Of a stretch of DNA of 64,000 nucleotides, positions 1 through 64,000 are shown piece after piece. The DNA is taken from contig NZ_JAPFQM010000001.1 of the NCBI RefSeq assembly GCF_026241205.1, positions 1,364,001 through 1,428,000 on the forward strand, given 5' to 3'. Numbering within the stretch: position 1 is the stretch's first letter; each line of letters begins with the position of its first letter. Both the position numbers and the translations under genes were made by a program. The notes beneath the pieces are model-generated. The model made no database searches, was not told the origin of the DNA, and worked only from the letters and a program-made list of their open reading frames with translations. The stretch is from Thermomicrobium sp. 4228-Ro. Lineage in GTDB: Bacteria > Chloroflexota > Chloroflexia > Thermomicrobiales > Thermomicrobiaceae.

Positions 1-730
1 GGATCGCCCGCGAGACGGTGACGAGCAGGGGGCCGTTTCCTTCGCTGATCCCCGCGCGTACTGCTTCCTCCAGGTCACCGCCCTGCGCACCGACACCGGG
101 AGCCAGGATCGGGAGATCCGGGCAGCGTTGCCGGATCAGTGCGAGGTCGACCGGGTACGTCGCACCGGCGACGATCCCAAGATTTCCGTATCGTTCGTTC
201 CATTCCCGCACGCGATCGGCTAACCAGAGGTACAGGGGGTCACCGGCTTCGCCGACCGGCGCGTCCTGCAGCTCGACCGCACCCGGATTCGAGGTGCGCA
301 CTAGGACGAAGACGCCGCGGTCAGCGTACGCGAAGAACGGCTCGAGTGCCTCGCTGCCGAGGTAGGGATGCACGGTGACCGCATCGAAGCCCAATGCCTC
401 GAAGACCGCCTGCGCGTACGCAGCCGACGTGCTCGCGATGTCGCTGAGCTTGGCATCCAGGATGACTGGGATCTCCGGTGGAACGAGTTGCCGCGTTTCG
501 GCGAGCGCCTCGATGCCCGCGGCACCGTGGGCGAGATAAAAAGCGAGGTTCGGCTTGTAGGCGCAGACGAGGTCGCTCGTCGCCGCGACGATCGCGCGGT
601 TGAACGCGACGATGCCGCGCGCATCGCGCGTCACCCCCTCGGGAAACCGTTCGGGGTCGGGATCGAGTCCGATGCACAGGAGTGACTGGTTGCGGGCTAT
701 CGCCTGCTCGAGACGCTCGCGAAACGCCAC
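1..730 (-). CDS. pyrF: Orotidine 5'-phosphate decarboxylase (3' end outside window)
   Basis: Decarboxylates OMP to UMP, the last step of de novo pyrimidine synthesis, in the cytoplasm. Translation from the GTG at 730 gives LLCIGLDPDPERFP near the N-terminus and the catalytic DxKxxD signature (LDAKLSDI, Asp92/Lys94/Asp97), followed by the TVHPYLG and FVLVRTSNPGA strands of the TIM barrel. This pattern fits the long 'subfamily 2' PyrF found in actinobacteria, Chloroflexota and mycobacteria. The start is supported by AAAGGAG about 7 nt upstream. The window cuts the gene after about 243 codons, so the C-terminus is not visible. The next gene is divergent. Confidence in family is high. Confidence 0.95.
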   Translation of the reverse strand, partial: MAFRERLEQAIARNQSLLCIGLDPDPERFPEGVTRDARGIVAFNRAIVAATSDLVCAYKPNLAFYLAHGAAGIEALAETRQLVPPEIPVILDAKLSDIASTSAAYAQAVFEALGFDAVTVHPYLGSEALEPFFAYADRGVFVLVRTSNPGAVELQDAPVGEAGDPLYLWLADRVREWNERYGNLGIVAGATYPVDLALIRQRCPDLPILAPGVGAQGGDLEEAVRAGISEGNGPLLVTVSRAI

Positions 731-778
731 GACCGCGCTCCTTTCACGAGCCCTAGAATAGCAAGGAACCCGACACGG

Positions 779-3445
779 GTGTCCGAGCATGCCATGACGA
801 CCGGTGACGAGCTACTCACGACGACGCTCCAGCGTCTCTTCGGTCCACGGCTCGGGGGCTGGGCCAGTGCACCGGCTCGAGGCCGGTCAGTGCCTGAGCG
901 CCTTGCCGTCGTGTGGTGGCGAGGACAGCTCGTGCTCCTGCTCGCTCGTCTCTGCTGGAGACGTCCTCGGGTCGATCTCGCTGATTTCGTGCTCGCACTC
1001 CATCTCCACGGTGCGACGCTGCGGGACCTCGCGGCGGTCAGTGGGCTCGACGAGGAGCGATTGAGCCAGCTGGTTCTCGAGGCTCGCCGGCGCTACAGCG
1101 CATCCTGGGTGTCCCCGTGCCCGGACGGTGCTGACCTCGTGACCCGCTGGCGCGACCTCGCAGCCGAGCCCGACAGCTGGCGGCTGTTGCTAGCGCACAG
1201 CGCGTCGTGCCGATCCTGTCGTTTCGCCCTCGCCGCCTGCCGCCTCGCCGATGAGCGCTTCGCGGCTGGCCCGCTCGAACACGGCGTCGTTGCACGATCC
1301 CGCCCAGGCAACCGGTTCGTCCGTGCACTCGCCGTGCTGGCCGTGCTGCTGCTGGTGCTCGGACTGGGTTACCCGCTGCGGCGGGAGCCAGCACCCGCTC
1401 TGCTGGATGCTGTGCCACCAGTGTCCGGCCCGTTCGTCTGGCTCGGATCGGCTGGGCCGTACAGCCTGGCCTTCGATCTGGGGCGGCGCCAGTGGATGCC
1501 CGTGCCAGTCCAGTTTCCTGTCGATGCAGGGAGCTTCCGTCTGCTCAGCCCGGACGACCAGCTGGTCGCAACCTGGACACCTGACCCGCCGCGCGAACCG
1601 CGCTGGCTCGACGTGCTCGCGCTCGACGGCACGCGGATCGCGCACTGGCGGTGGGACAAGACGACGACACGGCGGCCGCTCGGCTGGCTCGATCGTGTGA
1701 CCCTGCTCGTGCGCGAGACACCGAGCCGCCTTCCCTACGAGCGCGAGGCCGAATATCTCGAGCGGCTCCAGCAGTCTTCCCGCTTGCTCGCGGTTTCAAT
1801 CCCGAGCGGCCAGGAAACGATACTGGCTCAGGAGCTGGTGAGCGATGCCGTCCCGGCACCGGACGGGAGAACGCTCGCGCTCGTGCGAGCCATGGAGCCG
1901 TTCGGCACTGGAGCGACGAGTCGTGCGATCGAGCTCCGCACGCTAGGTGGAGCGGAGTCTGCCGGTACGCTCGCGCGCGTCGACGGCTATCTGGGCTCGA
2001 TCGGCGAGCAGCCGCTCTGGCTGCCCGACAGTTCGGGCCTCGTGTTGGCACGCCGTCCGCCGGGTGCTCCACCGACCTTGCCGGCACCGACCGAACTCGT
2101 CCTGCTCGAGCGTGACGGTACGATCCGCACGCTCTTCCCAGCTCGCCCTGATACGATCGTCCGTCCGCTGGCCATCGCGCCCGATGGTTCGCGCCTGCTC
2201 GTCGTGGCGATCCCGATCGGGCAGTTCGAGCGCGGGGACTTCTACGAGCTGAACCTCCGCGACGGGAGTCAGCGTGCCGTGTTCGGTCTCGATCGTCTCG
2301 CTGGGCCGATCGCTGCGCGGTGGCTCGGGAACGAGGCGCTCCTCGTCGTCGTGCGGGCGCTCCCGAGCGCTGCGACCGATCCCTCGGTGAGCGAGTGCAC
2401 GGAACTCTACATGCTCACTGGGAAAACATCGGTCGCACTCGGCTCCGCGCCCGGTCGTTGGGGGTTCGACGCCTGGGGTCAGTCGCTCCTGAGCGTGCTC
2501 CCGGCTCTCCCGGCTGGGACGCGCACGCCTTCGTCGGTCCCGCGTGGACCAGCGGATGGGCCGTTGCTACTCGCCCCTGGCGGGCGCTGGCTGCTGGCAG
2601 CCACCCGACCTGGTTCCCTCGCTCTGTGGGACGCGCAGAGCGGGATCCCGTTGACCGAAAGCTGGCAGCTCACGACTCCGGTTTGGCATCCGAGCGGGTT
2701 CGGCTTCTACGCTCTCGGGCAAGATGGGCAGCTCGTCTTGACCACACGTTCACTGGACGGTGTGTGGACACCGATCCGGCTCGTGTTGCCGGATCGCGAG
2801 CCGGTCGAGCGCGACGGCATCGCGATCGGGCCCGATGGACGCGTCGCTCTCTGGCAGCGCGCAGCGGACGGGTCGCTGACGCTCCGGATCGGCTTCTTGC
2901 CTGCTCTCGTGACGGTCGAACGTGCGACCGTCTCGCCCGCGAGCGGGCGTGCCTGCGCCGTCTGGCGCGCAGCCGGGCGGCTGCTCCTCGCTGAGCCAGG
3001 AGCGGGCGATCGCCTGGTGCTGAACGAGATCGTTCTCGCTGGGGACGGCTCGCTCCGCGAGCAGCCGCTCACTCGCGTGCGACCGTTCGTCGGACGGGCG
3101 GTCGAATCGTGCGAGCTCGCGGTCGATCCGCGTGGAGAATGGGTTGCGCTGCGTGCCCGCAGCGGCGATCGAGCGAGCGTGCTGCTGGTGCCACTCGCCG
3201 TGCCACAGGAGCCGGTCTACCTCGCCGAGGGGATCGCTGGCCGGAGCCTCTCCTGGTCGCCGGACGGGAGCGCACTGGCCTTCGACTTGGGCGAAACGGT
3301 CTTCGTCTGGAAACGGAGCGGGTCGGAGGAGCAGCGCCTGGTCAGGGGACTGGCTCATCTCGCCTGGGTCGACCCCGAGAAGCTGTGGCTCCTCGTCAGC
3401 GAGGGTGAACAGGCGCATTTCGTCACGTGGACGCTCGGGGAGTGA
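779..3445 (+). CDS. Membrane-anchored beta-propeller protein with zinc-finger anti-sigma-like N-terminus
   Basis: 888 residues. The cytoplasmic N-terminus has a helix-turn-helix-like stretch resembling sigma region 4 (about 68-105), then the H-x3-C-x2-C pattern (His140, Cys144, Cys147) typical of the zinc-binding anti-sigma fold. One membrane helix follows at 181-199, then about 690 residues that would lie outside, rich in W/PDG repeats such as LSPDDQLVATW, APDGRTLAL and SPDGSALAFD, as in TolB/WD40-like propellers. It could be a membrane sensor that senses outside and binds a sigma factor inside, but no sigma gene is adjacent. Start is GTG 779; ATG 794 is an alternative. The gene overlaps the end of the convergent kinase gene by 23 bp. 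The family is unknown to me; the domain reading is inference. Confidence 0.75.
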   Translation: MSEHAMTTGDELLTTTLQRLFGPRLGGWASAPARGRSVPERLAVVWWRGQLVLLLARLCWRRPRVDLADFVLALHLHGATLRDLAAVSGLDEERLSQLVLEARRRYSASWVSPCPDGADLVTRWRDLAAEPDSWRLLLAHSASCRSCRFALAACRLADERFAAGPLEHGVVARSRPGNRFVRALAVLAVLLLVLGLGYPLRREPAPALLDAVPPVSGPFVWLGSAGPYSLAFDLGRRQWMPVPVQFPVDAGSFRLLSPDDQLVATWTPDPPREPRWLDVLALDGTRIAHWRWDKTTTRRPLGWLDRVTLLVRETPSRLPYEREAEYLERLQQSSRLLAVSIPSGQETILAQELVSDAVPAPDGRTLALVRAMEPFGTGATSRAIELRTLGGAESAGTLARVDGYLGSIGEQPLWLPDSSGLVLARRPPGAPPTLPAPTELVLLERDGTIRTLFPARPDTIVRPLAIAPDGSRLLVVAIPIGQFERGDFYELNLRDGSQRAVFGLDRLAGPIAARWLGNEALLVVVRALPSAATDPSVSECTELYMLTGKTSVALGSAPGRWGFDAWGQSLLSVLPALPAGTRTPSSVPRGPADGPLLLAPGGRWLLAATRPGSLALWDAQSGIPLTESWQLTTPVWHPSGFGFYALGQDGQLVLTTRSLDGVWTPIRLVLPDREPVERDGIAIGPDGRVALWQRAADGSLTLRIGFLPALVTVERATVSPASGRACAVWRAAGRLLLAEPGAGDRLVLNEIVLAGDGSLREQPLTRVRPFVGRAVESCELAVDPRGEWVALRARSGDRASVLLVPLAVPQEPVYLAEGIAGRSLSWSPDGSALAFDLGETVFVWKRSGSEEQRLVRGLAHLAWVDPEKLWLLVSEGEQAHFVTWTLGE

Positions 3446-5042
3446 GCTCGCCGTCGCCCTGCTGGGCCGTGGAGTCCGGCTGAGCGACAGGCAGTGTGAA
3501 CGACACCGTCGTACCCTGGCCAGCCTGGCTCTCGATCCAGATCGTTCCTCCCTGTGCCTCCACGAGCTGGCGGGCTACGGCCAGACCGAGACCGCTCCCG
3601 CTCTGCGGATCGCTGGTCGAGCGGTAGCGACCGAACGGTTCCTCGAGGAGCTCAGCCGGGAATCCCGCTCCGGTATCGCAGACCTGCACGATGACAGTGC
3701 TACCGGCGTGGGCAGTGCGCAGGTGGATGACACCTCCTTCCGGTGTATGACGGAGCGCGTTGTGCACGAGGTTCATCAGGACCTGACGGAGTCGCAGAGC
3801 ATCGGCGTGCACAGGCGGGCAGTCCGGTGAGACCTCGCTCGTCACCACGATCCGACCGGCTCGCCAGGCGAGCGGTCGGACCGACTCGACGATCGCGGTG
3901 AAGATAGTCGCGAGATCGACTGGAGCGAGATGGAGCGGGAGCCCTCGCTCGTCGAGACGCGCCAGGGTGAACAGGTCCTCGATGAGCCGGCTGAGCGTCT
4001 CCGTCTCCTGGGCGATCTGCTCCAGCTCCTCCTGGAGATCGGGTCGTTCGCGGGCTACGCGCTCGATGAGGTTGTCGGCCCGCACCCGGATGAGCGCCAG
4101 CGGGGTTCGGAGGTCGTGCGCCACGTTGGCGAAGAACGCTCGACGCTGCTGCTCCAGGCGCTCGAGTGCTCCGGCTAGCAGGTTGAACCGTGCGGCCAGC
4201 CGTCCGAGTTCGTCCCCTGAAAGGACCGCCACGCGGCGTCCGAGCTCACCGCGCACGATCGCGTCGGTGGCTGCCTCGAGTTCCTGCAGCTGGCTACGCA
4301 TCCGTCGCGTGAGGAGAAAGCTCGCGACGAACGAGACGATCGCTGCCGGAATAGCCGCGGTCAGGAGGAAGTCGCCGACAACCAGGCCGAGGCCGAGAGC
4401 GAGCGAGGCGAGGTGTCCAGCGAGCGTGGGTGGTGGGTGACCGACTGGCTGGGTCCGGAGTCCGACGGCTCCGAGCAGCGTGCCGTCCGGTGCGACGATC
4501 GGGTAAGCACTGACCAGCATCGTGCCCTGCTCAGCGCGCCGGACGAGTGGCCCCTCGCGAGAGAGGTCGCGTGTACCAGCGAGCGCGGCGCGAAATGCCT
4601 CGCGCCACTCGAGCGGCTCCAGTTGCTCGAGGGAGCGGACGGATTCCAGGGTCGTCGCCAGAACCGTCCCGTCGGGCGCGACGACGGTGATCCCGGTCTG
4701 TTCGTTCACTGTGCCGCCGAGCGGGCCGCTCCCCGGGATGGCAGTGGAACGGAGCGAGCGGAGCGTCTCGTCGAGTGCGCCTGGATCGTCACGCGCTCGC
4801 TCGACGTGCGGTGGGAGCAGCTGGGCGATGAGCCGTGTGCCGTTCGCGAAATCGGGATCGTAGGTGATACCCGTGTTGAGCAGTTCGTCACCGCGGGTGA
4901 GGACAGCGATCACGACGTAGGTCACGACCACCAAAACGAGCGTCAGAAAGGCGACCGCGAGGTGCGAGACCAGGAGCGTGCGGCTCAATCGGCCCGTTAG
5001 CAGGCGGTGAGGAGCAGTGCGGAGCGGGTGCCAAGCCGTCAT
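3423..5042 (-). CDS. Two-component sensor histidine kinase
   Basis: 539 residues. A membrane helix near 22-50, an extracytoplasmic domain to about 220, a second helix (about 228-250), HAMP, then the phosphoacceptor H-box NVAHDLRTPLAL near residue 310. The ATPase domain carries the N-box LMNLVHNALRHTPEGG, the G1 box CDTGAGFP and the G2 box SGSGLGLAVA, so all catalytic elements are intact. It autophosphorylates and passes phosphate to the regulator encoded just upstream, whose stop overlaps this start in an ATGA. The pair sits downstream of an ABC-2 exporter in one minus-strand operon, so the exporter or its substrate is the likely regulatory target (inference). The Thr/Pro-rich C-terminal tail is unremarkable. 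Confidence 0.95.
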   Translation of the reverse strand: MTAWHPLRTAPHRLLTGRLSRTLLVSHLAVAFLTLVLVVVTYVVIAVLTRGDELLNTGITYDPDFANGTRLIAQLLPPHVERARDDPGALDETLRSLRSTAIPGSGPLGGTVNEQTGITVVAPDGTVLATTLESVRSLEQLEPLEWREAFRAALAGTRDLSREGPLVRRAEQGTMLVSAYPIVAPDGTLLGAVGLRTQPVGHPPPTLAGHLASLALGLGLVVGDFLLTAAIPAAIVSFVASFLLTRRMRSQLQELEAATDAIVRGELGRRVAVLSGDELGRLAARFNLLAGALERLEQQRRAFFANVAHDLRTPLALIRVRADNLIERVARERPDLQEELEQIAQETETLSRLIEDLFTLARLDERGLPLHLAPVDLATIFTAIVESVRPLAWRAGRIVVTSEVSPDCPPVHADALRLRQVLMNLVHNALRHTPEGGVIHLRTAHAGSTVIVQVCDTGAGFPAELLEEPFGRYRSTSDPQSGSGLGLAVARQLVEAQGGTIWIESQAGQGTTVSFTLPVAQPDSTAQQGDGELTPRAST

Positions 5043-5749
5043 CGGTCGCCGTCCCGTCGCGCGAACCGGTAGCCGACCCCCCAGTACGCAACGAGGCGGT
5101 CAGCTGGCGAGCCTGGGCCGCCGAGTTTCTTTCGAATCCGGGCGATACAGGCATCGACTGCGCGTGCGCCGACACACGAGTCGTTCCCCCAGACACGATC
5201 GAGGAGGTACTCCCGACTGAAGACCCGATCGGGATTCGAGGCGAGAAACCAGAGGAGCGCGAACTCGCGAGCAGTGAGGTGCACGAGCCGGCCGCGGCTC
5301 TGCACCGCGTGCGTCGCAGGGTCGATGACGAGGTCCGGCAACTCGATCCGTTCGTTACCCTCTGCCAGCCGACTCGCTTCGGCCATCGCCTCGACACGAC
5401 GCAGGAGCGCGCGGACCCGAGCGACGAGCTCGCGAAGCGAGAAGGGCTTCACCACGTAGTCGTCAGCGCCGAGTTCCAGTCCGAGCACGCGATCGAGCTC
5501 GCTGCCCCGGGCTGTGACGACGAGGATGGGGACGAGCGACTCACGACGGAGCGCTCGCAGGACATCCAGGCCGTCCAGCCCGGGAAGCATGAGATCGAGG
5601 ACGACGAGGTCGAAGTGCTCGCTGCGAGCGAGCGCGAGTCCGCTCGGCCCATCGTAGGCGGTCGAAACACTGTGACCGGCCTGCTCGAGAGCCGTGCGGA
5701 GATGACGGGCCAGCTCGATCTCATCCTCGATCACGAGGATCCGTGCCAC
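5039..5749 (-). CDS. OmpR/PhoB-family response regulator
   Basis: 236 residues from GTG 5749, chosen because the receiver domain begins at once (VARILVIEDE) and GGGAG lies about 8 nt upstream; longer in-frame starts only add non-conserved sequence. Receiver: acidic pocket near residues 8-10, phosphoacceptor Asp52 in VVLDLMLPG, Lys101 in VVKPFS. The C-terminal winged-helix domain (LTAREFALLWFLASNP, and VDACIARIRKKLGG recognition helix, YWGVGYRF wing) binds DNA. It overlaps the sensor kinase by 4 bp and follows the exporter permease by 46 bp, so all four genes are probably co-transcribed. Confidence 0.95.
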   Translation of the reverse strand: MARILVIEDEIELARHLRTALEQAGHSVSTAYDGPSGLALARSEHFDLVVLDLMLPGLDGLDVLRALRRESLVPILVVTARGSELDRVLGLELGADDYVVKPFSLRELVARVRALLRRVEAMAEASRLAEGNERIELPDLVIDPATHAVQSRGRLVHLTAREFALLWFLASNPDRVFSREYLLDRVWGNDSCVGARAVDACIARIRKKLGGPGSPADRLVAYWGVGYRFARRDGDR

Positions 5750-5795
5750 GGGTAGGACTCCCAGCACTGTGCAGGCATGATACCTGAAGCGCTCC

Positions 5796-6635
5796 CTAGT
5801 TGCTCGACCGCACCTCGAGGTCCCGACGCTGGAACCACCATACGGTGAGCGCAGCGAGCACGATGGTCCAGAGGAGCACGACGAGAACAGCCTGTCCGAG
5901 CGGTGGCGTACCCGGTGAGACCGCACCACCGAAGGCTGGGGCACGCGCGATCGCTTCGGCGTTCCAGAGATAGAAGAGGCGCGGGATTTCGGCCCACCAG
6001 CCACCGAGCCCTTGCAACAGGGCAGCCAGCACTCCCTCGGTCAGCACCAGCCCGATCGTGATACCGACCGCGACGGACTGCGAACGTGTCCAGACTGTCA
6101 GGGCCAGAGCCAGGACGACGGGTGCCACGAGCGATCCGATAGTCCGCAGCGGGAGGAGGAGCACCGCCACCAGCCACGCCTCCATATCCGGGGCGACCAG
6201 GGCCGGTCGGTCGAGCCACAACGCTGCAAGCAGCGGCGCAGCGCTCAACGGGACGAAAGCGGTCGCGAGTACGAAGACGACCGTTCCGGCGAGGAGTGCG
6301 AGCAGCTTGGCCCCTAGCGCTTGCCAGCGAGGAAGACCTGTCGGCAAGATCAGTCGCCAGGTGCCCCAGCTGTACTCGTTGGCCACGAACGTTGCGGCGA
6401 CGATAGCCAGGAACGTCTGACCGAAGCTCCCTGCGAGATAGAACGCCTGCTCGTAGGCACCAGGAAACGTCAGGCGCGCGACGAACTGGTCGCGCACTGC
6501 TGGAGCGCCGCGCTGCGCCATCCAGAGGGCGAAAGCCAGCCAGAACAGGCTCAGCCCGATACCGAGCAGAACGGATACGCGGAAGAGCCGTAGACGACGG
6601 AGTTTGAACCATTCGACCGCTACTGCTCGCAGCAT
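5796..6635 (-). CDS. ABC-2 type transporter permease
   Basis: 279 residues with about six hydrophobic segments (for example LFRVSVLLGIGLSLFWLAF near the start, LLALLAGTVVFVLATAFVPL, and AVLVVLLWTIVLAALTVWWF at the end). N-terminal VEWFKLRRLRLFRVS is typical of single-gene ABC-2 permeases that pair with a separate ATPase. The ATPase gene ends 15 bp upstream, and a response regulator and kinase follow, an arrangement common for drug, antimicrobial peptide or lipid exporters. The substrate cannot be read from sequence. Confidence 0.88.
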   Translation of the reverse strand: MLRAVAVEWFKLRRLRLFRVSVLLGIGLSLFWLAFALWMAQRGAPAVRDQFVARLTFPGAYEQAFYLAGSFGQTFLAIVAATFVANEYSWGTWRLILPTGLPRWQALGAKLLALLAGTVVFVLATAFVPLSAAPLLAALWLDRPALVAPDMEAWLVAVLLLPLRTIGSLVAPVVLALALTVWTRSQSVAVGITIGLVLTEGVLAALLQGLGGWWAEIPRLFYLWNAEAIARAPAFGGAVSPGTPPLGQAVLVVLLWTIVLAALTVWWFQRRDLEVRSSN

Positions 6636-6650
6636 TACTCACCTCTCTAT

Positions 6651-7655
6651 TCATCGGCGCAAGCGCGACCAGATCGGCCGTCGTCTCGCCGTCTCGCTGG
6701 ATGGAGTCCCCTCTGCCTCCGTCATCGCCAGGAAGAACTGCTCGAGCGTGGTCTCCTCCCGGCACAACTCGAGCACCGGAATCGCATGCTCGACGAGAAG
6801 CCGGGAGAACGCTTCGTGACGATCCGGCGGAATCAGGAGACGCATGAGCTCACCGTTCTCCTCGAGAACCTGTACCCAGGGCAGCTGCTGGAGCGCAGCC
6901 TGCAGCCGCGCCCAGTCCGGCGTACGGAGTCGGAAAGTTCGGTTGCCTGTCAGCAAATCGGCTAATGCACCCGTGGCGACCGTCTCTCCCCGCGCGAGAA
7001 TCAGGACGTGGCTGCAGGTCTGTTGCACTTCGGCGAGGACGTGGCTGCAGAGCAGGATCGTCTGACCACCAGCGGCGAGGTCGCGGACGAGCTCGCGCAC
7101 TTCGACGATCCCTTGCGGGTCGAGCCCGTTGGTCGGCTCATCGAGGACGAGGAGTGCCGGTTCGTGCAGGATAGCAGCGGCGATCGCCAGGCGCTGCCGC
7201 ATCCCGAGCGAGTAGGTGCCGACCCGCTGGTGGGCTGCCTGGGGCAACCCGACCAAATGCAGCGCCTGCGCGATCTGCCGCTCCGGTACGCTGCGAAGGC
7301 GGGCGAGGATCGCCAGGTTCTCCCAGCCACTGAGATAGGGATAGAACGTCGGTGACTCGACGAGCGCACCGACATGCCGGAGGGCCTGGTGCGCCGCTCG
7401 GCGCGCATCGATCCCCAGGACCCGTATCTCGCCTGCGTCCGGCCGCACCAGGCCGAGCAAGGCGCAGATCGCCGTCGTCTTGCCCGCTCCATTCGGACCC
7501 AGTAACCCCAGCACCTGACCGCGCTCCAGCGTGATCGAGAGATCGCGGAGGACGACGCGCCGGCCGTACCGCTTGGTGAGACCGCGGACCTCGAGCACCG
7601 GCGGGTCTGGCGCGGGAGTCAGCGCGTGTCCGGCTCGAACCATCGGCATTTGCAC
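6651..7655 (-). CDS. ABC transporter ATP-binding protein (exporter of the CcmA/NatA type)
   Basis: 334 residues from GTG 7655, which has GGAGG six bases upstream; ATG 7649 is an alternative. Walker A LGPNGAGKT (residues 52-60), the Q-loop region, signature YSLGMRQRLAIAAAI and Walker B LLVLDEPTNGLDP are all intact, followed by the SHVLAEVQQTC switch region. The C-terminal extension ends in an EAEGTPSSET-like tail. It drives the permease encoded next to it. The start region is divergent from the threonine dehydratase gene, so the roughly 280 bp between them holds both promoters. Confidence 0.92.
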   Translation of the reverse strand: MQMPMVRAGHALTPAPDPPVLEVRGLTKRYGRRVVLRDLSITLERGQVLGLLGPNGAGKTTAICALLGLVRPDAGEIRVLGIDARRAAHQALRHVGALVESPTFYPYLSGWENLAILARLRSVPERQIAQALHLVGLPQAAHQRVGTYSLGMRQRLAIAAAILHEPALLVLDEPTNGLDPQGIVEVRELVRDLAAGGQTILLCSHVLAEVQQTCSHVLILARGETVATGALADLLTGNRTFRLRTPDWARLQAALQQLPWVQVLEENGELMRLLIPPDRHEAFSRLLVEHAIPVLELCREETTLEQFFLAMTEAEGTPSSETARRRPIWSRLRR

Positions 7656-7939
7656 CGATCGCCTCCTTCCCACGTGCGGCCTCCCGTATCCCGTCGAATG
7701 CCATTGTCGGAGTGACCGGTGACGAAATCGTGACAGGACTGTTCCGATCTGATGACACTCGTTCGAGCGGTCGAGTTCGAGCGGCCCCATCTCGTGACGG
7801 GCCGAGGGAGCGAGTGGCAGACTCTGGAGCATCGGGTACTACCCTCGTGGGGGTACCTGGGGTGATGGACAACCTCCCCAGCGCGTCGTACGCTGGAGTG
7901 GTGCGTGGGGGATCGATCGAGTCGGACGAGGGAGCAACA

Positions 7940-8950
7940 GTGGCCGGGGCGGGAGAAGATCGTCGTTTGGAGCCACCTACGTTTCAGGACGTCGTGCGTG
8001 CGCGTGCGGTCGTGCGACGGTATCTCGTACCGACACCGCTCATTCATTCGCCGCTGCTCAGCGAGCACCTCGGCTGCGAGATCTACCTGAAGTGCGAGCA
8101 GCTCCAGCCGATCGGTGCCTTCAAGGTGCGTGGCGGGATCTATCTCATGAGCAAGCTCTCTCCGGAAGAGCGGGCCCGCGGCGTCGTGACGGCTTCGACC
8201 GGGAATCATGGACAATCGATCGCCTACGCAGCTCGCCTGTTCGGTGTCCGCGCGATCGTTTACGCGCCGGAAGGGGCCAACCCGCTCAAGGTCGCGGCGA
8301 TGCGCCGGCTGGGAGCGGAGGTCGTTCTCACGGGGCGCGACTTCGACGAAGCCCGGCTCGCCTGTGAGGCGCGCGCGGCCGCTGAGGGGCTCCGCTACGT
8401 TCACTCAGCCAACGAGCCGGATCTGATCGCTGGTGTCGGTACCTACGCGCTGGAAATCCTGGACGACCTACCTGATGTCGAAGTCGTCATCGTCCCGATC
8501 GGAGCGGGAAGCGGCGTCTGCGGTACCGGCATCGTCATGAAGACGGTGAACCCGGCGATTCAGGTGATCGGGGTCCAGGCAGCCGGTATGCCGGTCGTGT
8601 ACGAGTCCTGGCGCCAGGGGCGCCTCCTGGAACTCGCGACAGGACACACCTTCGCCGAGGGGATCGCCACACGCGTCGCCTTCGAGCTTCCGCTCCGGAT
8701 CATCCGCGAGCGTGTCGACGATATCGTGCTGGTGACCGACGAGGAGATCGCTCGCGCGATGGTCGAGCTCCTCGAAACTCGGATCGTCGCTGAAGGGGCT
8801 GGCGCCGCCGCCCTGGCTGCGGCGCATCGGATTCGCGACCAGCTTACGGGCAAAAAGGTCGTCCTCGTGGTGAGCGGGGGCAATGTGACGCTCGACACGC
8901 TCCGCTGGGCCTTCGGTGTCTCCGCAACCTCGACCGCATCTCTGGGGTGA
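7940..8950 (+). CDS. Threonine/serine dehydratase (PLP-dependent)
   Basis: Fold-type II PLP enzyme that deaminates L-threonine to 2-oxobutyrate (isoleucine synthesis or catabolism). The PLP lysine is in GAFKVRGG (Lys62), substrate loop in TASTGNHGQS, phosphate-binding glycine loop in IGAGSGVCGTG, and the C-terminal VSGGN motif is present. There is no regulatory ACT domain, so it matches the short TdcB-like form (about 330 residues). I chose GTG 7940 (336 residues) because GAGGGAG lies just upstream; in-frame starts at 7862/7865 and 7712 would add non-conserved residues. A related enzyme, threo-3-hydroxyaspartate ammonia-lyase, cannot be excluded. Confidence 0.88.
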   Translation: MAGAGEDRRLEPPTFQDVVRARAVVRRYLVPTPLIHSPLLSEHLGCEIYLKCEQLQPIGAFKVRGGIYLMSKLSPEERARGVVTASTGNHGQSIAYAARLFGVRAIVYAPEGANPLKVAAMRRLGAEVVLTGRDFDEARLACEARAAAEGLRYVHSANEPDLIAGVGTYALEILDDLPDVEVVIVPIGAGSGVCGTGIVMKTVNPAIQVIGVQAAGMPVVYESWRQGRLLELATGHTFAEGIATRVAFELPLRIIRERVDDIVLVTDEEIARAMVELLETRIVAEGAGAAALAAAHRIRDQLTGKKVVLVVSGGNVTLDTLRWAFGVSATSTASLG

Positions 8951-8954
8951 GTCG

Positions 8955-11084
8955 ATGAGTGTCTTCGAGCAGTTCGGGCGCTGGCTTCGCCGGCGACAAG
9001 GGATCGAGCGGAATCCGCTCTATCGGATCGCGAGCGATGTCGTCGAGGGGCGACTGACGGTCGAGCGAGCGTATGCGGCGGCTGAGCATCCGAGCACGGT
9101 CGCGCGGCTCGCTGATGGTGACCTGTGGGAAGTGCTCGACGAGGCGAGTCATCTCGCGCTCGATCGGCCGGATCAGGCGTTGCTCCTGAGCCGCCTGGTG
9201 ATCCTCGCTGCCCGGCAGAAGGGGTTCGACCGCGTCCTGATGGAGGCGAACCTACGGGCAGCCGATATCCTGGCCGAGTATCTCGGGCCGGACGAGGATG
9301 AGACACGGGAGGCCGAGCGGCAACGGGAGCAGGAGCTGCATCTCCAGGAAGCGCTGCGAGCAGCGCGGCGGATTGCCAATGCAGCTGGACAGCGGCGTGC
9401 ACTGGCTCGCCTGGCTCGTCTCGCCTGGCAACGCGGGGACCGGGACCGGGCCCGCGAGCTCCTCCTGCGCCAGCTCGAGTCCGGTCGCGAGGACACCGAC
9501 ACGCTCGAGGATGTCGAGACCGCACTCATGCTCGGCGATCTGGCCCGGCAAGAGGGGAACCTTTCGGCTGCCCGGGAGTTCTACAACCGGGCGAGTCGGA
9601 GTGCCCGGCGGGTCGGTCACTATGCTGGCATGGTCGATGCCTTGCTCCGGCAAGTCGCCATCCTCCGGGAACTCGGCGACCTCGATGCAGCGTACGCCCT
9701 CCTCCAGCAGGCCCATGAGGCAGCTGAGCGGATGATCGACCATCGTCTGCAGGCTGAGATCGCGATCCAGATCGGCGCGATCCTGGCCGAGCAACGGCGG
9801 CTCAGTCAGGCCCGTGCTGCGCTCGTCATGGCGCTCGAGCGAGCGCGCGCAGCAGCCGACCTCGCGCTGGAGAGCCGCTGCTTGATCGGCTTGACGCAGA
9901 TCGAGCGACAAGCTGGGAAGTTCCGCGACGCAGCGGATCACCTGCATCAGCTCGCCAACCTCGAGCTTCGTCTCGGCAACCGGCGTGCCGCGATTCGGGC
10001 ACTGCTCGATGCTGCCGAGTTCTCGCTCGAGGCGCGACAGCCGCAGCGCGCGCTGCAGTTGCTCCAACTTGCCCAGCAGCAGAGCGAGGCGAACGAAGAT
10101 CAGGCGCTGCGCCAGCGGCTGTTCGGTCTTTCTGGGCTCGCGCATGCCGCACTCGATCATCGTGGCGAGGCGCTCGAATATCTCTACCAGGCGTTCCGGC
10201 TGGCCCAACAGAGCGGTGATGTCGGTGAACAGGCCCGCTGGTTGATCGGGACCGGCGAAGTGCTGCTCGAGTTCGGTGAGCTCCAGGATGCGATCACGGT
10301 TGCCAAGCACGCAGCAGCCCTCGTCCGTACGGCCGGAAGCCTCAAACTCGAGGCGCAACTGGCTGTGCTGCTGGGGGCGATCGCGCTGGCGCGTGGATTG
10401 CGCCGGGAAGCTGAACAGCATCTTCTGCAGGCGTGCGAGCAGGCAGAGCGAGCCCGCGACTTCGCCGCCCAGGAGCGAGCGCTCTTGCTTCTGGCCGAAC
10501 TGCAACTCCAGGATGCCGATCCGCACGGGGCCATCGGCTATCTCCGGCAAGCGCTCGAACTGGCCACGGCGACGGGGAACGACGAGCTTCGTGCCCGCCT
10601 GCATGGGCGGATCGCCCGCCTCTACCAGTCGTTGCACTTCTTCCGCGAAGCGGAGGAGCATTACCGGGCTGCCCGACAGATCGCACAGGAGATCGATTCG
10701 TTGCCGCTCCTCGCGCGAGCCCTGCGTGGTCTAGCCACGGTGCTCGATGCCTCCGGTCGGGTCGACGAGGCACTGACGACCTATCGCGAGGCGATCGCGC
10801 TGGCGGAGCAACTGGGTGACCGGCGGGCAGCACTGGCGCTCCACTACAACGCAGCGCTTCTCCTGTTGGATCGCGGCAATGACGGGGAAGCCCGCTATCA
10901 CCTGCGCCTCGCCCACGAGCTGGCTCTGGCCTTGGGCGATGACCAGTTCGCTGCCAGCCTGCGGGAGTTGCTCGGGCCGGAGACCCGCCAGACCGCTAGC
11001 TTCGAGGAACCGGCTGACGAGCTCCTGAGCGAGTCCCCACTGAGCCCACGCCGGCGAACGGAGTCACCGTACGATCTCCCCTAA
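8955..11084 (+). CDS. TPR-repeat protein
   Basis: 709 residues from ATG 8955, 5 bp after the dehydratase. Almost the whole protein is helical pairs of about 34-40 residues with tetratricopeptide spacing (for example GDLDAAYALLQQAHEAAERM, HRGEALEYLYQAFRLAQQSG and GRVDEALTTYREAIALAEQLGDR). No signal peptide or membrane helix is visible, so it is probably a cytoplasmic scaffold for protein-protein contacts. The gene downstream encodes a PP2C-like membrane protein; a joint signalling role is possible but only inferred. The C-terminal 40 residues are acidic and then Ser/Arg-rich. Confidence 0.85.
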   Translation: MSVFEQFGRWLRRRQGIERNPLYRIASDVVEGRLTVERAYAAAEHPSTVARLADGDLWEVLDEASHLALDRPDQALLLSRLVILAARQKGFDRVLMEANLRAADILAEYLGPDEDETREAERQREQELHLQEALRAARRIANAAGQRRALARLARLAWQRGDRDRARELLLRQLESGREDTDTLEDVETALMLGDLARQEGNLSAAREFYNRASRSARRVGHYAGMVDALLRQVAILRELGDLDAAYALLQQAHEAAERMIDHRLQAEIAIQIGAILAEQRRLSQARAALVMALERARAAADLALESRCLIGLTQIERQAGKFRDAADHLHQLANLELRLGNRRAAIRALLDAAEFSLEARQPQRALQLLQLAQQQSEANEDQALRQRLFGLSGLAHAALDHRGEALEYLYQAFRLAQQSGDVGEQARWLIGTGEVLLEFGELQDAITVAKHAAALVRTAGSLKLEAQLAVLLGAIALARGLRREAEQHLLQACEQAERARDFAAQERALLLLAELQLQDADPHGAIGYLRQALELATATGNDELRARLHGRIARLYQSLHFFREAEEHYRAARQIAQEIDSLPLLARALRGLATVLDASGRVDEALTTYREAIALAEQLGDRRAALALHYNAALLLLDRGNDGEARYHLRLAHELALALGDDQFAASLRELLGPETRQTASFEEPADELLSESPLSPRRRTESPYDLP

Positions 11085-11266
11085 CCTCTGGTGCCGCGTA
11101 CGAACGCGTGTTCCTCTAGACGTACGTACACCGCCTGTGCTAGACTGCACGGTGCCAGGCAGGCACCAGTGGGGTGCGTTGGCGCGTGGGAACACCGGAT
11201 CCCCGCGCTCTGGGGTGCCGTGTTGCCTGGCACGGACCTGGCGATCGGCGAGAGGAGCGAAGAGGG

Positions 11267-13573
11267 ATGTCGTACGTCGTCGAGCGGAGCGTCCGGTTCG
11301 CGCGGGCCAGTTCGTCGCCCTATGCTGCATTGCAGCTCAGCGGTGAACAGCAAACGACCGGGTTGCGGCTCTTCGCGGCCGTGGTCGAACCGCTCGAGCC
11401 GTTCCCGAGCAGCCCGGAGGTCGGCCGGCGCGTGCTCGCCCTCTTGCAGCATGCTGTCTGGCAACTCGGCCCGCACGCTTCGCTGGACGAGCTGAGCGAG
11501 GCGCTCACGGAAGCCTTTCTGCGCGCCAACCACTGGCTGGTGACGCTCAACAGCGGTCGTCCCGGTTCCCAGTGGCATCGCTTCGGTGCGACCTGTGCTT
11601 TGTTGAACGGTAAAGACCTCGTGCTCGCACAGGTTCCGCCGAGTGCAGCGATCGTCACACAAGATCGCGAGATCTTCGCCTTTCCGCCCGAAGCGGACGA
11701 GCCGGCACGCTTCGCGAGCGCGCTCGGGAGCGCACGCCAGCTCCAGCCAGCTCTCTATTACACCCGCAGTGCTCCCGGTGACCTCCTCGTGCTGACGACA
11801 GCAGCCTACGGGCAAGAGTTGCTGTCTCGGTACGGAAGACGTCTCGTGGATGCGACTCCTGCACAGATCTTCGATCTGCTCGAAGAGCTGTCCCTCGATC
11901 ACGGCGATCCCACCAGCCCCCCGGTGGTCGCCTTGCGTCTTCCGGAACCGCTCCGGTTCACACAGCAACCCGTCCGCCGCGTGAGCGAACTCTTGCGGCT
12001 CCTCCTGCCGGAGCGCCAACCGCAGGACGAACGTCCTGCGACGAGTGTGGACGGATCGGATGTTGACGCGGTGCAGGCGCACGGGCAGACTAGAAACGCG
12101 CCGGAGGAGTGGGCTGCGGACGAACCAGGAACCCGAGCGACGGCCCAGCCGGACGATGACCCACTCGCCGTGTACGGGCAACAGGTCGGTGAAGGGGTTG
12201 ACAGCGAGCCGCCACCAGCGGCTCCCAGGGGTAGGGGGCGAACGCTGATCGAGCTTATCGCTGGGCTCGCCATTGCGACCGTCACCGGGTTAGCCGGGAT
12301 CTGGCAGCTCTTCCGGCGCCGACGGCGACCGCTTCTCCCGCAGGATGAAGGGACATTCGGTCTGCCCCGACTGGAGCGACACGAGGACCGCATTCGGCTT
12401 CCCGATCTCACCCCGGTGCGTCGTCAGTTGCCGCGCTTGCCAGCGAGTCGCCTGACCGGGCTCATCGCCTTGGGGATCATCGGGGCACTCACGACGACGC
12501 TGGTCGTCTCGATCCAAAGCGAGCGAACGTCCGAGCGTGAACAGGCGTACACGCAGCTGTACCAGTCCGCGGTTGCCGAGCGCCAGCTGGCTGAACAGTC
12601 AACCGACCCGGCGATCGCGCGAGCCTACCTGCACACAGCTTCACAGCGTTTGGAACGTGCCGCTGCACTTGGACTGGATCCGCAGCTCGTCACGCAGGAA
12701 CGGGCGGCGATCGAGCGTGCCCTCGATCGGTTGCTGCATGTCGAGCGGTTGCCGGCGAATGCGGTACAGCTCCTCGGTGCCGTACCCCCGGCTCCGGACG
12801 GTGTCACACCGCGTCTCTTCTTCGGGAACGGTCAGCTCTACCTGCTCACCGATGCGCTGTACCGGCTCGATGCTGGTGGAACGCGTCTCGTACGCCTGCT
12901 CGGTCCAGGTGACCGGGTCGATGGTGTCGCGGTGGGGACGCTCGTCGGTGCAACCTGGGACGACGGTGTCCCGGTGGCGTTCGACGGCAGCGTCGCGTAT
13001 CGTTTCGATCCCACGACTGCCCGCTGGAGCGCAATTCCAGTGGGCACGTTTGGCGCCCCGTACCAGAACGTCGCGGCTGTCGGTGCCTTCACTGGGAACC
13101 TCTACCTGCTGCAGCCGCAGAGCGGACAGATCCTCCGTTTCCTGAGCGGTTCCTATCAGAACCTGCCCGAGGACTGGACCGGTGGCCAATCAGCTGATCG
13201 GCTGCGCGCAGCGGTCGATTTCGAGATCGACGGTCGGATCCATGTGTTGCTCGCTGATGGGACGGTGCTCAGCTTCTACCGTGGCGCGCTGGAAACGGAG
13301 GCCAAGCCCCAGATCGACCCACCGGTGAGCGACGCGGTGGCCCTGTCGCAGCAACCGGAGCGCCCCTACCGCTACGTGGGGACGCGGAGCGGCCGGATCA
13401 TCCGGCTGCGCACGGACGGCACGGTCGTCCAGCAGTTCGTGAGCGGGGCTGGAGCACCGTCGCTCGACGGACTTCTCGACGTAGCGGTGGACGATGTGCA
13501 GGGTTTGGCGTACGTGCTGACCGAGCGCGGGCTTTTCCTCGTCCGCTTGCCAGCGCCACCAGCGGGTTCCTAG
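11267..13573 (+). CDS. PP2C-like domain / two-helix membrane protein with C-terminal propeller-like domain
   Basis: 768 residues from ATG 11267 (GAGGAG upstream; a longer frame upstream lacks protein-like sequence). Residues 1-230 resemble a PP2C/SpoIIE-type phosphatase fold (FGATCALLNGKDLVLAQVP, then GDLLVLTTAAYGQELLSRYG), but the metal-binding Asp-Gly motifs of active PP2C are not evident. A low-complexity linker follows, then two membrane helices near 326 and 395 with an Arg-rich loop between them, a coiled-coil-like segment (about 420-470), and a repeat-rich C-terminus resembling beta-propeller blades. Similar domain orders occur near FHA/PP2C signalling clusters, but the exact role is unknown. 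It overlaps the convergent gene by 4 bp. Confidence 0.7.
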   Translation: MSYVVERSVRFARASSSPYAALQLSGEQQTTGLRLFAAVVEPLEPFPSSPEVGRRVLALLQHAVWQLGPHASLDELSEALTEAFLRANHWLVTLNSGRPGSQWHRFGATCALLNGKDLVLAQVPPSAAIVTQDREIFAFPPEADEPARFASALGSARQLQPALYYTRSAPGDLLVLTTAAYGQELLSRYGRRLVDATPAQIFDLLEELSLDHGDPTSPPVVALRLPEPLRFTQQPVRRVSELLRLLLPERQPQDERPATSVDGSDVDAVQAHGQTRNAPEEWAADEPGTRATAQPDDDPLAVYGQQVGEGVDSEPPPAAPRGRGRTLIELIAGLAIATVTGLAGIWQLFRRRRRPLLPQDEGTFGLPRLERHEDRIRLPDLTPVRRQLPRLPASRLTGLIALGIIGALTTTLVVSIQSERTSEREQAYTQLYQSAVAERQLAEQSTDPAIARAYLHTASQRLERAAALGLDPQLVTQERAAIERALDRLLHVERLPANAVQLLGAVPPAPDGVTPRLFFGNGQLYLLTDALYRLDAGGTRLVRLLGPGDRVDGVAVGTLVGATWDDGVPVAFDGSVAYRFDPTTARWSAIPVGTFGAPYQNVAAVGAFTGNLYLLQPQSGQILRFLSGSYQNLPEDWTGGQSADRLRAAVDFEIDGRIHVLLADGTVLSFYRGALETEAKPQIDPPVSDAVALSQQPERPYRYVGTRSGRIIRLRTDGTVVQQFVSGAGAPSLDGLLDVAVDDVQGLAYVLTERGLFLVRLPAPPAGS

Positions 13574-14226
13574 GCCCACGGCGGATCGCTCACGTCGTCG
13601 ACTCCGAACCGCACCGATTCCTCGCCGATCCGGACGAGGACGGTGCGGTCGCGTGTGCGGACCGACTGGACGATACCGACGCCACGCGGCGTAACGACTG
13701 TCGCACCGATGCGGGGATAGCGGCCGGGTCGCAGGCGGCTCCCCTGCAAGAGGCGGGTCAAAGCTCGCTCGACCGAGCCGTCATCGCGAGCAATGCGCCC
13801 GAGGCTACCGTGCAACGCCAGGTCTGGTTCGAGGGTGACCACCGCGATCGGACAGTCGTATCGCTCACTCAGCGTTCGAACCAGCTGGGTGACCTCGCTC
13901 GCCGACGACGTGACCAACTCGAGCACGATCCCGCCAGCGAGCGAGGGCCGGATGCCGCGCACCTTCTTGGCCCACTCCGCAGTGAGCGACCGTGCGAGGG
14001 TAAGACCGCGCTCCAGGAGTGCTGGCAACCCACGCAGCTCGTCCTCACGCAACGGGCGTGCGGAGAGGAGGTCGCTGTCATCCTCGCAAACGAGCAGTGG
14101 CTCCGCACCGACGAGTGCTGCTGCTTCCTCGCCGAGCGGCCCTGGCACTGCTAGCCAGGACGAGTCGGCCGGTGTCTCCGCCCACTCGACACCTGCCGAG
14201 CCGAGCCGTCGGACCGCACACCTCAT
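13570..14226 (-). CDS. Possible divergent PSP1/RicT-like protein downstream of holB
   Basis: 218 residues from ATG 14226, whose start overlaps the holB stop as ATGA. Residues about 75-150 (LLERGLTLARSLTAEWAKKV, then GGIVLELVTSSASEVTQLVRTLSERYDCPIAVVTL) resemble the second half of the PSP1 domain, where a beta-alpha-beta unit follows a helix. In Firmicutes the RicT/YaaT gene lies next to holB, which supports the idea. The cysteines that hold Fe-S clusters in RicT are absent, and the C-terminal RGVGIVQSVRTRDRTVLVRIG looks like a small beta-barrel. The assignment is tentative: the gene is certainly real, the function is not. Confidence 0.7.
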   Translation of the reverse strand: MRCAVRRLGSAGVEWAETPADSSWLAVPGPLGEEAAALVGAEPLLVCEDDSDLLSARPLREDELRGLPALLERGLTLARSLTAEWAKKVRGIRPSLAGGIVLELVTSSASEVTQLVRTLSERYDCPIAVVTLEPDLALHGSLGRIARDDGSVERALTRLLQGSRLRPGRYPRIGATVVTPRGVGIVQSVRTRDRTVLVRIGEESVRFGVDDVSDPPWA

Positions 14227-15269
14227 CCGCTCTGCTCCGTCCACACGACCGCCAGCGCATCCAGTGCCAGTCGCGCTTGCACGTTCGCCTCCAGGTCAGC
14301 CATGCTCTGGAGTGTCGCCTCGAGTGCTGCGACCGTCCCAGCGAGCCCTCGGCGTCGTGCCAGCGCTTGGAGTGCTGCTCGGGCTTCCTCGTGTACGATC
14401 GGTGCTGCCTGGTCGGCGGCCAGCCAGACCGCGTCGCGCCAGAGTTCAGCGGCCAGCAGCAACATCTTCCGCACCGCTGCCCGCTTGCCTCGCCGGTACT
14501 GCTCGGTGAGACGTCGCGCGAACCCGACTGCCGCCAACGGCTCGGACATCGCAGCGACGACTTCTCCGACCCGCTGCTCGTACCCGGCGAGGGCAGTTTC
14601 GTCCTCCACCAGGCGGAAGGCTTCGGCGATCCGCCCGCGCACGAGGGTGGCGATCCGTTTCGCACGCTCACGACTGACACCGCGTGCGGACAACGCCTCC
14701 TGGATCACGTGTGCCGGGAGCGGGGTGAGGTGAAAGATCTGGCAACGCGAGCGGATCGTTTCCGGCAGGGCGTGAGTGTCCTCGGCGATGAGCAGCAGTA
14801 CTGCATACGGTGGAGGCTCTTCCAATGTCTTCAGGAGCGCATCCGCGGCGTCGCGCGAGAGTCGCTCGGCATCGTCGATGATCGCGACGCGCCAAGCACC
14901 TTCGAGCGGGCGCAGCGAGAGGCTCGCACGGAACTCTCGGATCCGATCGATCGAGATGAGCTTGATGTCGTCCGGTTCCGCATCCAGTGCGATCCGCGTC
15001 ACGTCCGGATGGACGCGCCGGGCGACGCGCTCGCACGCTCGGCAATGGCCGCATGGGCGTTCGGCGAGCGGTGCCTCGCAGAGCAGCGCGCTCGCGAAGG
15101 CGTAGGCCAACGTCGTCCGGCCGATCCCCGCTGGGCCGGCGAAGAGGTAGGCATGGTGAACCTGGCCAGCATGGAGTGCGCGGGTCAGCGTGCTGGTGAC
15201 TCGTTCGTGTCCGAGGACTGGCCACCGCGGCGCTGGTTGCGAAGGAAGCGCATCGATCCGTTCGCTCAT
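14223..15269 (-). CDS. holB: DNA polymerase III delta' subunit
   Basis: 348 residues, a clamp-loader AAA+ subunit. N-terminal VLGHERVTSTLTRALHAG, a P-loop-like GPAGIGRTT in which Arg replaces the usual Lys (delta' subunits need not hydrolyse ATP), a zinc module with C-x2-C spacing (CGHCRACERV), Walker B-like WRVAIIDDAERLS, LLKTLEEPPP and the SRC sensor motif (IRSRCQ). The gene starts in an ATGA overlap with the membrane protein upstream and ends in the same kind of overlap with the next gene, so three genes are translationally coupled. Confidence 0.93.
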   Translation of the reverse strand: MSERIDALPSQPAPRWPVLGHERVTSTLTRALHAGQVHHAYLFAGPAGIGRTTLAYAFASALLCEAPLAERPCGHCRACERVARRVHPDVTRIALDAEPDDIKLISIDRIREFRASLSLRPLEGAWRVAIIDDAERLSRDAADALLKTLEEPPPYAVLLLIAEDTHALPETIRSRCQIFHLTPLPAHVIQEALSARGVSRERAKRIATLVRGRIAEAFRLVEDETALAGYEQRVGEVVAAMSEPLAAVGFARRLTEQYRRGKRAAVRKMLLLAAELWRDAVWLAADQAAPIVHEEARAALQALARRRGLAGTVAALEATLQSMADLEANVQARLALDALAVVWTEQSG

Positions 15270-16024
15270 TTCGCCTTGGCTGGTTCGCGTGTCGGGAGCG
15301 AAATCGGTCCTTCGACCTGTTCGCCCTGCGCGAGTGCCGTCACGATCTCCTCGATCTCAGCGTTGCTCAGTCGCCGCTCGGTACCGTAGGCGCGGATCGC
15401 GTCGAGGAGCTCCTTGCGGGTGACGACGGTGATCGGGCTCTCGACCACTTCGAGCTGGGCCTGATCGTTCAGAAAGACGATCAGCCCATCGACGTGCTCG
15501 GCTCCGGGCAAGTCGCGCTGCTGGAGAAACGTGCGGAGTGCCTCCATCTGGCGCTGGCATTCGACGGTCGGGTTGCCGAGCGGCGGTCCGCCGAAGGTCA
15601 GGAGACGCAGGATAAAGCGATCCAAACGCCGCCAGCGTGTGCCGCGCACGACGATACGGCCCGCCAGTTCCCGTGTCGTGATGTTCAGGATACCCCCGGG
15701 CCAGACGAGCACATGTTCCGGTCGCCAGCCGGCGGGGATGTCCGGGTAGTGGACGAGCGTGTAGCGATCGTTGAGACGACGCAAGGTTGCATCCAAAAGC
15801 TCGTCAGGACGCGGGCGCCGGTTCCACTTCGCCCACTGTTGCATCCCAGCATTGAAAAAGAGGAAGCCAGTGATGAGGGCAGCGTACGCGAGATAGATAT
15901 AGAGCAGCTGCTGGAAGAAGGTTAGGGCGATCGAACCGAACAAGCCGGTGAGCCCGACGGCGATCATGACGCGCGACGCGCGCTGACGACGCTTCAGGTA
16001 ACCGACATTCCGCACGACGCGCAT
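15266..16024 (-). CDS. Membrane protein with degenerate NERD-like domain
   Basis: 252 residues. Two adjacent hydrophobic segments (about 19-60: MIAVGLTGLFGSIALTFF and YIYLAYAALITGFLFF), then a soluble region with HVLVWPGGILNITTRELAGRI and GNPTVECQRQMEALRTFL. The second part follows the pattern of NERD domains (hV..p.Gif.iE.K...G.i then NP..Q...L), but the Glu and Lys expected at the nuclease site read as Thr and Arg, so catalysis is unlikely. Function unknown. It is the first gene of a three-gene coupled run ending in holB and the RicT-like gene. Confidence 0.75.
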   Translation of the reverse strand: MRVVRNVGYLKRRQRASRVMIAVGLTGLFGSIALTFFQQLLYIYLAYAALITGFLFFNAGMQQWAKWNRRPRPDELLDATLRRLNDRYTLVHYPDIPAGWRPEHVLVWPGGILNITTRELAGRIVVRGTRWRRLDRFILRLLTFGGPPLGNPTVECQRQMEALRTFLQQRDLPGAEHVDGLIVFLNDQAQLEVVESPITVVTRKELLDAIRAYGTERRLSNAEIEEIVTALAQGEQVEGPISLPTREPAKAK

Positions 16025-16079
16025 CGGACTCCCCCTGCTCGGCTTACCGCCTTCACCTACGGTCAGTCTAGCATGCCTT

Positions 16080-16946
16080 TCAGGACGAAGCTGGTGGCTG
16101 TGGCGAGGACGGGTGGAAGATCATGACGGTTCGCGGATAAGGGGCACTGATACCGGCCTCGCGCAGGGCGTACAGGATGCGACGGCGTAGCTCCCGCGCG
16201 ACGCGCCACTGCTCGCGAGGTCGCGTCTTCACCGCGATCCGGATCGTCGCCTGCTGCTGGCCGATCGATTCCACGCCGAACACCTCGCCCGGCTCGAGAA
16301 CGAGAGGCCCCAGCTCAGGATCGCTCGGCAGTGCCGCCAGAAGCGGCCGCAGGATATCGATGATGCGATCGACGTCCTCCTCCGGGACCAGCGGGACATC
16401 GATGATCGCACGTGCCCAATCACGCGACAGGTTCTGGACGATACGGATCTCCCCGTTCGGGACGATGACGTAGGCACCCTCGAGCGTGCGGAGCGCCGTG
16501 TACCGGAGTGTCAGCGCTTCCACCGAGCCGCTCACATTGTTGACGTGAATCACGTCCCCGACGTGGTATTGGTCCTCCAGGACGATGAAGATCCCTGCGA
16601 TGACGTCGCGGATGAGTGTCTGGGCACCGAGGCCGAGAGCCAGACCAACGACGCCCGCACTCGCCAACAACGGGCCGATCGGCACGCCATAGATTGAGAG
16701 GATCGTGAGCAGGGCGAGAAGGATTACGGTCAAGCGTACGGCCGATTCAGCGAGCGTCGTCAACGTGCGGACACGCGCGGCTTCTTCGCGCGCGGACAAC
16801 CGCTCGGATTGCAGCGCCCGTGCAACTGCGCGCTGGATCGTCGCGCGGGTCAGGCGGAGTACGATCCAGGCCAGGAGAATGATGACGAGGGCGAGAATCG
16901 TCGGTTCGACGAGCGCCGCCAGGCGGTCGAGGAAACGATCGATCAT
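16080..16946 (-). CDS. MscS-family mechanosensitive ion channel
   Basis: 288 residues. Three N-terminal membrane helices (ILALVIILLAWIVLRL; LTVILLALLTILSIYGV; then the pore-lining helix GVVGLALGLGAQTLIRDVIAGIF), followed by the MscS beta domain (YHVGDVIHVNNVSGSVEALTLRYTALR; YVIVPNGEI) and the cytoplasmic alpha/beta domain. Such channels open under membrane tension and release solutes in hypo-osmotic shock. The glycine/alanine pattern of the pore helix is well kept. The gene stands alone; 130 bp with no gene lie on either side. Confidence 0.93.
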   Translation of the reverse strand: MIDRFLDRLAALVEPTILALVIILLAWIVLRLTRATIQRAVARALQSERLSAREEAARVRTLTTLAESAVRLTVILLALLTILSIYGVPIGPLLASAGVVGLALGLGAQTLIRDVIAGIFIVLEDQYHVGDVIHVNNVSGSVEALTLRYTALRTLEGAYVIVPNGEIRIVQNLSRDWARAIIDVPLVPEEDVDRIIDILRPLLAALPSDPELGPLVLEPGEVFGVESIGQQQATIRIAVKTRPREQWRVARELRRRILYALREAGISAPYPRTVMIFHPSSPQPPASS

Positions 16947-16988
16947 CGCATCTCCGTTCGCGGTGTCCGGTACCTGGGAGGACAGGAG

Positions 16989-17795
16989 TTACTCGACGCT
17001 CTCGTCCGTGCCGGGGTTACCGAGTATCTGCTCCCATCCTCGGAGTCCCTCCTCGGTGAGGACGAGCGTGCCACGGGCGATCGCTGTTTCCGCTGGGATT
17101 TCCGTCCGGATCGGGGCCAAGACAGCGACGACGGACGAGAGTTCTCGACGCAATCGTTCGATGCGTTCGCCGGTGACCGCCAGTGTCGATTCATCCAGTT
17201 GCGGAACCACCCACAGGAGGAGCCAGATCGGTCCTTGCCTGCCGGGATAGCGCAGGGTACCGGAGACCGCTACCCGGGCACTGAGCCAGACCTCTGCGGC
17301 CTCGCTGGACAGCTGCAGTTCATCGTAGAAGAGGCCAGGTGTTCCCCACCGGAGCTGGGTCAGCCAGCGGCAGAACATGGTGGGAACGTGTCGCTCGATC
17401 TCTTGCCCGAGTACGAGGAGCGCGAGGCGCTCCTGCTCGCGCACGATCTGCCGGAGCAACACGTTGACACCGACCAGTTGGCCTGTCACGTGTTCGAACT
17501 GGTCGGCCAGCGCGACGACGGCTTGACGGATGGCCGCATCGGCCTCTGCGACTCGTTCGATCTGGTTCGCGACCGTCGTCAAGATCTCGTTCACCCGGCC
17601 TTGCGCTCCGGTCATCTCGCGGAACAGCGTACTGACCTCACGCATCGCCTCGGAGACACCGCGTAGCTGATCGGTGGTTTGCCCCTGAACGCGAATCAAC
17701 TCCTTCAGTTGGTCGACCGTGATCCGGTGCAAGGAGACGATCTCGCGGACTGCATGCTGGATGGCATCGATCGGTGACGAGTGGTTCGGTTCCAC
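16989..17795 (-). CDS. Coiled-coil protein of unknown function
   Basis: 268 residues. The N-terminal half (about 10-125) has long heptad-like stretches (TTDQLRGVSEAMREVSTLFREMTG; VNEILTTVANQIERVAEADAAIRQ) typical of a coiled coil. The C-terminal half is globular, with VWLSARVAVSGTLRYPG and IWLLLWVVPQLDESTLAVTGERIERL; its strand-helix pattern is vaguely like a restriction-type nuclease fold but no D-E-x-K set is clear. No signal or membrane segment. It lies 215 nt downstream of the structured RNA element at 18.0-18.2 kb, on the same strand, so that RNA might be its leader. Function unknown. Confidence 0.65.
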   Translation of the reverse strand: MEPNHSSPIDAIQHAVREIVSLHRITVDQLKELIRVQGQTTDQLRGVSEAMREVSTLFREMTGAQGRVNEILTTVANQIERVAEADAAIRQAVVALADQFEHVTGQLVGVNVLLRQIVREQERLALLVLGQEIERHVPTMFCRWLTQLRWGTPGLFYDELQLSSEAAEVWLSARVAVSGTLRYPGRQGPIWLLLWVVPQLDESTLAVTGERIERLRRELSSVVAVLAPIRTEIPAETAIARGTLVLTEEGLRGWEQILGNPGTDESVE

Positions 17796-18009
17796 GCATT
17801 CCCCCGTTCCCGCTCACATGCCTCGAGGATAGCACGCGTGCTCCTGCACTGTAAGCGAGCGCGGTGAACCAGGAACCGAGCGTTGCACGCGTTTCTCACA
17901 GAAGCGAGCACAACGAGCGGGGAGAAACATTGTACTCCCTGGTCGCTGCAGCGTGCGCCAGGCCCGACGGTGTGCTGCATGGAGGGCAGGCCTTGCTGGT
18001 GGACGAGAC

Positions 18010-18222
18010 AGAAAACGCGACCCCGACGAGCCCTTCGTGTCCCGGCGCGCTCCGCCAGTCTCGAACTCACCCCCTTCCCGGCTCGCGCCGGTCCGGTTGG
18101 AGGTCGATTCTGGTGCCGCCCTCTCGGAGCGGCAGTCCCGGTAGGTGGCTACCGGAACCGGATCGGGCTATCCGGTCTCCCGGATGCCCTGCGACGGTCC
18201 GACGACGACTCGTCGGGATCGC
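18010..18222 (-). ncRNA. Candidate structured RNA, family unknown
   Basis: A well-placed promoter ends 7 nt before position 18222. The predicted RNA begins with a 14-base arm (18209-18222) that pairs with 18017-18030 (13 Watson-Crick pairs and one G-U), followed at once by GTTTTCTGTCT. Inside are four local hairpins read on the minus strand: GGGC-ATCCGG-GAGA-CCGGAT-A-GCCC with a GNRA loop (about 18163-18187), GTTCCGGTAG-CCAC-CTACCGGGAC, TGCCGCTC/GGGCGGCA, and CCGGC-GCGA-GCCGG (18078-18091). The 5' arm can also pair with the TCGTCGTCGG next to it, so two folds compete. It does not show SRP, RNase P, tmRNA or full cobalamin-box signatures. No protein frame is convincing here. Confidence 0.6.
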
Positions 18223-18228
18223 ATCCTT

Positions 18229-18257
18229 ACGATAGCACACCTGTGTCACTGTGTCAA
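18229..18257 (-). promoter_or_regulatory. Promoter of the structured RNA
   Basis: On the minus strand TTGACA (18252-18257), a 17-base spacer and TATCGT (18229-18234). The predicted start is at about 18222, exactly where the closing stem of the RNA begins. The same -10 hexamer is used by the cas operon promoter at 36.3 kb. Confidence 0.75.
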
Positions 18258-18484
18258 GGGGTCTTTTCGGAGACGAACGAGTCACCGTGAGCGAGCTGTC
18301 GCGCGGCGTTCCAAGCGAGCTGGTGGACGAACGGACGATCGAGCCGACGCAGCGTACAGCTCCGGTACCAGGAGGCGCGCTCCGCGCAGCTATCGCGATG
18401 GTATGGTTCGCACGAGGGCTTCCAGCCCGAGGGCTCGGCTGCACCGTCTGGGGGTACGCCGCCGCGACGGGAAGGAGTGGAGGT
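18258..18484. other. Gene-free stretch before the amine oxidase
   Basis: Frames run through it but none looks like protein, and the oxidase conserved sequence begins only at 18485. It should hold the oxidase promoter; I see no convincing pair of hexamers. The GC-rich part near 18400-18470 could form weak hairpins. Nothing else is evident. Confidence 0.4.
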
Positions 18485-19633
18485 ATGACGAGAAAGCTCG
18501 AACCCTATCCGGATGTCATCGTTGTCGGGGGCGGGGTGATCGGTGCGACGATCGCGTACGCACTGTCACGCCGGGGCCAACGGGTCGTGCTGCTCGAACG
18601 CGAGGCGGTCGGTGAGGGCACGTCGCTCGCCTCGGCTGGTATCGTCAGCCCTCTCGACCAGCGCCAGTACCTGCCCGAACTCGTGCAGTTGCTCTGGCGG
18701 AGTATCCGCTCCTATCCCTGGCTGGTCGGCACACTCGAAGAGGAGACGGGCCTTTCGGTCGGCTACCGCCAGTGGGGGAGCTTGCTCGTCGCGGAGACGG
18801 ACGACGAAGTAGCGACGCTGCGCGAGGTCGGTCATTGGCTCGACGCAGTTGGGTTCACTGTCGAGTGGCTGGACGGCCCGGCTGCGCGTGAGGCCGAGCC
18901 GCTGCTTCCGGTGCATATCCAAGGCGGGCTCCTCATCGAGGATGGGGCCAGTGTGCTGGTGCCGCAGCTCGTCCGCGCGGCAGTCGCCGCCGCCCAACGT
19001 CGTGGTGCGACCGTCTACGAACACACTGCGGTCACTGCACTCGAAGCGGCTGGGGATCGGGTAGTCGCAGTGCACACGGTGCACGAGCGGCTCCCGACCA
19101 GTGCGGTCGTGCTGGCAGCAGGAGCCTGGACGGGGCAACTGGTCGCTCCGCTCGGCGTCTCTTTACCGACCGTGCCGGTCAAGGGGCAAATGGCACTGGT
19201 AGAAGGAAGCACTGCACGCCCGCGCCACATCTTGGGTGGGCCGAGCGTTGCCAGCTACGTCGTCCCGCGCGTGGACGGGCTGATCTGGATCGGGACGACG
19301 GTCGAGCGCGGGCGCTGGGGGACACGACCGACCCCACAAGGGCTCTGGCAGTGCATCGACACGGCCCGGCGGGTGGCACCGGCGCTCCTCCACGAAGAGA
19401 TCGTCGCTGTGGGTGCCGGATTACGGCCAGGAACAGCCGATGACCTGCCGGCTTTAGGGCGCCTACCGGGCTGGCGCAACTTGTGGGTCGCGACAGGGCA
19501 TCTCCGGCTCGGTATCATGCTGGCGCCGGTGACCGCCGATCTCGTCGCGGAAGCGATCGAGCAGGAAAGTGAAGCGGTTTTCCCACCGGCCTTTTCACCC
19601 CGGCGATTCGCCGGTGCTACCGGCACAGCCTGA
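18485..19633 (+). CDS. FAD-dependent amine oxidase (glycine oxidase/DAO family)
   Basis: 382 residues from ATG 18485, preceded by AAGGAG and GGAGG. N-terminal dinucleotide-binding VIVVGGGVIGATIAYALSR, then LLEREAVGEGTSLASAG, and near the C-terminus the DAO closing motif (AVGAGLRPGTADDLPALG and WVATGHLRLGIMLAP). This family oxidises glycine, sarcosine or D-amino acids; the layout resembles ThiO, which makes the imine for thiazole synthesis, but no other thiamine gene is nearby. Longer upstream reading of the frame is not conserved. A perfect 18-bp terminator stem follows. Confidence 0.85.
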   Translation: MTRKLEPYPDVIVVGGGVIGATIAYALSRRGQRVVLLEREAVGEGTSLASAGIVSPLDQRQYLPELVQLLWRSIRSYPWLVGTLEEETGLSVGYRQWGSLLVAETDDEVATLREVGHWLDAVGFTVEWLDGPAAREAEPLLPVHIQGGLLIEDGASVLVPQLVRAAVAAAQRRGATVYEHTAVTALEAAGDRVVAVHTVHERLPTSAVVLAAGAWTGQLVAPLGVSLPTVPVKGQMALVEGSTARPRHILGGPSVASYVVPRVDGLIWIGTTVERGRWGTRPTPQGLWQCIDTARRVAPALLHEEIVAVGAGLRPGTADDLPALGRLPGWRNLWVATGHLRLGIMLAPVTADLVAEAIEQESEAVFPPAFSPRRFAGATGTA

Positions 19634-19648
19634 GCCCACAGCACAGAC

Positions 19649-19687
19649 CGGTGAGGCGCCGCGGGAGTGTCCCGCGGCGCCTCACCG
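19649..19687. terminator. Bidirectional terminator between convergent genes
   Basis: Perfect inverted repeat with 18-bp arms and a GTG loop (arms begin CGGTGAGGCGCCGC). It separates the oxidase gene from the convergent aldehyde dehydrogenase gene. There is no long T-run; the stem is very GC-rich. Confidence 0.8.
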
Positions 19688-19702
19688 ACGCGCACGATAC
19701 CC

Positions 19703-21202
19703 TCAGTCGCCCACCGTTATCTGCTCGACGTCGATCTGGGCGCGCTGTAAGCGCCCGCTGTAGTCGATGAAGATCGATTGCCACTCGGTAAAGACGTCGA
19801 GTGCCGCCTGACCGGCCTCGCGGTGACCGTTCCCGGTCGCCTTCGTACCGCCGAACGGGAGGTGGATCTCCGCCCCGATCGTCCCGGCATTCACGTAGAA
19901 GATGCCGGTGTGGACGTCCTCGATCGCCCGGAACGCCTTGTTGATGTCGCGCGTGAAGATCGAGGCCGATAGGCCGTAGCGGACGCCGTTGCATACCTCG
20001 ATCGCTTCCTCGAGACTCCGGACGCGAATGAGTGCGGTGACGGGCCCGAAGATTTCCTCCTGGGCGATGCGCATATCCGGTCGTACGTCGATGAAGACGG
20101 TCGGCTGGTGGAAGTGACCGCGTGACAGTTCCCCCTCGCGGGCGATCTGCCCGCCGGTGAGGATCTGCGCACCCTCCTGCGCGCCGATTTCGACGTAGCG
20201 GTGGACTCGCTCGAGCTGGCTCTCGCTGACCAGCGGACCGACGTCGGTCGAGGGATCGAGGCCGTTGCCGAGCTTGAGTCGGCTGACCCGGGCATCCAGC
20301 TGGTCGGCCAACTCGCGGAAGACTGCCTCGTGGACGATAACGCGACTGGCTGCCGTGCAACGCTGGCCGGACGTGCCGAAGGCACTCCAAACGATCCCAT
20401 CGAGCGCGAGCTTGAGGTCGGCATCGTCCATCACGATGATCGCGTTCTTCCCACCCATCTCGAGCGAGACGCGCTTGCCGAGCCGGGCGCACTCGACAGC
20501 CACCTGCTGGCCCACCTCGTTCGAGCCGGTGAAGGAGATGAGCGCGACATCAGGGTGCTGGACGAGCGCGGTTCCGACCGTATCGCCGGTACCGAGGACG
20601 AGGTTGAGCACTCCGGGCGGAAGGCCGGCTTCCTCGAAGAGCTGCACGAGCCTGACGGCCGAGCGGGCCGTATAACTGGCTGGCTTGAAGACGACCGTGT
20701 TCCCGCAGAGAAGGGCCGGCATGATCTTCCAGGCTGGGATCGCCAGCGGGAAGTTCCACGGGGTGATGAGCCCGACCACACCGAGTGGTCGCCGCTGCGT
20801 CATGTTCCATTTGTGCGGCAGCTCGGACGGGGTCGTTTGTCCCCAGAGGCGCCGTCCCTCTCCTGCCATGTAGAAGGTCATGTCGATCGCTTCCTGGACG
20901 TCCCCGCGGGCCTCGGTCAGGACTTTCCCCATCTCCTCGGTCATCTCGCGGGCGAGCTGTTCTTTCCGCTCGACGAGGAGTTGGCCGACGCGGTAGAGGA
21001 TCTCGCCTCGCTTGGGCGCCGGCAGCTTGCGCCAGCGGTCGAAGGCCGCCTTGGCTGCCTCGACAGCGGCGGCGACGTCCTCCGGGCCGCTCTTGGCGTA
21101 GACGCCGATGAGTTCGCCCGTCGCTGGATTCCGCCGCTCGTAGGTGGCCCCGCTCTTGGCATCGACCCATTTGCCACCGATGTAATTCTTGAAGTCCGCC
21201 AT
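19703..21202 (-). CDS. Aldehyde dehydrogenase (NAD(P)-dependent)
   Basis: 499 residues from ATG 21202 with AAGGAG eight bases upstream (an upstream GTG-type extension is not needed). Motifs: [17 protein letters not shown], catalytic-loop Glu in LEMGGKNA (about 248), nucleophile Cys in GQRCTAASR (about 282), and EEIFGPV and [10 protein letters not shown] downstream. Oxidises an aldehyde to the acid. The order and [10 protein letters not shown] context place it among semialdehyde dehydrogenases (aminoadipic, ketoglutaric or succinic semialdehyde), but the substrate is not decided by sequence. Confidence 0.92.
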
Positions 21203-21322
21203 CGCTGGCTCCTTTCGGTCGTCTCTGCGCACCAGGTTCGGCACGAGTCTACCGCACCCTGGGCTATACTGCGCTGCGGAATCGGGCGGTCAACTGCCTC
21301 GACCAGTGGGTGGAGCAGAGCG

Positions 21323-21829
21323 GTGGTCGATCAGGAACTTTCGGCACGTCTCCGGCAGCGGTCACGCCAATCGGGGATCTGGCTCGGTCTGGCGATGGGG
21401 CTCGCGATCTTCATCGCGCTGGCTGGTTTCATCTGGTTGTATGCGCGCCTCGCACCGATCTTTTCGGATTTTGTTTCGCGATTACCGGCGACGCCGACGG
21501 TGGAAGTGACCGTCACGGCCGGAGCGTCCCCGGTCGCGGAACTCGGTGCGAGCGCAGTGACGCCGTCACCGGTCACCACGCCGAAACCGAAGCCAGCTGC
21601 GACGCCGACGTGGCAACCGACTCACCGAGTGGCGCAGGGGGCGCCCGTCAACTTGCGGGGCGGGCCAGGGACACAGTATCCGATCGTCGACACTCTCGAA
21701 CCAGGCACCGAGCTGCGCTTCCTCGGTGAGCAGGAACAGGTAGGAAGCGCGACCTGGCTCCACGTCGAGCTCCGTGACGGGCGTGACGGTTGGATCCGCA
21801 CCGTCGATCTCGAACTGATCCGGCCTTGA
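21323..21829 (+). CDS. Membrane-anchored SH3-domain protein
   Basis: 168 residues from GTG 21323 (GGAG seven bases upstream). One membrane helix near 20-42 (LGLAMGLAIFIALAGFIWLY), a Pro/Thr-rich linker, then a bacterial SH3 domain at about 105-168 (VNLRGGPGTQYPIVDTLEPG, then WLHVELRDGRDGWI). Such domains often bind cell-wall material; this is a single-copy version. A TATACT -10-like box lies at 21265-21270 with no clear -35. The longer frame that continues upstream is antisense to the aldehyde dehydrogenase and is not real. Confidence 0.85.
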   Translation: MVDQELSARLRQRSRQSGIWLGLAMGLAIFIALAGFIWLYARLAPIFSDFVSRLPATPTVEVTVTAGASPVAELGASAVTPSPVTTPKPKPAATPTWQPTHRVAQGAPVNLRGGPGTQYPIVDTLEPGTELRFLGEQEQVGSATWLHVELRDGRDGWIRTVDLELIRP

Positions 21830-21880
21830 GGTCGCTGTGGTACGATTGACAGAAAGTGCGAACATGCCAGGAGGCAGGTA

Positions 21881-22909
21881 ATGCAACGAGTGACGATCGT
21901 CGGCTTAGGGCTGATCGGGGCGTCGATCGGCCTGGGGCTGCGCAAGTGGGCGAATGAGCAGGGACAGCGGAGTAGCCTCGAGGTGGTGGGGTTCGATATC
22001 GAGCTGCTTCACCAGAACGAAGCGAAGCGGATCAAGGCGGTCGACCGCACGACGTGGAGCCTGGCGGAAGCGCTGCGTGACGCCGATCTGATCATCGTCG
22101 CCACGCCGCCTTCGGCGGTGCCCGAGGTGTTCGACGCGATCGCCGACTATGCGCCCGACGGGGCGATCGTCACCGATACCTGCAGCACCAAGGCAGCTGT
22201 CCTGCGCTGGGCAGCCGAGCGGTTGCCGCCGCGGGTGCACTTCGTCGGCGGGCATCCGATGGCTGGGAAGACGCAGAGTATCGAAGGGGCCGATGCGGAC
22301 CTCTTCCGCGGCGCCATTTGGGTGGTGACACCGTCGCTCACTGCCAGTCGGGAAGCGATCGAGACGGTACTCGGACTGGTGCAGTTGCTCGGTGCCGAGC
22401 CGCGCTTCCTCGACCCTGCTGAACACGATTCCTACGTCGCCGCAGTCAGTCATGTGCCGTTTTTGCTCTCCGTCGCGCTCATGCGCGTGACGAGCCGCGA
22501 TGTTGCCTGGCGCGAGATGGGCCCGCTGGCTGCGGGTGGTTTCCGCGATACGACCCGACTCGCTGCCGGAAGCCCGAGGATGTACCGGGACATCTGCGCG
22601 ACGAACGGGGAGGCGATCGTCCGCTGGCTCGATGCGACGATCGCTGAACTCCAGGATCTGCGGACACTTGTCGCCGAGGGCTCGGAGGCGGCTCTGGGAC
22701 GGTTACAGGAGCGGTTCGAGCAGGCACGCGATACCCGGCTGGAGTGGGCAACGCAGGAGCGCCGTCCCGGCGAGCTGCAGCACGACGCGTCCAGCGAGTT
22801 GAGCCAACTTTCGGTTGGGCAGCATCTCCAGCAACTCTTCCTCGGTGGGCTGATGAGTCGCCGACGGCCTCGGCTGCGAGACGACGGGAAGTCGAGCGAA
22901 AAGCGCTAG
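21881..22909 (+). CDS. tyrA: Prephenate dehydrogenase
   Basis: 342 residues, start ATG 21881 behind AGGAGG. Converts prephenate to 4-hydroxyphenylpyruvate for tyrosine. N-terminal Rossmann motif VGLGLIGASIG, the conserved HFVGGHPMAG loop, and the C-terminal HDSYVAAVSHVPFLLSVAL and GGFRDTTRLAAGSPRMYRDI segments are all typical. No ACT or chorismate mutase domain is fused. Its last 4 bp overlap the end of a convergent gene. Confidence 0.93.
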   Translation: MQRVTIVGLGLIGASIGLGLRKWANEQGQRSSLEVVGFDIELLHQNEAKRIKAVDRTTWSLAEALRDADLIIVATPPSAVPEVFDAIADYAPDGAIVTDTCSTKAAVLRWAAERLPPRVHFVGGHPMAGKTQSIEGADADLFRGAIWVVTPSLTASREAIETVLGLVQLLGAEPRFLDPAEHDSYVAAVSHVPFLLSVALMRVTSRDVAWREMGPLAAGGFRDTTRLAAGSPRMYRDICATNGEAIVRWLDATIAELQDLRTLVAEGSEAALGRLQERFEQARDTRLEWATQERRPGELQHDASSELSQLSVGQHLQQLFLGGLMSRRRPRLRDDGKSSEKR

Positions 22910-23388
22910 GGCAGGATCCGCCACTCGTCCGGGAGGCGGTACGAGTAGAGGATGCGCGTCGGTTCGCCGCCCCGGCGAATGCGGCCGCGATCTTGGCGCA
23001 AGAGTTCCCCATAACGATTGACCAGTTGAACGATCCGGCGTGCCTCGAGGTTGTAGAGGACGAGACCCACGCCGACTGGCTGCAGGCTGAGGGTACGCGT
23101 CAACTCGTCGAGGACACGGAAGGGCGGCAGTCGTTCCGGTTCGACCGTGCGAGCCACGGTCTGGAACGCTGCGGTATTCTCGGGCGTATTGTGCTCGTCG
23201 AAGACAGCCAGCCCGGCCCGGACGCTCGCAACGAAGTCGGTATCGTACGGTGCGGCATACTCGAGCAACTCTTTCACCGTGCGCGGGTTTCGACTGCAGG
23301 CGGCAGTCAGCATCTTGATCGCGTGGCCAGGTCCGAGAAAACTCACGGTCCCGTCGCGATCGACGACAGTCAAGCGAACCGTAGCCAC
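22906..23388 (-). CDS. Conserved-looking hypothetical protein
   Basis: 160 residues, cytoplasmic (no signal or membrane helix). Begins MATVRLTVVDRDGTVSFLG and contains LTAACSRNPRTVKELLEYA, LQPVGVGLVLYNLEARRIVQL and YSYRLPDEWRILP. The last half reads as alternating strands and helices. I do not recognise the family. Codon use matches neighbours and the frame is open with ATG and stop, so the gene is probably real. It is convergent with tyrA and divergent from the MoeB-like gene. Confidence 0.7.
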   Translation of the reverse strand: MATVRLTVVDRDGTVSFLGPGHAIKMLTAACSRNPRTVKELLEYAAPYDTDFVASVRAGLAVFDEHNTPENTAAFQTVARTVEPERLPPFRVLDELTRTLSLQPVGVGLVLYNLEARRIVQLVNRYGELLRQDRGRIRRGGEPTRILYSYRLPDEWRILP

Positions 23389-23551
23389 GAGTCACTCCTG
23401 TTCGGCAAGTGCGCGTCGGTCGGATAGCGCTTCCCGATCGCTCACCATCGGCGAGAACTCGGCATGGTCGTCATCGTTCCGGGAAGCGGGCGCCTTGGGG
23501 CGCACCGGTCGGCAACTGTACCATATATGGCGAGAGGGCGGGGTCCACGCG

Positions 23552-24583
23552 ATGACCAGCGAGGAGCAACGAGGGCGCCATCACCGGCAGATCCTCCTTC
23601 CTTCGATCGGCACGGCTGGACAAGAGCGGTTGCGCAAAGGGCGTGTCTGTCTCCTCGGTGTGGGCGCGCTGGGGAGCCAGGTGGCTGCGCTGCTCGTTCG
23701 TGCTGGGGTCGGGTTCCTGCGCCTGGTCGACCGCGACGTGGTCGAGTGGACGAACCTGCAGCGGCAGGTCCTGTACGAGGAGGCCGACGTCGAAGCCGGG
23801 CTACCCAAGGTGGTGGCAGCAGCCCGTGCGCTGGCGCGGATCGACCACTCGGTGCGGATCGAGCCGGTCGTGCAGGACGTCGACGCGTCCTCGATCCGCG
23901 CGCTCATCGAGGACGTGGACGTCGTGGTCGATGGAAGCGACAACTTCGAGCTCCGGTATCTTCTGAACGACGCAGCCTTGGAACTCGGCAAACCGTGGGT
24001 CTACGGCGGTGCCGTCGGCACGCAGGGAACCACGTTGACAGTCGTGCCAGGCGAAGCGGCCTGCCTCCGTTGTATCTTCCCCGATCCGCCGCCACCCGGT
24101 GTCGCTCCGACCTGCGACACTGCTGGCGTGCTCGGACCGGTCGTAGCAGTCATCGGTGCACTGCAGGCGAGCGAGGTGATCAAGCTGCTCGTCGGTGACC
24201 GGGCAAGCCTCAACCGGTCGCTCCTGTCCCTCGACCTCTGGTCGCTGGAAATCGCCCGGATCCCAGTGACCCGGCGTGTGGATTGTCCCGCCTGTGGCCG
24301 TGGCGAGCGTGCATTCTTGCAGGCGACGGCGCCGAGTCGGACAGTCCAACTGTGCGGGCGGGACGCCGTGCAAGTCTCCGTCTACCCGCGACCGGAGCTC
24401 GATCTCACGGAACTGGCCGCACGACTCGCGCCGCTCGGCGCGGTGCAGCATAACCCATACCTGATACGATTCATCGTGGACGGTTATGAATTGACCGTCT
24501 TCCGTGACGGACGGGCGATCGTCCGCGGGACGACCGATCCTGCCGTCGCTCGAACGCTCTACGCGCGATACGTCGGGATGTGA
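23552..24583 (+). CDS. ThiF/MoeB-family adenylyltransferase
   Basis: 343 residues from ATG 23552, chosen at the first residue of the conserved MoeB N-terminus (RHHRQILLPSIGTAGQERL). ATP-binding GVGALGSQVA, Arg-finger region WTNLQRQVLY, DGSDNFELRYLLND, catalytic Cys in TCDTAGVLGP, and two zinc pairs (CLRC and CPAC). It adenylates the C-terminal Gly of a ubiquitin-like sulfur carrier. The C-terminal domain (CGRDAVQVSV and ELTVFRDGRAIVRGTTD) is the usual non-rhodanese extension. Its stop overlaps the start of the aminotransferase-like gene (ATGTGA), suggesting a shared sulfur-transfer role. Confidence 0.9.
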   Translation: MTSEEQRGRHHRQILLPSIGTAGQERLRKGRVCLLGVGALGSQVAALLVRAGVGFLRLVDRDVVEWTNLQRQVLYEEADVEAGLPKVVAAARALARIDHSVRIEPVVQDVDASSIRALIEDVDVVVDGSDNFELRYLLNDAALELGKPWVYGGAVGTQGTTLTVVPGEAACLRCIFPDPPPPGVAPTCDTAGVLGPVVAVIGALQASEVIKLLVGDRASLNRSLLSLDLWSLEIARIPVTRRVDCPACGRGERAFLQATAPSRTVQLCGRDAVQVSVYPRPELDLTELAARLAPLGAVQHNPYLIRFIVDGYELTVFRDGRAIVRGTTDPAVARTLYARYVGM

Positions 24584-25749
24584 GCCTGGTGGTGAGCTAC
24601 TTCGACAACGCGACGACGAGCTGGCCAAAGCCGGAGCCGGTGTTGCGGACGCTCGGTCGCTTCCTGGAGGATGCGAGTGGCGTTCCGCGGCGGCCGAGCC
24701 ATCGTCTCGCCGTCTCGACCTGGGAGGCGATCGAGCGGACGCGCGAGCGACTGGCAGCGCTCTTCGGTCTGGCTGACGCGCGGCGAGTGATTTTCACGGC
24801 GAGCGGGACAGACGCGCTCAACCTGGCGATCAAAGGGTTGCTGGGCTCGGGTGATCATGCGGTGACGACTGCGCTCGAGCACGCGGCAGTACGGCGTCCC
24901 TTGCGCGCGCTGGAGGTCGTCGGCGTCACCACCACGGTGGTCCGGGTCGGGCCATCCGGGATCGTGGACCCGGACGATGTGCGGCGGGCGCTGCGTCCGA
25001 ATACGCGTCTGGTCGTGGTGAGTCATGCCTCGAACGTGACTGGAGCCGTCCAGCCGGTTCGGGAGATCGCCGAGCTGGCGCACGCGCACGGTGCTCTCGT
25101 CCTCGTCGACGCAGGACAGACTGCCGGAGCCCTTCCGTTCACGCTCGATGACCTCGAGGCGGACCTCGTCGCGCTGAGCGGACACAAGTGGCTGTTCGGT
25201 CCACCGGGAACCGGTGCGCTTATTCTCGGCCCGCGCGTTGAGCTCTCGGAACTGACGCCGCTTCGGGAGGGCGCGACCGCGAGCGACTACCCGGAGATCA
25301 TCCAACCTTGGTCGTTGCCGGAACGATACGAAGCCGGCACAGTGAATACACCAGGGATCGCCGCGCTCGGTGCCGCACTCGAATGGCGTGCCTGTCTGGG
25401 TGCCGAGACGCTGCGTGAGCGCTTGCGCCAACTGACCGACCGACTGACGAGCGGTCTCGCGCATATCCCCGGCGTGGAGATCGTTGGCCAGGCGAGCGAG
25501 CGGGCACCGCTCGTTTCCTGCGTGGTGCAGGGCTGGCGGCCAGCCGATTTCGGTGCGATGCTGGAGAGTGGTTACGGTATCCTGTGCGGTGCCGGGCTCC
25601 ACGGTGCAGCGGAAGCGTGTCGCGCTCTCGGGGCGTTCCCGCACGGGACGGTGCGGTTCTCGCCCGGCTGGAGCACGAGCGACGAAGAAGTCGACCACCT
25701 GCTCGCGGCGGTGGCTGAACTCGTGCGAGCACCCGGCCGCGCGGACTGA
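24580..25749 (+). CDS. Class V aminotransferase, cysteine-desulfurase-like
   Basis: 389 residues from GTG 24580. Matches the cysteine desulfurase/selenocysteine lyase family: YFDNATTSWPKPEPV, FTASGTDALNLAIKG, SHASNVTGAVQP, VDAGQTAGALP and the PLP lysine in SGHKWLFGPPGTG (about residue 203). The loop that normally carries the nucleophile Cys (R-x-G-L-H-C) reads GAGLHGAAEAC, so Gly stands where Cys is expected, though other cysteines (ILC, AEAC) are close. It may use another Cys or act on a different substrate. Overlap with the MoeB-like gene suggests they work together. Confidence 0.85.
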   Translation: MSLVVSYFDNATTSWPKPEPVLRTLGRFLEDASGVPRRPSHRLAVSTWEAIERTRERLAALFGLADARRVIFTASGTDALNLAIKGLLGSGDHAVTTALEHAAVRRPLRALEVVGVTTTVVRVGPSGIVDPDDVRRALRPNTRLVVVSHASNVTGAVQPVREIAELAHAHGALVLVDAGQTAGALPFTLDDLEADLVALSGHKWLFGPPGTGALILGPRVELSELTPLREGATASDYPEIIQPWSLPERYEAGTVNTPGIAALGAALEWRACLGAETLRERLRQLTDRLTSGLAHIPGVEIVGQASERAPLVSCVVQGWRPADFGAMLESGYGILCGAGLHGAAEACRALGAFPHGTVRFSPGWSTSDEEVDHLLAAVAELVRAPGRAD

Positions 25750-25760
25750 GGAGGGCGACC

Positions 25761-26192
25761 ATGCCGCAGGAGCGTCGTCCGTCGCGCCTCGAAGAGCAAA
25801 TCCTCGAGATCCTGGAGAAGGCGGAACGCGAACCGCGCTGGCGACGTCTGCTGCGCCAGCTGCGTCGGCCTCGCGTGCGGATGCCTCGGCCAGGACGGCG
25901 GTGGCCGCGTCTGGAGCTGCCGCGCGATACCGCTCTGCTCGCTGCAGCGTTTTTGATCGCGCTGCTCGCCTTACTGATGCGGGACTGGTCGCGTACGCTG
26001 GCACTCTTCCTCGCGATCCTGAGTCTTCTAGCCTTCTTTACCCCAGTTGCGCGGCAGTTGGTCGCTGGCGATCGCTGGACTCCCGACCGGCCGCGCCGCT
26101 GGCGCGGTCGCGATATCGACTTGCCACCGCCGCGACGCGGTCTCTCCGGCTGGATTCGCTATCAGTGGTGGCGCCTGCGCAATCGTCGGTAA
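25761..26192 (+). CDS. Small basic membrane protein
   Basis: 143 residues, 11 bp after the previous gene with GAGGAGGGCGACC just upstream. N-terminal 50 residues are Arg-rich, then two membrane helices (LLAAAFLIALLALLM and LALFLAILSLLAFFTPV), then an Arg/Pro-rich tail ending RYQWWRLRNRR. Family not recognised. It appears to be the last gene of the MoeB/desulfurase-like run. Confidence 0.65.
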   Translation: MPQERRPSRLEEQILEILEKAEREPRWRRLLRQLRRPRVRMPRPGRRWPRLELPRDTALLAAAFLIALLALLMRDWSRTLALFLAILSLLAFFTPVARQLVAGDRWTPDRPRRWRGRDIDLPPPRRGLSGWIRYQWWRLRNRR

Positions 26193-26426
26193 CCGTATCC
26201 GGCGGGCACCGCCAGAGTGAGCGCTCCGAATCGGCACGCTGTTTTCCTGGCGAGCGCTGCGGGTCGATACGGTCGGATCGAGCCAGCATCGTCTGCTAGG
26301 CATGCTGGGGTGCCTACCCGAAGCCACCGGTTACGGTTCCAGCGGCATGGATGGGTGCGGCGTGTCTCGCTTCCTCTCAGGGAACGAGAGGTGCCCTTCT
26401 CGCCCGCCAGCGAGGTCAGACGAGCG

Positions 26427-28076
26427 TCATCGCCCGGGCGTGAGCTCCGGGTGGTGTGTGGTTCCACCGTGCTTGGGTCGAGCGCGTTCGGCACTGAGGG
26501 CGCGTGCGACATCCGCGATGCTGCGGAACGCGGGGCCGAAAATCCGGCTGACGAGCGGTGCGTAGGCGAACGTCTCTCCGAGTACGCGTTCCGGCACCCC
26601 ATCCGCGACGATCCGCCCGTCGGCGAGCAGAAGGACGCGGTCGGCGACGAGAGCGGCGAAATCGACGTCGTGGGTAGTGACGATGACGGCAGCGCCATCC
26701 TCGGCTCGTCGTCGGAGTTCGGCTGCGAGCCGTTCCTTGTGCCGGAAGCCGAGTCCGCGCGTCGGTTCGTCGAGCAGGATCAACCTGGGCTGGCCGACCA
26801 GCGCGACAGCGAGCGCGGCACGTTGCCGTTCCCCACTGCTGAGGTCAGCCGGGTGACGCTCGAGAAGGCAAGCGAGATCGAGCGCCTCGAGTAAGGCGTG
26901 TGCATCTGCCTGCTTTGCGCCGCGGAGTCGCTGGACCGCTGTCAAGTCGTCGACGAGGCGAGCTCCCAGCAGCAACGCGGCCGGAAACTGCGGGACGTAG
27001 GCGACCACGCGGCGGATCTCCGGCTCCAGGCGGCGCCCTGCTGGCCGACCGAGCAGTCGCACCTGACCACGCTCGATCGCTTGCAGACCGAGCGCGACAC
27101 GGAGGAGCGTCGTCTTACCGGCGCCGTTCCGTCCGACGATCGCTGTCACCTGTCCACTGGCGAACGCGACGCTGATATCGTCCAACACCCGGCGTTCACC
27201 CAGGCGGCAGGTCACTCGTTCGAGCTCGACCACCGGCTCGCCGCACGCCCACCCAGTCGGTCGGCCCAGCGGTGCGGACGGCAGGGGGCCGAGACGTCGC
27301 TTGGCCTCGGCCACGCTGAGCGCCGGTGGTGTCCAGCCGAACAGTTCACTGAGCTGCACCAGGAGCGGTGGTTCGGGAAGGTGCACGACCGTTTCGGAGG
27401 GTGTGCCGTCATGCATCATCCTCCCGCCTTCGAGGACAGTGACACGCGTCGCGCTGGCGAGCAGCCGGTCGAGCCGGTGCTCGCTGACGAGCACGGTGAT
27501 TCCGAGCTCATCGACGAGACGCCGCAGTACTTCGACCAGCGAGTCAGCCGTCCAGGGGTCGAGCTGCGAGGTGGGCTCGTCGAGGACGAGTACCCGGGGG
27601 CGCAGCGCCAGTGCTGCTGCGAGAACGACCCGCTGGCGCTCGCCGCCGGAGAGCGTTTCGATCGGCCGGTCGCGCAGATGGGCGATGCCGAGGAGGTCGA
27701 ACGCCTCTTCGACGCGAGCCGCGATCGTTCCTGGCGGGAAGCCGAGATTTTCCAGCGCGAAGGCGACCTCGTCGCGGACTCGATCGAGGAGCACCTGCGT
27801 TTCCGGTTCCTGCCCGATGTAGCCGACGAGGTCGGCGAGTGCGCTGGGACGATACTGGCGCGTATCGCGTCCCGCGACGACGACCTGTCCACCGAACCAC
27901 CCGCCGTAGAAGTGCGGAACCAGCCCGACCAGGCTCCGCAGGAACGTCGATTTGCCCGAGCCGCTCCGACCAGCGAGCACGACGAACTCGCCAGGCCCGA
28001 CGCTCCAGCTCGGAATCTCGAGGGCTGACGAGGATCCGGTAGGGTAGCGGTACCGCAGACACGAGACCTCGATCAT
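26427..28076 (-). CDS. ECF transporter ATPase, two fused ABC domains
   Basis: 549 residues. Two complete ABC domains in tandem: Walker A AGRSGSGKSTFL and signature LSGGERQRVVLAAAL with LVLDEPTSQLDPWT in the first; Walker A VGRNGAGKTTLL and LSSGERQRAALAVAL with LILLDEPTRGLGF in the second. This replaces the EcfA-EcfA' pair that powers energy-coupling factor vitamin importers. The start overlaps the stop of the EcfT gene (ATGA). It is the last gene of the operon behind the cobalamin riboswitch, so it probably drives B12 or cobinamide uptake. Confidence 0.92.
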   Translation of the reverse strand: MIEVSCLRYRYPTGSSSALEIPSWSVGPGEFVVLAGRSGSGKSTFLRSLVGLVPHFYGGWFGGQVVVAGRDTRQYRPSALADLVGYIGQEPETQVLLDRVRDEVAFALENLGFPPGTIAARVEEAFDLLGIAHLRDRPIETLSGGERQRVVLAAALALRPRVLVLDEPTSQLDPWTADSLVEVLRRLVDELGITVLVSEHRLDRLLASATRVTVLEGGRMMHDGTPSETVVHLPEPPLLVQLSELFGWTPPALSVAEAKRRLGPLPSAPLGRPTGWACGEPVVELERVTCRLGERRVLDDISVAFASGQVTAIVGRNGAGKTTLLRVALGLQAIERGQVRLLGRPAGRRLEPEIRRVVAYVPQFPAALLLGARLVDDLTAVQRLRGAKQADAHALLEALDLACLLERHPADLSSGERQRAALAVALVGQPRLILLDEPTRGLGFRHKERLAAELRRRAEDGAAVIVTTHDVDFAALVADRVLLLADGRIVADGVPERVLGETFAYAPLVSRIFGPAFRSIADVARALSAERARPKHGGTTHHPELTPGR

Positions 28077-29065
28077 CGCCGGCCTCTTCCGAGTGCGAGC
28101 GCTGGCACGACCAGCGCGAGGTACGCCAGGCCGCTCACGGGAGCGAAGCCGGGCCAGCGGAGCGTCGGATACGGTGAGTAGGCTAGATCGCTGGTGGGTA
28201 GGCCGAGGCTGAGCACGAAACAGCCACCAGCGAGCAGCAAGCAGGCAGCGACGATGGAGGCCGGTCGCGGCCAGGGAAGTATCCGGATACCGTGCCAGGC
28301 TCGTCGTGCGCTGCGTGTACTGGCGGCCGCGAGGCAGGCGAGTGCGGCGAGGAAAATGAACCCAGATCCGGTGATGGTTGCCCCAACAGCGAGGAATCCT
28401 GCGACGAGCAGGAGCAGCGAGCCGAGCGGTCTGCCGCGCTGGCCGGACTGCCGTGCACTGAACCCACGTACCTCGAGCACTTCAGCCAGGGCCAGGCTGT
28501 AGTCCATCCCGCGGTAGAGCACGGCCGGTACGACGGTGCGCAGGACGGTCAATGCGCCGCGCTGGCCGCTGAGTCGGACGATGTCGACGGTATCGCGCGC
28601 TGCTGCTGCGAACGATGGAAGCACGTTCAGCGCGATCGCGAGGGTGAGGGCGAGTGTCCGTTGGTGCGGTGGCACCAGGCGCAAGACTTCATGCCGATCG
28701 AGTACTGCATGGAGGATGCTCAAGCCGAAGAGCACGCACGTGAGGGCCGCGCCGGTCAGCGCACCGTACAACACCGCGTTCCAGGTGATCGGCCCGCCGA
28801 TGACCGGCCACGCTGGCAAGCGGACGATGACCCGGTCACCGACATGAGCGAGTAGAGCGTTGACGACAGTACTCCAGGGCAGCAGGAAGGCACTGGCGAG
28901 GAGCGGAAGCCGCGGCGCTGGCCGGCCGAGCGGCCGTACGGCATCGACGGCGATCCAGACGGCTGTCAACGCTAGCCCGGCGATCGCGAGATAGAAGGGG
29001 TTACGCGTGAGCGAGACGCTCGTGGCCAAAAGCGCTGCCCACAGCAACCAGAGGACGCTGTTCAT
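28073..29065 (-). CDS. ECF transporter transmembrane subunit EcfT
   Basis: 330 residues from ATG 29065, which overlaps the upstream stop as ATGA. Six to eight hydrophobic segments and a cytoplasmic loop with the two short Ala-Arg-Gly type coupling motifs expected of EcfT (DYSLALAEVLEVRGFSARQ and, earlier, RTLALTLAIALNVLPSF). It links the ATPase to a substrate-binding S-component. I see no S-component gene in the operon, so one may be elsewhere or a neighbouring protein may replace it. Confidence 0.87.
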   Translation of the reverse strand: MNSVLWLLWAALLATSVSLTRNPFYLAIAGLALTAVWIAVDAVRPLGRPAPRLPLLASAFLLPWSTVVNALLAHVGDRVIVRLPAWPVIGGPITWNAVLYGALTGAALTCVLFGLSILHAVLDRHEVLRLVPPHQRTLALTLAIALNVLPSFAAAARDTVDIVRLSGQRGALTVLRTVVPAVLYRGMDYSLALAEVLEVRGFSARQSGQRGRPLGSLLLLVAGFLAVGATITGSGFIFLAALACLAAASTRSARRAWHGIRILPWPRPASIVAACLLLAGGCFVLSLGLPTSDLAYSPYPTLRWPGFAPVSGLAYLALVVPALALGRGRR

Positions 29066-29952
29066 GCTCGCCGACCTCGCAACCGGGTCACCAGCACGAC
29101 GAGCACGACGATGCCCGCCAGCCCGACGAAGGCCACTCCTGTCCAGGGTGGGCCGGAGCTGCTCGAAGTCGGTTCGCGTGCGACGGTCGGACTGGGCGTC
29201 GGCGCTGTGGCAGCGGTCGGTGTCGCAGACGGGAAGACGGACGGAACGGCCGAAGCCATGGGTCGAGCGGTCGGTGAGGGAGCCGCCTGAGGTGCCGGTG
29301 TTGCGGTCACCGTGGCCTCGTGCGCGGGAACCTCGACCGACGGTGTCGGAGGCACGGTCGGGCTCGGTGGGAGCGGCGATGGCGCGGCGCTCGTCGCAGG
29401 CGTGGTCGGTGTCGGCGGCGGTGTCGGCGTGGGCGTCGGTGAGGGGGATGGATTCCGGTCGACTCCGTGGGCGCGAGCGATCTCGTCGATGGTGAGCGTG
29501 GGAAGGCCGCTTTCTCCTGCCGTCCACGACCAGCCGTCCACATCACCGTCGCGGACGATCCGGCTCGACGCACCGACGGGGTGGAGCACCCAGCGCCCGT
29601 CCGGCGTCAGTCCATAGTAGTGCCAGAAAGAGGCCGGTTGACTCTTCGCCTGGCAGAAACAGTCCTCGGCTGGGCACCCTTCGCCGGCGATGGCACAGAC
29701 CGCCAGGCCCAATCCACCGAACGGGGCGACAGTGATGGGAATGCCGGATCGCTCGAGGAGTTCGATCCCGGTGATCGCTGGCTCGCCGAACTCGACATAG
29801 GCCGTCACGATACGCCCGTCCCCGAAGCGGATCACGAGCCCCGCCCCGTTCGGTCGCTCGGCTCCGGCCGGACTGCTGCTCGCGCCCGCCAGGGTGACGA
29901 GCGCGAGCAGCAGCAGGAGCCACAGCCGGAGCCAGCGGGAGCGTCGGCTCAC
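29062..29952 (-). CDS. Secreted, C-terminally anchored DUF4430-like protein
   Basis: 296 residues. Signal peptide (LWLLLLLALVTLAGASSSPAGA), then a domain of about 120 residues containing ELLERSGIPI, Cys pairs (CAIAGEGCPAEDCFC), FWHYYGLTPDGRW and GDVDGWSW, as in the DUF4430 domain that forms the C-terminal lobe of transcobalamin-like proteins. A long Pro/Thr/Ser linker and a final membrane helix (VAFVGLAGIVVLVVLVT) with basic tail tie it to the membrane. The start overlaps the previous stop (GTGA). Together with the alpha/alpha-barrel protein it could make a split B12-binding receptor. Confidence 0.8.
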   Translation of the reverse strand: MSRRSRWLRLWLLLLLALVTLAGASSSPAGAERPNGAGLVIRFGDGRIVTAYVEFGEPAITGIELLERSGIPITVAPFGGLGLAVCAIAGEGCPAEDCFCQAKSQPASFWHYYGLTPDGRWVLHPVGASSRIVRDGDVDGWSWTAGESGLPTLTIDEIARAHGVDRNPSPSPTPTPTPPPTPTTPATSAAPSPLPPSPTVPPTPSVEVPAHEATVTATPAPQAAPSPTARPMASAVPSVFPSATPTAATAPTPSPTVAREPTSSSSGPPWTGVAFVGLAGIVVLVVLVTRLRGRRA

Positions 29953-31454
29953 GAGCCAGCCTCGACGACCTCAGCACCGAGCCGGGTCAGCAGAACATCG
30001 AACCGGTCGGGCCACGCACCGGGATGCCATTCGAAGCGAGCCCGCTCGAAGTACTGCACCGCCATCCCGTCCTCGACGAACTCCTCGCTCAGTGGGTAAC
30101 CGAAGACGGCGAGCCCGCCGAAGCGCTCCCAGTAGGCCCGGAAGCCGGCGCAGAGGTTGTGTTGCGTCTCCGGGAAGTAGACGCAGTCGCTCGCCTGGCT
30201 CGGCTCGGCCGGCGCGAACGGCTGGCTCGGTTCCGTCGGCAGGCGTTCGGCACCCAGCCGGCCGAGGAGCACGACTTCGCTGCCGTCTGCCAGGCGATGC
30301 AGCTCGAAGCGGACGCGTTCGGTGTACTGGACGACCAGGCCGAGGTGCGGATCGTAGAACGCGCGCGTCAGCGGATAGCCGAAGTTCGGCAGTCCACCCA
30401 GCTGCTCCCAGGTCTCGAGGAAGGCGCCGCAGAGGCTTTGCCCGGTCTCCGGGAACGAGCGACAACCAGGCTCCTCGATGGCCCAGGGCTCGCGGGCTGC
30501 TGCCAGCGGATCGACGACCGCGCGGAGCGGGAACGGCTGGCGCGCCAGGGCCGGGATCGCCTGCACGGTCGCGAAGAGGTTGTCGTCCGGGGCGTCGTCG
30601 CGCCAGCGGAGCGCGCCAGAGGGATTCGCGAACCGTGCGAGGGCATCGAGGGCAAAACGCCAGTCTACTGACTGCGGCTCCTCACCGACTGCGAGCAGGG
30701 CCTGTACCACGAGTGCTGTCGAGTTCGCGTCACCGACGAGCGGATCGGCTGGCTGGTAGGCGAAAGCACCATCCGGTGCCTGCACGCTGCGGAGATACTG
30801 GAGGGCTCGGGCGACCGCCGGATGGTCAGCATACCCGAGCGCAGCGAGTGCCTGCACGACGAGCGCCGTCGTGTTCGAGTCTCCCGCGCCGGGTTCCGTG
30901 CTGCCGTCCCAGGCCCAGCTCCCGTCGCTCGCCTGGCGAGCCAGCACGGCCTGGACTGCCGCTTCGGGAACGTTGACACCGGCAGCAGCGAGTGCGAGGA
31001 GCGCGTAGGCGTTGCTGAACAGCTGCTGGTCGTAGAGACCGGTCTGGCGGTCGTAGGCCTGCTCGAGGCGCGCGACCAGGTCGACGCCTCCGAACGCGCG
31101 TGGGTTACGCCCGCTCGCCACCGCCGCCAGGGCGAGCTTGGCCGCGCCGCCGGGCTTTTGGCCGTAGCTGTTCGCGGCCGATGCCAGGTACGCGACCGGA
31201 CTCGTTCCGTGCTCCGGATGCGGCTGTGCCGGGTCGAGTCCAGCCGCAGCCAGCGCGAGCACCGCATCGACCGTCATACCGGGGTCGCTTTCGCCGCTGA
31301 ACCCGGCGAAGCCTCCGTCCGGTCGCTGCTGTGTGACCAGCCATGCGGTCGCGTTGGCCAGTGCACGGGCTACATCGAGCTGGTGCGCCGAGACCCCGGC
31401 AACCGGCACCAGCGCGAGCACGAGAACGACGAACCATGCGAGCGCACGAGGCAT
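29949..31454 (-). CDS. Secreted alpha/alpha-barrel (terpene-cyclase/transcobalamin-like) protein with tandem C-terminal modules
   Basis: 501 residues from ATG 31454 (GGAGG eight bases upstream). Signal peptide ends near VAGVSA. Residues 25-330 contain helical repeats with the QxxDGxxA signature (QRPDGGFAGFSG, QASDGSWAWDG, QAPDGAFAYQP) of squalene-cyclase-like barrels, which also form the N-terminal domain of transcobalamin and intrinsic factor. The C-terminus has two copies of a module with CxxFPET, LC, GGL and FGYPL (about 350-420 and 425-495). It is the first gene behind a cobalamin riboswitch, so a B12-binding surface protein is the best guess. Confidence 0.8.
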   Translation of the reverse strand: MPRALAWFVVLVLALVPVAGVSAHQLDVARALANATAWLVTQQRPDGGFAGFSGESDPGMTVDAVLALAAAGLDPAQPHPEHGTSPVAYLASAANSYGQKPGGAAKLALAAVASGRNPRAFGGVDLVARLEQAYDRQTGLYDQQLFSNAYALLALAAAGVNVPEAAVQAVLARQASDGSWAWDGSTEPGAGDSNTTALVVQALAALGYADHPAVARALQYLRSVQAPDGAFAYQPADPLVGDANSTALVVQALLAVGEEPQSVDWRFALDALARFANPSGALRWRDDAPDDNLFATVQAIPALARQPFPLRAVVDPLAAAREPWAIEEPGCRSFPETGQSLCGAFLETWEQLGGLPNFGYPLTRAFYDPHLGLVVQYTERVRFELHRLADGSEVVLLGRLGAERLPTEPSQPFAPAEPSQASDCVYFPETQHNLCAGFRAYWERFGGLAVFGYPLSEEFVEDGMAVQYFERARFEWHPGAWPDRFDVLLTRLGAEVVEAGS

Positions 31455-31515
31455 GCTCGACCCTCCCCCTCTTCCGAGGTCGGCAAAACTCCGAACCGCA
31501 CTCGTCATGACTGGG

Positions 31516-31550
31516 AAAACGAGAACAGCCCGCGCGGGGCGGGCTGCCGG
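31516..31550 (-). terminator. Riboswitch expression-platform terminator
   Basis: On the minus strand a GC-rich hairpin (CAGCCCGC ... GCGGGCTG) is followed by TTCTCGTTTT. It lies between the cobalamin aptamer and the first gene of the operon, as expected for transcriptional control: when B12 binds, this terminator should form. Confidence 0.82.
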
Positions 31551-31621
31551 TGGCTCACTGTGTCGAGGCACAGCGGATCACTGGCGTCCTCCCCTCCTTG
31601 GCTCGAGGCGGGTCGGACACG

Positions 31622-31790
31622 GCGGCGACGGTAGACCTGGCTTCGCCGCGCCGTGCGGCGCGACGTCACAGTTGCGGCACAGCCCCGGACTTTCACCGGT
31701 GTTCCCCCGTGTGGACGAGCGGATCGCGCTCTGGCGATCGCGCTCGCACTCGCCGCCGTCTCGCACATCCTGTCAAGGTGCACCCGGTGG
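31622..31790 (-). promoter_or_regulatory. Cobalamin riboswitch
   Basis: Minus strand: the core GGGGGAACACCGGTGAAAGT continues as CCGGGGCTGTGCCGCAACTG (31669-31708), matching the conserved GGGAA..CGGTGAAA.TCC....CTG..CCGC.ACTG block, and the B12 box GAAGCCAGGTC follows at about 31630-31644. Spacing and order are canonical for the AdoCbl-class aptamer. Promoter upstream and terminator downstream are both visible. It controls the four genes ending at 26427. Outer stem limits are approximate. Confidence 0.93.
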
Positions 31791-31806
31791 CCGATCGGCC
31801 ACCCAC

Positions 31807-31835
31807 ATTGTCGGTATCACCACCCCGGCTGTCAA
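31807..31835 (-). promoter_or_regulatory. Promoter of the riboswitch operon
   Basis: Minus strand TTGACA (31830-31835), 17-base spacer, GACAAT (31807-31812). The predicted start at about 31800 falls in a GGTGGCCGATCGGCCACC palindrome that would form the first hairpin of the leader. Confidence 0.72.
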
Positions 31836-31941
31836 GAGCAGAGAAGCTCCGGCGTCGACCCGACCGGCGGAGCTGTCCCAGAGCGCTGCGGAGTCACCCT
31901 CCTCGCGATCCGGTTGCCAGCGCGGTGGGGTGCCGGGTTCC

Positions 31942-33228
31942 TCACCAGTAGCGCATCGCCTGCTGGAAGATCGCACGCAGTGCCCGCTCGTCGACCGGGC
32001 GCGGACTGTTGACCAGGATCCGCTGCTGGGCCAGCGTCCCTTCGACGAGCGCCGGGATATCGCGTTCGCTGAACCCCAACGCTTCCAGCCCGCTGGGAAG
32101 GCCGAGATCGCGCATGAGCTGGAGCAGCCCTTCCGCGACCGCCTCCGCGGCTTCCCGGAGCGGCATACCGCTCGTGTCGATACCGAGCATCGCCGCGACT
32201 TCGGCGTGCCGCTCCGGCCAGGCGGCTGCTGTCCAGCGCAACGCAGCGGGTGCACCGACGATGACGGCGAGGCCGTGCGGGATCAAGGGCTCGTCGACCT
32301 CGTAGTCCGGTGGGAAGTAGTCGCGCACCATCCCGGCGATCGGATAGGACATCGCGTGCGGGACATGCACGCCCGCGTTGCCGAAACCGATACCGGCCGT
32401 CAGGCTCGCCATGGCCATGAAGGTGCGGGCCTCGAGATCGAGCGGGTGGAAGAAGGCGCGACGCAGGTACGTGGCGCCCCAGCGGATCGCTTGAGCGCTC
32501 CACAGGTCAGCGATCGGGTTAGCGCCGATATAGGCCGGTCGCTCGGCTGGGCTGGCTGGACGGGGCCGGACCTGGTACGGCTTGGCCGTATACGACTCGA
32601 TGGCATGGCAGAGCACGTCGAGTCCGGCGAACGCGGTGACCATCGGTGGGCAGGTCACCGTATTCAGCGGGTCGACGATCGCCATGGTCGGCCGGATGAA
32701 GCGATGCGAGATGCCCGTCTTGAGTCGCTGGTCCAACAGCTCCAGCGCGATCACCGCCGTCGTCTCGCTCCCGGTTCCCGCTGTCGTCGGCAGCGCGATG
32801 TGCGGCTTCAGCGGGCCGGGAACCGGCATCCCGCGGCCGACCGGCTTGTTGATGTAGTCGAAGAGATCGGCTGGATAGGTCGTGAAGAGGTTCATCGCCT
32901 TGGCGGTATCGATCGTGCTCCCGCCACCGAGCGAGACGTACGCGTCCGGCTGGACGCGCTGGGCGAAGGCGATTGCGTCGCGGAGCGAGCGATCGGTCGG
33001 CTCGACGTGCACCTGGTCGAAGGTGATGACCTCCGCACCGGCGTCGGCGACGAGGCGCTCGACGCGCTCGACCAGCCCGTGGGGGCGGAGTGCCCGGTCA
33101 GCGACGAGGAGGACTCGCCGGGCACCGAGCCGTTCGAGCTCGAACGGCAGCTCGCTGGTGGCATCGGGACCGAACCGGAACGGGACGAGGTCCATCGCGA
33201 TGACCGTTTGCGTCAACCAGCCACTCAT
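31942..33228 (-). CDS. Iron-containing alcohol dehydrogenase, hydroxyacid-oxoacid transhydrogenase type
   Basis: 428 residues. Family III alcohol dehydrogenase: SLGGGSTIDTAKAMNLF, PTTAGTGSETT, and the metal-binding His cluster (VLCHAIESY and HVPHAMSYPI, LIPHG). The insert with PRPASPAERPAYIGANPIADLW and the length match the ADHFE1/HOT branch, which transfers hydride between gamma-hydroxybutyrate and 2-oxoglutarate without free NAD. The C-terminal AIFQQAMRYW is usual. The gene ends upstream of the riboswitch promoter and is separate from that operon. TTGACA at about 33287 may belong to its promoter. Confidence 0.88.
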   Translation of the reverse strand: MSGWLTQTVIAMDLVPFRFGPDATSELPFELERLGARRVLLVADRALRPHGLVERVERLVADAGAEVITFDQVHVEPTDRSLRDAIAFAQRVQPDAYVSLGGGSTIDTAKAMNLFTTYPADLFDYINKPVGRGMPVPGPLKPHIALPTTAGTGSETTAVIALELLDQRLKTGISHRFIRPTMAIVDPLNTVTCPPMVTAFAGLDVLCHAIESYTAKPYQVRPRPASPAERPAYIGANPIADLWSAQAIRWGATYLRRAFFHPLDLEARTFMAMASLTAGIGFGNAGVHVPHAMSYPIAGMVRDYFPPDYEVDEPLIPHGLAVIVGAPAALRWTAAAWPERHAEVAAMLGIDTSGMPLREAAEAVAEGLLQLMRDLGLPSGLEALGFSERDIPALVEGTLAQQRILVNSPRPVDERALRAIFQQAMRYW

Positions 33229-33356
33229 CGTCGGCCATCCTCTCGTCTACCGGCTGAGCTGACCGATACTCGGCGCTTCCCTTCACCGCTGTCAAGGGGG
33301 AACGGACTGGTTGGTGCTCAGACCGATTCCCTACACTATCGAGTCAGGAGGATGCG

Positions 33357-34565
33357 ATGGCCGGGACGATGCCGGAACCACGCACGGTGCGAACGATCGA
33401 ACTCCATCTCGAAGACATGGCGCATCACGGGGCGGCGATCGGCCGCGAGGACGGACGCGTCGTCTTCGCCGAGTACGGGATTCCGGGAGAAGACGTCGTC
33501 GTCGCCATCGAGCGCGACCGCAAGGACCACTCGCTGGGTCGGGTGGTCGACGTGCGCACTCCCTCTCCGGAACGAGTCGATCCACCCTGCCCGTACTTCG
33601 GCGTCTGTGGCGGGTGCCAGTGGCAGCACATCCGGTACGAGCACCAGCTCCTCCTCAAGCAGCACGTCGTGCGCCAGCAACTCCGGCGGATCGGGAAGTT
33701 CGATGATCCGCCGGTCTCGCCGACCATACCCTCGCCGGACCAGTTCGGCTACCGGAACCATGCGCGCTTTTCGGTGGACGGGAAAGGGAATCTCGGCTAC
33801 ATCTCGCGGCCGGGGCATGGGTATCGGTTCATCCGCATCGACCGCTGCCTCATCATGCATCCGAAGATCAACGAAGTCCTGGGGCGACTCCAGGGTAAGG
33901 CCTTCGTCAAGCACCAGCTCATGGTGCGCTACGGGATCAACACCGGTGAGCTCCTCGTCCATCCGGACGTGAGTGCGATCGACCCCGAAATCCCCTCGGG
34001 CCAGCGCTTCTACCATGAGGCCTTGCTCGGGCACCGCTTCCGCATTTCGGCCTCGTCCTTCTTCCAGACGAATACCGGCGTGGCTGAGCGGCTGGTGCAG
34101 CTCGTCCTCGAGCGGATCGCGCCGACCGGGCGCGAGGTGGTCGTCGATGCCTATGCGGGAGTCGGCACCTTCGCTGCCTTCCTCGCGCCGCATGTGGCAC
34201 GAGTGATCGGCATCGAGGAAGCGCCATCGGCTGTCGACGATGCGCGCGTCAACCTCGACCAGTTCGACAACGTCGAGTACGTGCTGGCCAAGGTGGAGCA
34301 GGTACTCGCGAAACTGGCGGTGCGGCCGGATGTCGTCATCCTCGATCCGCCGCGCGTCGGTTGCGCGCCGGAAGCGATCGCGGGGGTGTTATTGTTGCGG
34401 CCGCCGCGCATCGTCTACGTCTCCTGCGATCCGGCGACCCTGGCCCGCGACCTGCGCAAGCTGGTCGATGGTGGCTACCGGCTGCTCGACGTGACGCCGC
34501 TCGACATGTTCCCGCAGACCTACCATATCGAGTCGGTCGCCACGCTGGAACTGGCCGTGGAGTGA
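33357..34565 (+). CDS. RNA m5U methyltransferase (TrmA/RumA family)
   Basis: 402 residues. N-terminal TRAM-like RNA-binding domain, an Fe-S cysteine cluster (CPYFGVCGGCQWQH, with a later Cys in DRCLIMHP), SAM-binding VVDAYAGVGTFAAF, VILDPPRVGCAPEA and the nucleophile Cys in VYVSCDPATLARDL (about residue 357). Makes 5-methyluridine in rRNA or tRNA; the exact target is not decidable. Start ATG 33357 has GGAGG four bases upstream. Followed after 3 bp by maf. Confidence 0.92.
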   Translation: MAGTMPEPRTVRTIELHLEDMAHHGAAIGREDGRVVFAEYGIPGEDVVVAIERDRKDHSLGRVVDVRTPSPERVDPPCPYFGVCGGCQWQHIRYEHQLLLKQHVVRQQLRRIGKFDDPPVSPTIPSPDQFGYRNHARFSVDGKGNLGYISRPGHGYRFIRIDRCLIMHPKINEVLGRLQGKAFVKHQLMVRYGINTGELLVHPDVSAIDPEIPSGQRFYHEALLGHRFRISASSFFQTNTGVAERLVQLVLERIAPTGREVVVDAYAGVGTFAAFLAPHVARVIGIEEAPSAVDDARVNLDQFDNVEYVLAKVEQVLAKLAVRPDVVILDPPRVGCAPEAIAGVLLLRPPRIVYVSCDPATLARDLRKLVDGGYRLLDVTPLDMFPQTYHIESVATLELAVE

Positions 34566-34568
34566 GCG

Positions 34569-35225
34569 GTGACACTGGTGCTCGCCTCGGCGTCACCGCG
34601 ACGACGTGAGCTGCTCGGGGCTTTGGGGGTACCGTTCGCGGTCGATCCAGCCGAGATCGAGGAGCCGGTGCCCGAGCGGCACCCGCATCCCGAGCGCATC
34701 GCCCGGATGCTGGCGCGCCACAAGGCACGGACGGTGGCAGCCAGGCGACCGGCCGACTGGGTGCTGGCTGCCGATACCGTGGTCGTCCTGCGTGGGCGGC
34801 TCCTCGGCAAGCCGGAGACACCGGAGGAGGCGCGGGCGATGCTCCGCGCGCTCCGCGGGCGCTGGCACCGCGTCATCACCGGGGTCGCGGTGGCGCATGG
34901 GAGGCCCCTCTTCGTCGACCACGCGTTGACCTGGGTGCGGATGCGCGAGTACAGCGACGCCGATATCGAGGCGAGCATCGCGCGCGGTGTCCCGTTCGAC
35001 AAGGCGGGTGGCTATGCGATCCAGGATCCCGACCTGCGGCCGGTCGCGGCCTGGCGTGGCTGCTACTGCAACGTGGTCGGCCTTTCGATCTGGCTCACCT
35101 GGCGGCTTCTCCGGCGCAGCGGGTGCGTGCTACCGCGCCCGGCCGAACTGCCGATGGCCTGCCGAACCTGCCCGCTGGCGCCGAGCGCAGCCGTGGAACA
35201 GGCGACCGAACCGGCGCCCGCGTGA
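34569..35225 (+). CDS. maf: Maf-family nucleotide pyrophosphatase
   Basis: 218 residues from GTG 34569. LVLASASPRRRELL at the N-terminus, catalytic-region AADTVVVL, GKPETPEEARAML, and GGYAIQDPDLRP late in the protein are Maf/HAM1-like signatures. Hydrolyses dTTP/UTP or modified nucleotides to monophosphates. The tail after about 190 has a Cys pair and extra residues not usual for the family. Co-transcribed with the methyltransferase. Confidence 0.9.
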   Translation: MTLVLASASPRRRELLGALGVPFAVDPAEIEEPVPERHPHPERIARMLARHKARTVAARRPADWVLAADTVVVLRGRLLGKPETPEEARAMLRALRGRWHRVITGVAVAHGRPLFVDHALTWVRMREYSDADIEASIARGVPFDKAGGYAIQDPDLRPVAAWRGCYCNVVGLSIWLTWRLLRRSGCVLPRPAELPMACRTCPLAPSAAVEQATEPAPA

Positions 35226-35234
35226 GCCTGGCAG

Positions 35235-35264
35235 TGGCTCGAAAGATCGCGGTTCTGGTATACT
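35235..35264 (+). promoter_or_regulatory. Promoter of tRNA-Ser
   Basis: TATACT at 35259-35264, preceded by TGG so that it reads as an extended -10, with a weak -35 (TGGCTC, 35235-35240, spacing 18). It lies 57 bp before the tRNA genes. Confidence 0.5.
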
Positions 35265-35320
35265 CTCACAGCGAGCCTCACGCTCGAGCGGAACCGCGTG
35301 GCTGCTCGGGTGTGCTGTGC

Positions 35321-35404
35321 GGAGAGGTGGCCGAGTGGTCGAAGGCAGCCGTCTTGAAAACGGCAGGGCGATGAGCCCCGGGGGTTCGAATCCCTCCCTC
35401 TCCG
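35321..35404 (+). tRNA. tRNA-Ser (anticodon UGA)
   Basis: Acceptor GGAGAGG/CCTCTCC, discriminator G, anticodon loop CTTGAAA giving TGA, a class II long variable arm, and T-loop TTCGAAT. The CCA end is not encoded. Confidence 0.96.
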
Positions 35405-35421
35405 CCCGGGCTGTCGGGTAC

Positions 35422-35515
35422 GGGAAGGTGCCTGAGAGGTCGAAAGGGGTCGCCTGCTAAGCGATTGGGGCGGCTTAAACCGCCCCCGTGGGTTCGAATC
35501 CCACCCTTCCCGCCA
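35422..35515 (+). tRNA. tRNA-Ser (anticodon GCU)
   Basis: Acceptor GGGAAGG/CCTTCCC, anticodon loop CTGCTAA giving GCT, long class II variable arm (GGGGCGG/CCGCCCC), T-loop TTCGAAT, and an encoded CCA at 35513-35515. Only 17 bp after the first tRNA-Ser, so the two are processed from one transcript. Confidence 0.96.
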
Positions 35516-35520
35516 GCACC

Positions 35521-35580
35521 GGTTCCGGGGGGGCAACCCGGAACCAGAACGCCCCCGCCGGCGACACGGCCAGCGGGGGC
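35521..35580 (+). terminator. Two hairpins after the tRNA genes
   Basis: GGTTCCGGG/CCCGGAACC (35521-35545) and GCCCCCGC/GCGGGGGC (35551-35580). No T-run follows, but the pair of strong stems directly behind the tRNA pair makes a terminator likely. Confidence 0.55.
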
Positions 35581-35745
35581 GATCGGCTACACTACCATCG
35601 CCGGGTCAGCTCGCCCCTGACCTGGCCGTGTCCCGGCGCTGCACCACCAGCGGCCGGGACGTCTCTTCCCTCGTTCTGTGCACCGTAGCGGCTCGAGTGC
35701 GGTAGAAATCGGGCCAGCAGTCAACCGTCCGGACGATGGAAAACG

Positions 35746-35775
35746 GGGGCTGGTGAGAGCGCTCTCACCAGCCCC
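35746..35775 (-). terminator. Perfect 30-bp palindrome, terminator for minus-strand transcription
   Basis: GGGGCTGGTGAGAGC followed directly by its exact reverse complement. On the minus strand it is followed by CGTTTTCC, a short T-run. No convincing gene lies upstream on that strand, only a possible gene remnant. Confidence 0.55.
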
Positions 35776-36254
35776 TGGCCACGCTCAGAAGGGGTGACGT
35801 CCCGCTTCCAACTGGCCTCGTCGATACCCGTCGGGATAGGCCCGAGCCGGGCGTCCCGCTCGGCCAGCTGCCGCTCCAGCCAACGCTGGCGGGCATGCGA
35901 TCGCGGTGGGGTAACGGGCGTCGCCACTGGCCGAGCGAACGGCTCGTCGAGCAGGTCGAGGGACTCGGCCGCCTTGGGGAACGACTGGACCGCCGCTGCA
36001 GCGTCGGTGCGACCACGGTGCCGTATTGCCACTATCGAAGCGGGACTTGCTCGTGCGCGACCAGGAGCGGTGCGCTGTGCCGCGACGGCTCGCTGAACCA
36101 GGTAAATTCGGCTGGGCTCGGCCAGCCGATGTGCGAGGCGAGAGCCACGGGCCTGAAGTCCGCGGTCGTGTGCCCCCATCATGCGCCGCGATTCGCATAT
36201 GGTGCTGTGCCGTGTTCCTGGCGACCGAGGAATCGCGCTGCGCTCGTGAGCCAT
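35776..36254 (-). pseudogene. Possible gene remnant in the gap before the cas operon
   Basis: The 35.58-36.34 kb stretch has no clear gene. One minus-strand frame contains a protein-like segment (LDLLDEPFARPVATPV, RQRWLERQLAERDARL, GIDEASWKRDVTPSE), but its N-terminal half is Arg/Ser-rich shadow sequence and the frame runs through the terminator palindrome. It may be the end of a decayed gene. Low confidence. Confidence 0.25.
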
Positions 36255-36337
36255 CCGCTTCGTCTCCTCGGCCCACGGGAATACCTCTATTCCCGTCGTC
36301 CGACGATGATGGGAGTAGGGAACCGGATCGCTGACCC

Positions 36338-36366
36338 TTGACGCGTGTCGAGCGGATGACTATCGT
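36338..36366 (+). promoter_or_regulatory. Promoter of the cas operon
   Basis: TTGACG (36338-36343), 17-base spacer, TATCGT (36361-36366). The start would be at about 36373, giving a 40-nt leader to the cas6 GTG at 36413. Nothing comparable is seen within the operon. Confidence 0.75.
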
Positions 36367-36412
36367 TGAGCGAACTGGTTTCCGATACGGATACGAGCGG
36401 GCAGGGGGCTGT

Positions 36413-37237
36413 GTGCGGCTGGAAATACGGCTGGAACCGGAGCGCCTGGGGATACTGCCGCTCCACTACCGCGAAGCGCTCCAGGCGGTCATCTACCGGC
36501 ACCTTCCGAAGGAGATCGGGGAACCGCTGCATGACGGTCACTACTGGCCGAGCGAACGGCCGCTCAAGCTGTTCGTCTTCTCGCAGCTGCATGGTGGGGT
36601 CCGCTATCGGCCAGGCGAGGGGGTGGAAGTGACCGGGCCGGTCTGGTTCCGCTTCGCCTCGCCGGACCGGACGCTGGCGCTGGGTCTCGCCGCAGGGCTG
36701 CTCCAGTTCGGGCGGGTGCGCATCGCGTCGCTCGACTTCGCGGTGCGGGAGATCGCGACGCTGGCGGTGCCGGAGGTCGGCACGGAGGTCGTCGTGCAGG
36801 CGCTGTCGCCGATCACGGTCTACCGGACGCTCGAGGTCGAGGGGAAGCGTCGGACGCAGTACTACAACCCCCTCAACGAGGAGTTCGGGGAACTGGTGGC
36901 GGCCAACCTGGAGCGCAAAGCGCGGGCGCTCGGTCTCGTACCGGAGGTGGAGGCGACTGCTGCCTCGGCAGGTTCCGAAGCCGGGCCGGATGCCGGGATG
37001 ACGCAGCGCGGCCCGCTGCTGCGGGTGCGACCGCTCGGAGTCCATCCGCGGGCGAAACGGTTGGAGCGCTACAAAGGGACGTGGATCGAGGGGTGGGTCG
37101 GGCGGTACCGGCTGGAAGGCCCGCCGGAACTCTTGCGGCTGGCTCTGGAGGCCGGCCTCGGCGCCAAGAACAGCCAGGGATTCGGGTACGTGGTGGAAGC
37201 AGATCTACGGCGAACGCGAGAGGCTGGTGCTGGATGA
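36413..37237 (+). CDS. cas6: Cas6 pre-crRNA endoribonuclease
   Basis: 274 residues from GTG 36413, where the Cas6 pattern begins (VRLEIRLEPERLGILPLHYREALQAVIY) and AGGGGG precedes; a start at 36338 would lie inside the promoter. Two RAMP ferredoxin-like folds; the C-terminal glycine-rich loop GLGAKNSQGFGYV is diagnostic. Cleaves the array transcript within each repeat, leaving an 8-nt 5' handle (CTTGAAAC here, predicted from the repeat). The stop overlaps the cas8b start as ATGA. Confidence 0.93.
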   Translation: MRLEIRLEPERLGILPLHYREALQAVIYRHLPKEIGEPLHDGHYWPSERPLKLFVFSQLHGGVRYRPGEGVEVTGPVWFRFASPDRTLALGLAAGLLQFGRVRIASLDFAVREIATLAVPEVGTEVVVQALSPITVYRTLEVEGKRRTQYYNPLNEEFGELVAANLERKARALGLVPEVEATAASAGSEAGPDAGMTQRGPLLRVRPLGVHPRAKRLERYKGTWIEGWVGRYRLEGPPELLRLALEAGLGAKNSQGFGYVVEADLRRTREAGAG

Positions 37238-39327
37238 TTCGAAGCCTGCATGCGTTGGGTCGGCACATCCGAAAGGCGCTCGGCGATGATCCGTCGGCGA
37301 TCGTCGAGCAGCTCGCCTTGACCAGTGCCGACGAGGAAGCGGCAAACGGCACCGAAGTGGGCTCGGGACGCGAAGCTCGGCAAGAATACCTCGGCGTTTT
37401 GGACATCTGTCCTGCCTACGGGCTTTTGAGGCATCGCCTCGAAGAAGTGAGTACAGATACGCTGCGACGCTATCTGTGGCTTCAGCTCATGAAGTTCTCG
37501 CCTGGTGGTGACGTGCGGGATGTTACAGTGCGGGATCCGAAATACCTTCTCGGGCCAGTCTTCGCCGGCCTCGCGCCCCGGCAATTGGGCTTAGCTCCAA
37601 CACAACACGAGGCGCTTGACGAATTAGCTCCTGTACTGGAACCGGTGCTCGGGCGTATCCGGGATTTCGGTGGAAGTCGGCGCGACCGCTATGTTGTCGA
37701 TCTCAGCGGGCTGCGAGTCGAGCCAGCAGTGCACGGCGACTATTCCGGACAGTATCTCAGTGTGCGCGGTGGGGCTCTCGACATCGCATGGGAAAAGCTG
37801 GGAGAGGTCGAAGCGAAAAAGCGGACTGAGGTGCTCGCGAAAGAGCTTCGCGAGATACTCGGATGGAAGCGGGGTGTCCGCTACGTGACCTTGAGCATCG
37901 AGGGACGGCTGATCACCCAGGAGCCGGCCTACCGGCGGTTCGTCCTTTCGATACTCGTCGACGAGCCGTTTAAAGATGCCGCAGTGGGAACGTGCCACCT
38001 GTGCGGCACGCAGACTGAAGTGACGACGAATTTCGTGCCGATGCGTATCAAGGTCTACATCAACGACAAGAGAAGCTTCGCTGGTCGATTGCTTCCTGAA
38101 GGGTTTTTGGAGCGGTATAGCCTCTGCAGGGAGTGCTATACCGATCTTCTCTTGGCCGATCGTCTGCTGGAGCAGGAGTTGGAGTCGCGCCTGTTGCAGA
38201 CTCCAGTATTCCTCGTTCCGGATTTCGTGAGCGAGCCGACTGGCGGGCTCGACGAAGTACGACGCCGCCTCCAGCGCATTCGGCAAGAGTCGACGGAGCT
38301 GGCCCGGCTCCGTGCGCTGCGCAGAACGCCCGAGGATATCGCCCAGGCAGCGCAGGAGCGCGCTGGCCTGTACGCCGCGTTGACGTTGCTGTTCCATGAA
38401 AAGCAGAACATGGCAGTGAAGATTCGCGAAGTGATCGCCGAAGTTCCTCCATCCCGTATTCAGGAGGTCATCCGCGCCATCAATGTCGTGAATGACGCAG
38501 CAGAGGGTGGCGGCTGGGCTGCACCTTTCGTCCTGCGCGACCAAAGGAGCTGGTTCGCTGGGCTCGATGACCTCCTCGATACGCTGCCGCTGCGGCGTAG
38601 TGAGGGTGCACCTGTCGTCCGTCCAGCGTTGACGCTCGCTCGACAGCTCCTGCAACGGGAGCCGATCGACCTCGCGGCCCTCCACGCCGATTTCCTGGAG
38701 GGGGCGCGTGCGATCGTGAGTCGGCATGTCGGCTATTGGGTCGTACCCCGTGAGTGGGAGCAACGAACCCCGAGTCCTGACCGGGTCGATTGGACGCTGC
38801 GTCAGTTCATCGGGCGGACACTCGCGTTGCGGCTGATCGCACGGCACGTCGGTTGTGTTGACCTTGGAGGTGCTCGAGTGGAGATGGTAATTCCCGATCT
38901 CTACCGGAACGCGATGCTCGGTCTCGAACTCGACGAGCAAGAACAGAGTCTCTTCTTGCTCGGCATCCTGGTTGCTCGAGTCGCTTCGGAACAATATCGA
39001 AGCGATCAGTCCGGAACGAAGCCGATCCTGGAGAAGCTCAACTACACCGGTATGTCGTTGCCACGTGTCACGGTGTTCGCAACCGAGTTGTTCGACAAAC
39101 TGCGCCAGTACCGACTCCTGAGTGGACCAGGAGCCGCGGAGAACGAACTGCTCTATGCCGAGGCCTTGCAGCGCCTCACCCGGCACCGGGGCCGCTGGCG
39201 ACTGAGCGATGCCGAGAATGTCTATTTCATCCTCGCGGGCTACTCCTACGAGACCGGTCGCATCATTCAAGCAGGAAAGGAGAAAAGGGCACAAGCACAA
39301 GAACCAGTAGAAGAACTCTCGCGCTGA
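37234..39327 (+). CDS. cas8b: Cas8b large subunit of type I-B Cascade (TM1802/Csh1-like)
   Basis: 697 residues. Two Cys pairs form a zinc site (TCHLCG near 253 and LCRECY near 297), as in the TM1802 branch of Cas8b. The C-terminal part (LYRNAMLGLELDEQEQSLFLLGILVARV and FILAGYSYETGRIIQ) is helical and may supply the small-subunit function, since no cas11 gene is separate. Recognises the PAM and holds non-target DNA. Position between cas6 and cas7 is the normal I-B order. Confidence 0.88.
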   Translation: MIRSLHALGRHIRKALGDDPSAIVEQLALTSADEEAANGTEVGSGREARQEYLGVLDICPAYGLLRHRLEEVSTDTLRRYLWLQLMKFSPGGDVRDVTVRDPKYLLGPVFAGLAPRQLGLAPTQHEALDELAPVLEPVLGRIRDFGGSRRDRYVVDLSGLRVEPAVHGDYSGQYLSVRGGALDIAWEKLGEVEAKKRTEVLAKELREILGWKRGVRYVTLSIEGRLITQEPAYRRFVLSILVDEPFKDAAVGTCHLCGTQTEVTTNFVPMRIKVYINDKRSFAGRLLPEGFLERYSLCRECYTDLLLADRLLEQELESRLLQTPVFLVPDFVSEPTGGLDEVRRRLQRIRQESTELARLRALRRTPEDIAQAAQERAGLYAALTLLFHEKQNMAVKIREVIAEVPPSRIQEVIRAINVVNDAAEGGGWAAPFVLRDQRSWFAGLDDLLDTLPLRRSEGAPVVRPALTLARQLLQREPIDLAALHADFLEGARAIVSRHVGYWVVPREWEQRTPSPDRVDWTLRQFIGRTLALRLIARHVGCVDLGGARVEMVIPDLYRNAMLGLELDEQEQSLFLLGILVARVASEQYRSDQSGTKPILEKLNYTGMSLPRVTVFATELFDKLRQYRLLSGPGAAENELLYAEALQRLTRHRGRWRLSDAENVYFILAGYSYETGRIIQAGKEKRAQAQEPVEELSR

Positions 39328-39369
39328 CGTACTGTCGGTGAGGTAGTTGATGTGAAGGGGGAAGAAACG

Positions 39370-40350
39370 ATGACGAACGAGATCCGCAATGCGGAGATTC
39401 TGTTCATCTACGACGCGAAGCTCACCAATCCCAATGGTGACCCGGACGACGAAAATCGGCCACGCATGGATCCCTTCACTCGCCGTGCCCTGGTGAGTGA
39501 CGTGCGCTTGAAGCGGTATCTCCGGGATTACTGGATCGATCGTGGTTACGATGTGTGGGTACGTACCCGGGAAGACGGGAGTCATGTCGACGCGACCACG
39601 CGAGAACAGGACCTGCGAAAGATTTACGAGCACGAGACAGGCCAGCAGCAGCGACAGAAGGGTGGCACGCGAAGCGACGAGGAGTATCGACAGTGGTTTC
39701 TCAGCCGCCTCGTCGATGTCCGGCTTTTCGGTGCCACGTTGCCGATCAAGGGTGGTGACGGGGGCCGAGGACTGTCCGAGCAATACACGGGGCCGGTCCA
39801 GTTCAACTGGGGATACTCCTTGCATCCGGTCGAACTCAATCCATCGAACAGCATCACTTCCACCTTCGCTGGGCGTGGCGGTGAGAAGGGCGAATACGGG
39901 ACGATCGGCAAGGACTGGCGCCTCCTCTATGCGTTGATCGCGTTCTGGGGGCACGTGGCGGCACAGCGTGCTCGACTCACCGGGATGACTGCTTCCGATT
40001 TGGACTTGCTGGAAGACGGTCTCTTGCACGCTCTTGCCAGCGAAGCGACGACCCGGAGCAAGATCGGTCAGACGCCGCGTCTGTACTTGCGCGTCGACTG
40101 GAAAGACCGGACACCGTCGTTCGGTGACCCGCGTGACGGATTGCGTCTCCTTCCGGTACAGGAAGATCTCCCGGTGGAGCGCTGGCGCAGCATCGAAGAA
40201 TTCGTCCTCGATCTCCAGCCGCTGGTCGAGCGTCTCGCACGGTACCGCCAGCAGATCGCAGCGATCCGCTACTGGCGGCATGACGAGTTGAACCTCCGTG
40301 GTGAGGATGCCTTGCTCGAGCTACCGAATGTCACACGCATCGCGGGATGA
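39370..40350 (+). CDS. cas7: Cas7 backbone subunit of type I-B Cascade (Csh2-like)
   Basis: 326 residues from ATG 39370 (AAGGGGG eight bases upstream; a GTG at 39352 is less likely). RAMP fold with the N-terminal ILFIYDAKLTNPNGDPDDENRPR typical of Cas7/Csh2, TRRALVSDVRLKRYLRDY and LFGATLPI. Coats the crRNA spacer as a filament. Nineteen bp of spacing to cas5 minus overlap suggests one transcript. Confidence 0.93.
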   Translation: MTNEIRNAEILFIYDAKLTNPNGDPDDENRPRMDPFTRRALVSDVRLKRYLRDYWIDRGYDVWVRTREDGSHVDATTREQDLRKIYEHETGQQQRQKGGTRSDEEYRQWFLSRLVDVRLFGATLPIKGGDGGRGLSEQYTGPVQFNWGYSLHPVELNPSNSITSTFAGRGGEKGEYGTIGKDWRLLYALIAFWGHVAAQRARLTGMTASDLDLLEDGLLHALASEATTRSKIGQTPRLYLRVDWKDRTPSFGDPRDGLRLLPVQEDLPVERWRSIEEFVLDLQPLVERLARYRQQIAAIRYWRHDELNLRGEDALLELPNVTRIAG

Positions 40351-40356
40351 TGAACG

Positions 40357-41100
40357 ATGAACGAAGTCGTGCTGTGCGATCTCCGTGGGAAGTTCGGACA
40401 CTTTCGGCGATTCTATACCAACTCTTCGTCACTCAGCTACCCTATCCCGCCGCCGACCGTGGTGCGTGGCATCGTGGGGGCAGCCCTCGGGCTCGAACGC
40501 CACGAGTATCCGGATCGACTCGCCGATTTGCGGATCGGTATCGGCGTCCGCCAGCCGCTGCGAATGATGATGCAGACGGTCAACGCGCTGAAGGTAAAAG
40601 GCACCAGCGAGAGAGACCTCCGTGGTTTCGAGGGCCGGACACAGATCCCGACCCAAATGGTGCTTCCCGATACTCGGCAAGAGGACTGGGACAGCACAGC
40701 ACTCTGCTATCGGCTCGTCCTCGTTCCGCCGGCCTGGCTCTCCGCGCAGGAATTGGCCGCAGCGCTGCAGGCTCCCGTCTATCCCCCGGCGCTCGGGGTT
40801 GCGTACTGTCTCGCCTGGTTCGAAGCGGTCGAGATTCGAGAAGGAACTCTCGGTGCGGATGACCCGGAACTCGCTGACTATCATGGGGCACTCGAGGCAG
40901 CGGCGATCGTCGAATTTGCCCTCGACGATCGCGTTCGCCGGAAGCTCTCGCGTGACCGCTATCCGTTGCGGCTGGACAGTGGCCGGAGACTCGTCGCGGC
41001 GACCGATCTGATCGTCGATCTCCTGGGAAACCCGATCCGTTGTCGGTATCGTGGCGCCTGGGTCCAGCTGGGGAGCGAGCGGTGGGCAGTGATCGGTTGA
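40357..41100 (+). CDS. cas5: Cas5 subunit of type I-B Cascade
   Basis: 247 residues. RAMP protein with GKFGHFRRFYTNSSSLSYPIPPPTVVRGIVGAALG at the N-terminus, split here over two conserved stretches, as in Cas5h/Cas5b. Binds the 5' handle of crRNA. The end overlaps the start of cas3 by 19 bp. Confidence 0.92.
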   Translation: MNEVVLCDLRGKFGHFRRFYTNSSSLSYPIPPPTVVRGIVGAALGLERHEYPDRLADLRIGIGVRQPLRMMMQTVNALKVKGTSERDLRGFEGRTQIPTQMVLPDTRQEDWDSTALCYRLVLVPPAWLSAQELAAALQAPVYPPALGVAYCLAWFEAVEIREGTLGADDPELADYHGALEAAAIVEFALDDRVRRKLSRDRYPLRLDSGRRLVAATDLIVDLLGNPIRCRYRGAWVQLGSERWAVIG

Positions 41101-43496
41101 CGAGTGCGGGATACTGGCTCGCTGGGCATGGCGAGCAGCTCGTCGAGCATCTTCGGGCCGTTGCTCAGCTGGCATGCTCGTACGCTCCGCGGGAGCTTGC
41201 CGAACTGGCGGAGCTGGCGGGGCTGGTGCACGACCTCGGTAAGGCCACACCATTTTTCCAGAAGCGCCTGGCAGATCCACAGTATCAGGCAGCTGAAGCG
41301 AATCACTCGTACATCGGTGCACTGTTCGGCGCTTGGGTCGCACGGCAGCGAGAGTTGGACGCACTGGTCGTCTTCCTCGCGGTGGCTCGCCATCACGGAG
41401 CGTTACGCTCACCCTGGGAACTCTTACCGAACCCGCAAGATATCGATCCGCCCGATTTCTTCGAGGTTGACCGACAGGGTTTGCGACGAACGCTGCGTGC
41501 GCTCCCGAAGCAATTGGAGGCGGTTCGGGAAAGCTGGCCGGTATTGTGTCCGGCTCTCGGGCTGCCGGATCCCGCACCGTTCTGTGACGGTGAGATCTGG
41601 TCCACGCTTCGGAGTTTGGCGGAGGAAGCAGCGCGTCTGAGCTATCTGAACCTTTCGGCTCTCGAGGATGCTTCCTTGCGGCACCGTTACTGGATGACGA
41701 ATATCGTGTTCTCCTGCCTCATCGACGCGGATAAGAAGTTGGCTGCTGGCTATCGTCCACCCCCACGGGAACCGCTCGCCCCAGATCTCGTCAGACGCTA
41801 TCTCGCCGAACACGTTTCCTCGAGCGGGACACTCCAGCCGTTTCGCACACAACTCTTCGAGACGGTCGACCGGCATGTAAGTACCTGGCCTCTTGCCGCA
41901 CTCTACCCGGCTCAGCTGACACTGACCGCGCCCACTGGTGCTGGCAAGACGCTGACGGCGCTGCACGCAGCGTTGACGATACGCGGGAGAGTGGAAGCGG
42001 AAACCGGTCGAAGACTGCGGATCATCTACGCTTTACCCTATATCAACCTCATCGAGCAAACGGACGGTGTTCTCCGTGCTGTCCTACAGCATGCCGATAT
42101 CGAGCCGGACCGCGTGCTTCTCGATCATCACCACCTGGCACCACTCAGTTCACGCTCGACTGCCCCTGTCACCACGGCACAGGGGCCGAGGGGCGCGAGA
42201 ATCGTGCCGGACGAAGAAGACATCGAGGTGGACGATGCCCTTCTCCTCGCAGAATCGTGGGACGCCGAAATAGTCCTCACGACCTTCGTGCAGGTCTTCC
42301 ATACCCTCGTCGGATATCAGAACCGAGCGCTGAAGAAGCTCCATACCCTCGCGGAGGGATCCATCCTGATCTTAGATGAAGTTCAGGTACTCGACGCACA
42401 TTATTGGCCACTCCTGCGCGCACTTCTTGCCGATCTGCCACGTTGGAACGTTACCGTGATCCTGATGACCGCGACACAACCCCGGCTCGCGGAGCCAGGG
42501 CAGGCACGCGAACTCGTTGACCCGCCGCTCCAGGGCTATCCGAGCCGTGTGCTCGTCCGCCCAGCTGCCCCACGGTCCGTGCCGGAACTGGCCGAGGCTC
42601 TGGCGCTCGCTCGCGACCGGAGTCAGCTCATCGTCGTCAACAGTGTGCGCGTCTCGCTCGAACTCTACCGAGCACTCGAGCCCTATGACCCGCCCTTCCT
42701 GTTCTACTTGTCCACCAATATCACGCCTCGCGACCGCGCATGCCGTTTGTCCGAGATTCGGCAACTCCTGGATGCTCGCCAACCTGTGTTGCTCGTGAGC
42801 ACACAAGTTGTCGAAGCAGGGGTCGACGTTGACTTTGCCACCGGTTGGCGCGAGTGGGGCCCGCTCGAGAGTCTCCTGCAAGTCGCTGGCCGCATCAACC
42901 GGAACGCGAACCGTGATCTCGCCACGCTCGAACTCGTGGCGCTTGCTGAAGGGCAGGGAGAGCGAGTCTATGGCCGGATTCTGTTGGACGCTGCCCGCGA
43001 ATCGATCGATGGACCCCGCCGGGATATCGAGCTCATGCAGATCCTACAGGAATATTTCGCCAGAATCGAACGGCGCATCAGTCAGGCGCATGCCGAGAGC
43101 TTGCTCGCTGCATTACCGCGTCTCGACTACGATCGCTCGAACGTGGACTGCAAGAAGCGTACCGATTCCATTCCTGTCAGCTGTTTTCGGTTGATCGAAG
43201 AACTGCCCTCGTTGAGTATCGTGGTCGAGCAAGACGAGGGTGCCACCCGAGCCATCGCTGATCTTCGTCGAGCGTTGGAAGTGAAGGACCCGCACGAGCG
43301 GCGATTCGCGGTTCGCCGGGCATACCGGAGTCTCGAGGCCTATACCATCACACCGCTCTTGCAGCGTGCGGTCGGCAATCTTCCGCCTCCGCTGCTCTAC
43401 GGACGTGAGGACTTGCGATTGATCTCGCGTGATCAGTTGCCGTCGTTCTACGACGAGAAGACAGGGTTCAAATGGGACCTGAACCAGTTTCTGTGA
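41082..43496 (+). CDS. cas3: Cas3 helicase-nuclease (HD and DExH domains)
   Basis: 804 residues from GTG 41082 (GGGAG upstream). HD nuclease domain at the N-terminus with GLVHDLGKATPFF (His50-Asp51), NHSYIGALFGAW and LAVARHHGAL; then Walker A TAPTGAGKT near 284, DEVQ box ILDEVQVLD near 431, VSTQVVEAGVDVDFAT near 573 and QVAGRINRN near 600. All key residues are present. Recruited by Cascade to unwind and degrade target DNA. HD and helicase are in one polypeptide. Confidence 0.95.
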   Translation: MGSDRLTSAGYWLAGHGEQLVEHLRAVAQLACSYAPRELAELAELAGLVHDLGKATPFFQKRLADPQYQAAEANHSYIGALFGAWVARQRELDALVVFLAVARHHGALRSPWELLPNPQDIDPPDFFEVDRQGLRRTLRALPKQLEAVRESWPVLCPALGLPDPAPFCDGEIWSTLRSLAEEAARLSYLNLSALEDASLRHRYWMTNIVFSCLIDADKKLAAGYRPPPREPLAPDLVRRYLAEHVSSSGTLQPFRTQLFETVDRHVSTWPLAALYPAQLTLTAPTGAGKTLTALHAALTIRGRVEAETGRRLRIIYALPYINLIEQTDGVLRAVLQHADIEPDRVLLDHHHLAPLSSRSTAPVTTAQGPRGARIVPDEEDIEVDDALLLAESWDAEIVLTTFVQVFHTLVGYQNRALKKLHTLAEGSILILDEVQVLDAHYWPLLRALLADLPRWNVTVILMTATQPRLAEPGQARELVDPPLQGYPSRVLVRPAAPRSVPELAEALALARDRSQLIVVNSVRVSLELYRALEPYDPPFLFYLSTNITPRDRACRLSEIRQLLDARQPVLLVSTQVVEAGVDVDFATGWREWGPLESLLQVAGRINRNANRDLATLELVALAEGQGERVYGRILLDAARESIDGPRRDIELMQILQEYFARIERRISQAHAESLLAALPRLDYDRSNVDCKKRTDSIPVSCFRLIEELPSLSIVVEQDEGATRAIADLRRALEVKDPHERRFAVRRAYRSLEAYTITPLLQRAVGNLPPPLLYGREDLRLISRDQLPSFYDEKTGFKWDLNQFL

Positions 43497-45055
43497 CCGG
43501 TACGCTTATTTGGTATGTCGCAATCTGCCGTCGCCAGGCCTGGCTCATGGGACATAACATCGAGCCATACCGTGACCACGAGCTGCTGGCGCTGGGGCGC
43601 TTGCTCGCCGAATCCGCCTATCCGCGCGAGCGCAAGGAACTGGCGTTACCCGGTATGAAGGTCGATGTCCTCCGACGGCGTCCCGCCGATGCCGACGAGG
43701 ACGAAGCACTGGTGATCGGCGAGGTCAAGCGTTCGCCGCGTGCCCAGCATGCCCAGCGCCTCCAGCTCGGCTATTATCTCCTGCGACTCCGCGAGGCCGG
43801 TCTCCACGTCCGTGGGGAACTCCGCTATCCCGAGCAGCGTCGCGTCGAACCGGTCGAACTCACCCCCGAACTCGAAGCCGCTGTCCGTCAGGCCATCCAG
43901 GAAGTCCAGGAGCTCCTCGCCCTCCCGCAACCACCACCGCCGGTTCGGATTCCCGCCTGCACGCACTGCGCCTATTACGACTTCTGCTGGGTCGCTGAAG
44001 ATCCACCCCCGTCACGGGCAGTGCAGCGGCGCGCGCGCAAGCAGGCCGACCACGGAGGGCCAACCGTGACCAAGCCGGTCTACGTGTTTTCCTCCGGTCG
44101 CCTGGCGCGTCACCAGAACACGATCGTCCTGGAAACCGAGGAGGGGAAGCGTTTCCTTCCGGTCGAGCAGGTCAGCGAGCTGTACATCTTCGGTGAGGTC
44201 GATCTCAACAAGCGGTTTCTCGAGTTCGTGGCGCGCGAGGGGATTCTCCTCCACTTCTTCAACCGGTACGGCTACTACACGGGTACGTTTTACCCACGCG
44301 AATACCTGGCCAGTGGCGCCCTGATCCTGCGCCAGGTCGGGCACTACCTCGATGCAGAGCGCCGGCTGGTCCTGGCGCGTGCGTTCGTCCAGGGGTCGCT
44401 CCGGAATATCCGGACCGTGCTCCTCTACTACCGCCGGCGCGGTATCGACGTGCAGGGTGCGGTGGAGATAGTCGATCAGTCGCTGGCCGGACTGGACCGT
44501 GCCGGTTCGCCCGCTGCACTCATGGCATTGGAAGGGCAAGCGCGCGAGGCGTATTACGCGACCTGGCCGAGTATCATCGAGGCCGAGTTTCCCTTCGGCC
44601 CGCGCACCAGGCGACCCCCACGTGACGAGACGAACGCACTCATCTCGTTCGGTAACTCGCTGCTCTATACGGCTGTCCTGGCTCAGATCTATCAGACGCA
44701 TCTCGACCCGCGTATCGGGTATCTGCACGAGACGAACTTCCGTCGGCACACACTGAACCTCGACGTGGCCGAGGTCTTCAAGCCGGTGCTCGTCGATCGC
44801 CTCATCTTCCGTCTGGTCAACCGGGGGCAGCTGCAACGCCGTCACTTCGTTACCGGCGCCGAGGGTGTCTTCCTCGACGATGAGGGACGCAAGCTCGTCG
44901 TCGAAGCCTGGGAACAGACGCTGCAGGAGACGTACCGTCATCCGGCGCTCAACCGCTCGGTTTCCTACCGCACGACGTTGCGGCTGGAACTCTACAAACT
45001 GGAGAAGCACCTGCTCGGTGAGCAACCGTACGCTCCCTACGCGCTGCGCAGTTGA
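43472..45055 (+). CDS. cas4-cas1: Cas4-Cas1 fusion (spacer acquisition)
   Basis: 527 residues, one open frame. Residues 1-190 are Cas4: first Cys in YVAICRRQAWLM, RecB-like LVIGEVKRS and the C-terminal Fe-S cysteines CTHCAYYDFC. From about 199 it is Cas1 (KPVYVFSSGRLARHQNTIVLE), with catalytic Glu in LEGQAREAYYATW (near 353), His in YLHETNF and acidic residue in LDVAEVFKPVLVDRLIF. ATG 43472 is taken as start; GTG 43493, overlapping the cas3 stop, is possible. Fusion couples PAM-directed prespacer trimming (Cas4) to integration (Cas1). Fusions are best known from I-G systems, less so from I-B. Confidence 0.94.
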   Translation: MGPEPVSVTGTLIWYVAICRRQAWLMGHNIEPYRDHELLALGRLLAESAYPRERKELALPGMKVDVLRRRPADADEDEALVIGEVKRSPRAQHAQRLQLGYYLLRLREAGLHVRGELRYPEQRRVEPVELTPELEAAVRQAIQEVQELLALPQPPPPVRIPACTHCAYYDFCWVAEDPPPSRAVQRRARKQADHGGPTVTKPVYVFSSGRLARHQNTIVLETEEGKRFLPVEQVSELYIFGEVDLNKRFLEFVAREGILLHFFNRYGYYTGTFYPREYLASGALILRQVGHYLDAERRLVLARAFVQGSLRNIRTVLLYYRRRGIDVQGAVEIVDQSLAGLDRAGSPAALMALEGQAREAYYATWPSIIEAEFPFGPRTRRPPRDETNALISFGNSLLYTAVLAQIYQTHLDPRIGYLHETNFRRHTLNLDVAEVFKPVLVDRLIFRLVNRGQLQRRHFVTGAEGVFLDDEGRKLVVEAWEQTLQETYRHPALNRSVSYRTTLRLELYKLEKHLLGEQPYAPYALRS

Positions 45056-45124
45056 GCTGACGCGGCCGAGTTATCCTTGGGGAACATGACGCGAGAATAG
45101 GTTGCTCGACGGGCAGGGGCGCGC

Positions 45125-45388
45125 ATGTACGTGATCGTGGCGTACGACGTCGGGGTGGAGCGGGTCGCACGCGTCCTCAAGATCTGCCGCAAGTACCTGA
45201 CGTGGATCCAGAATTCACTCCTGGAAGGTGAGTTGACCCCGGCACAGCTCCGCCGGCTCCAGCACGAGCTGGAACAGGTGATCGACCAGGACGCGGATAG
45301 CGTGCAGTTCTATATCCTGCCCCAAGCCTCAGTCGCCAAGCGGGTGACGCTGGGGATCGTCAAGAACGAGCCCTCGCAGGTGATCTGA
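45125..45388 (+). CDS. cas2: Cas2 subunit of the integrase
   Basis: 87 residues. MYVIVAYDVGVERVARVLKICRKYLTWIQNSLLEGEL is the standard Cas2 ferredoxin-like start, here described in two pieces; Asp8 and the QNSLLEGEL region match the family, and VQFYILPQASVAKR completes it. Dimerises and bridges two Cas1 dimers. 69 bp after the fusion gene. Confidence 0.95.
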   Translation: MYVIVAYDVGVERVARVLKICRKYLTWIQNSLLEGELTPAQLRRLQHELEQVIDQDADSVQFYILPQASVAKRVTLGIVKNEPSQVI

Positions 45389-45687
45389 GGGGCGCCATAT
45401 CCAGGTCACGGGCATGCTGCCCCGTACCGTGTGCGCGCGCACGGTTCGCCCGGGTTCCATCCGCTAAGGTCGGGCGCCGAGCGTGCGAACCACCGCAGAG
45501 GCGAACCTGCTTGACAACCGATGCGGAGTCTGCTAAACTAAAGGTTTATCGTCTCAAGAGGAATGCGCATGGTGCCACGGCTCACCGGGTTCATGCTCGA
45601 ACAAGTTTTCAGGGGGGGCGTGATCCGCCTCTCGTTCCGCAACGCTGCCTTCCGTGATTCGCGGCATGCGGAAGAGGAGGTACGAGC
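45389..45687 (+). other. Gap after cas2 with promoter for the next gene
   Basis: Holds a 20-bp palindrome, ACCGTGTGCG/CGCGCACGGT, at about 45427-45446 and the promoter at 45511. The transcript would have a 140-nt leader before the secreted protein; a short frame from 45563 within it overlaps the protein gene in another frame and is doubtful. Confidence 0.5.
45511..45539 (+). promoter_or_regulatory. Strong promoter for the small secreted protein
   Basis: TTGACA (45511-45516), 17-base spacer, TAAACT (45534-45539). Near-consensus, one of the best promoters in the window. Confidence 0.8.
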
Positions 45688-46026
45688 ATGGTTCGGATCA
45701 TTGCCCTCCTCGTTGCGATCGTGTTGTTCGCTTCCCTACCACTCGTCGGTGCTGCCCACGTCGTCTACGTCTTCGAGGGATCGGACTCTGCGTATGTAAA
45801 CAGTGGACATACCCTCGTGACGGTGTGCGACATGGAAACGGACGGGAATGGTGCCTACGCACGCTACACCCGGAGCGGCACGAGTGTCATCTCCCGTATC
45901 GACGAACCTAATGGCTCCTCAGCAGGTTGTGGCCAGACGAACCCAATCTATTCTATTCTCGCCCTCCAGGTCTGCGAGGACGTAGCGTTCCAGACCGATC
46001 CCTGTAGTGCGTGGGCGTCCGCGTAG
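45688..46026 (+). CDS. Small secreted cysteine-containing protein
   Basis: 112 residues, with GAGGAGG upstream. Signal peptide MVRIIALLVAIVLFASLPLVG, cleaved near GAA. The mature part of about 90 residues has four cysteines (VCDME, GCGQTN, VCED, DPCSAW), which could form two disulfides. No family recognised. A strong promoter before it and a perfect 12-bp hairpin after it, then an ABC exporter, suggest an abundant extracellular product; whether it is the exporter substrate is unknown, since its Sec signal makes that unnecessary. Confidence 0.65.
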   Translation: MVRIIALLVAIVLFASLPLVGAAHVVYVFEGSDSAYVNSGHTLVTVCDMETDGNGAYARYTRSGTSVISRIDEPNGSSAGCGQTNPIYSILALQVCEDVAFQTDPCSAWASA

Positions 46027-46032
46027 CTCGGC

Positions 46033-46074
46033 GGGTTCAGCCCCGGTGCTGGTTCTGGCGCTGGGGCTGAACCC
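46033..46074 (+). terminator. Hairpin between the secreted protein and the exporter genes
   Basis: Perfect 12-bp arms GGGTTCAGCCCC and GGGGCTGAACCC with more pairing inside. No T-run follows, so it may act as an mRNA stabiliser or partial terminator that lets the first gene be expressed more strongly. Confidence 0.6.
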
Positions 46075-46097
46075 GATCTTCCTGATAAGGGGGTCCG

Positions 46098-46799
46098 ATG
46101 TCCGCTGGTCTGGTTGTCGAGCAGTTGACCTTCGTGACACCCGAGCGTCGCCTCCTCGACGGCGTCGATCTGGTCGTTTCTCCCGGCACAGCGGTAGCGA
46201 TCATGGGCCCTTCGGGTTCAGGGAAGACGACTTTCTTGCAGTGCCTGTGCGGCATCCGGCGACCGGGGAGCGGCCGCGTCGTGATCGACGGAACCGATAT
46301 ATGGCGTCTCCGCGAGGATCGGCGCGCTGCTTTTCGCCTCTCCCGCGTCGGTCTGGTCTTCCAGTTCGGTGAACTTCTACCCGAACTCTCGGCAGTCGAG
46401 AACGTCACGCTCCCGCTCCGGTTCCTCGGTTGGGAGCGCTCACGCGCCGAACAGCGCGCGCATCAACTGCTGGCAGAGCTCGGCCTTGCGCATCGGGCAA
46501 CCGCTCATCCGGAACAGCTCTCAGGTGGCGAGATTCAGCGCCTCGGCATCGCCCGGGCGCTCGCGACCGCGCCAGCCCTCGTGCTGGCCGATGAACCTAC
46601 CGGGATGCTCGATGAGGTGACTGCGCGGGCGGTTGCCCAGCTCCTCGTCTCGATCGCACACCAGCGGGGTACCATCGTCGTTATTGCCACACATGATCCG
46701 ATCGTGGCCGGAACCTGCGACGTTACGTACCGACTCCGAGACGGCCGACTCTGGCCGATCGCACCTGGAGAGCGACAGGAGATCTCACAATGCTCTTGA
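46098..46799 (+). CDS. ABC transporter ATP-binding protein (MacB/LolD type)
   Basis: 233 residues. Walker A MGPSGSGKTTFLQ, Q-loop GLVFQFGELLPELSAVENV, signature LSGGEIQRLGIARAL, Walker B LVLADEPTGMLD and H-loop ATHDP. The LolD/MacB family moves lipoproteins, peptides or drugs together with FtsX-like permeases. The end overlaps the start of the permease gene by 10 bp. Confidence 0.92.
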   Translation: MSAGLVVEQLTFVTPERRLLDGVDLVVSPGTAVAIMGPSGSGKTTFLQCLCGIRRPGSGRVVIDGTDIWRLREDRRAAFRLSRVGLVFQFGELLPELSAVENVTLPLRFLGWERSRAEQRAHQLLAELGLAHRATAHPEQLSGGEIQRLGIARALATAPALVLADEPTGMLDEVTARAVAQLLVSIAHQRGTIVVIATHDPIVAGTCDVTYRLRDGRLWPIAPGERQEISQCS

Positions 46800-48919
46800 C
46801 ACTGGCTGTGCGTCTCGCCTTGAGCCGTCACATCGACTACCGCTGGAGGCAGGTGGCGCTCGTGACGGGCTGCTTCCTCGGTACCGTGCTCCTTCTGGGG
46901 GGCATCAGTATCGTGCAGCTCTTTGCACGCGAGGACGCTCGGGATCGGAATCGGTTGGGTGTCGTCGCGTCGACGCCAGCTCCGACCGATCTCCTGATGC
47001 AGTTGTCGTTCGAGAACGCTGATGGCCAGTCGATCATGCTCCTCTGGGTGGAGCCAGCCACGTCCGAGCCGCCTGTCCTGCCTCCTGGACTCGAGACACT
47101 CCCTGATCCCGGCACGATGATCGTGTCTCCGGCACTGGCACGTCTGATCGAGCGGGACGAGGCGTTGCGTGCGCGCTTCCGGGTCGCAGGTGTACTCGAT
47201 GCCTCGAATGTTCCTTCGGCGAGCGATCTGTTCGCCTATGTGCGGCCAGGGCCGGGCCGGACGCTGCGAGGAGACGTGCAGACGGTTCGCATCGCACGAT
47301 TCGGCGGACCCGATGGCGCGTTCCCGCCGTCATTGCGGATGGAGGCTGATCGGGCTTTCGTCATGGGCCTCGTCTTCTGCCTCGGTGTCCCGAGCATCAT
47401 CGTGCTCACGGTCGTGCAGAGTACAGCATCTCGTTCGCGTGACCGGCGCCTGGCGCTCTTGCGAGCACTCGGTGTTGCGCGTGCCCGCTTGGCGGTACTC
47501 GCGGCGTATGAGGCGACGATACTCGCTACCCCTGGTATCCTCGCCGCTGTGGCTACCTGGATGCTCTTGACTCCACACCTCGACCACGTCCCGCTGACCG
47601 ATCGACCGGTGTTCCCTGGTGACCTCTCACTTCCCCTGCCCATCGCTGCAGGTGGTGCGCTGGCCTTCCTGTTCGGCGTGTTTTCGATGAGCCTCTTCAC
47701 GACCTGGTGGTCGCTGGCCTGGTCGCGACCAGTCGGGCGGCCGAGTCTGGTACGGAGCGAGGGGCGGGTTGTCCGGTTCGCACTCCCGATCGCGGCACTC
47801 GCGTCTTTTGCCCTCAGCGTCCGCTCATTCGGTCGTGGGCAGGAAGGTGCTTTCGTCTGGTTCGTCGTCTCGGCTGTCTTCTGCATGCTGACCGTTCCAA
47901 TCCTCTACGGGGCCCTCGTACGGGCGATCGGTGCGTTCCTCTCCCTGGCGCGGACCGCGGAGGTCTAGCTAGCCGGTCGCCAGCTGGCCTGGGATCCGGT
48001 GCGCTTGACCCGGCCCTATGCAGCGCTGGGAACGGTCGTGCTTCTCGGGATCACGCTGGTGACCTACCGTGCTTTGCAGACACGCGTCGAAGTGACACGT
48101 TCCGATCTTCCTCATGGCCCGGTTTCCGTCGTCCTCTTGAGCTGGTCGGATCCCCGGCCTGGAGATATCGCTGCCCTGCGATCACAGCTGCCGGGGATCG
48201 CAGTCTTTCCTGGCCAGTTCACCGAGGACGTCATCGCGCTGGGAGTCACCTGTCACGAACTCGCCCAGCAGTTCCGCCACGATCCCACTGTTTGTTCGGC
48301 CGGACACTTCACGCTGCCTGATACGCTGGCTCAGGAGCTGCTTACCCTGATTGGAGGCGTTCCCTTCCGTCTCGTGCCACCTGAGGAAGTCCGTACTGCC
48401 GATGCCGCTCTCGTCGTTGCGCCGATATCCATCGATGAATTGGATCGGCGTGTCGCGGATGCAGCCTGGGCTACCGGACTGGTCGCGCCGTCCCGATTGA
48501 GCCTTCTCGACCGACTGACGCGGTTGCATCCGGAGGTCATGCAGTGGGTCGATGGTGGGATCGATACGGTCACACTCTCCCTGGGTATCGGTGCGCTTCT
48601 CGGCCTCGTGGATCGCGTGCTGTTGGTCCGCTGGACGAGACTCGTCCTGTGGCGTATCGGGCCCACCCGAGGGCAGCGGCGCCGTATCGATTTCGTGCAG
48701 GTGATCGTGCCAGCGCTGCTGGTCATTCTGCTCAGTGCCATCGCTGGAATCGGTTTGTCCGTGCCGTTGAGCCTGATCGCGGATGTTTCGCTGCCAGCTG
48801 AGTCGATCCTCCTCGTGATCGCATTCGCGACCTCCGGTGTGATGGGAACGGCGTTCATCGTCGTCATGCTCGGCGAGCGGATCGACGCTGCGGTGCGCGA
48901 AAGCGTGACGCCGGTGTAG
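46790..48919 (+). pseudogene. FtsX-like permease interrupted by an in-frame TAG
   Basis: One frame covers 46790-48919 (709 codons) with a single stop TAG at 47966-47968. The first part (392 residues) has three or four membrane helices and FtsX-like sequence (VLTVVQSTASRSRDRRLALLRALGVARARL); directly after the stop comes LAGRQLAWDPVRLTRPY, the normal start of the second half of this family, then more membrane segments to 48919. The usual protein of this kind is 700-850 residues with both halves joined. It is either a broken gene, two polypeptides (a GTG at 47999 could start the second), or a sequence error. Confidence 0.75.
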
Positions 48920-48937
48920 CCACGGTTGTGGCCGGAC

Positions 48938-49999
48938 TTATCCCGCCTCCCCCATCGCGCGGCTGAAGGCGGCCCAGAAGGGGTCGACGCGGGGATGCTC
49001 GAGACGCTGCTCCTTCCCGTCGACGATCAGCGTCAGGCCCTGCTCGGGCGGCACTACCTTGCCGACCACGCTCGCCGCGATCCCTTTCGCTGCCAGCGCT
49101 GCCAGCAGGGCATCGACCTTGTGCGGCCGGACCGTGATGATGAGTGTCCCCTCGCTGATCGCCGCATATGGGTCCATCCCGAACAACTGGCAGATCTTCG
49201 CCACATCCTCGCGCAGGATGATCCGCTCCCGCTCGATGCGCAGCCCGACACCAGAGGCCTCAGCGACCTCGACCAGCCCACCATACACGCCACACTCGGT
49301 CGCATCGTGCATGGCGGTCACACCGTCGTCGCGGACACCGATGCTGGCTGCGGTCAGGGCATCCTCCACCACGCTCATCTGCCAGAAGAGCGCTTGCGCC
49401 CGCTCGGCGAACTCCCGACCGTAGGCCGCCGCGATCCGCTCCGGAAAACTGACGGCGAACAGTCCAGCCGCCTCGATCGCCGCGCCCTTGGTGACCACCA
49501 CGAGGTCGCCGACCCGCGCCATCTTGGGCGTCACGTAGCGGTCGGCTGGCCCGATCGCCATGACGGTCGCGCCTCCGACCATCGGGTAGTTGCACCCCTC
49601 GTAGCGGGCGGTGTGCCCGGCCACGATCGCGATGCCGAGCTCGCGGCAGACCCGGTGGATCGTCGTCCATACGGTTTCGAGCTCGTCGGCCGTCATCGTG
49701 AGCGGCAGGTTGAGGTCGATCGCCAGGAAGGTCGGCTTCAGGCCGCTCGTCGCGGCATCCGAGGCGAGGATATGCACGGCGAACCAGGCGGCACGCTCCC
49801 AGCCATACGCTGGGACGATGAAGACGGGATCGGTCGTCACGGCCATGACCTGCCCGTTCCCGAGGTCGACGATGCCCACGTCGACGCCATGCTGCGGGGG
49901 GACGAGGACCTGCGGTGACGGCGCACCCAAGTTGGGCAAGATGATCCGGTCGAAGACGTCCCGGGAGATCTTGCCGAGCGTCGGAAGTTCCAGGCCCAT
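48938..49999 (-). CDS. AIR-synthase-related protein (HypE/ThiL-like fold)
   Basis: 353 residues from ATG 49999 with AAGGAG eight bases upstream. PurM/HypE/SelD superfamily: DVGIVDLGNGQVMAVTTDPVF, a conserved ASDAATSGLKPTFLAIDLNLP, GHTARYEGCNYPMVGG and MHDATECGVYGGLVEVAEASGV. HypE proteins carry a C-terminal Cys that is carbamoylated; none is seen at this C-terminus, and no other hydrogenase maturation gene is nearby. It binds ATP and probably acts on a small molecule in a phosphate-transfer reaction. Exact role unknown. Confidence 0.8.
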   Translation of the reverse strand: MGLELPTLGKISRDVFDRIILPNLGAPSPQVLVPPQHGVDVGIVDLGNGQVMAVTTDPVFIVPAYGWERAAWFAVHILASDAATSGLKPTFLAIDLNLPLTMTADELETVWTTIHRVCRELGIAIVAGHTARYEGCNYPMVGGATVMAIGPADRYVTPKMARVGDLVVVTKGAAIEAAGLFAVSFPERIAAAYGREFAERAQALFWQMSVVEDALTAASIGVRDDGVTAMHDATECGVYGGLVEVAEASGVGLRIERERIILREDVAKICQLFGMDPYAAISEGTLIITVRPHKVDALLAALAAKGIAASVVGKVVPPEQGLTLIVDGKEQRLEHPRVDPFWAAFSRAMGEAG

Positions 50000-50148
50000 A
50001 CGGTCGCTCCTTTCCGCTCCGCTCACTATCATCGCAGAGCGGTGCGGCTGCAGGACACCCGCTCGGGGACGCCGCGCGGGCGGCCTGGTCGGGTGGAGCC
50101 TGACCGGAGACCCGGCGCGGCGCCCCTGGCCGGTGCCGGTCGTGCAGC

Positions 50149-50757
50149 TCAGGTCACCTGAAGAGTCGCTCGTTCGGCCAGCGAGCAGAACCAGGCGTGG
50201 AAGCGCAGGTCGTCGGTGAGTTCGGGATGGAACGCAGTACCGATCACCGTTCCCTGCCGGACGGCGACGGGTGTGCCGTCCGGCAAGCGGGCGAGTACCG
50301 CGACACCAGGGCCGACCGCCGAGACGACCGGCGCACGGATGAAGACCGCACGGATCGGCGGGGGCCCGAGTGGCTCGACCAGGAGATCGCACTCGAAGCT
50401 CTCGCGTTGGGAGCCGAAGGCGTTGCGGCGCACGGTGACATCCAAGAGGCCGAGGAGCGGCTGGTGCCGGGCACGCGTTTCCGGGTCGACTTCCCGTGCG
50501 AGCAGGATCAGGCCAGCACAGGTGCCCCAAACCGGCATCCCGGCTCGTGCGAGAGAACGGATCGGCTCGACCAGGTCGAAGCGCTCGAGCAGCCGACCGA
50601 TCGTCGTGCTCTCTCCGCCCGGGATGATGAGCCCAGCCAGTCCGGTGAGGTCGTGTGCCGATCGGACATCGCGCGCGGGGACGCCGAGCTGCTCGAGCGC
50701 TGCCAGATGTTCGGCGAAATCGCCTTGCAGGGCGAGGACACCCACGGTCACGCTCAT
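50149..50757 (-). CDS. pdxT: Pyridoxal 5'-phosphate synthase glutaminase subunit
   Basis: 202 residues from ATG 50757 (GAGGAGGAG upstream). Class I glutaminase: GVLALQGDFAEHL, PGGESTTIGRLLERF, nucleophile Cys80 in WGTCAGLILL, QRESFE, and His/Glu in GTAFHPEL. Releases ammonia from glutamine and passes it to PdxS. Start is 10 bp after the pdxS stop. Confidence 0.97.
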   Translation of the reverse strand: MSVTVGVLALQGDFAEHLAALEQLGVPARDVRSAHDLTGLAGLIIPGGESTTIGRLLERFDLVEPIRSLARAGMPVWGTCAGLILLAREVDPETRARHQPLLGLLDVTVRRNAFGSQRESFECDLLVEPLGPPPIRAVFIRAPVVSAVGPGVAVLARLPDGTPVAVRQGTVIGTAFHPELTDDLRFHAWFCSLAERATLQVT

Positions 50758-50767
50758 GGGCTCCTCC

Positions 50768-51670
50768 TCACCAGCCGCGCGGTGCCAAGCGTTGCTCGGG
50801 CGCCAGTGTCGCCAGGTCGATCCCCGGCATCGCCTCGCCGAGACCACGCGAGACGCGTGCCAATACCTCAGGATCCCGGTAGTGCGTCACGGCCTCGACG
50901 ATGGCTTTCGCACGCGCGAACGGGTTCTCCGACTTGAAGATGCCGGAACCGACGAAGACGCCCTCGGCCCCGAGCTGCATGACGAGTGCCGCATCGGCTG
51001 GAGTTGCCACGCCGCCAGCGCAGAAGAGCACGACGGGCAACCGTCCCTGTTCGGCGACCTCGCGGACCAGTTCGTACGGAGCGCCGAGCTCCTTGGCAGC
51101 CGTGACCAGCTCCTCGCGGGGCAGTGCGGCGAGGCGTCGGATGCCGTCGAGGATATCCCGCAGGTGCCGGACGGCTTCGACGATGTTCCCGGTACCCGCT
51201 TCGCCTTTACTGCGGATCATCGCGGCGCCTTCGGCGATCCGGCGGAGGGCCTCACCCAGGTCGCGGGCCCCGCAGACGAAGGGGACCCGGAACGGGTGCT
51301 TGTCGATGTGATAGCGGTCGTCAGCTGGGGTGAGCACCTCGCTCTCGTCGATGAAGTCGACCCCGATCGCCTCCAGGATCTGGGCCTCGACGAAGTGGCC
51401 GATGCGCACCTTGGCCATGACGGGAATCGTCACGGCCTCCTTGATGCGCAGGATCCGTTCCGGGTCGGCCATGCGGGCCACGCCACCCTCGCGCCGGATG
51501 TCAGCCGGCACGCGCTCGAGCGCCATCACGGCGACGGCTCCTGCCTCTTCGGCGATCTGGGCCTGTTCCGGCGTCACCACGTCCATGATGACGCCGCCCT
51601 TGAGCATCTGGGCCAGGCCGACCTTGGTCCGCCAGGTGGCCTGTTCTCTCGTGCTGTTCGTCTCGTGCAT
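50768..51670 (-). CDS. pdxS: Pyridoxal 5'-phosphate synthase catalytic subunit
   Basis: 300 residues, (beta/alpha)8 barrel. [21 protein letters not shown], then [25 protein letters not shown] (Lys87 forms the Schiff base with ribose 5-phosphate), [14 protein letters not shown] (Lys155) and FAGGV-like [14 protein letters not shown]. Joins ribose 5-phosphate, glyceraldehyde 3-phosphate and ammonia to PLP. AAAGGAGG upstream. Behind it in the same direction lies a MocR-type regulator gene. Confidence 0.97.
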
Positions 51671-51688
51671 CTCCTCGCCTCCTTTCCG

Positions 51689-53191
51689 CTACACGATCGG
51701 TGCCGGAGCATGCCGAGCCAGTGTCCGCGTCTCGCGGACTGCGGTGATCGCCTGGGCGAGTCGCCGCACGCCCTCGACGATGGCCGGTGGGTTGGGGTAG
51801 GTGAAGTTCAATCGCATCCAGTGCCGCCCGGCGGTGGGATCGACGAAGAAGCTCTCGCCGGGCGCGAATGCGACGCCGCGGCGAGCTGCCTCGGGGAGCA
51901 GGTCACGGACCCGGACCTCGTCCGCGAGGCAGCACCAGAGGTAGAGCCCACCAGCTGGGACGGCGAAGCGTACCGTCTCGCCGAGTTCGCGGCGGAGTGC
52001 CTCGGCGAGGAGGTCACGCCGCGCGCGGTAGGTGGTGCGGAGTTCTTCCAGGTGCGGCCCGAGCAATCCTCGCTGCAGGAATGCCCAGATCGCCCACTGG
52101 ATAAGCGGGTTGGTATCGAGGTCGACCAGCTGTTTGACCACCGTCAGGTGCTGGACCACCGGCCAGGGGGCGATGAGCCAGCCGATCCGGAATCCGGGGA
52201 AGAGGATCTTGGAGACGGTGGTGAGCGAGATGACGATCCCCCCATCATCGAGCGCAGCCAGAGGCGGTGGTGGCGGGCTCTCGTACCAGAGTTCGCGATA
52301 GGGATCGTCCTCGACGATCGGGATGCCGGCTCGCGCGGCTACCTCGAGGAGTCGGTGGCGCCGGTCGAGAGAGAGCGTGGCGCCGGACGGGTTCTGGAAG
52401 GTCGGCAGCGTATAGATGAGCTTCGGCCGGCGGTGCTGGAGTGCCTGCTCCAGGACGCTCACGCGCATACCGGACTCGTCGGTCGGGATCGGCAGGAGGC
52501 GTGCACCGAGCGCACGGAAGATCTGGAGCGCACCGACGTAGGTCGGTGCTTCGACGGCGACGAAATCCCCCGGTTCGAGCAGGGCGCGAGCGATAAGGTA
52601 GAGTCCCTGTTGCGACCCCGAGACGACCAGCACCTGGTCGGGTGTGCAGCGGATGCCGGCGGTGCGGGACCAGGCGGCGATCGCTTCGCGCAAGGGCGGA
52701 TATCCCTCGGTCGGGCAGTACTGCAGGAGACGCGGCCCCTCGCGGTGAAGCGCCTCGTCGAGGAGCTGGCGGACCACTGGGATCGGGTAGGTTTCTGGCG
52801 CCGGTTGGCCGGTCGCGAAGGAGATCACATCGGGACGAGCGGAGGCGGCCATCGCGTCCTCGAGGGCGGGGTCGTAGAGTGCGGCTACGAGTGGAGCGAA
52901 GAGTTGGGGCCACGGAACACCGTTGGCTCGGGCGTCGACACTGTCGATCCGGTTCGGGTCGACCACGACCGTGCCGCGACCGACGTGGCCGGCGATAAGT
53001 CCCTCGGCAGCGAGTTCGCGGTAGGCACTGACGACGGTGGATCGGTTGATGCCGAGCATCGCAGCCAGCCGGCGTTCCGGTGGGAGTCTCGTGCCCGGGG
53101 GGAGCTCACCGCTGAGGATGCGACGCCGGAGCTGGTCGGCGAGCTGCCGGTAGAGCGGGACGCGTGTCGTTCGGTCGAGCCGGATCTGCAT
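51689..53191 (-). CDS. MocR/PdxR-type transcription regulator (GntR HTH fused to aminotransferase)
   Basis: 500 residues from ATG 53191 (GGAGGT upstream). Residues 1-75 are a GntR winged helix (PLYRQLADQLRRRILSG, LPPERRLAAMLGINRSTV); residues 110-490 are a fold-type I aminotransferase with ALLEPGDFVAVEAPTY and the PLP lysine in TTVSKILFPGFRIGW. The gene lies just upstream of pdxST in the same orientation (19 bp to pdxS), so it is probably PdxR, which senses PLP and controls PLP synthesis. As PdxR usually is divergent from pdxST, co-orientation is somewhat unusual. Confidence 0.88.
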   Translation of the reverse strand: MQIRLDRTTRVPLYRQLADQLRRRILSGELPPGTRLPPERRLAAMLGINRSTVVSAYRELAAEGLIAGHVGRGTVVVDPNRIDSVDARANGVPWPQLFAPLVAALYDPALEDAMAASARPDVISFATGQPAPETYPIPVVRQLLDEALHREGPRLLQYCPTEGYPPLREAIAAWSRTAGIRCTPDQVLVVSGSQQGLYLIARALLEPGDFVAVEAPTYVGALQIFRALGARLLPIPTDESGMRVSVLEQALQHRRPKLIYTLPTFQNPSGATLSLDRRHRLLEVAARAGIPIVEDDPYRELWYESPPPPPLAALDDGGIVISLTTVSKILFPGFRIGWLIAPWPVVQHLTVVKQLVDLDTNPLIQWAIWAFLQRGLLGPHLEELRTTYRARRDLLAEALRRELGETVRFAVPAGGLYLWCCLADEVRVRDLLPEAARRGVAFAPGESFFVDPTAGRHWMRLNFTYPNPPAIVEGVRRLAQAITAVRETRTLARHAPAPIV

Positions 53192-53298
53192 CGTACCTCC
53201 GTGCAACGTCAGCCGACAAGACCGTAGCTGGCGGCATGCGCTGTGCCAACGTCCATTGTGGCCTGACCGAACGAGCCAAGCCAACCAAACGACGCTGA

Positions 53299-53320
53299 TT
53301 GGTCGGCATGGTTGGTCGGC
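53299..53320. promoter_or_regulatory. Candidate PdxR operator: direct repeats
   Basis: TTGGTCGGC occurs at 53299-53307 and again at 53312-53320, a period of 13 bp; a related CCAACC lies at 53281. This is about 110 bp upstream of the regulator start. MocR/PdxR proteins usually bind direct repeats near their own promoters. A -10-like CACAAT on the minus strand lies downstream. Confidence 0.45.
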
Positions 53321-53700
53321 TTCCGGGATGTGCGGGAGCGCCGAACAGACGGTCGACGGAATTGAACAGAATGTTCGTGCTTACAGGTAGGTCACGGGGA
53401 GGGTGGTGCCTCGTTCTGGGATGTGCGATGTTTCGCGTCATGCTGCCGAAAGTGTCGAGCATGGTGACCGTGATGAGGGGTGCGCCGGGAGCTCGGTGTG
53501 CACGGTGCGGGGAGGGAGGGCTCGACGTTGGATCCGTCGACCTCCGGTCGTGCAGAAAGGCCGGGGGGTCGACGGAAGCGAATGGATGGCGCGCCTGCGC
53601 AGCGTGGCGCGGAAAGCGTCTCGACGTACTGGCTTGATCCAGCGGGAAGCTGCCGCTATACTCGTCACGGAGGATCCGCGGAGCCACGCCGTCGGCCTTG
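53321..53700 (+). promoter_or_regulatory. CRISPR leader with crRNA promoter
   Basis: Non-coding 380 bp before the first repeat. It contains TTGATC (53634-53639), 17-base spacer and TATACT (53657-53662); the predicted start at about 53669 is 31 nt before the first repeat. Orientation (promoter before, decayed repeats at the far end) fits the leader side. No long AT-rich tract is present. Arg-rich frames through it are not genes. Confidence 0.8.
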
Positions 53701-56700
53701 GTTTCGACAGTACCTATGAGGGCTTGAAACGCTGTAGTCCGCGTGAACGGATTCTAGCGTCCATCGAGTTTCGACAGTACCTATGAGGGCTTGAAACCTG
53801 CTCAGTTTCCGGCAACGGTGACGTGTCGGCCAGTTTCGACAGTACCTATGAGGGCTTGAAACCCGGATGGCCCGGAGCCGTCCGGTTTCGACGAACCAGG
53901 TTTCGACAGTACCTATGAGGGCTTGAAACGTACTGGAGCTCGAAGTGGAGGTGCGGGCCGGTCGAAGTTTCGACAGTACCTATGAGGGCTTGAAACCGCA
54001 GGCTCGGCGCGTTGGAATGGGAGAGACGGTATGTTTCGACAGTACCTATGAGGGCTTGAAACGGGAACCAGACGCCTTCGACGATATCGAGCGAACAGGT
54101 TTCGACAGTACCTATGAGGGCTTGAAACATAATCATACGCACAATCGTCACACAACCAGTCGATCGTTTCGACAGTACCTATGAGGGCTTGAAACTGAGT
54201 CGGCCGAGTGGGATGAGTCCCGAATATGGGGCGTTTCGACAGTACCTATGAGGGCTTGAAACTAGTCCGAAGGGGGGCCAAGCGGTGCAAGAGTGGCGGT
54301 TTCGACAGTACCTATGAGGGCTTGAAACTGGTCACGTGATACTGGTCATTGTTAACCTTGACTCGTTTCGACAGTACCTATGAGGGCTTGAAACGAAGGA
54401 GGAGCCGTGAGCGGGCAGGCGACCGATATGTTTCGACAGTACCTATGAGGGCTTGAAACAGTAGGCGGCACGCTTCCTGGCAGTGGGCCTCGACCGTTTC
54501 GACAGTACCTATGAGGGCTTGAAACCCCGACCAGGACGACACGTGGCTCGTGCCGGTCTCGAGTTTCGACAGTACCTATGAGGGCTTGAAACTTGACGTG
54601 GGTGCGGACGTCGAGGGGCGAGCTATGACGTTTCGACAGTACCTATGAGGGCTTGAAACTTTTCGACATACTCGCGTGCACCCTCGAGGTGCCACCGTTT
54701 CGACAGTACCTATGAGGGCTTGAAACCATCACTGCACTCCCTTCAAGACTAAGGGAGTGGGAGTTTCGACAGTACCTATGAGGGCTTGAAACGTCAGTCC
54801 AGCAAGTGTCACTCCGCGATCATAGTAGGTTTCGACAGTACCTATGAGGGCTTGAAACCGAGACTCCCGTCGCGACTCCCACTCCCTTCATCGAGCGTTT
54901 CGACAGTACCTATGAGGGCTTGAAACAGCCATGCTATGTTCGGTGACAGGAGTGAGGTGATAGGTTTCGACAGTACCTATGAGGGCTTGAAACTTCGGCC
55001 CTGGCCAGAAGGGGCCGGTCGCACGGATCGGTTTCGACAGTACCTATGAGGGCTTGAAACAGACGCTGGGACAGGCGTCGAAGTTGTCGTCTGGTCGTTT
55101 CGACAGTACCTATGAGGGCTTGAAACTTGGCCAGGTGCGCTCGACACCTGGCCAGGACATGCAGTTTCGACAGTACCTATGAGGGCTTGAAACTCATAGG
55201 AGCGACGGACGGACGGACTAGCGTGGAAGGTTTCGACAGTACCTATGAGGGCTTGAAACAGCGAAGGTGAGGTGACAAGGCGTTCAAGGTTTCGCGTTTC
55301 GACAGTACCTATGAGGGCTTGAAACACGTCCAGTTCTCACCTGGGAGCAACTCGCAAGCGGGTTTCGACAGTACCTATGAGGGCTTGAAACTCGTCTGGA
55401 GAGAAAGGAAGGGAGTCGTCGCATGTGTTTCGACAGTACCTATGAGGGCTTGAAACGAGATCGCGTTCACCTTCTCTTCGATTGACGCCCGGGTTTCGAC
55501 AGTACCTATGAGGGCTTGAAACACACGTCGAGGGGCTCGCGGCAACCTCATGAGCATCGTTTCGACAGTACCTATGAGGGCTTGAAACAGCGAGAAGACG
55601 ACCGCCGTCGCGGCCGTCAGGTCGTTTCGACAGTACCTATGAGGGCTTGAAACACAGTGACAGTGCGACTGGCACTGGCACTGCAAGCGGGGTTTCGACA
55701 GTACCTATGAGGGCTTGAAACACCACCTCGGAACTGCCCGAGGTGCCGAACCACCACGTTTCGACAGTACCTATGAGGGCTTGAAACGAGCGAGATGCAG
55801 AGGTGCAGGAGTTCGCCATCTTGTTTCGACAGTACCTATGAGGGCTTGAAACTCGGAGCGTGCACGCGTTCAACAGGAGGTACGCTCGTTTCGACAGTAC
55901 CTATGAGGGCTTGAAACACTACGCCGGACGCCTGCTCGCCGACCGAGAGCGGAGTTTCGACAGTACCTATGAGGGCTTGAAACGCCAGAGTAGGACCGTC
56001 AACCAGAGGCCGACCGTGGGTTTCGACAGTACCTATGAGGGCTTGAAACCCTCACGCGGAACGGCAAGAGACAGGGGTGGCTTTGTTTCGACAGTACCTA
56101 TGAGGGCTTGAAACTGGTGCCCGCCGGACAAGGACCGCACTAATATCACGTTTCGACAGTACCTATGAGGGCTTGAAACGTGAGGTGTGAGCCGGAGTGC
56201 CGGACTCGGTGCTCCGGGTTTCGACAGTACCTATGAGGGCTTGAAACTGCGATAATGATGATGTCGGTCGTTGGTTGGTGACCGTTTCGACAGTACCTAT
56301 GAGGGCTTGAAACCCACCCGCTGGCCGTAGTCCGGTGACGGGGCCCAGCGGTTTCGACAGTACCTATGAGGGCTTGAAACCCAGATCTCGGTCACGATGC
56401 CGTCGGCGTCGCGGGTTTCGACAGTACCTATGAGGGCTTGAAACGTCCGGGCAGAACTCGTCGAGGTAGATAGTTACTCGTTTCGACAGTACCTATGAGG
56501 GCTTGAAACCCGGGTCTCGCAGGAGTTCGGGTGGACGGAATACGCCGTTTCGACAGTACCTATGAGGGCTTGAAACTTCCCGGCGCCGGATCTCGACGCG
56601 ATCCGGCGCGCGAGTTTCGACAGTACCTATGAGGGCTTGAAACTGCGGAGCGCGACGTGCGAACGAGTGTGCGAGTGACGTTTCGACAGTACCTATGAGG

Positions 56701-59700
56701 GCTTGAAACCCGGCGCGTGCGGCTCCTGCGGCTCCGTGTCCAGAGTTTCGACAGTACCTATGAGGGCTTGAAACGAGGTCGAGTTCGCGGGAGAGCGTCG
56801 GTGCCTCGACGGTTTCGACAGTACCTATGAGGGCTTGAAACTTTCTTCCGCGAGGGGCCCACCCCCTCGCCGGTGACGTTTCGACAGTACCTATGAGGGC
56901 TTGAAACTCGCCGACTGCGACGGCACCGACGACGAGGCCGTCCGTTTCGACAGTACCTATGAGGGCTTGAAACGGCCGGGAGCTGATAGATGCGTTGCCG
57001 CGTTGCCGTGTTTCGACAGTACCTATGAGGGCTTGAAACAGGTCATAGCCGTCGAAGAGCCGCGCGGCTGGCCGGCGTTTCGACAGTACCTATGAGGGCT
57101 TGAAACCGCGAGCACCGTGACGGCGACCAGGAACGCGCCACCGGTTTCGACAGTACCTATGAGGGCTTGAAACCCCATAGTCCCTCGGCTGCGGCGTCAA
57201 CGGCACCTGGGTTTCGACAGTACCTATGAGGGCTTGAAACCCGCCTCGAGCATCCGTCGCGGCGGTTGCGGCACAGGTTTCGACAGTACCTATGAGGGCT
57301 TGAAACCACTCGGAGTCGGAGTCGGAGTCGTGAATCGAAGTCGAGTTTCGACAGTACCTATGAGGGCTTGAAACTGGTCGATGACGGGAGTGAGGTGATA
57401 GCGCGAACGGTTTCGACAGTACCTATGAGGGCTTGAAACGAAACCTCGATCACCTTCTCGGCGACCGCGCGTTCGTTTCGACAGTACCTATGAGGGCTTG
57501 AAACTAACCTAGCACTTCTGGTCAACAACATTGAAGATGAGTTTCGACAGTACCTATGAGGGCTTGAAACTCGTCAGTGTCAGTCCGTTCCACTCGAACA
57601 TTGTTCGTTTCGACAGTACCTATGAGGGCTTGAAACACGGAGTGGCACGAATGTGCGATCATGATGATGACGTTTCGACAGTACCTATGAGGGCTTGAAA
57701 CTGGTCGATGAAGGGAGTGGGAGTCGCGACGGGAGTGTTTCGACAGTACCTATGAGGGCTTGAAACCGGCACCGACGACTCGCGGAAAGAGAAGCTCGTG
57801 AGTTTCGACAGTACCTATGAGGGCTTGAAACCACGGTGACGGGGCGGGTGAGGCGCACGGCTTCGAGTTTCGACAGTACCTATGAGGGCTTGAAACGGCC
57901 GAGAACGTCCCGACCTCGTTCAGCTCCCAGCGGAGTTTCGACAGTACCTATGAGGGCTTGAAACGGACACTGAGGAAAACGGCTACAACTCCATATCACC
58001 CGTTTCGACAGTACCTATGAGGGCTTGAAACGCGTCAGCGGCGACCCTCGGGGTCGCCTCGAGGGGTTTCGACAGTACCTATGAGGGCTTGAAACCTACG
58101 CGCTCACGAATGCCTGCGAAGAGGTGATCGTGTTTCGACAGTACCTATGAGGGCTTGAAACGAGGCGAGCGACAATATCATCGGCAGAAACGCGCGGGTT
58201 TCGACAGTACCTATGAGGGCTTGAAACCGGAGGCGGCGGCGAGGGCCTCCGCCTCGCGGAGGGTTTCGACAGTACCTATGAGGGCTTGAAACGGCGGCTG
58301 CGCGGTCGGCACGAGCTCGCGGCACGGCGTTTCGACAGTACCTATGAGGGCTTGAAACCTCGCTGGTCGTGGCGTGGTGGGGCGCGCTGGCGCAGTTTCG
58401 ACAGTACCTATGAGGGCTTGAAACTTCGTCACCGCGACGCGCGCGTAGCCGCCGCCGCTGTGTTTCGACAGTACCTATGAGGGCTTGAAACTACTAGGAA
58501 ACCGAGGACGGCAAGGCCAGCACTCATGAGTTTCGACAGTACCTATGAGGGCTTGAAACTAGCGAAGGTGAGGTGAAACGCGGATAAGGTCTCGCGAGTT
58601 TCGACAGTACCTATGAGGGCTTGAAACTCGCCTATGAGCCGTACCCGGCTATGACGCGCATTGAGTTTCGACAGTACCTATGAGGGCTTGAAACGACGCG
58701 GAACAAGACGAACCATTCCGCCTCCGAGAGGGTTTCGACAGTACCTATGAGGGCTTGAAACGAGGAGTGGCCGAGCTGACGCCGGCGCGCCGGCCGAGTT
58801 TCGACAGTACCTATGAGGGCTTGAAACCCGATGCAGAAATCTTCCTCTACGTCGTTGATTCTGTTTCGACAGTACCTATGAGGGCTTGAAACCGAGGATT
58901 GTCGTGTCGGGAAAGCGAGTCTTGCGCGTTTCGACAGTACCTATGAGGGCTTGAAACCGTGCCCCTCGAGATGGGTATTGCAGTGAGTGTCGCGGTTTCG
59001 ACAGTACCTATGAGGGCTTGAAACCTCGTTTCGAGCGTCCGTGCCGCGCTCGGGATCGAGGTTTCGACAGTACCTATGAGGGCTTGAAACCCAGATCTCG
59101 GTCACGATGCCGTCGGCGTCGCGGGTTTCGACAGTACCTATGAGGGCTTGAAACGGTCAGCGCCGATGAGGCCGAGCCGGCCGGTGGCTAGTTTCGACAG
59201 TACCTATGAGGGCTTGAAACAGGACGGCACGCTCGAACACCTGGTACACCGCCCCGTTTCGACAGTACCTATGAGGGCTTGAAACCAGGACTGACTAAGG
59301 TATGCGATGACGAGTCGGCATGTTTCGACAGTACCTATGAGGGCTTGAAACTGGCGATCGCTGGACTGGTCAAGGTATCTGAGGACGTTTCGACAGTACC
59401 TATGAGGGCTTGAAACAAGGGAGTCGATCGATGCAGTCGCTCGAGACTCGATGTTTCGACAGTACCTATGAGGGCTTGAAACTCGGAGTCTCGTTCAGCT
59501 CTAGGGGAGGGAGCATGAGTTTCGACAGTACCTATGAGGGCTTGAAACTAGTCCGAAGGGGGTTCAGCAATGGTGGGTCGAACGGTTTCGACAGTACCTA
59601 TGAGGGCTTGAAACTCGTTCAGTAGGGCAGGCGACGACGCAACGACGCAGGTTTCGACAGTACCTATGAGGGCTTGAAACTCATACGACCCATCGTACTT

Positions 59701-61934
59701 GCCCCCCCTTCGGGCGTTTCGACAGTACCTATGAGGGCTTGAAACCCGGATCGGCAGAACGCAACGCGCAGCGAGCCGGTCGTTTCGACAGTACCTATGA
59801 GGGCTTGAAACCGCGCTTGCAGCCGCTCTTCGCGCACTGGGAGCCGTGTTTCGACAGTACCTATGAGGGCTTGAAACCCGTGCGCCGCGCTCCGCTACAC
59901 CGACCCGGAAGCCGTTTCGACAGTACCTATGAGGGCTTGAAACAAGATTTCTGCATCTTCGCCGTAAAAGATGCGATCGGTTTCGACAGTACCTATGAGG
60001 GCTTGAAACGCAGTGGCAACGACAACGGCAGTGGCAACGACAAGTTTCGACAGTACCTATGAGGGCTTGAAACACGACGGAGCGGAGAGCGTGCACAGAA
60101 TGCAACGGCGTTTCGACAGTACCTATGAGGGCTTGAAACAGTTCATCAACGAACACGACCGCGCGCGCGGCGCGCGGTTTCGACAGTACCTATGAGGGCT
60201 TGAAACGCGAAACAAGTTCCGTATGCACTACGCTTGCGAACTGGTTTCGACAGTACCTATGAGGGCTTGAAACTTCCTCGGCCGTTAACCGCATAGTCAG
60301 GCTCCTTCGGTTTCGACAGTACCTATGAGGGCTTGAAACTGGCCGGAACGGGCGCCGTCGCGGTCACCGTGGCGAGCGTTTCGACAGTACCTATGAGGGC
60401 TTGAAACGCAAGTGTGTTGTCGTCAATCGTCACGTGCCACTCGGTTTCGACAGTACCTATGAGGGCTTGAAACCACGATTCCCGCATGCCAGTAGAGTTT
60501 CTTTCCAGCGAGGTTTCGACAGTACCTATGAGGGCTTGAAACGTGGGAGGTTCGGGACATTCGACGCCGGGTACTGCTGGTTTCGACAGTACCTATGAGG
60601 GCTTGAAACCCGCTTCACGCGCCTCCGCGTACCAGCGGAGGCCCTCGGTTTCGACAGTACCTATGAGGGCTTGAAACGCGGCCTACGCGTCGTTCCGCGG
60701 CAGTCGAGACCGGGTTTCGACAGTACCTATGAGGGCTTGAAACGGAGCACTGCGCTCGTCACAGTCAGTGCGGTCGCCTGTTTCGACAGTACCTATGAGG
60801 GCTTGAAACCACAAAAGTTCGTCAGTCCGAACGGGACCCCACCCACCTGTTTCGACAGTACCTATGAGGGCTTGAAACCCCGCCGCGACCGGTGCGCCCG
60901 CCTCGGCTCGCTCACGTTTCGACAGTACCTATGAGGGCTTGAAACTAGTACCAGGTGCGCTTCGTCTGCTTCGCCATGGCGTTTCGACAGTACCTATGAG
61001 GGCTTGAAACTCTATCCTCGCATTTCTGCTCGAAAAGGCGTTGAGTGTTTCGACAGTACCTATGAGGGCTTGAAACATGTCGTGCTGGTGGTCGCCATCC
61101 ACCGTACCGTACAGTTTCGACAGTACCTATGAGGGCTTGAAACGTGACCCGTGGGGCGAGAATCCGTGGGTCACGGCAAGTTTCGACAGTACCTATGAGG
61201 GCTTGAAACTGGTCCGCATACTCAACGGACAGAAACCGAGTCGTCGTTTCGACAGTACCTATGAGGGCTTGAAACCTTGTCCGAGACTCTCCGTCCGAAC
61301 CAACGTTCGAGGTTTCGACAGTACCTATGAGGGCTTGAAACGTGGAGATGGCGCAGTTTCCGCGTCTCGGTGCGGAGTTTCGACAGTACCTATGAGGGCT
61401 TGAAACGGGAACCAGACGCCTTCGACGATATCGAGCGAGCAGGTTTCGACAGTACCTATGAGGGCTTGAAACAGTCATGCTATGGTCGATGAAGGGAGTG
61501 AGGTGAGAGTTTCGACAGTACCTATGAGGGCTTGAAACGTAGTCTTCGACGACCTGGCGCGCTCGCTCGTCCGTGTTTCGACAGTACCTATGAGGGCTTG
61601 AAACGACGGACAGGAGAGTCCCGATGCCTAGCCGCTGGCGTTTCGACAGTACCTATGAGGGCTTGAAACCCCGTTCAGGTCGTCGAGGGCCCGGGTGTAC
61701 TCGGCCTGTTTCGACAGTACCTATGAGGGCTTGAAACTTCCTCCTCCGTGCGCGGGAGCGCATGGAGGAGGTGGTTTCGACAGTACCTATGAGGGCTTGA
61801 AACCGCGCTTGCAGCCGCTCTTCGCGCACTGGGAGCCGTGTTTCGACAGTACCTATGAGGGCTTGAAACGCAGTGGCAACGAGCAACGGCAGTGGCAACG
61901 ACAAGTTTCGACAGTACCTATGAGGGCTTGAAAC
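53701..61934 (+). CRISPR. CRISPR array: 125 repeats, 124 spacers
   Basis: Hand count of 125 copies of one 30-bp repeat (begins GTTTCGACAGTACC, ends GGGCTTGAAAC), all apparently identical, with unit length 64-69 bp and spacers of 34-39 bp. The repeat resembles type I-B repeats that end in TTGAAAC, so the crRNA reads on the + strand with an 8-nt handle CTTGAAAC. First repeat 53701-53730, last 61905-61934. It is about 8 kb from the cas operon, with unrelated genes between. The long array and some duplicated spacers suggest sustained acquisition. Confidence 0.98.
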
Positions 61935-61967
61935 ACGAGCAGAGTTCGTCGACGTGCGACCACCTCC

Positions 61968-62143
61968 TCGTGAGCAGTACCTGTGCGCGCTTGCAAGACG
62001 CCGAGCAGAGCGCTTCAGTCCTCACGCAGTGACCGCTGGGAAGCGTTTCGACAGCAACTATGACGGCATCAAACGAGGCTGCCTTGGGTACGACTTCGGT
62101 GAGGCGTCTGGATACCGCGTTCGACAGTACTTGGCTTGGAGAG
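61968..62143 (+). repeat. Degenerate CRISPR repeats after the array
   Basis: Three decayed units continue at array spacing: 61968-61997 (keeps CAGTACCT, GCTTG), 62045-62074 (GTTTCGACAG, CAAAC) and about 62119-62143 (GTTCGACAGTAC). Distances 63, 77 and 74 bp fit former units, so this is the old distal end of the array. Confidence 0.85.
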
Positions 62144-62171
62144 TGCGGCAAGAGGACAGGAGGCGACCCTG

Positions 62172-62551
62172 ATGGCTGCGAGGGCCGTGGCCATCTCCAG
62201 TCGACGACGAGGATCTGGAGTGGGGGTTGGAGCAGCTGGAGAGCCGGTACAAGCTGGAGGTCACAGACCGCGAAGCGGTACTCAAGCCGAGCCAGCGAAC
62301 TCACCGACGAAGCGTACCAGCAGCTCAAATGGGAGCTGGCTTCCAAAGTGTCACTGGACGCAGTCGACGGAGGCTGCGTCGCTCTGGCAGCAGTGGGGAT
62401 GGCTCTCGAAGAACTGGGGTACGCTTTCGTGGCGGAGGACGGGTTTTCGGCAGCGGAATCGCAAGCTGTCGTCACCTACACTAACTGGCTTGATCTGGAT
62501 CTCGACGAGTACGAGGAGATGCTGGAGGAGGGGACACTCGAGATCGAGTGA
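62172..62551 (+). pseudogene. Frameshifted small acidic protein remnant
   Basis: ATG 62172 has AGGAGG eight bases upstream, but a protein-like sequence appears only after changing frame twice: DDEDLEWGLEQLESRYKLEV (about 62200-62290), then ASELTDEAYQQLKWELASKV and a C-terminal acidic half ending LEEGTLEIE at 62551. The whole would be about 120 residues, helical and acidic. Family not recognised. It sits inside the decayed end of the array and ends 24 bp before a strong terminator. Confidence 0.5.
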
Positions 62552-62574
62552 AGCGAGAGGCAACGAGGTGGAGC

Positions 62575-62607
62575 AGAAAACGCCAGGCAGAGCGCCTGGC
62601 GTTTTCT
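62575..62607. terminator. Perfect bidirectional terminator
   Basis: AGAAAACGCCAGGC with AGAGC loop and exact complement GCCTGGCGTTTTCT: 14-bp stem, A-tract before and T-tract after. It ends the remnant gene on the + strand and would also work on the minus strand. Confidence 0.9.
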
Positions 62608-62700
62608 GTCAAGAGGAGGCGAAAGTGGGGTGCACAACGGAGAGGGGACTAGCCGCGGGTCGAGAGCCGGAGCCGGGAAGGTGCCGGGTGGGGGTGCCTG

Positions 62701-62866
62701 GTTTCGACAGTACCTCTGAGGGCTCGAAGCAGTGCTTCGGTGGTTTGCGTTGTGGCATCCTACCAGAGGTTTCGACAGGTGCCGCCGAGGGCGTGAAACA
62801 GTCGGACCAGGAAGGGCTTCTGCTCGGCGCGGACAGTTCTGACAGGACCGTTTGCGGGCTCGAAAC
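62701..62866 (+). repeat. Second block of degenerate CRISPR repeats
   Basis: Three decayed units: 62701-62730 (three mismatches to the repeat), 62769-62799 and 62836-62866, with distances of 68 and 67 bp as in the array. They lie beyond the insert carrying the gene remnant, so the array once reached at least here. Confidence 0.85.
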
Positions 62867-63020
62867 CTGCGGGGACTGTCTCGTGAGTCGGTGGTATCGC
62901 AGTGTCGGTAGCACCCGCGGATGTTCGCGCTGGGCAGCGGGCTCTCGGTCACTGAGCGGAAACCGGTCTCGTCGAGGAGCGCTCCGCCAGCCGCGTGCCG
63001 GGTTCGAGTGAGGGAGGGCG

Positions 63021-63551
63021 ATGACTCCGGTGAACAAGGTTCCGTCCCTCCATGAGCACGGGCTCCCTCTGGAGGTGCACTGGGATCGTATCGCCGAGAC
63101 GGTGCGGCACTGCCTGCAGCTCGATGCACCCTTCCCACCCGAGCAGCTCTGGGTGATCGCACCCGATGGCGGACTGCGCGGGCACTACCGCGGTGATGAC
63201 AGCTCCGTACGGGTACCGTTTCACGAGCTCGGGAAGCTCTATCAGGCTGTCTTCCTGCACACGCACCCACCTCGGTTCGGACCGAACGTTTCCGACCTCT
63301 ATCTCGCGGCGATCGCGTCGTCCCCGCTCCTCGCCGTCATTGCCGGTGACCAGGCCCATCTCGTCTTCGTCTGGCACCGGAGTGCTCCTGGCCTGGTGGG
63401 CGCACAGATCGCGGCGGCGGGGGAGCTTCGCCCTGCGCTGGAGGCAGTCGGCGGGCGGTGGCTGCAGTGCCCCACCTCGGAGATCACCAACGCCATCCGG
63501 CGCGATGTCGCCGGTCTCTGGGAGGCGTTCGTGCGCGCTCTCGCGTGGTGA
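63021..63551 (+). CDS. JAMM/MPN-like domain protein
   Basis: 176 residues from ATG 63021 (GGGAGGGCG upstream). Contains VFLHTHPPRFGPNVSDLYLA, which fits the JAMM zinc motif H-x-H-P...S-x2-D in a loose form; strands on either side (LWVIAPDGGLRGHYRG and LLAVIAGDQAHLVFVW) match the JAB fold. The upstream Glu is not certain. JAMM proteins remove ubiquitin-like tags or cleave peptides. The protein has no signal peptide. Its neighbours give no clue. Confidence 0.6.
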   Translation: MTPVNKVPSLHEHGLPLEVHWDRIAETVRHCLQLDAPFPPEQLWVIAPDGGLRGHYRGDDSSVRVPFHELGKLYQAVFLHTHPPRFGPNVSDLYLAAIASSPLLAVIAGDQAHLVFVWHRSAPGLVGAQIAAAGELRPALEAVGGRWLQCPTSEITNAIRRDVAGLWEAFVRALAW

Positions 63552-63955
63552 GCAGGCGACGGTGACGAGCGTCCGCGGACGAGGCTCCGCCTCGTGCGCT
63601 GCTCCCGCCTGGGCGGCGCGCGCTCGCAGGATGCGGCCCGAGCGCATCGCCGTGCGAGACGAGTCCTACCCGCGGGTCGGCGAGGGGAACGAGAGGACGC
63701 GTGGAGGTCCGCGATGTGGCCCGCACGCTGGACGGTGCGTCGCCAGAACCAGGCCGTCGCAACGGCTTCCCGCGACGAGTGCAACACGGCTCGATGGGGT
63801 CGCGTCCGCGCGTGCGGCGTTCTTCCCTCCAGGCGGACGCCGATCCTGAAGGGGATACGAGCTTGCCGCAACATCGGCTAGAATCGGGTCGTGTGCGTTG
63901 CCTGGCAGTCGCCACGCTCACGAGCCGTCGAGTCCATCCTTCGGGGGTAACTGCG
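63552..63955. other. Gene-free 400-bp stretch
   Basis: Frames here are Arg/Ser-rich shadows and none is convincing. A TAGAAT box at 63879-63884 may be a -10 for the next gene, but its -35 is not clear. Nothing else is seen. Confidence 0.4.
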
Positions 63956-64000
63956 ATGACGCTGGTGGCGATCGCGATCTATCTCCTGGCCGTCGTCGTC
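63956..64000 (+). CDS. Membrane protein, start only
   Basis: ATG 63956 opens MTLVAIAIYLLAVVV, a likely membrane helix, cut by the window end. GGGGGT lies about 8 nt upstream. Too short to assign. Confidence 0.4.
   Translation, partial: MTLVAIAIYLLAVVV

Follow-up and report, generated by a model that had tools for sequence, protein, structure and literature searches.

Several classes of free-standing bacterial RNA, among them Chloroflexi-1 (RF01698), the raiA motif and OLE, were found through their conserved structure, are restricted to particular lineages, have no fixed gene partner and were of unknown function at discovery. 6S RNA (RF00013) is also stand-alone, about 200 nt long and closed by mutually paired ends, and in some bacteria two 6S paralogues are carried per genome. 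In Y RNAs the terminal stem is conserved and carries a defect in its helix, the interior varies, and several paralogues occur. In transcription-terminating riboswitches, a 5' hairpin and a terminator-forming closing helix are mutually exclusive. In SRP RNA, RNase P RNA and tmRNA, non-native structures are reported to form transiently before the long-range pairing (PMC10687018). The order Thermomicrobiales, mostly heat-loving, has almost no known small RNA biology. For T. roseum, the genome paper gives a count of one small RNA gene on each replicon. Neither Thermomicrobium nor Sphaerobacter appears in the main texts of the 26-genome, 50-genome and 104-motif surveys, the three that were compared; a prior description elsewhere is conceivable.

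The window is the whole 64,000-nucleotide stretch of DNA that was analysed. It lies on contig C1 of the source genome (G000), which is Thermomicrobium-like and comprises 3.07 Mb in all. Its minus strand carries a free-standing RNA gene, whose existence and stand-alone nature we regard as nearly certain. The features of this copy are listed in Table 1.

Table 1. Features of the RNA gene and its promoter in the window (window positions).
Feature	Position	Strand	Basis
-35 element TTGACA	18252..18257	-	scan and direct reading
-10 element TATCGT, extended -10 (TGC ahead)	18229..18234	-	scan and direct reading
Structured RNA, type A copy, about 214 nt including start of U tract	18012..18225	-	fold and homologues
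P1 5' arm GCGATCCCGACGAG	18209..18222	-	fold and family comparison
UCGUCGG competitor strand for P1 5' arm (alternative local 5' hairpin)	18199..18205	-	fold and family counts
P2 5' strand CCGTCGC	18191..18197	-	covarying helix
P3 hairpin, GAGA tetraloop	18165..18189	-	fold and covariation; lost in g5 type A copies
P2b 5' strand UCCG, encloses P4-P6	18159..18162	-	covariation across genera
P4 hairpin, loop CCAC	18135..18158	-	fold and covariation
P5 hairpin	18114..18134	-	fold and covariation
P6 long hairpin, GCGA tetraloop	18055..18113	-	fold and covariation
P2b 3' strand CGGA	18051..18054	-	covariation across genera
P2 3' strand GCGCCGG	18042..18048	-	covarying helix
P1 3' arm CTCGTCGGGGTCGC, core near-invariant in family	18017..18030	-	fold and family comparison
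T-rich tail 3' of P1, GTTTTCTGTCT, intrinsic-terminator-like end	18006..18016	-	T-run 3' of P1 in nearly all homologues

The locus has its own promoter and a terminator-like end. A reading made earlier from the sequence alone (the sequence-only reading) had reported TTGACA-N17-TATCGT on the minus strand, and direct reading and a promoter scan confirmed it. The spacer is exactly 17 nt, an extended -10 TG is present, and this was the one sigma70-like site in the 721 bp scanned (0.1 in shuffled sequences). In the homologue comparison, TTGAC was located at the same distance 5' of the RNA in the 52 listed RNAs, and TAnnnT at the equivalent place in nearly all homologues. The P1 5' arm begins 7 nt past the -10 hexamer, which is the usual distance from a -10 element to the transcription start; the "exactly one helical turn" given earlier for this gap was loose. 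The two 14-nt arms pair as had been described, at a measured separation of 178 nt rather than 179. The RNA ends pair as GCGAUCCCGACGAG/CUCGUCGGGGUCGC, followed by GUUUUCUGUCU, and the T-rich stretch noted after the second arm was read there. A simple terminator scanner applied to the 3' end saw only a 5-bp stem, because the true pairing partner is 178 nt away.

Two further sequence features were observed at the promoters. In the promoters of f1 and f3 family copies (e.g. window 18228-18257), the -35/-10 spacer often holds a palindromic GGYCAC-N4-GTGC; no instance of the full pattern was found in the source genome at up to 3 mismatches. Promoters of the f5 family often hold a repeated GTGTACGTA around the -10 element. 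Both motifs are possible operators.

The predicted minimum free energy of the window copy was -137.8 kcal/mol, compared with a mean of -103.3 kcal/mol for shuffled sequences (z -7.3; 0 of 200 dinucleotide shuffles as low). P1 forms a 14-bp end-to-end helix around an interior of four hairpins, P3 to P6. These are the four hairpins listed earlier, two of them with GNRA loops (P3, GAGA; P6, GCGA). An extra helix absent from that list, P2b (UCCG/CGGA), surrounds the three hairpins P4-P6. The P6 hairpin of some copies contains a Shine-Dalgarno-like strand, GGAGGUGA; this was rejected as a small-ORF start, as no start codon lies at a usable distance and the strand is base-paired.

Homologues were sought as the sequence-only reading had proposed, and were found. 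In DNA searches the RNA was recovered at 78-85% identity within the genus and about 65% in another genus. Covariance model R1, built from seven sequences, gave matches in 22 of the 61 genomes of the order. Model R2, built from 26 sequences, added second copies: apart from genus g3, where one copy was found per genome, well-assembled f1 genomes mostly carry two RNAs, and f3 genomes mostly carry two or three. The second copy of the source genome is at G000:C1:703739-703944. These paralogues are diverged, with mostly two per well-assembled Thermomicrobiaceae genome. A pattern comprising the promoter and the 5' arm (with the 3' arm) placed the RNA also in a third family, f5. Here the lower half of P1 is rewritten, with CAGUCCC/GGGACUG in place of GCGAUCCC/GGGGUCGC. 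R2 also scores the majority of the f5 copies, with E < 0.005 for eleven, and three more were confirmed by eye. Tallied over model and pattern finds, 55 RNAs with both arms were collected from 38 of 61 genomes of the order, in three families. Carriers thus make up about 60% of the examined genomes, including Thermomicrobium and, probably, Sphaerobacter.

Outside the order, samples of 400 genomes from the phylum yielded no convincing member with either R1 or the pattern. R1 gave two marginal matches there (E 0.003 and 0.009). The pattern matches outside the order had no plausible -10 at the right place and resembled coding sequence. Run on viral contigs, the 5' motif pattern gave 50 matches, which were judged to be chance given its looseness. 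A plasmid element reading of the RNA was discarded after PLSDB gave no match.

The RNA fold is under selection. The sequence-only reading had named covariation as a check, and compensating changes were found that support the fold. In the 26-sequence alignment, which was fitted to the model and is thus biased towards it, 85.3% of cells were paired versus 32-43% with the partner slid, both sides had changed in 300 cells versus 104.6 in shuffles, and compensation was seen in 55 of 78 pairs. A sequence-only MAFFT alignment of seven members gave 53 both-side cells versus 21.7, with 87.3% paired versus 33-41%. When 15 f5 members were folded independently with RNAalifold, both-side changes were seen in 24 of 50 pairs. 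Across genera, P2b occurs as UCCG/CGGA, AUCC/GGAU, GCCCU/AGGGC and CUCCG/CGGAG. P3 is lost in the type A copies of genus g5 and the interior is enlarged in f3; the interior is therefore modular, whereas P1 and P2 persist. It is scarcely credible that the locus is a DNA-level element or the remnant of a mobile element rather than a functional RNA. Non-syntenic copies and GC-rich inverted repeats would fit such an element, but the compensatory changes keep the fold, the positions of promoter and T-run are conserved, and the copies are very diverged and usually number one or two per genome (up to three in one f3 genome). No transposase was noticed at the listed flanks. This reading is largely refuted by the covariation.

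Every collected copy is preceded by the same promoter (TTGACA, fixed distance, TAnnnT), and nearly all have a T-run 3' of P1. For f1 and f3 the RNA model by itself recovered the copies; the pattern that revealed the f5 copies includes TTGAC, so their promoter is partly a condition of discovery. Downstream genes, called by a simple composition rule, were convergent in 22 and co-directional in 28 of the 50 copies with a callable neighbour. They are unrelated between clades (a coiled-coil protein, GltB, proximity to glutamine synthetase, BipA, a 2-hydroxyacid dehydrogenase, queuosine salvage), and no conserved co-directional downstream gene was found. The copies are non-syntenic, and neighbours change while the promoter travels with the RNA. 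In the sequence-only reading the RNA was either a stand-alone regulatory RNA or a riboswitch-like leader of the coiled-coil gene. The promoter, the terminator-like end, the changing neighbours and the 22 convergent genes bear out "stand-alone"; "regulatory" is something we infer.

In its general form, the second option is a cis-acting riboswitch or attenuator: a ligand on P2-P6 would favour P1 (terminator), the ligand-free RNA would favour the 5' hairpin (antiterminator), and the downstream gene, here the coiled-coil gene at 16989-17795, would be controlled. We consider this unlikely. In its favour, a terminator-like P1 competing with a second, mutually exclusive fold is how transcriptional riboswitches are laid out. 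The coiled-coil gene is read in the same direction and lies 217 bp downstream; a 2-hydroxyacid dehydrogenase or queuosine-salvage gene follows some f5 copies at 120-220 nt, and g5 copies are found ahead of gltB or close to glutamine synthetase. Against it, gltB is about 780 nt distant, and the convergent and unrelated downstream genes described above do not fit cis control. The reading as a leader of the coiled-coil gene itself was rejected on synteny and orientation: in the sister genomes G022 and G024 some 1.4-1.9 kb separate this gene from the RNA, and elsewhere the locus lacks it.

Some details of the neighbouring genes were recorded separately. Pfam gave no match for the coiled-coil gene (minus strand); an MscS-like channel gene comes next, an order kept in G022 and G024. 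Four f5 copies (L183, L187, L194, L196) are upstream of a queuosine-salvage type gene; PF10343 was tested for L196 and the others are alike by eye. Several other f5 copies are upstream of a 2-hydroxyacid dehydrogenase gene.

The RNA had been called unassigned, and not SRP, RNase P, tmRNA or a complete cobalamin aptamer. Both statements were upheld. A cmscan search of Rfam 15 with the window copy returned nothing at gathering thresholds or at E up to 10, and nine diverse homologues gave nothing on the RNA at E up to 1; this covered RNase P RNA in the window copy and homologues. The SRP RNA of the source genome is at G000:C1:665300-665399, and RF00169 gave no match on the present RNA. With ARAGORN, the window yielded two tRNA-Ser at 35 kb and no tmRNA. 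In S. thermophilus, the published C-type rnpB occupies 1710922-1711286 (PMC7191817). On the 2.74-Mb contig G017:C1, which is probably S. thermophilus, the RNA copies are at 2139569 and 2147965, away from rnpB. By RF00013, 6S RNA was undetected at the RNA locus, in the source genome and its genus, and in genera g1, g5 and g6. In genera g3 and g4, and in many f5 carriers of the present RNA, it was detected at a separate locus, so the two are different genes. Separately, the absence of an RF00013 match in g1, g5 and g6, despite its presence in related genera, would mean that 6S there has diverged or been lost.

A very diverged housekeeping RNA (6S, SRP, RNase P or tmRNA) missed by the Rfam models is very unlikely. 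The missing 6S matches in the source genome, g1, g5 and g6, a length within the 6S range and the paralogy known for 6S fit this explanation; it is opposed by the separate 6S genes of g3, g4 and f5 carriers, by the SRP locus at G000:C1:665300, by the position of rnpB relative to the copies of G017 (PMC7191817; probably the same species), by the lack of tmRNA in the window and by the fold, which is branched with four hairpins and is not a long hairpin with the central open-complex-like bubble of 6S. By cmscan, separate loci or a missing match, 6S, SRP, RNase P, tmRNA and the cobalamin aptamer were each rejected.

The 5' arm can also pair with the sequence next to it, as had been reported. In the window copy, CCGACGA of the P1 5' arm can pair with UCGUCGG (18216-18210 with 18205-18199). 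In f1 and f3, CGRUCC of the 5' arm can pair with GGAYCG just downstream, and 93% of cells are paired over 34 distinct sequences; the R-Y position is GC in 14, AU in 13, GU in 4 and other in 3. In type A copies of the source genus this position is A.C, and the CCGACGA/UCGUCGG hairpin takes the role instead. Most f5 copies have GGAGC/GCUCC, and the exact pairs of the local hairpin differ between clades. The partner strand is also the P2 5' strand, so the local hairpin excludes both P1 and P2. A rough tree places 7 changes in one of its two columns and 4 in the other, with one branch in common; given so few independent changes, and with one well-covarying pair, the support across the family for two competing folds, as earlier proposed, is moderate. 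By analogy with the known folding RNAs, we prefer to see the local hairpin as a transient folding intermediate rather than as one side of a ligand-driven switch.

Within P1, the core CCCGAnGAG/CUCGUCGGG (also written CCCGA-n-GAG/CUC-G-UCGGG) is near-invariant: across 52 RNAs its sequence hardly changes, whereas the pairs of the outer P1 covary freely. Position 12 (n) mostly faces G; it is G.G in 34 of 52 and a standard pair in 18 of 52. Sequence conservation inside a helix suggests recognition of the core by a partner, although it could be due in part to terminator function rather than binding. A Y-RNA-like particle, in which a Ro60/TROVE-type protein would bind a terminal stem with a conserved helix defect and the inner arms would vary among several paralogues, is another reading; the stem with its mismatch, the variable interior and the multiple copies would be as in Y RNAs, and there is a superficial GGUCC(C)GA similarity. 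It is nevertheless most improbable, since no adjacent Ro gene was noticed at any locus, the RNA has no tRNA-like module and the Rfam Y-RNA models gave no match.

A short RNA element of 86-90 nt was also observed (L150:4943-5028, equal to G000:C6:222942-223027, plus strand; orthologues L144-L147). It is hairpin-rich, its closing helix GGCCCCGACGAU/AUCGUCGGGG is followed by a U-run, and it is kept in five genomes of the genus Thermomicrobium. In the T. roseum megaplasmid it is at NC_011961.1:12680-12772, unannotated in the table that PLSDB distributes. Rfam gave no match to it, and its P1 has CCCGACGA/UCGUCGGGG in common with the large RNA. In the f5 RNAs, GCGGGG (mostly UGCGGGG) occurs in two different hairpins and is near-invariant in both (e.g. 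L178, L189, L196), as if a putative binding site had been doubled.

The conserved fold, promoter and terminal helix imply a biological role. Building on the established gene, ends, conserved fold, paralogues and lack of a fixed neighbour, the best overall explanation, to which we attach somewhat better than even confidence, is an own-promoter RNA gene whose stepwise folding closes P1 as its terminator and whose product is a trans-acting regulatory RNA or RNP. RNA polymerase would start at the RNA's own sigma70-type promoter. The nascent 5' end may first fold as the local hairpin, masking the P1 5' arm, and hairpins P3-P6 would form next. The new 3' arm would then displace the local hairpin and close P1, with P2 and P2b stacked inside. 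As P1 followed by U's would be an intrinsic terminator, the event that closes the RNA would also end and release it. The mature RNA of about 210 nt most probably acts in trans, as a structured regulatory RNA or, probably, an RNP. Its near-invariant P1 core, G.G mismatch included, would be a binding module shared by the paralogues and probably read by a protein; where a genome has two or more paralogues, each would owe its specificity to its variable hairpins. P1 would close the RNA, terminate its transcription and serve for recognition. The sequence analysis found neither a protein partner nor a target. The families share no single loop sequence, and a simple base-pairing sRNA model is weakened by this.

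An improbable extension is a switchable class of stand-alone RNA. Here a multi-branched sensor would let the contest between 5' hairpin and P1 decide the RNA's own termination or maturation, a dedicated protein would read the G.G-containing P1, and the paralogues would give separate outputs. The RNA family is uncatalogued and new at the family level; its mechanism may be of a known kind.

Set beside the described systems, the RNA from the window has a branched four-hairpin interior where 6S has a bubble in a long hairpin, and cmscan gave no match between them. Its possible resemblance to Y RNAs and the Ro RNP would be one of architecture, with no matching consensus. Its 5' hairpin and closing helix may be mutually exclusive, as in a transcription-terminating riboswitch; it differs in lacking a consistent downstream gene, in its often convergent neighbours and in having no known aptamer. 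With SRP RNA, tmRNA and RNase P RNA, which are not homologous to it, it would share long-range pairing after transient local structure; in the present RNA the long-range helix is apparently also the terminator. It differs from Chloroflexi-1, the raiA motif and OLE in fold and sequence, with no Rfam match. Like those orphan classes it was recognised by a conserved structure and has no fixed gene partner, and as far as searched it is restricted to its own lineage, the Thermomicrobiales.
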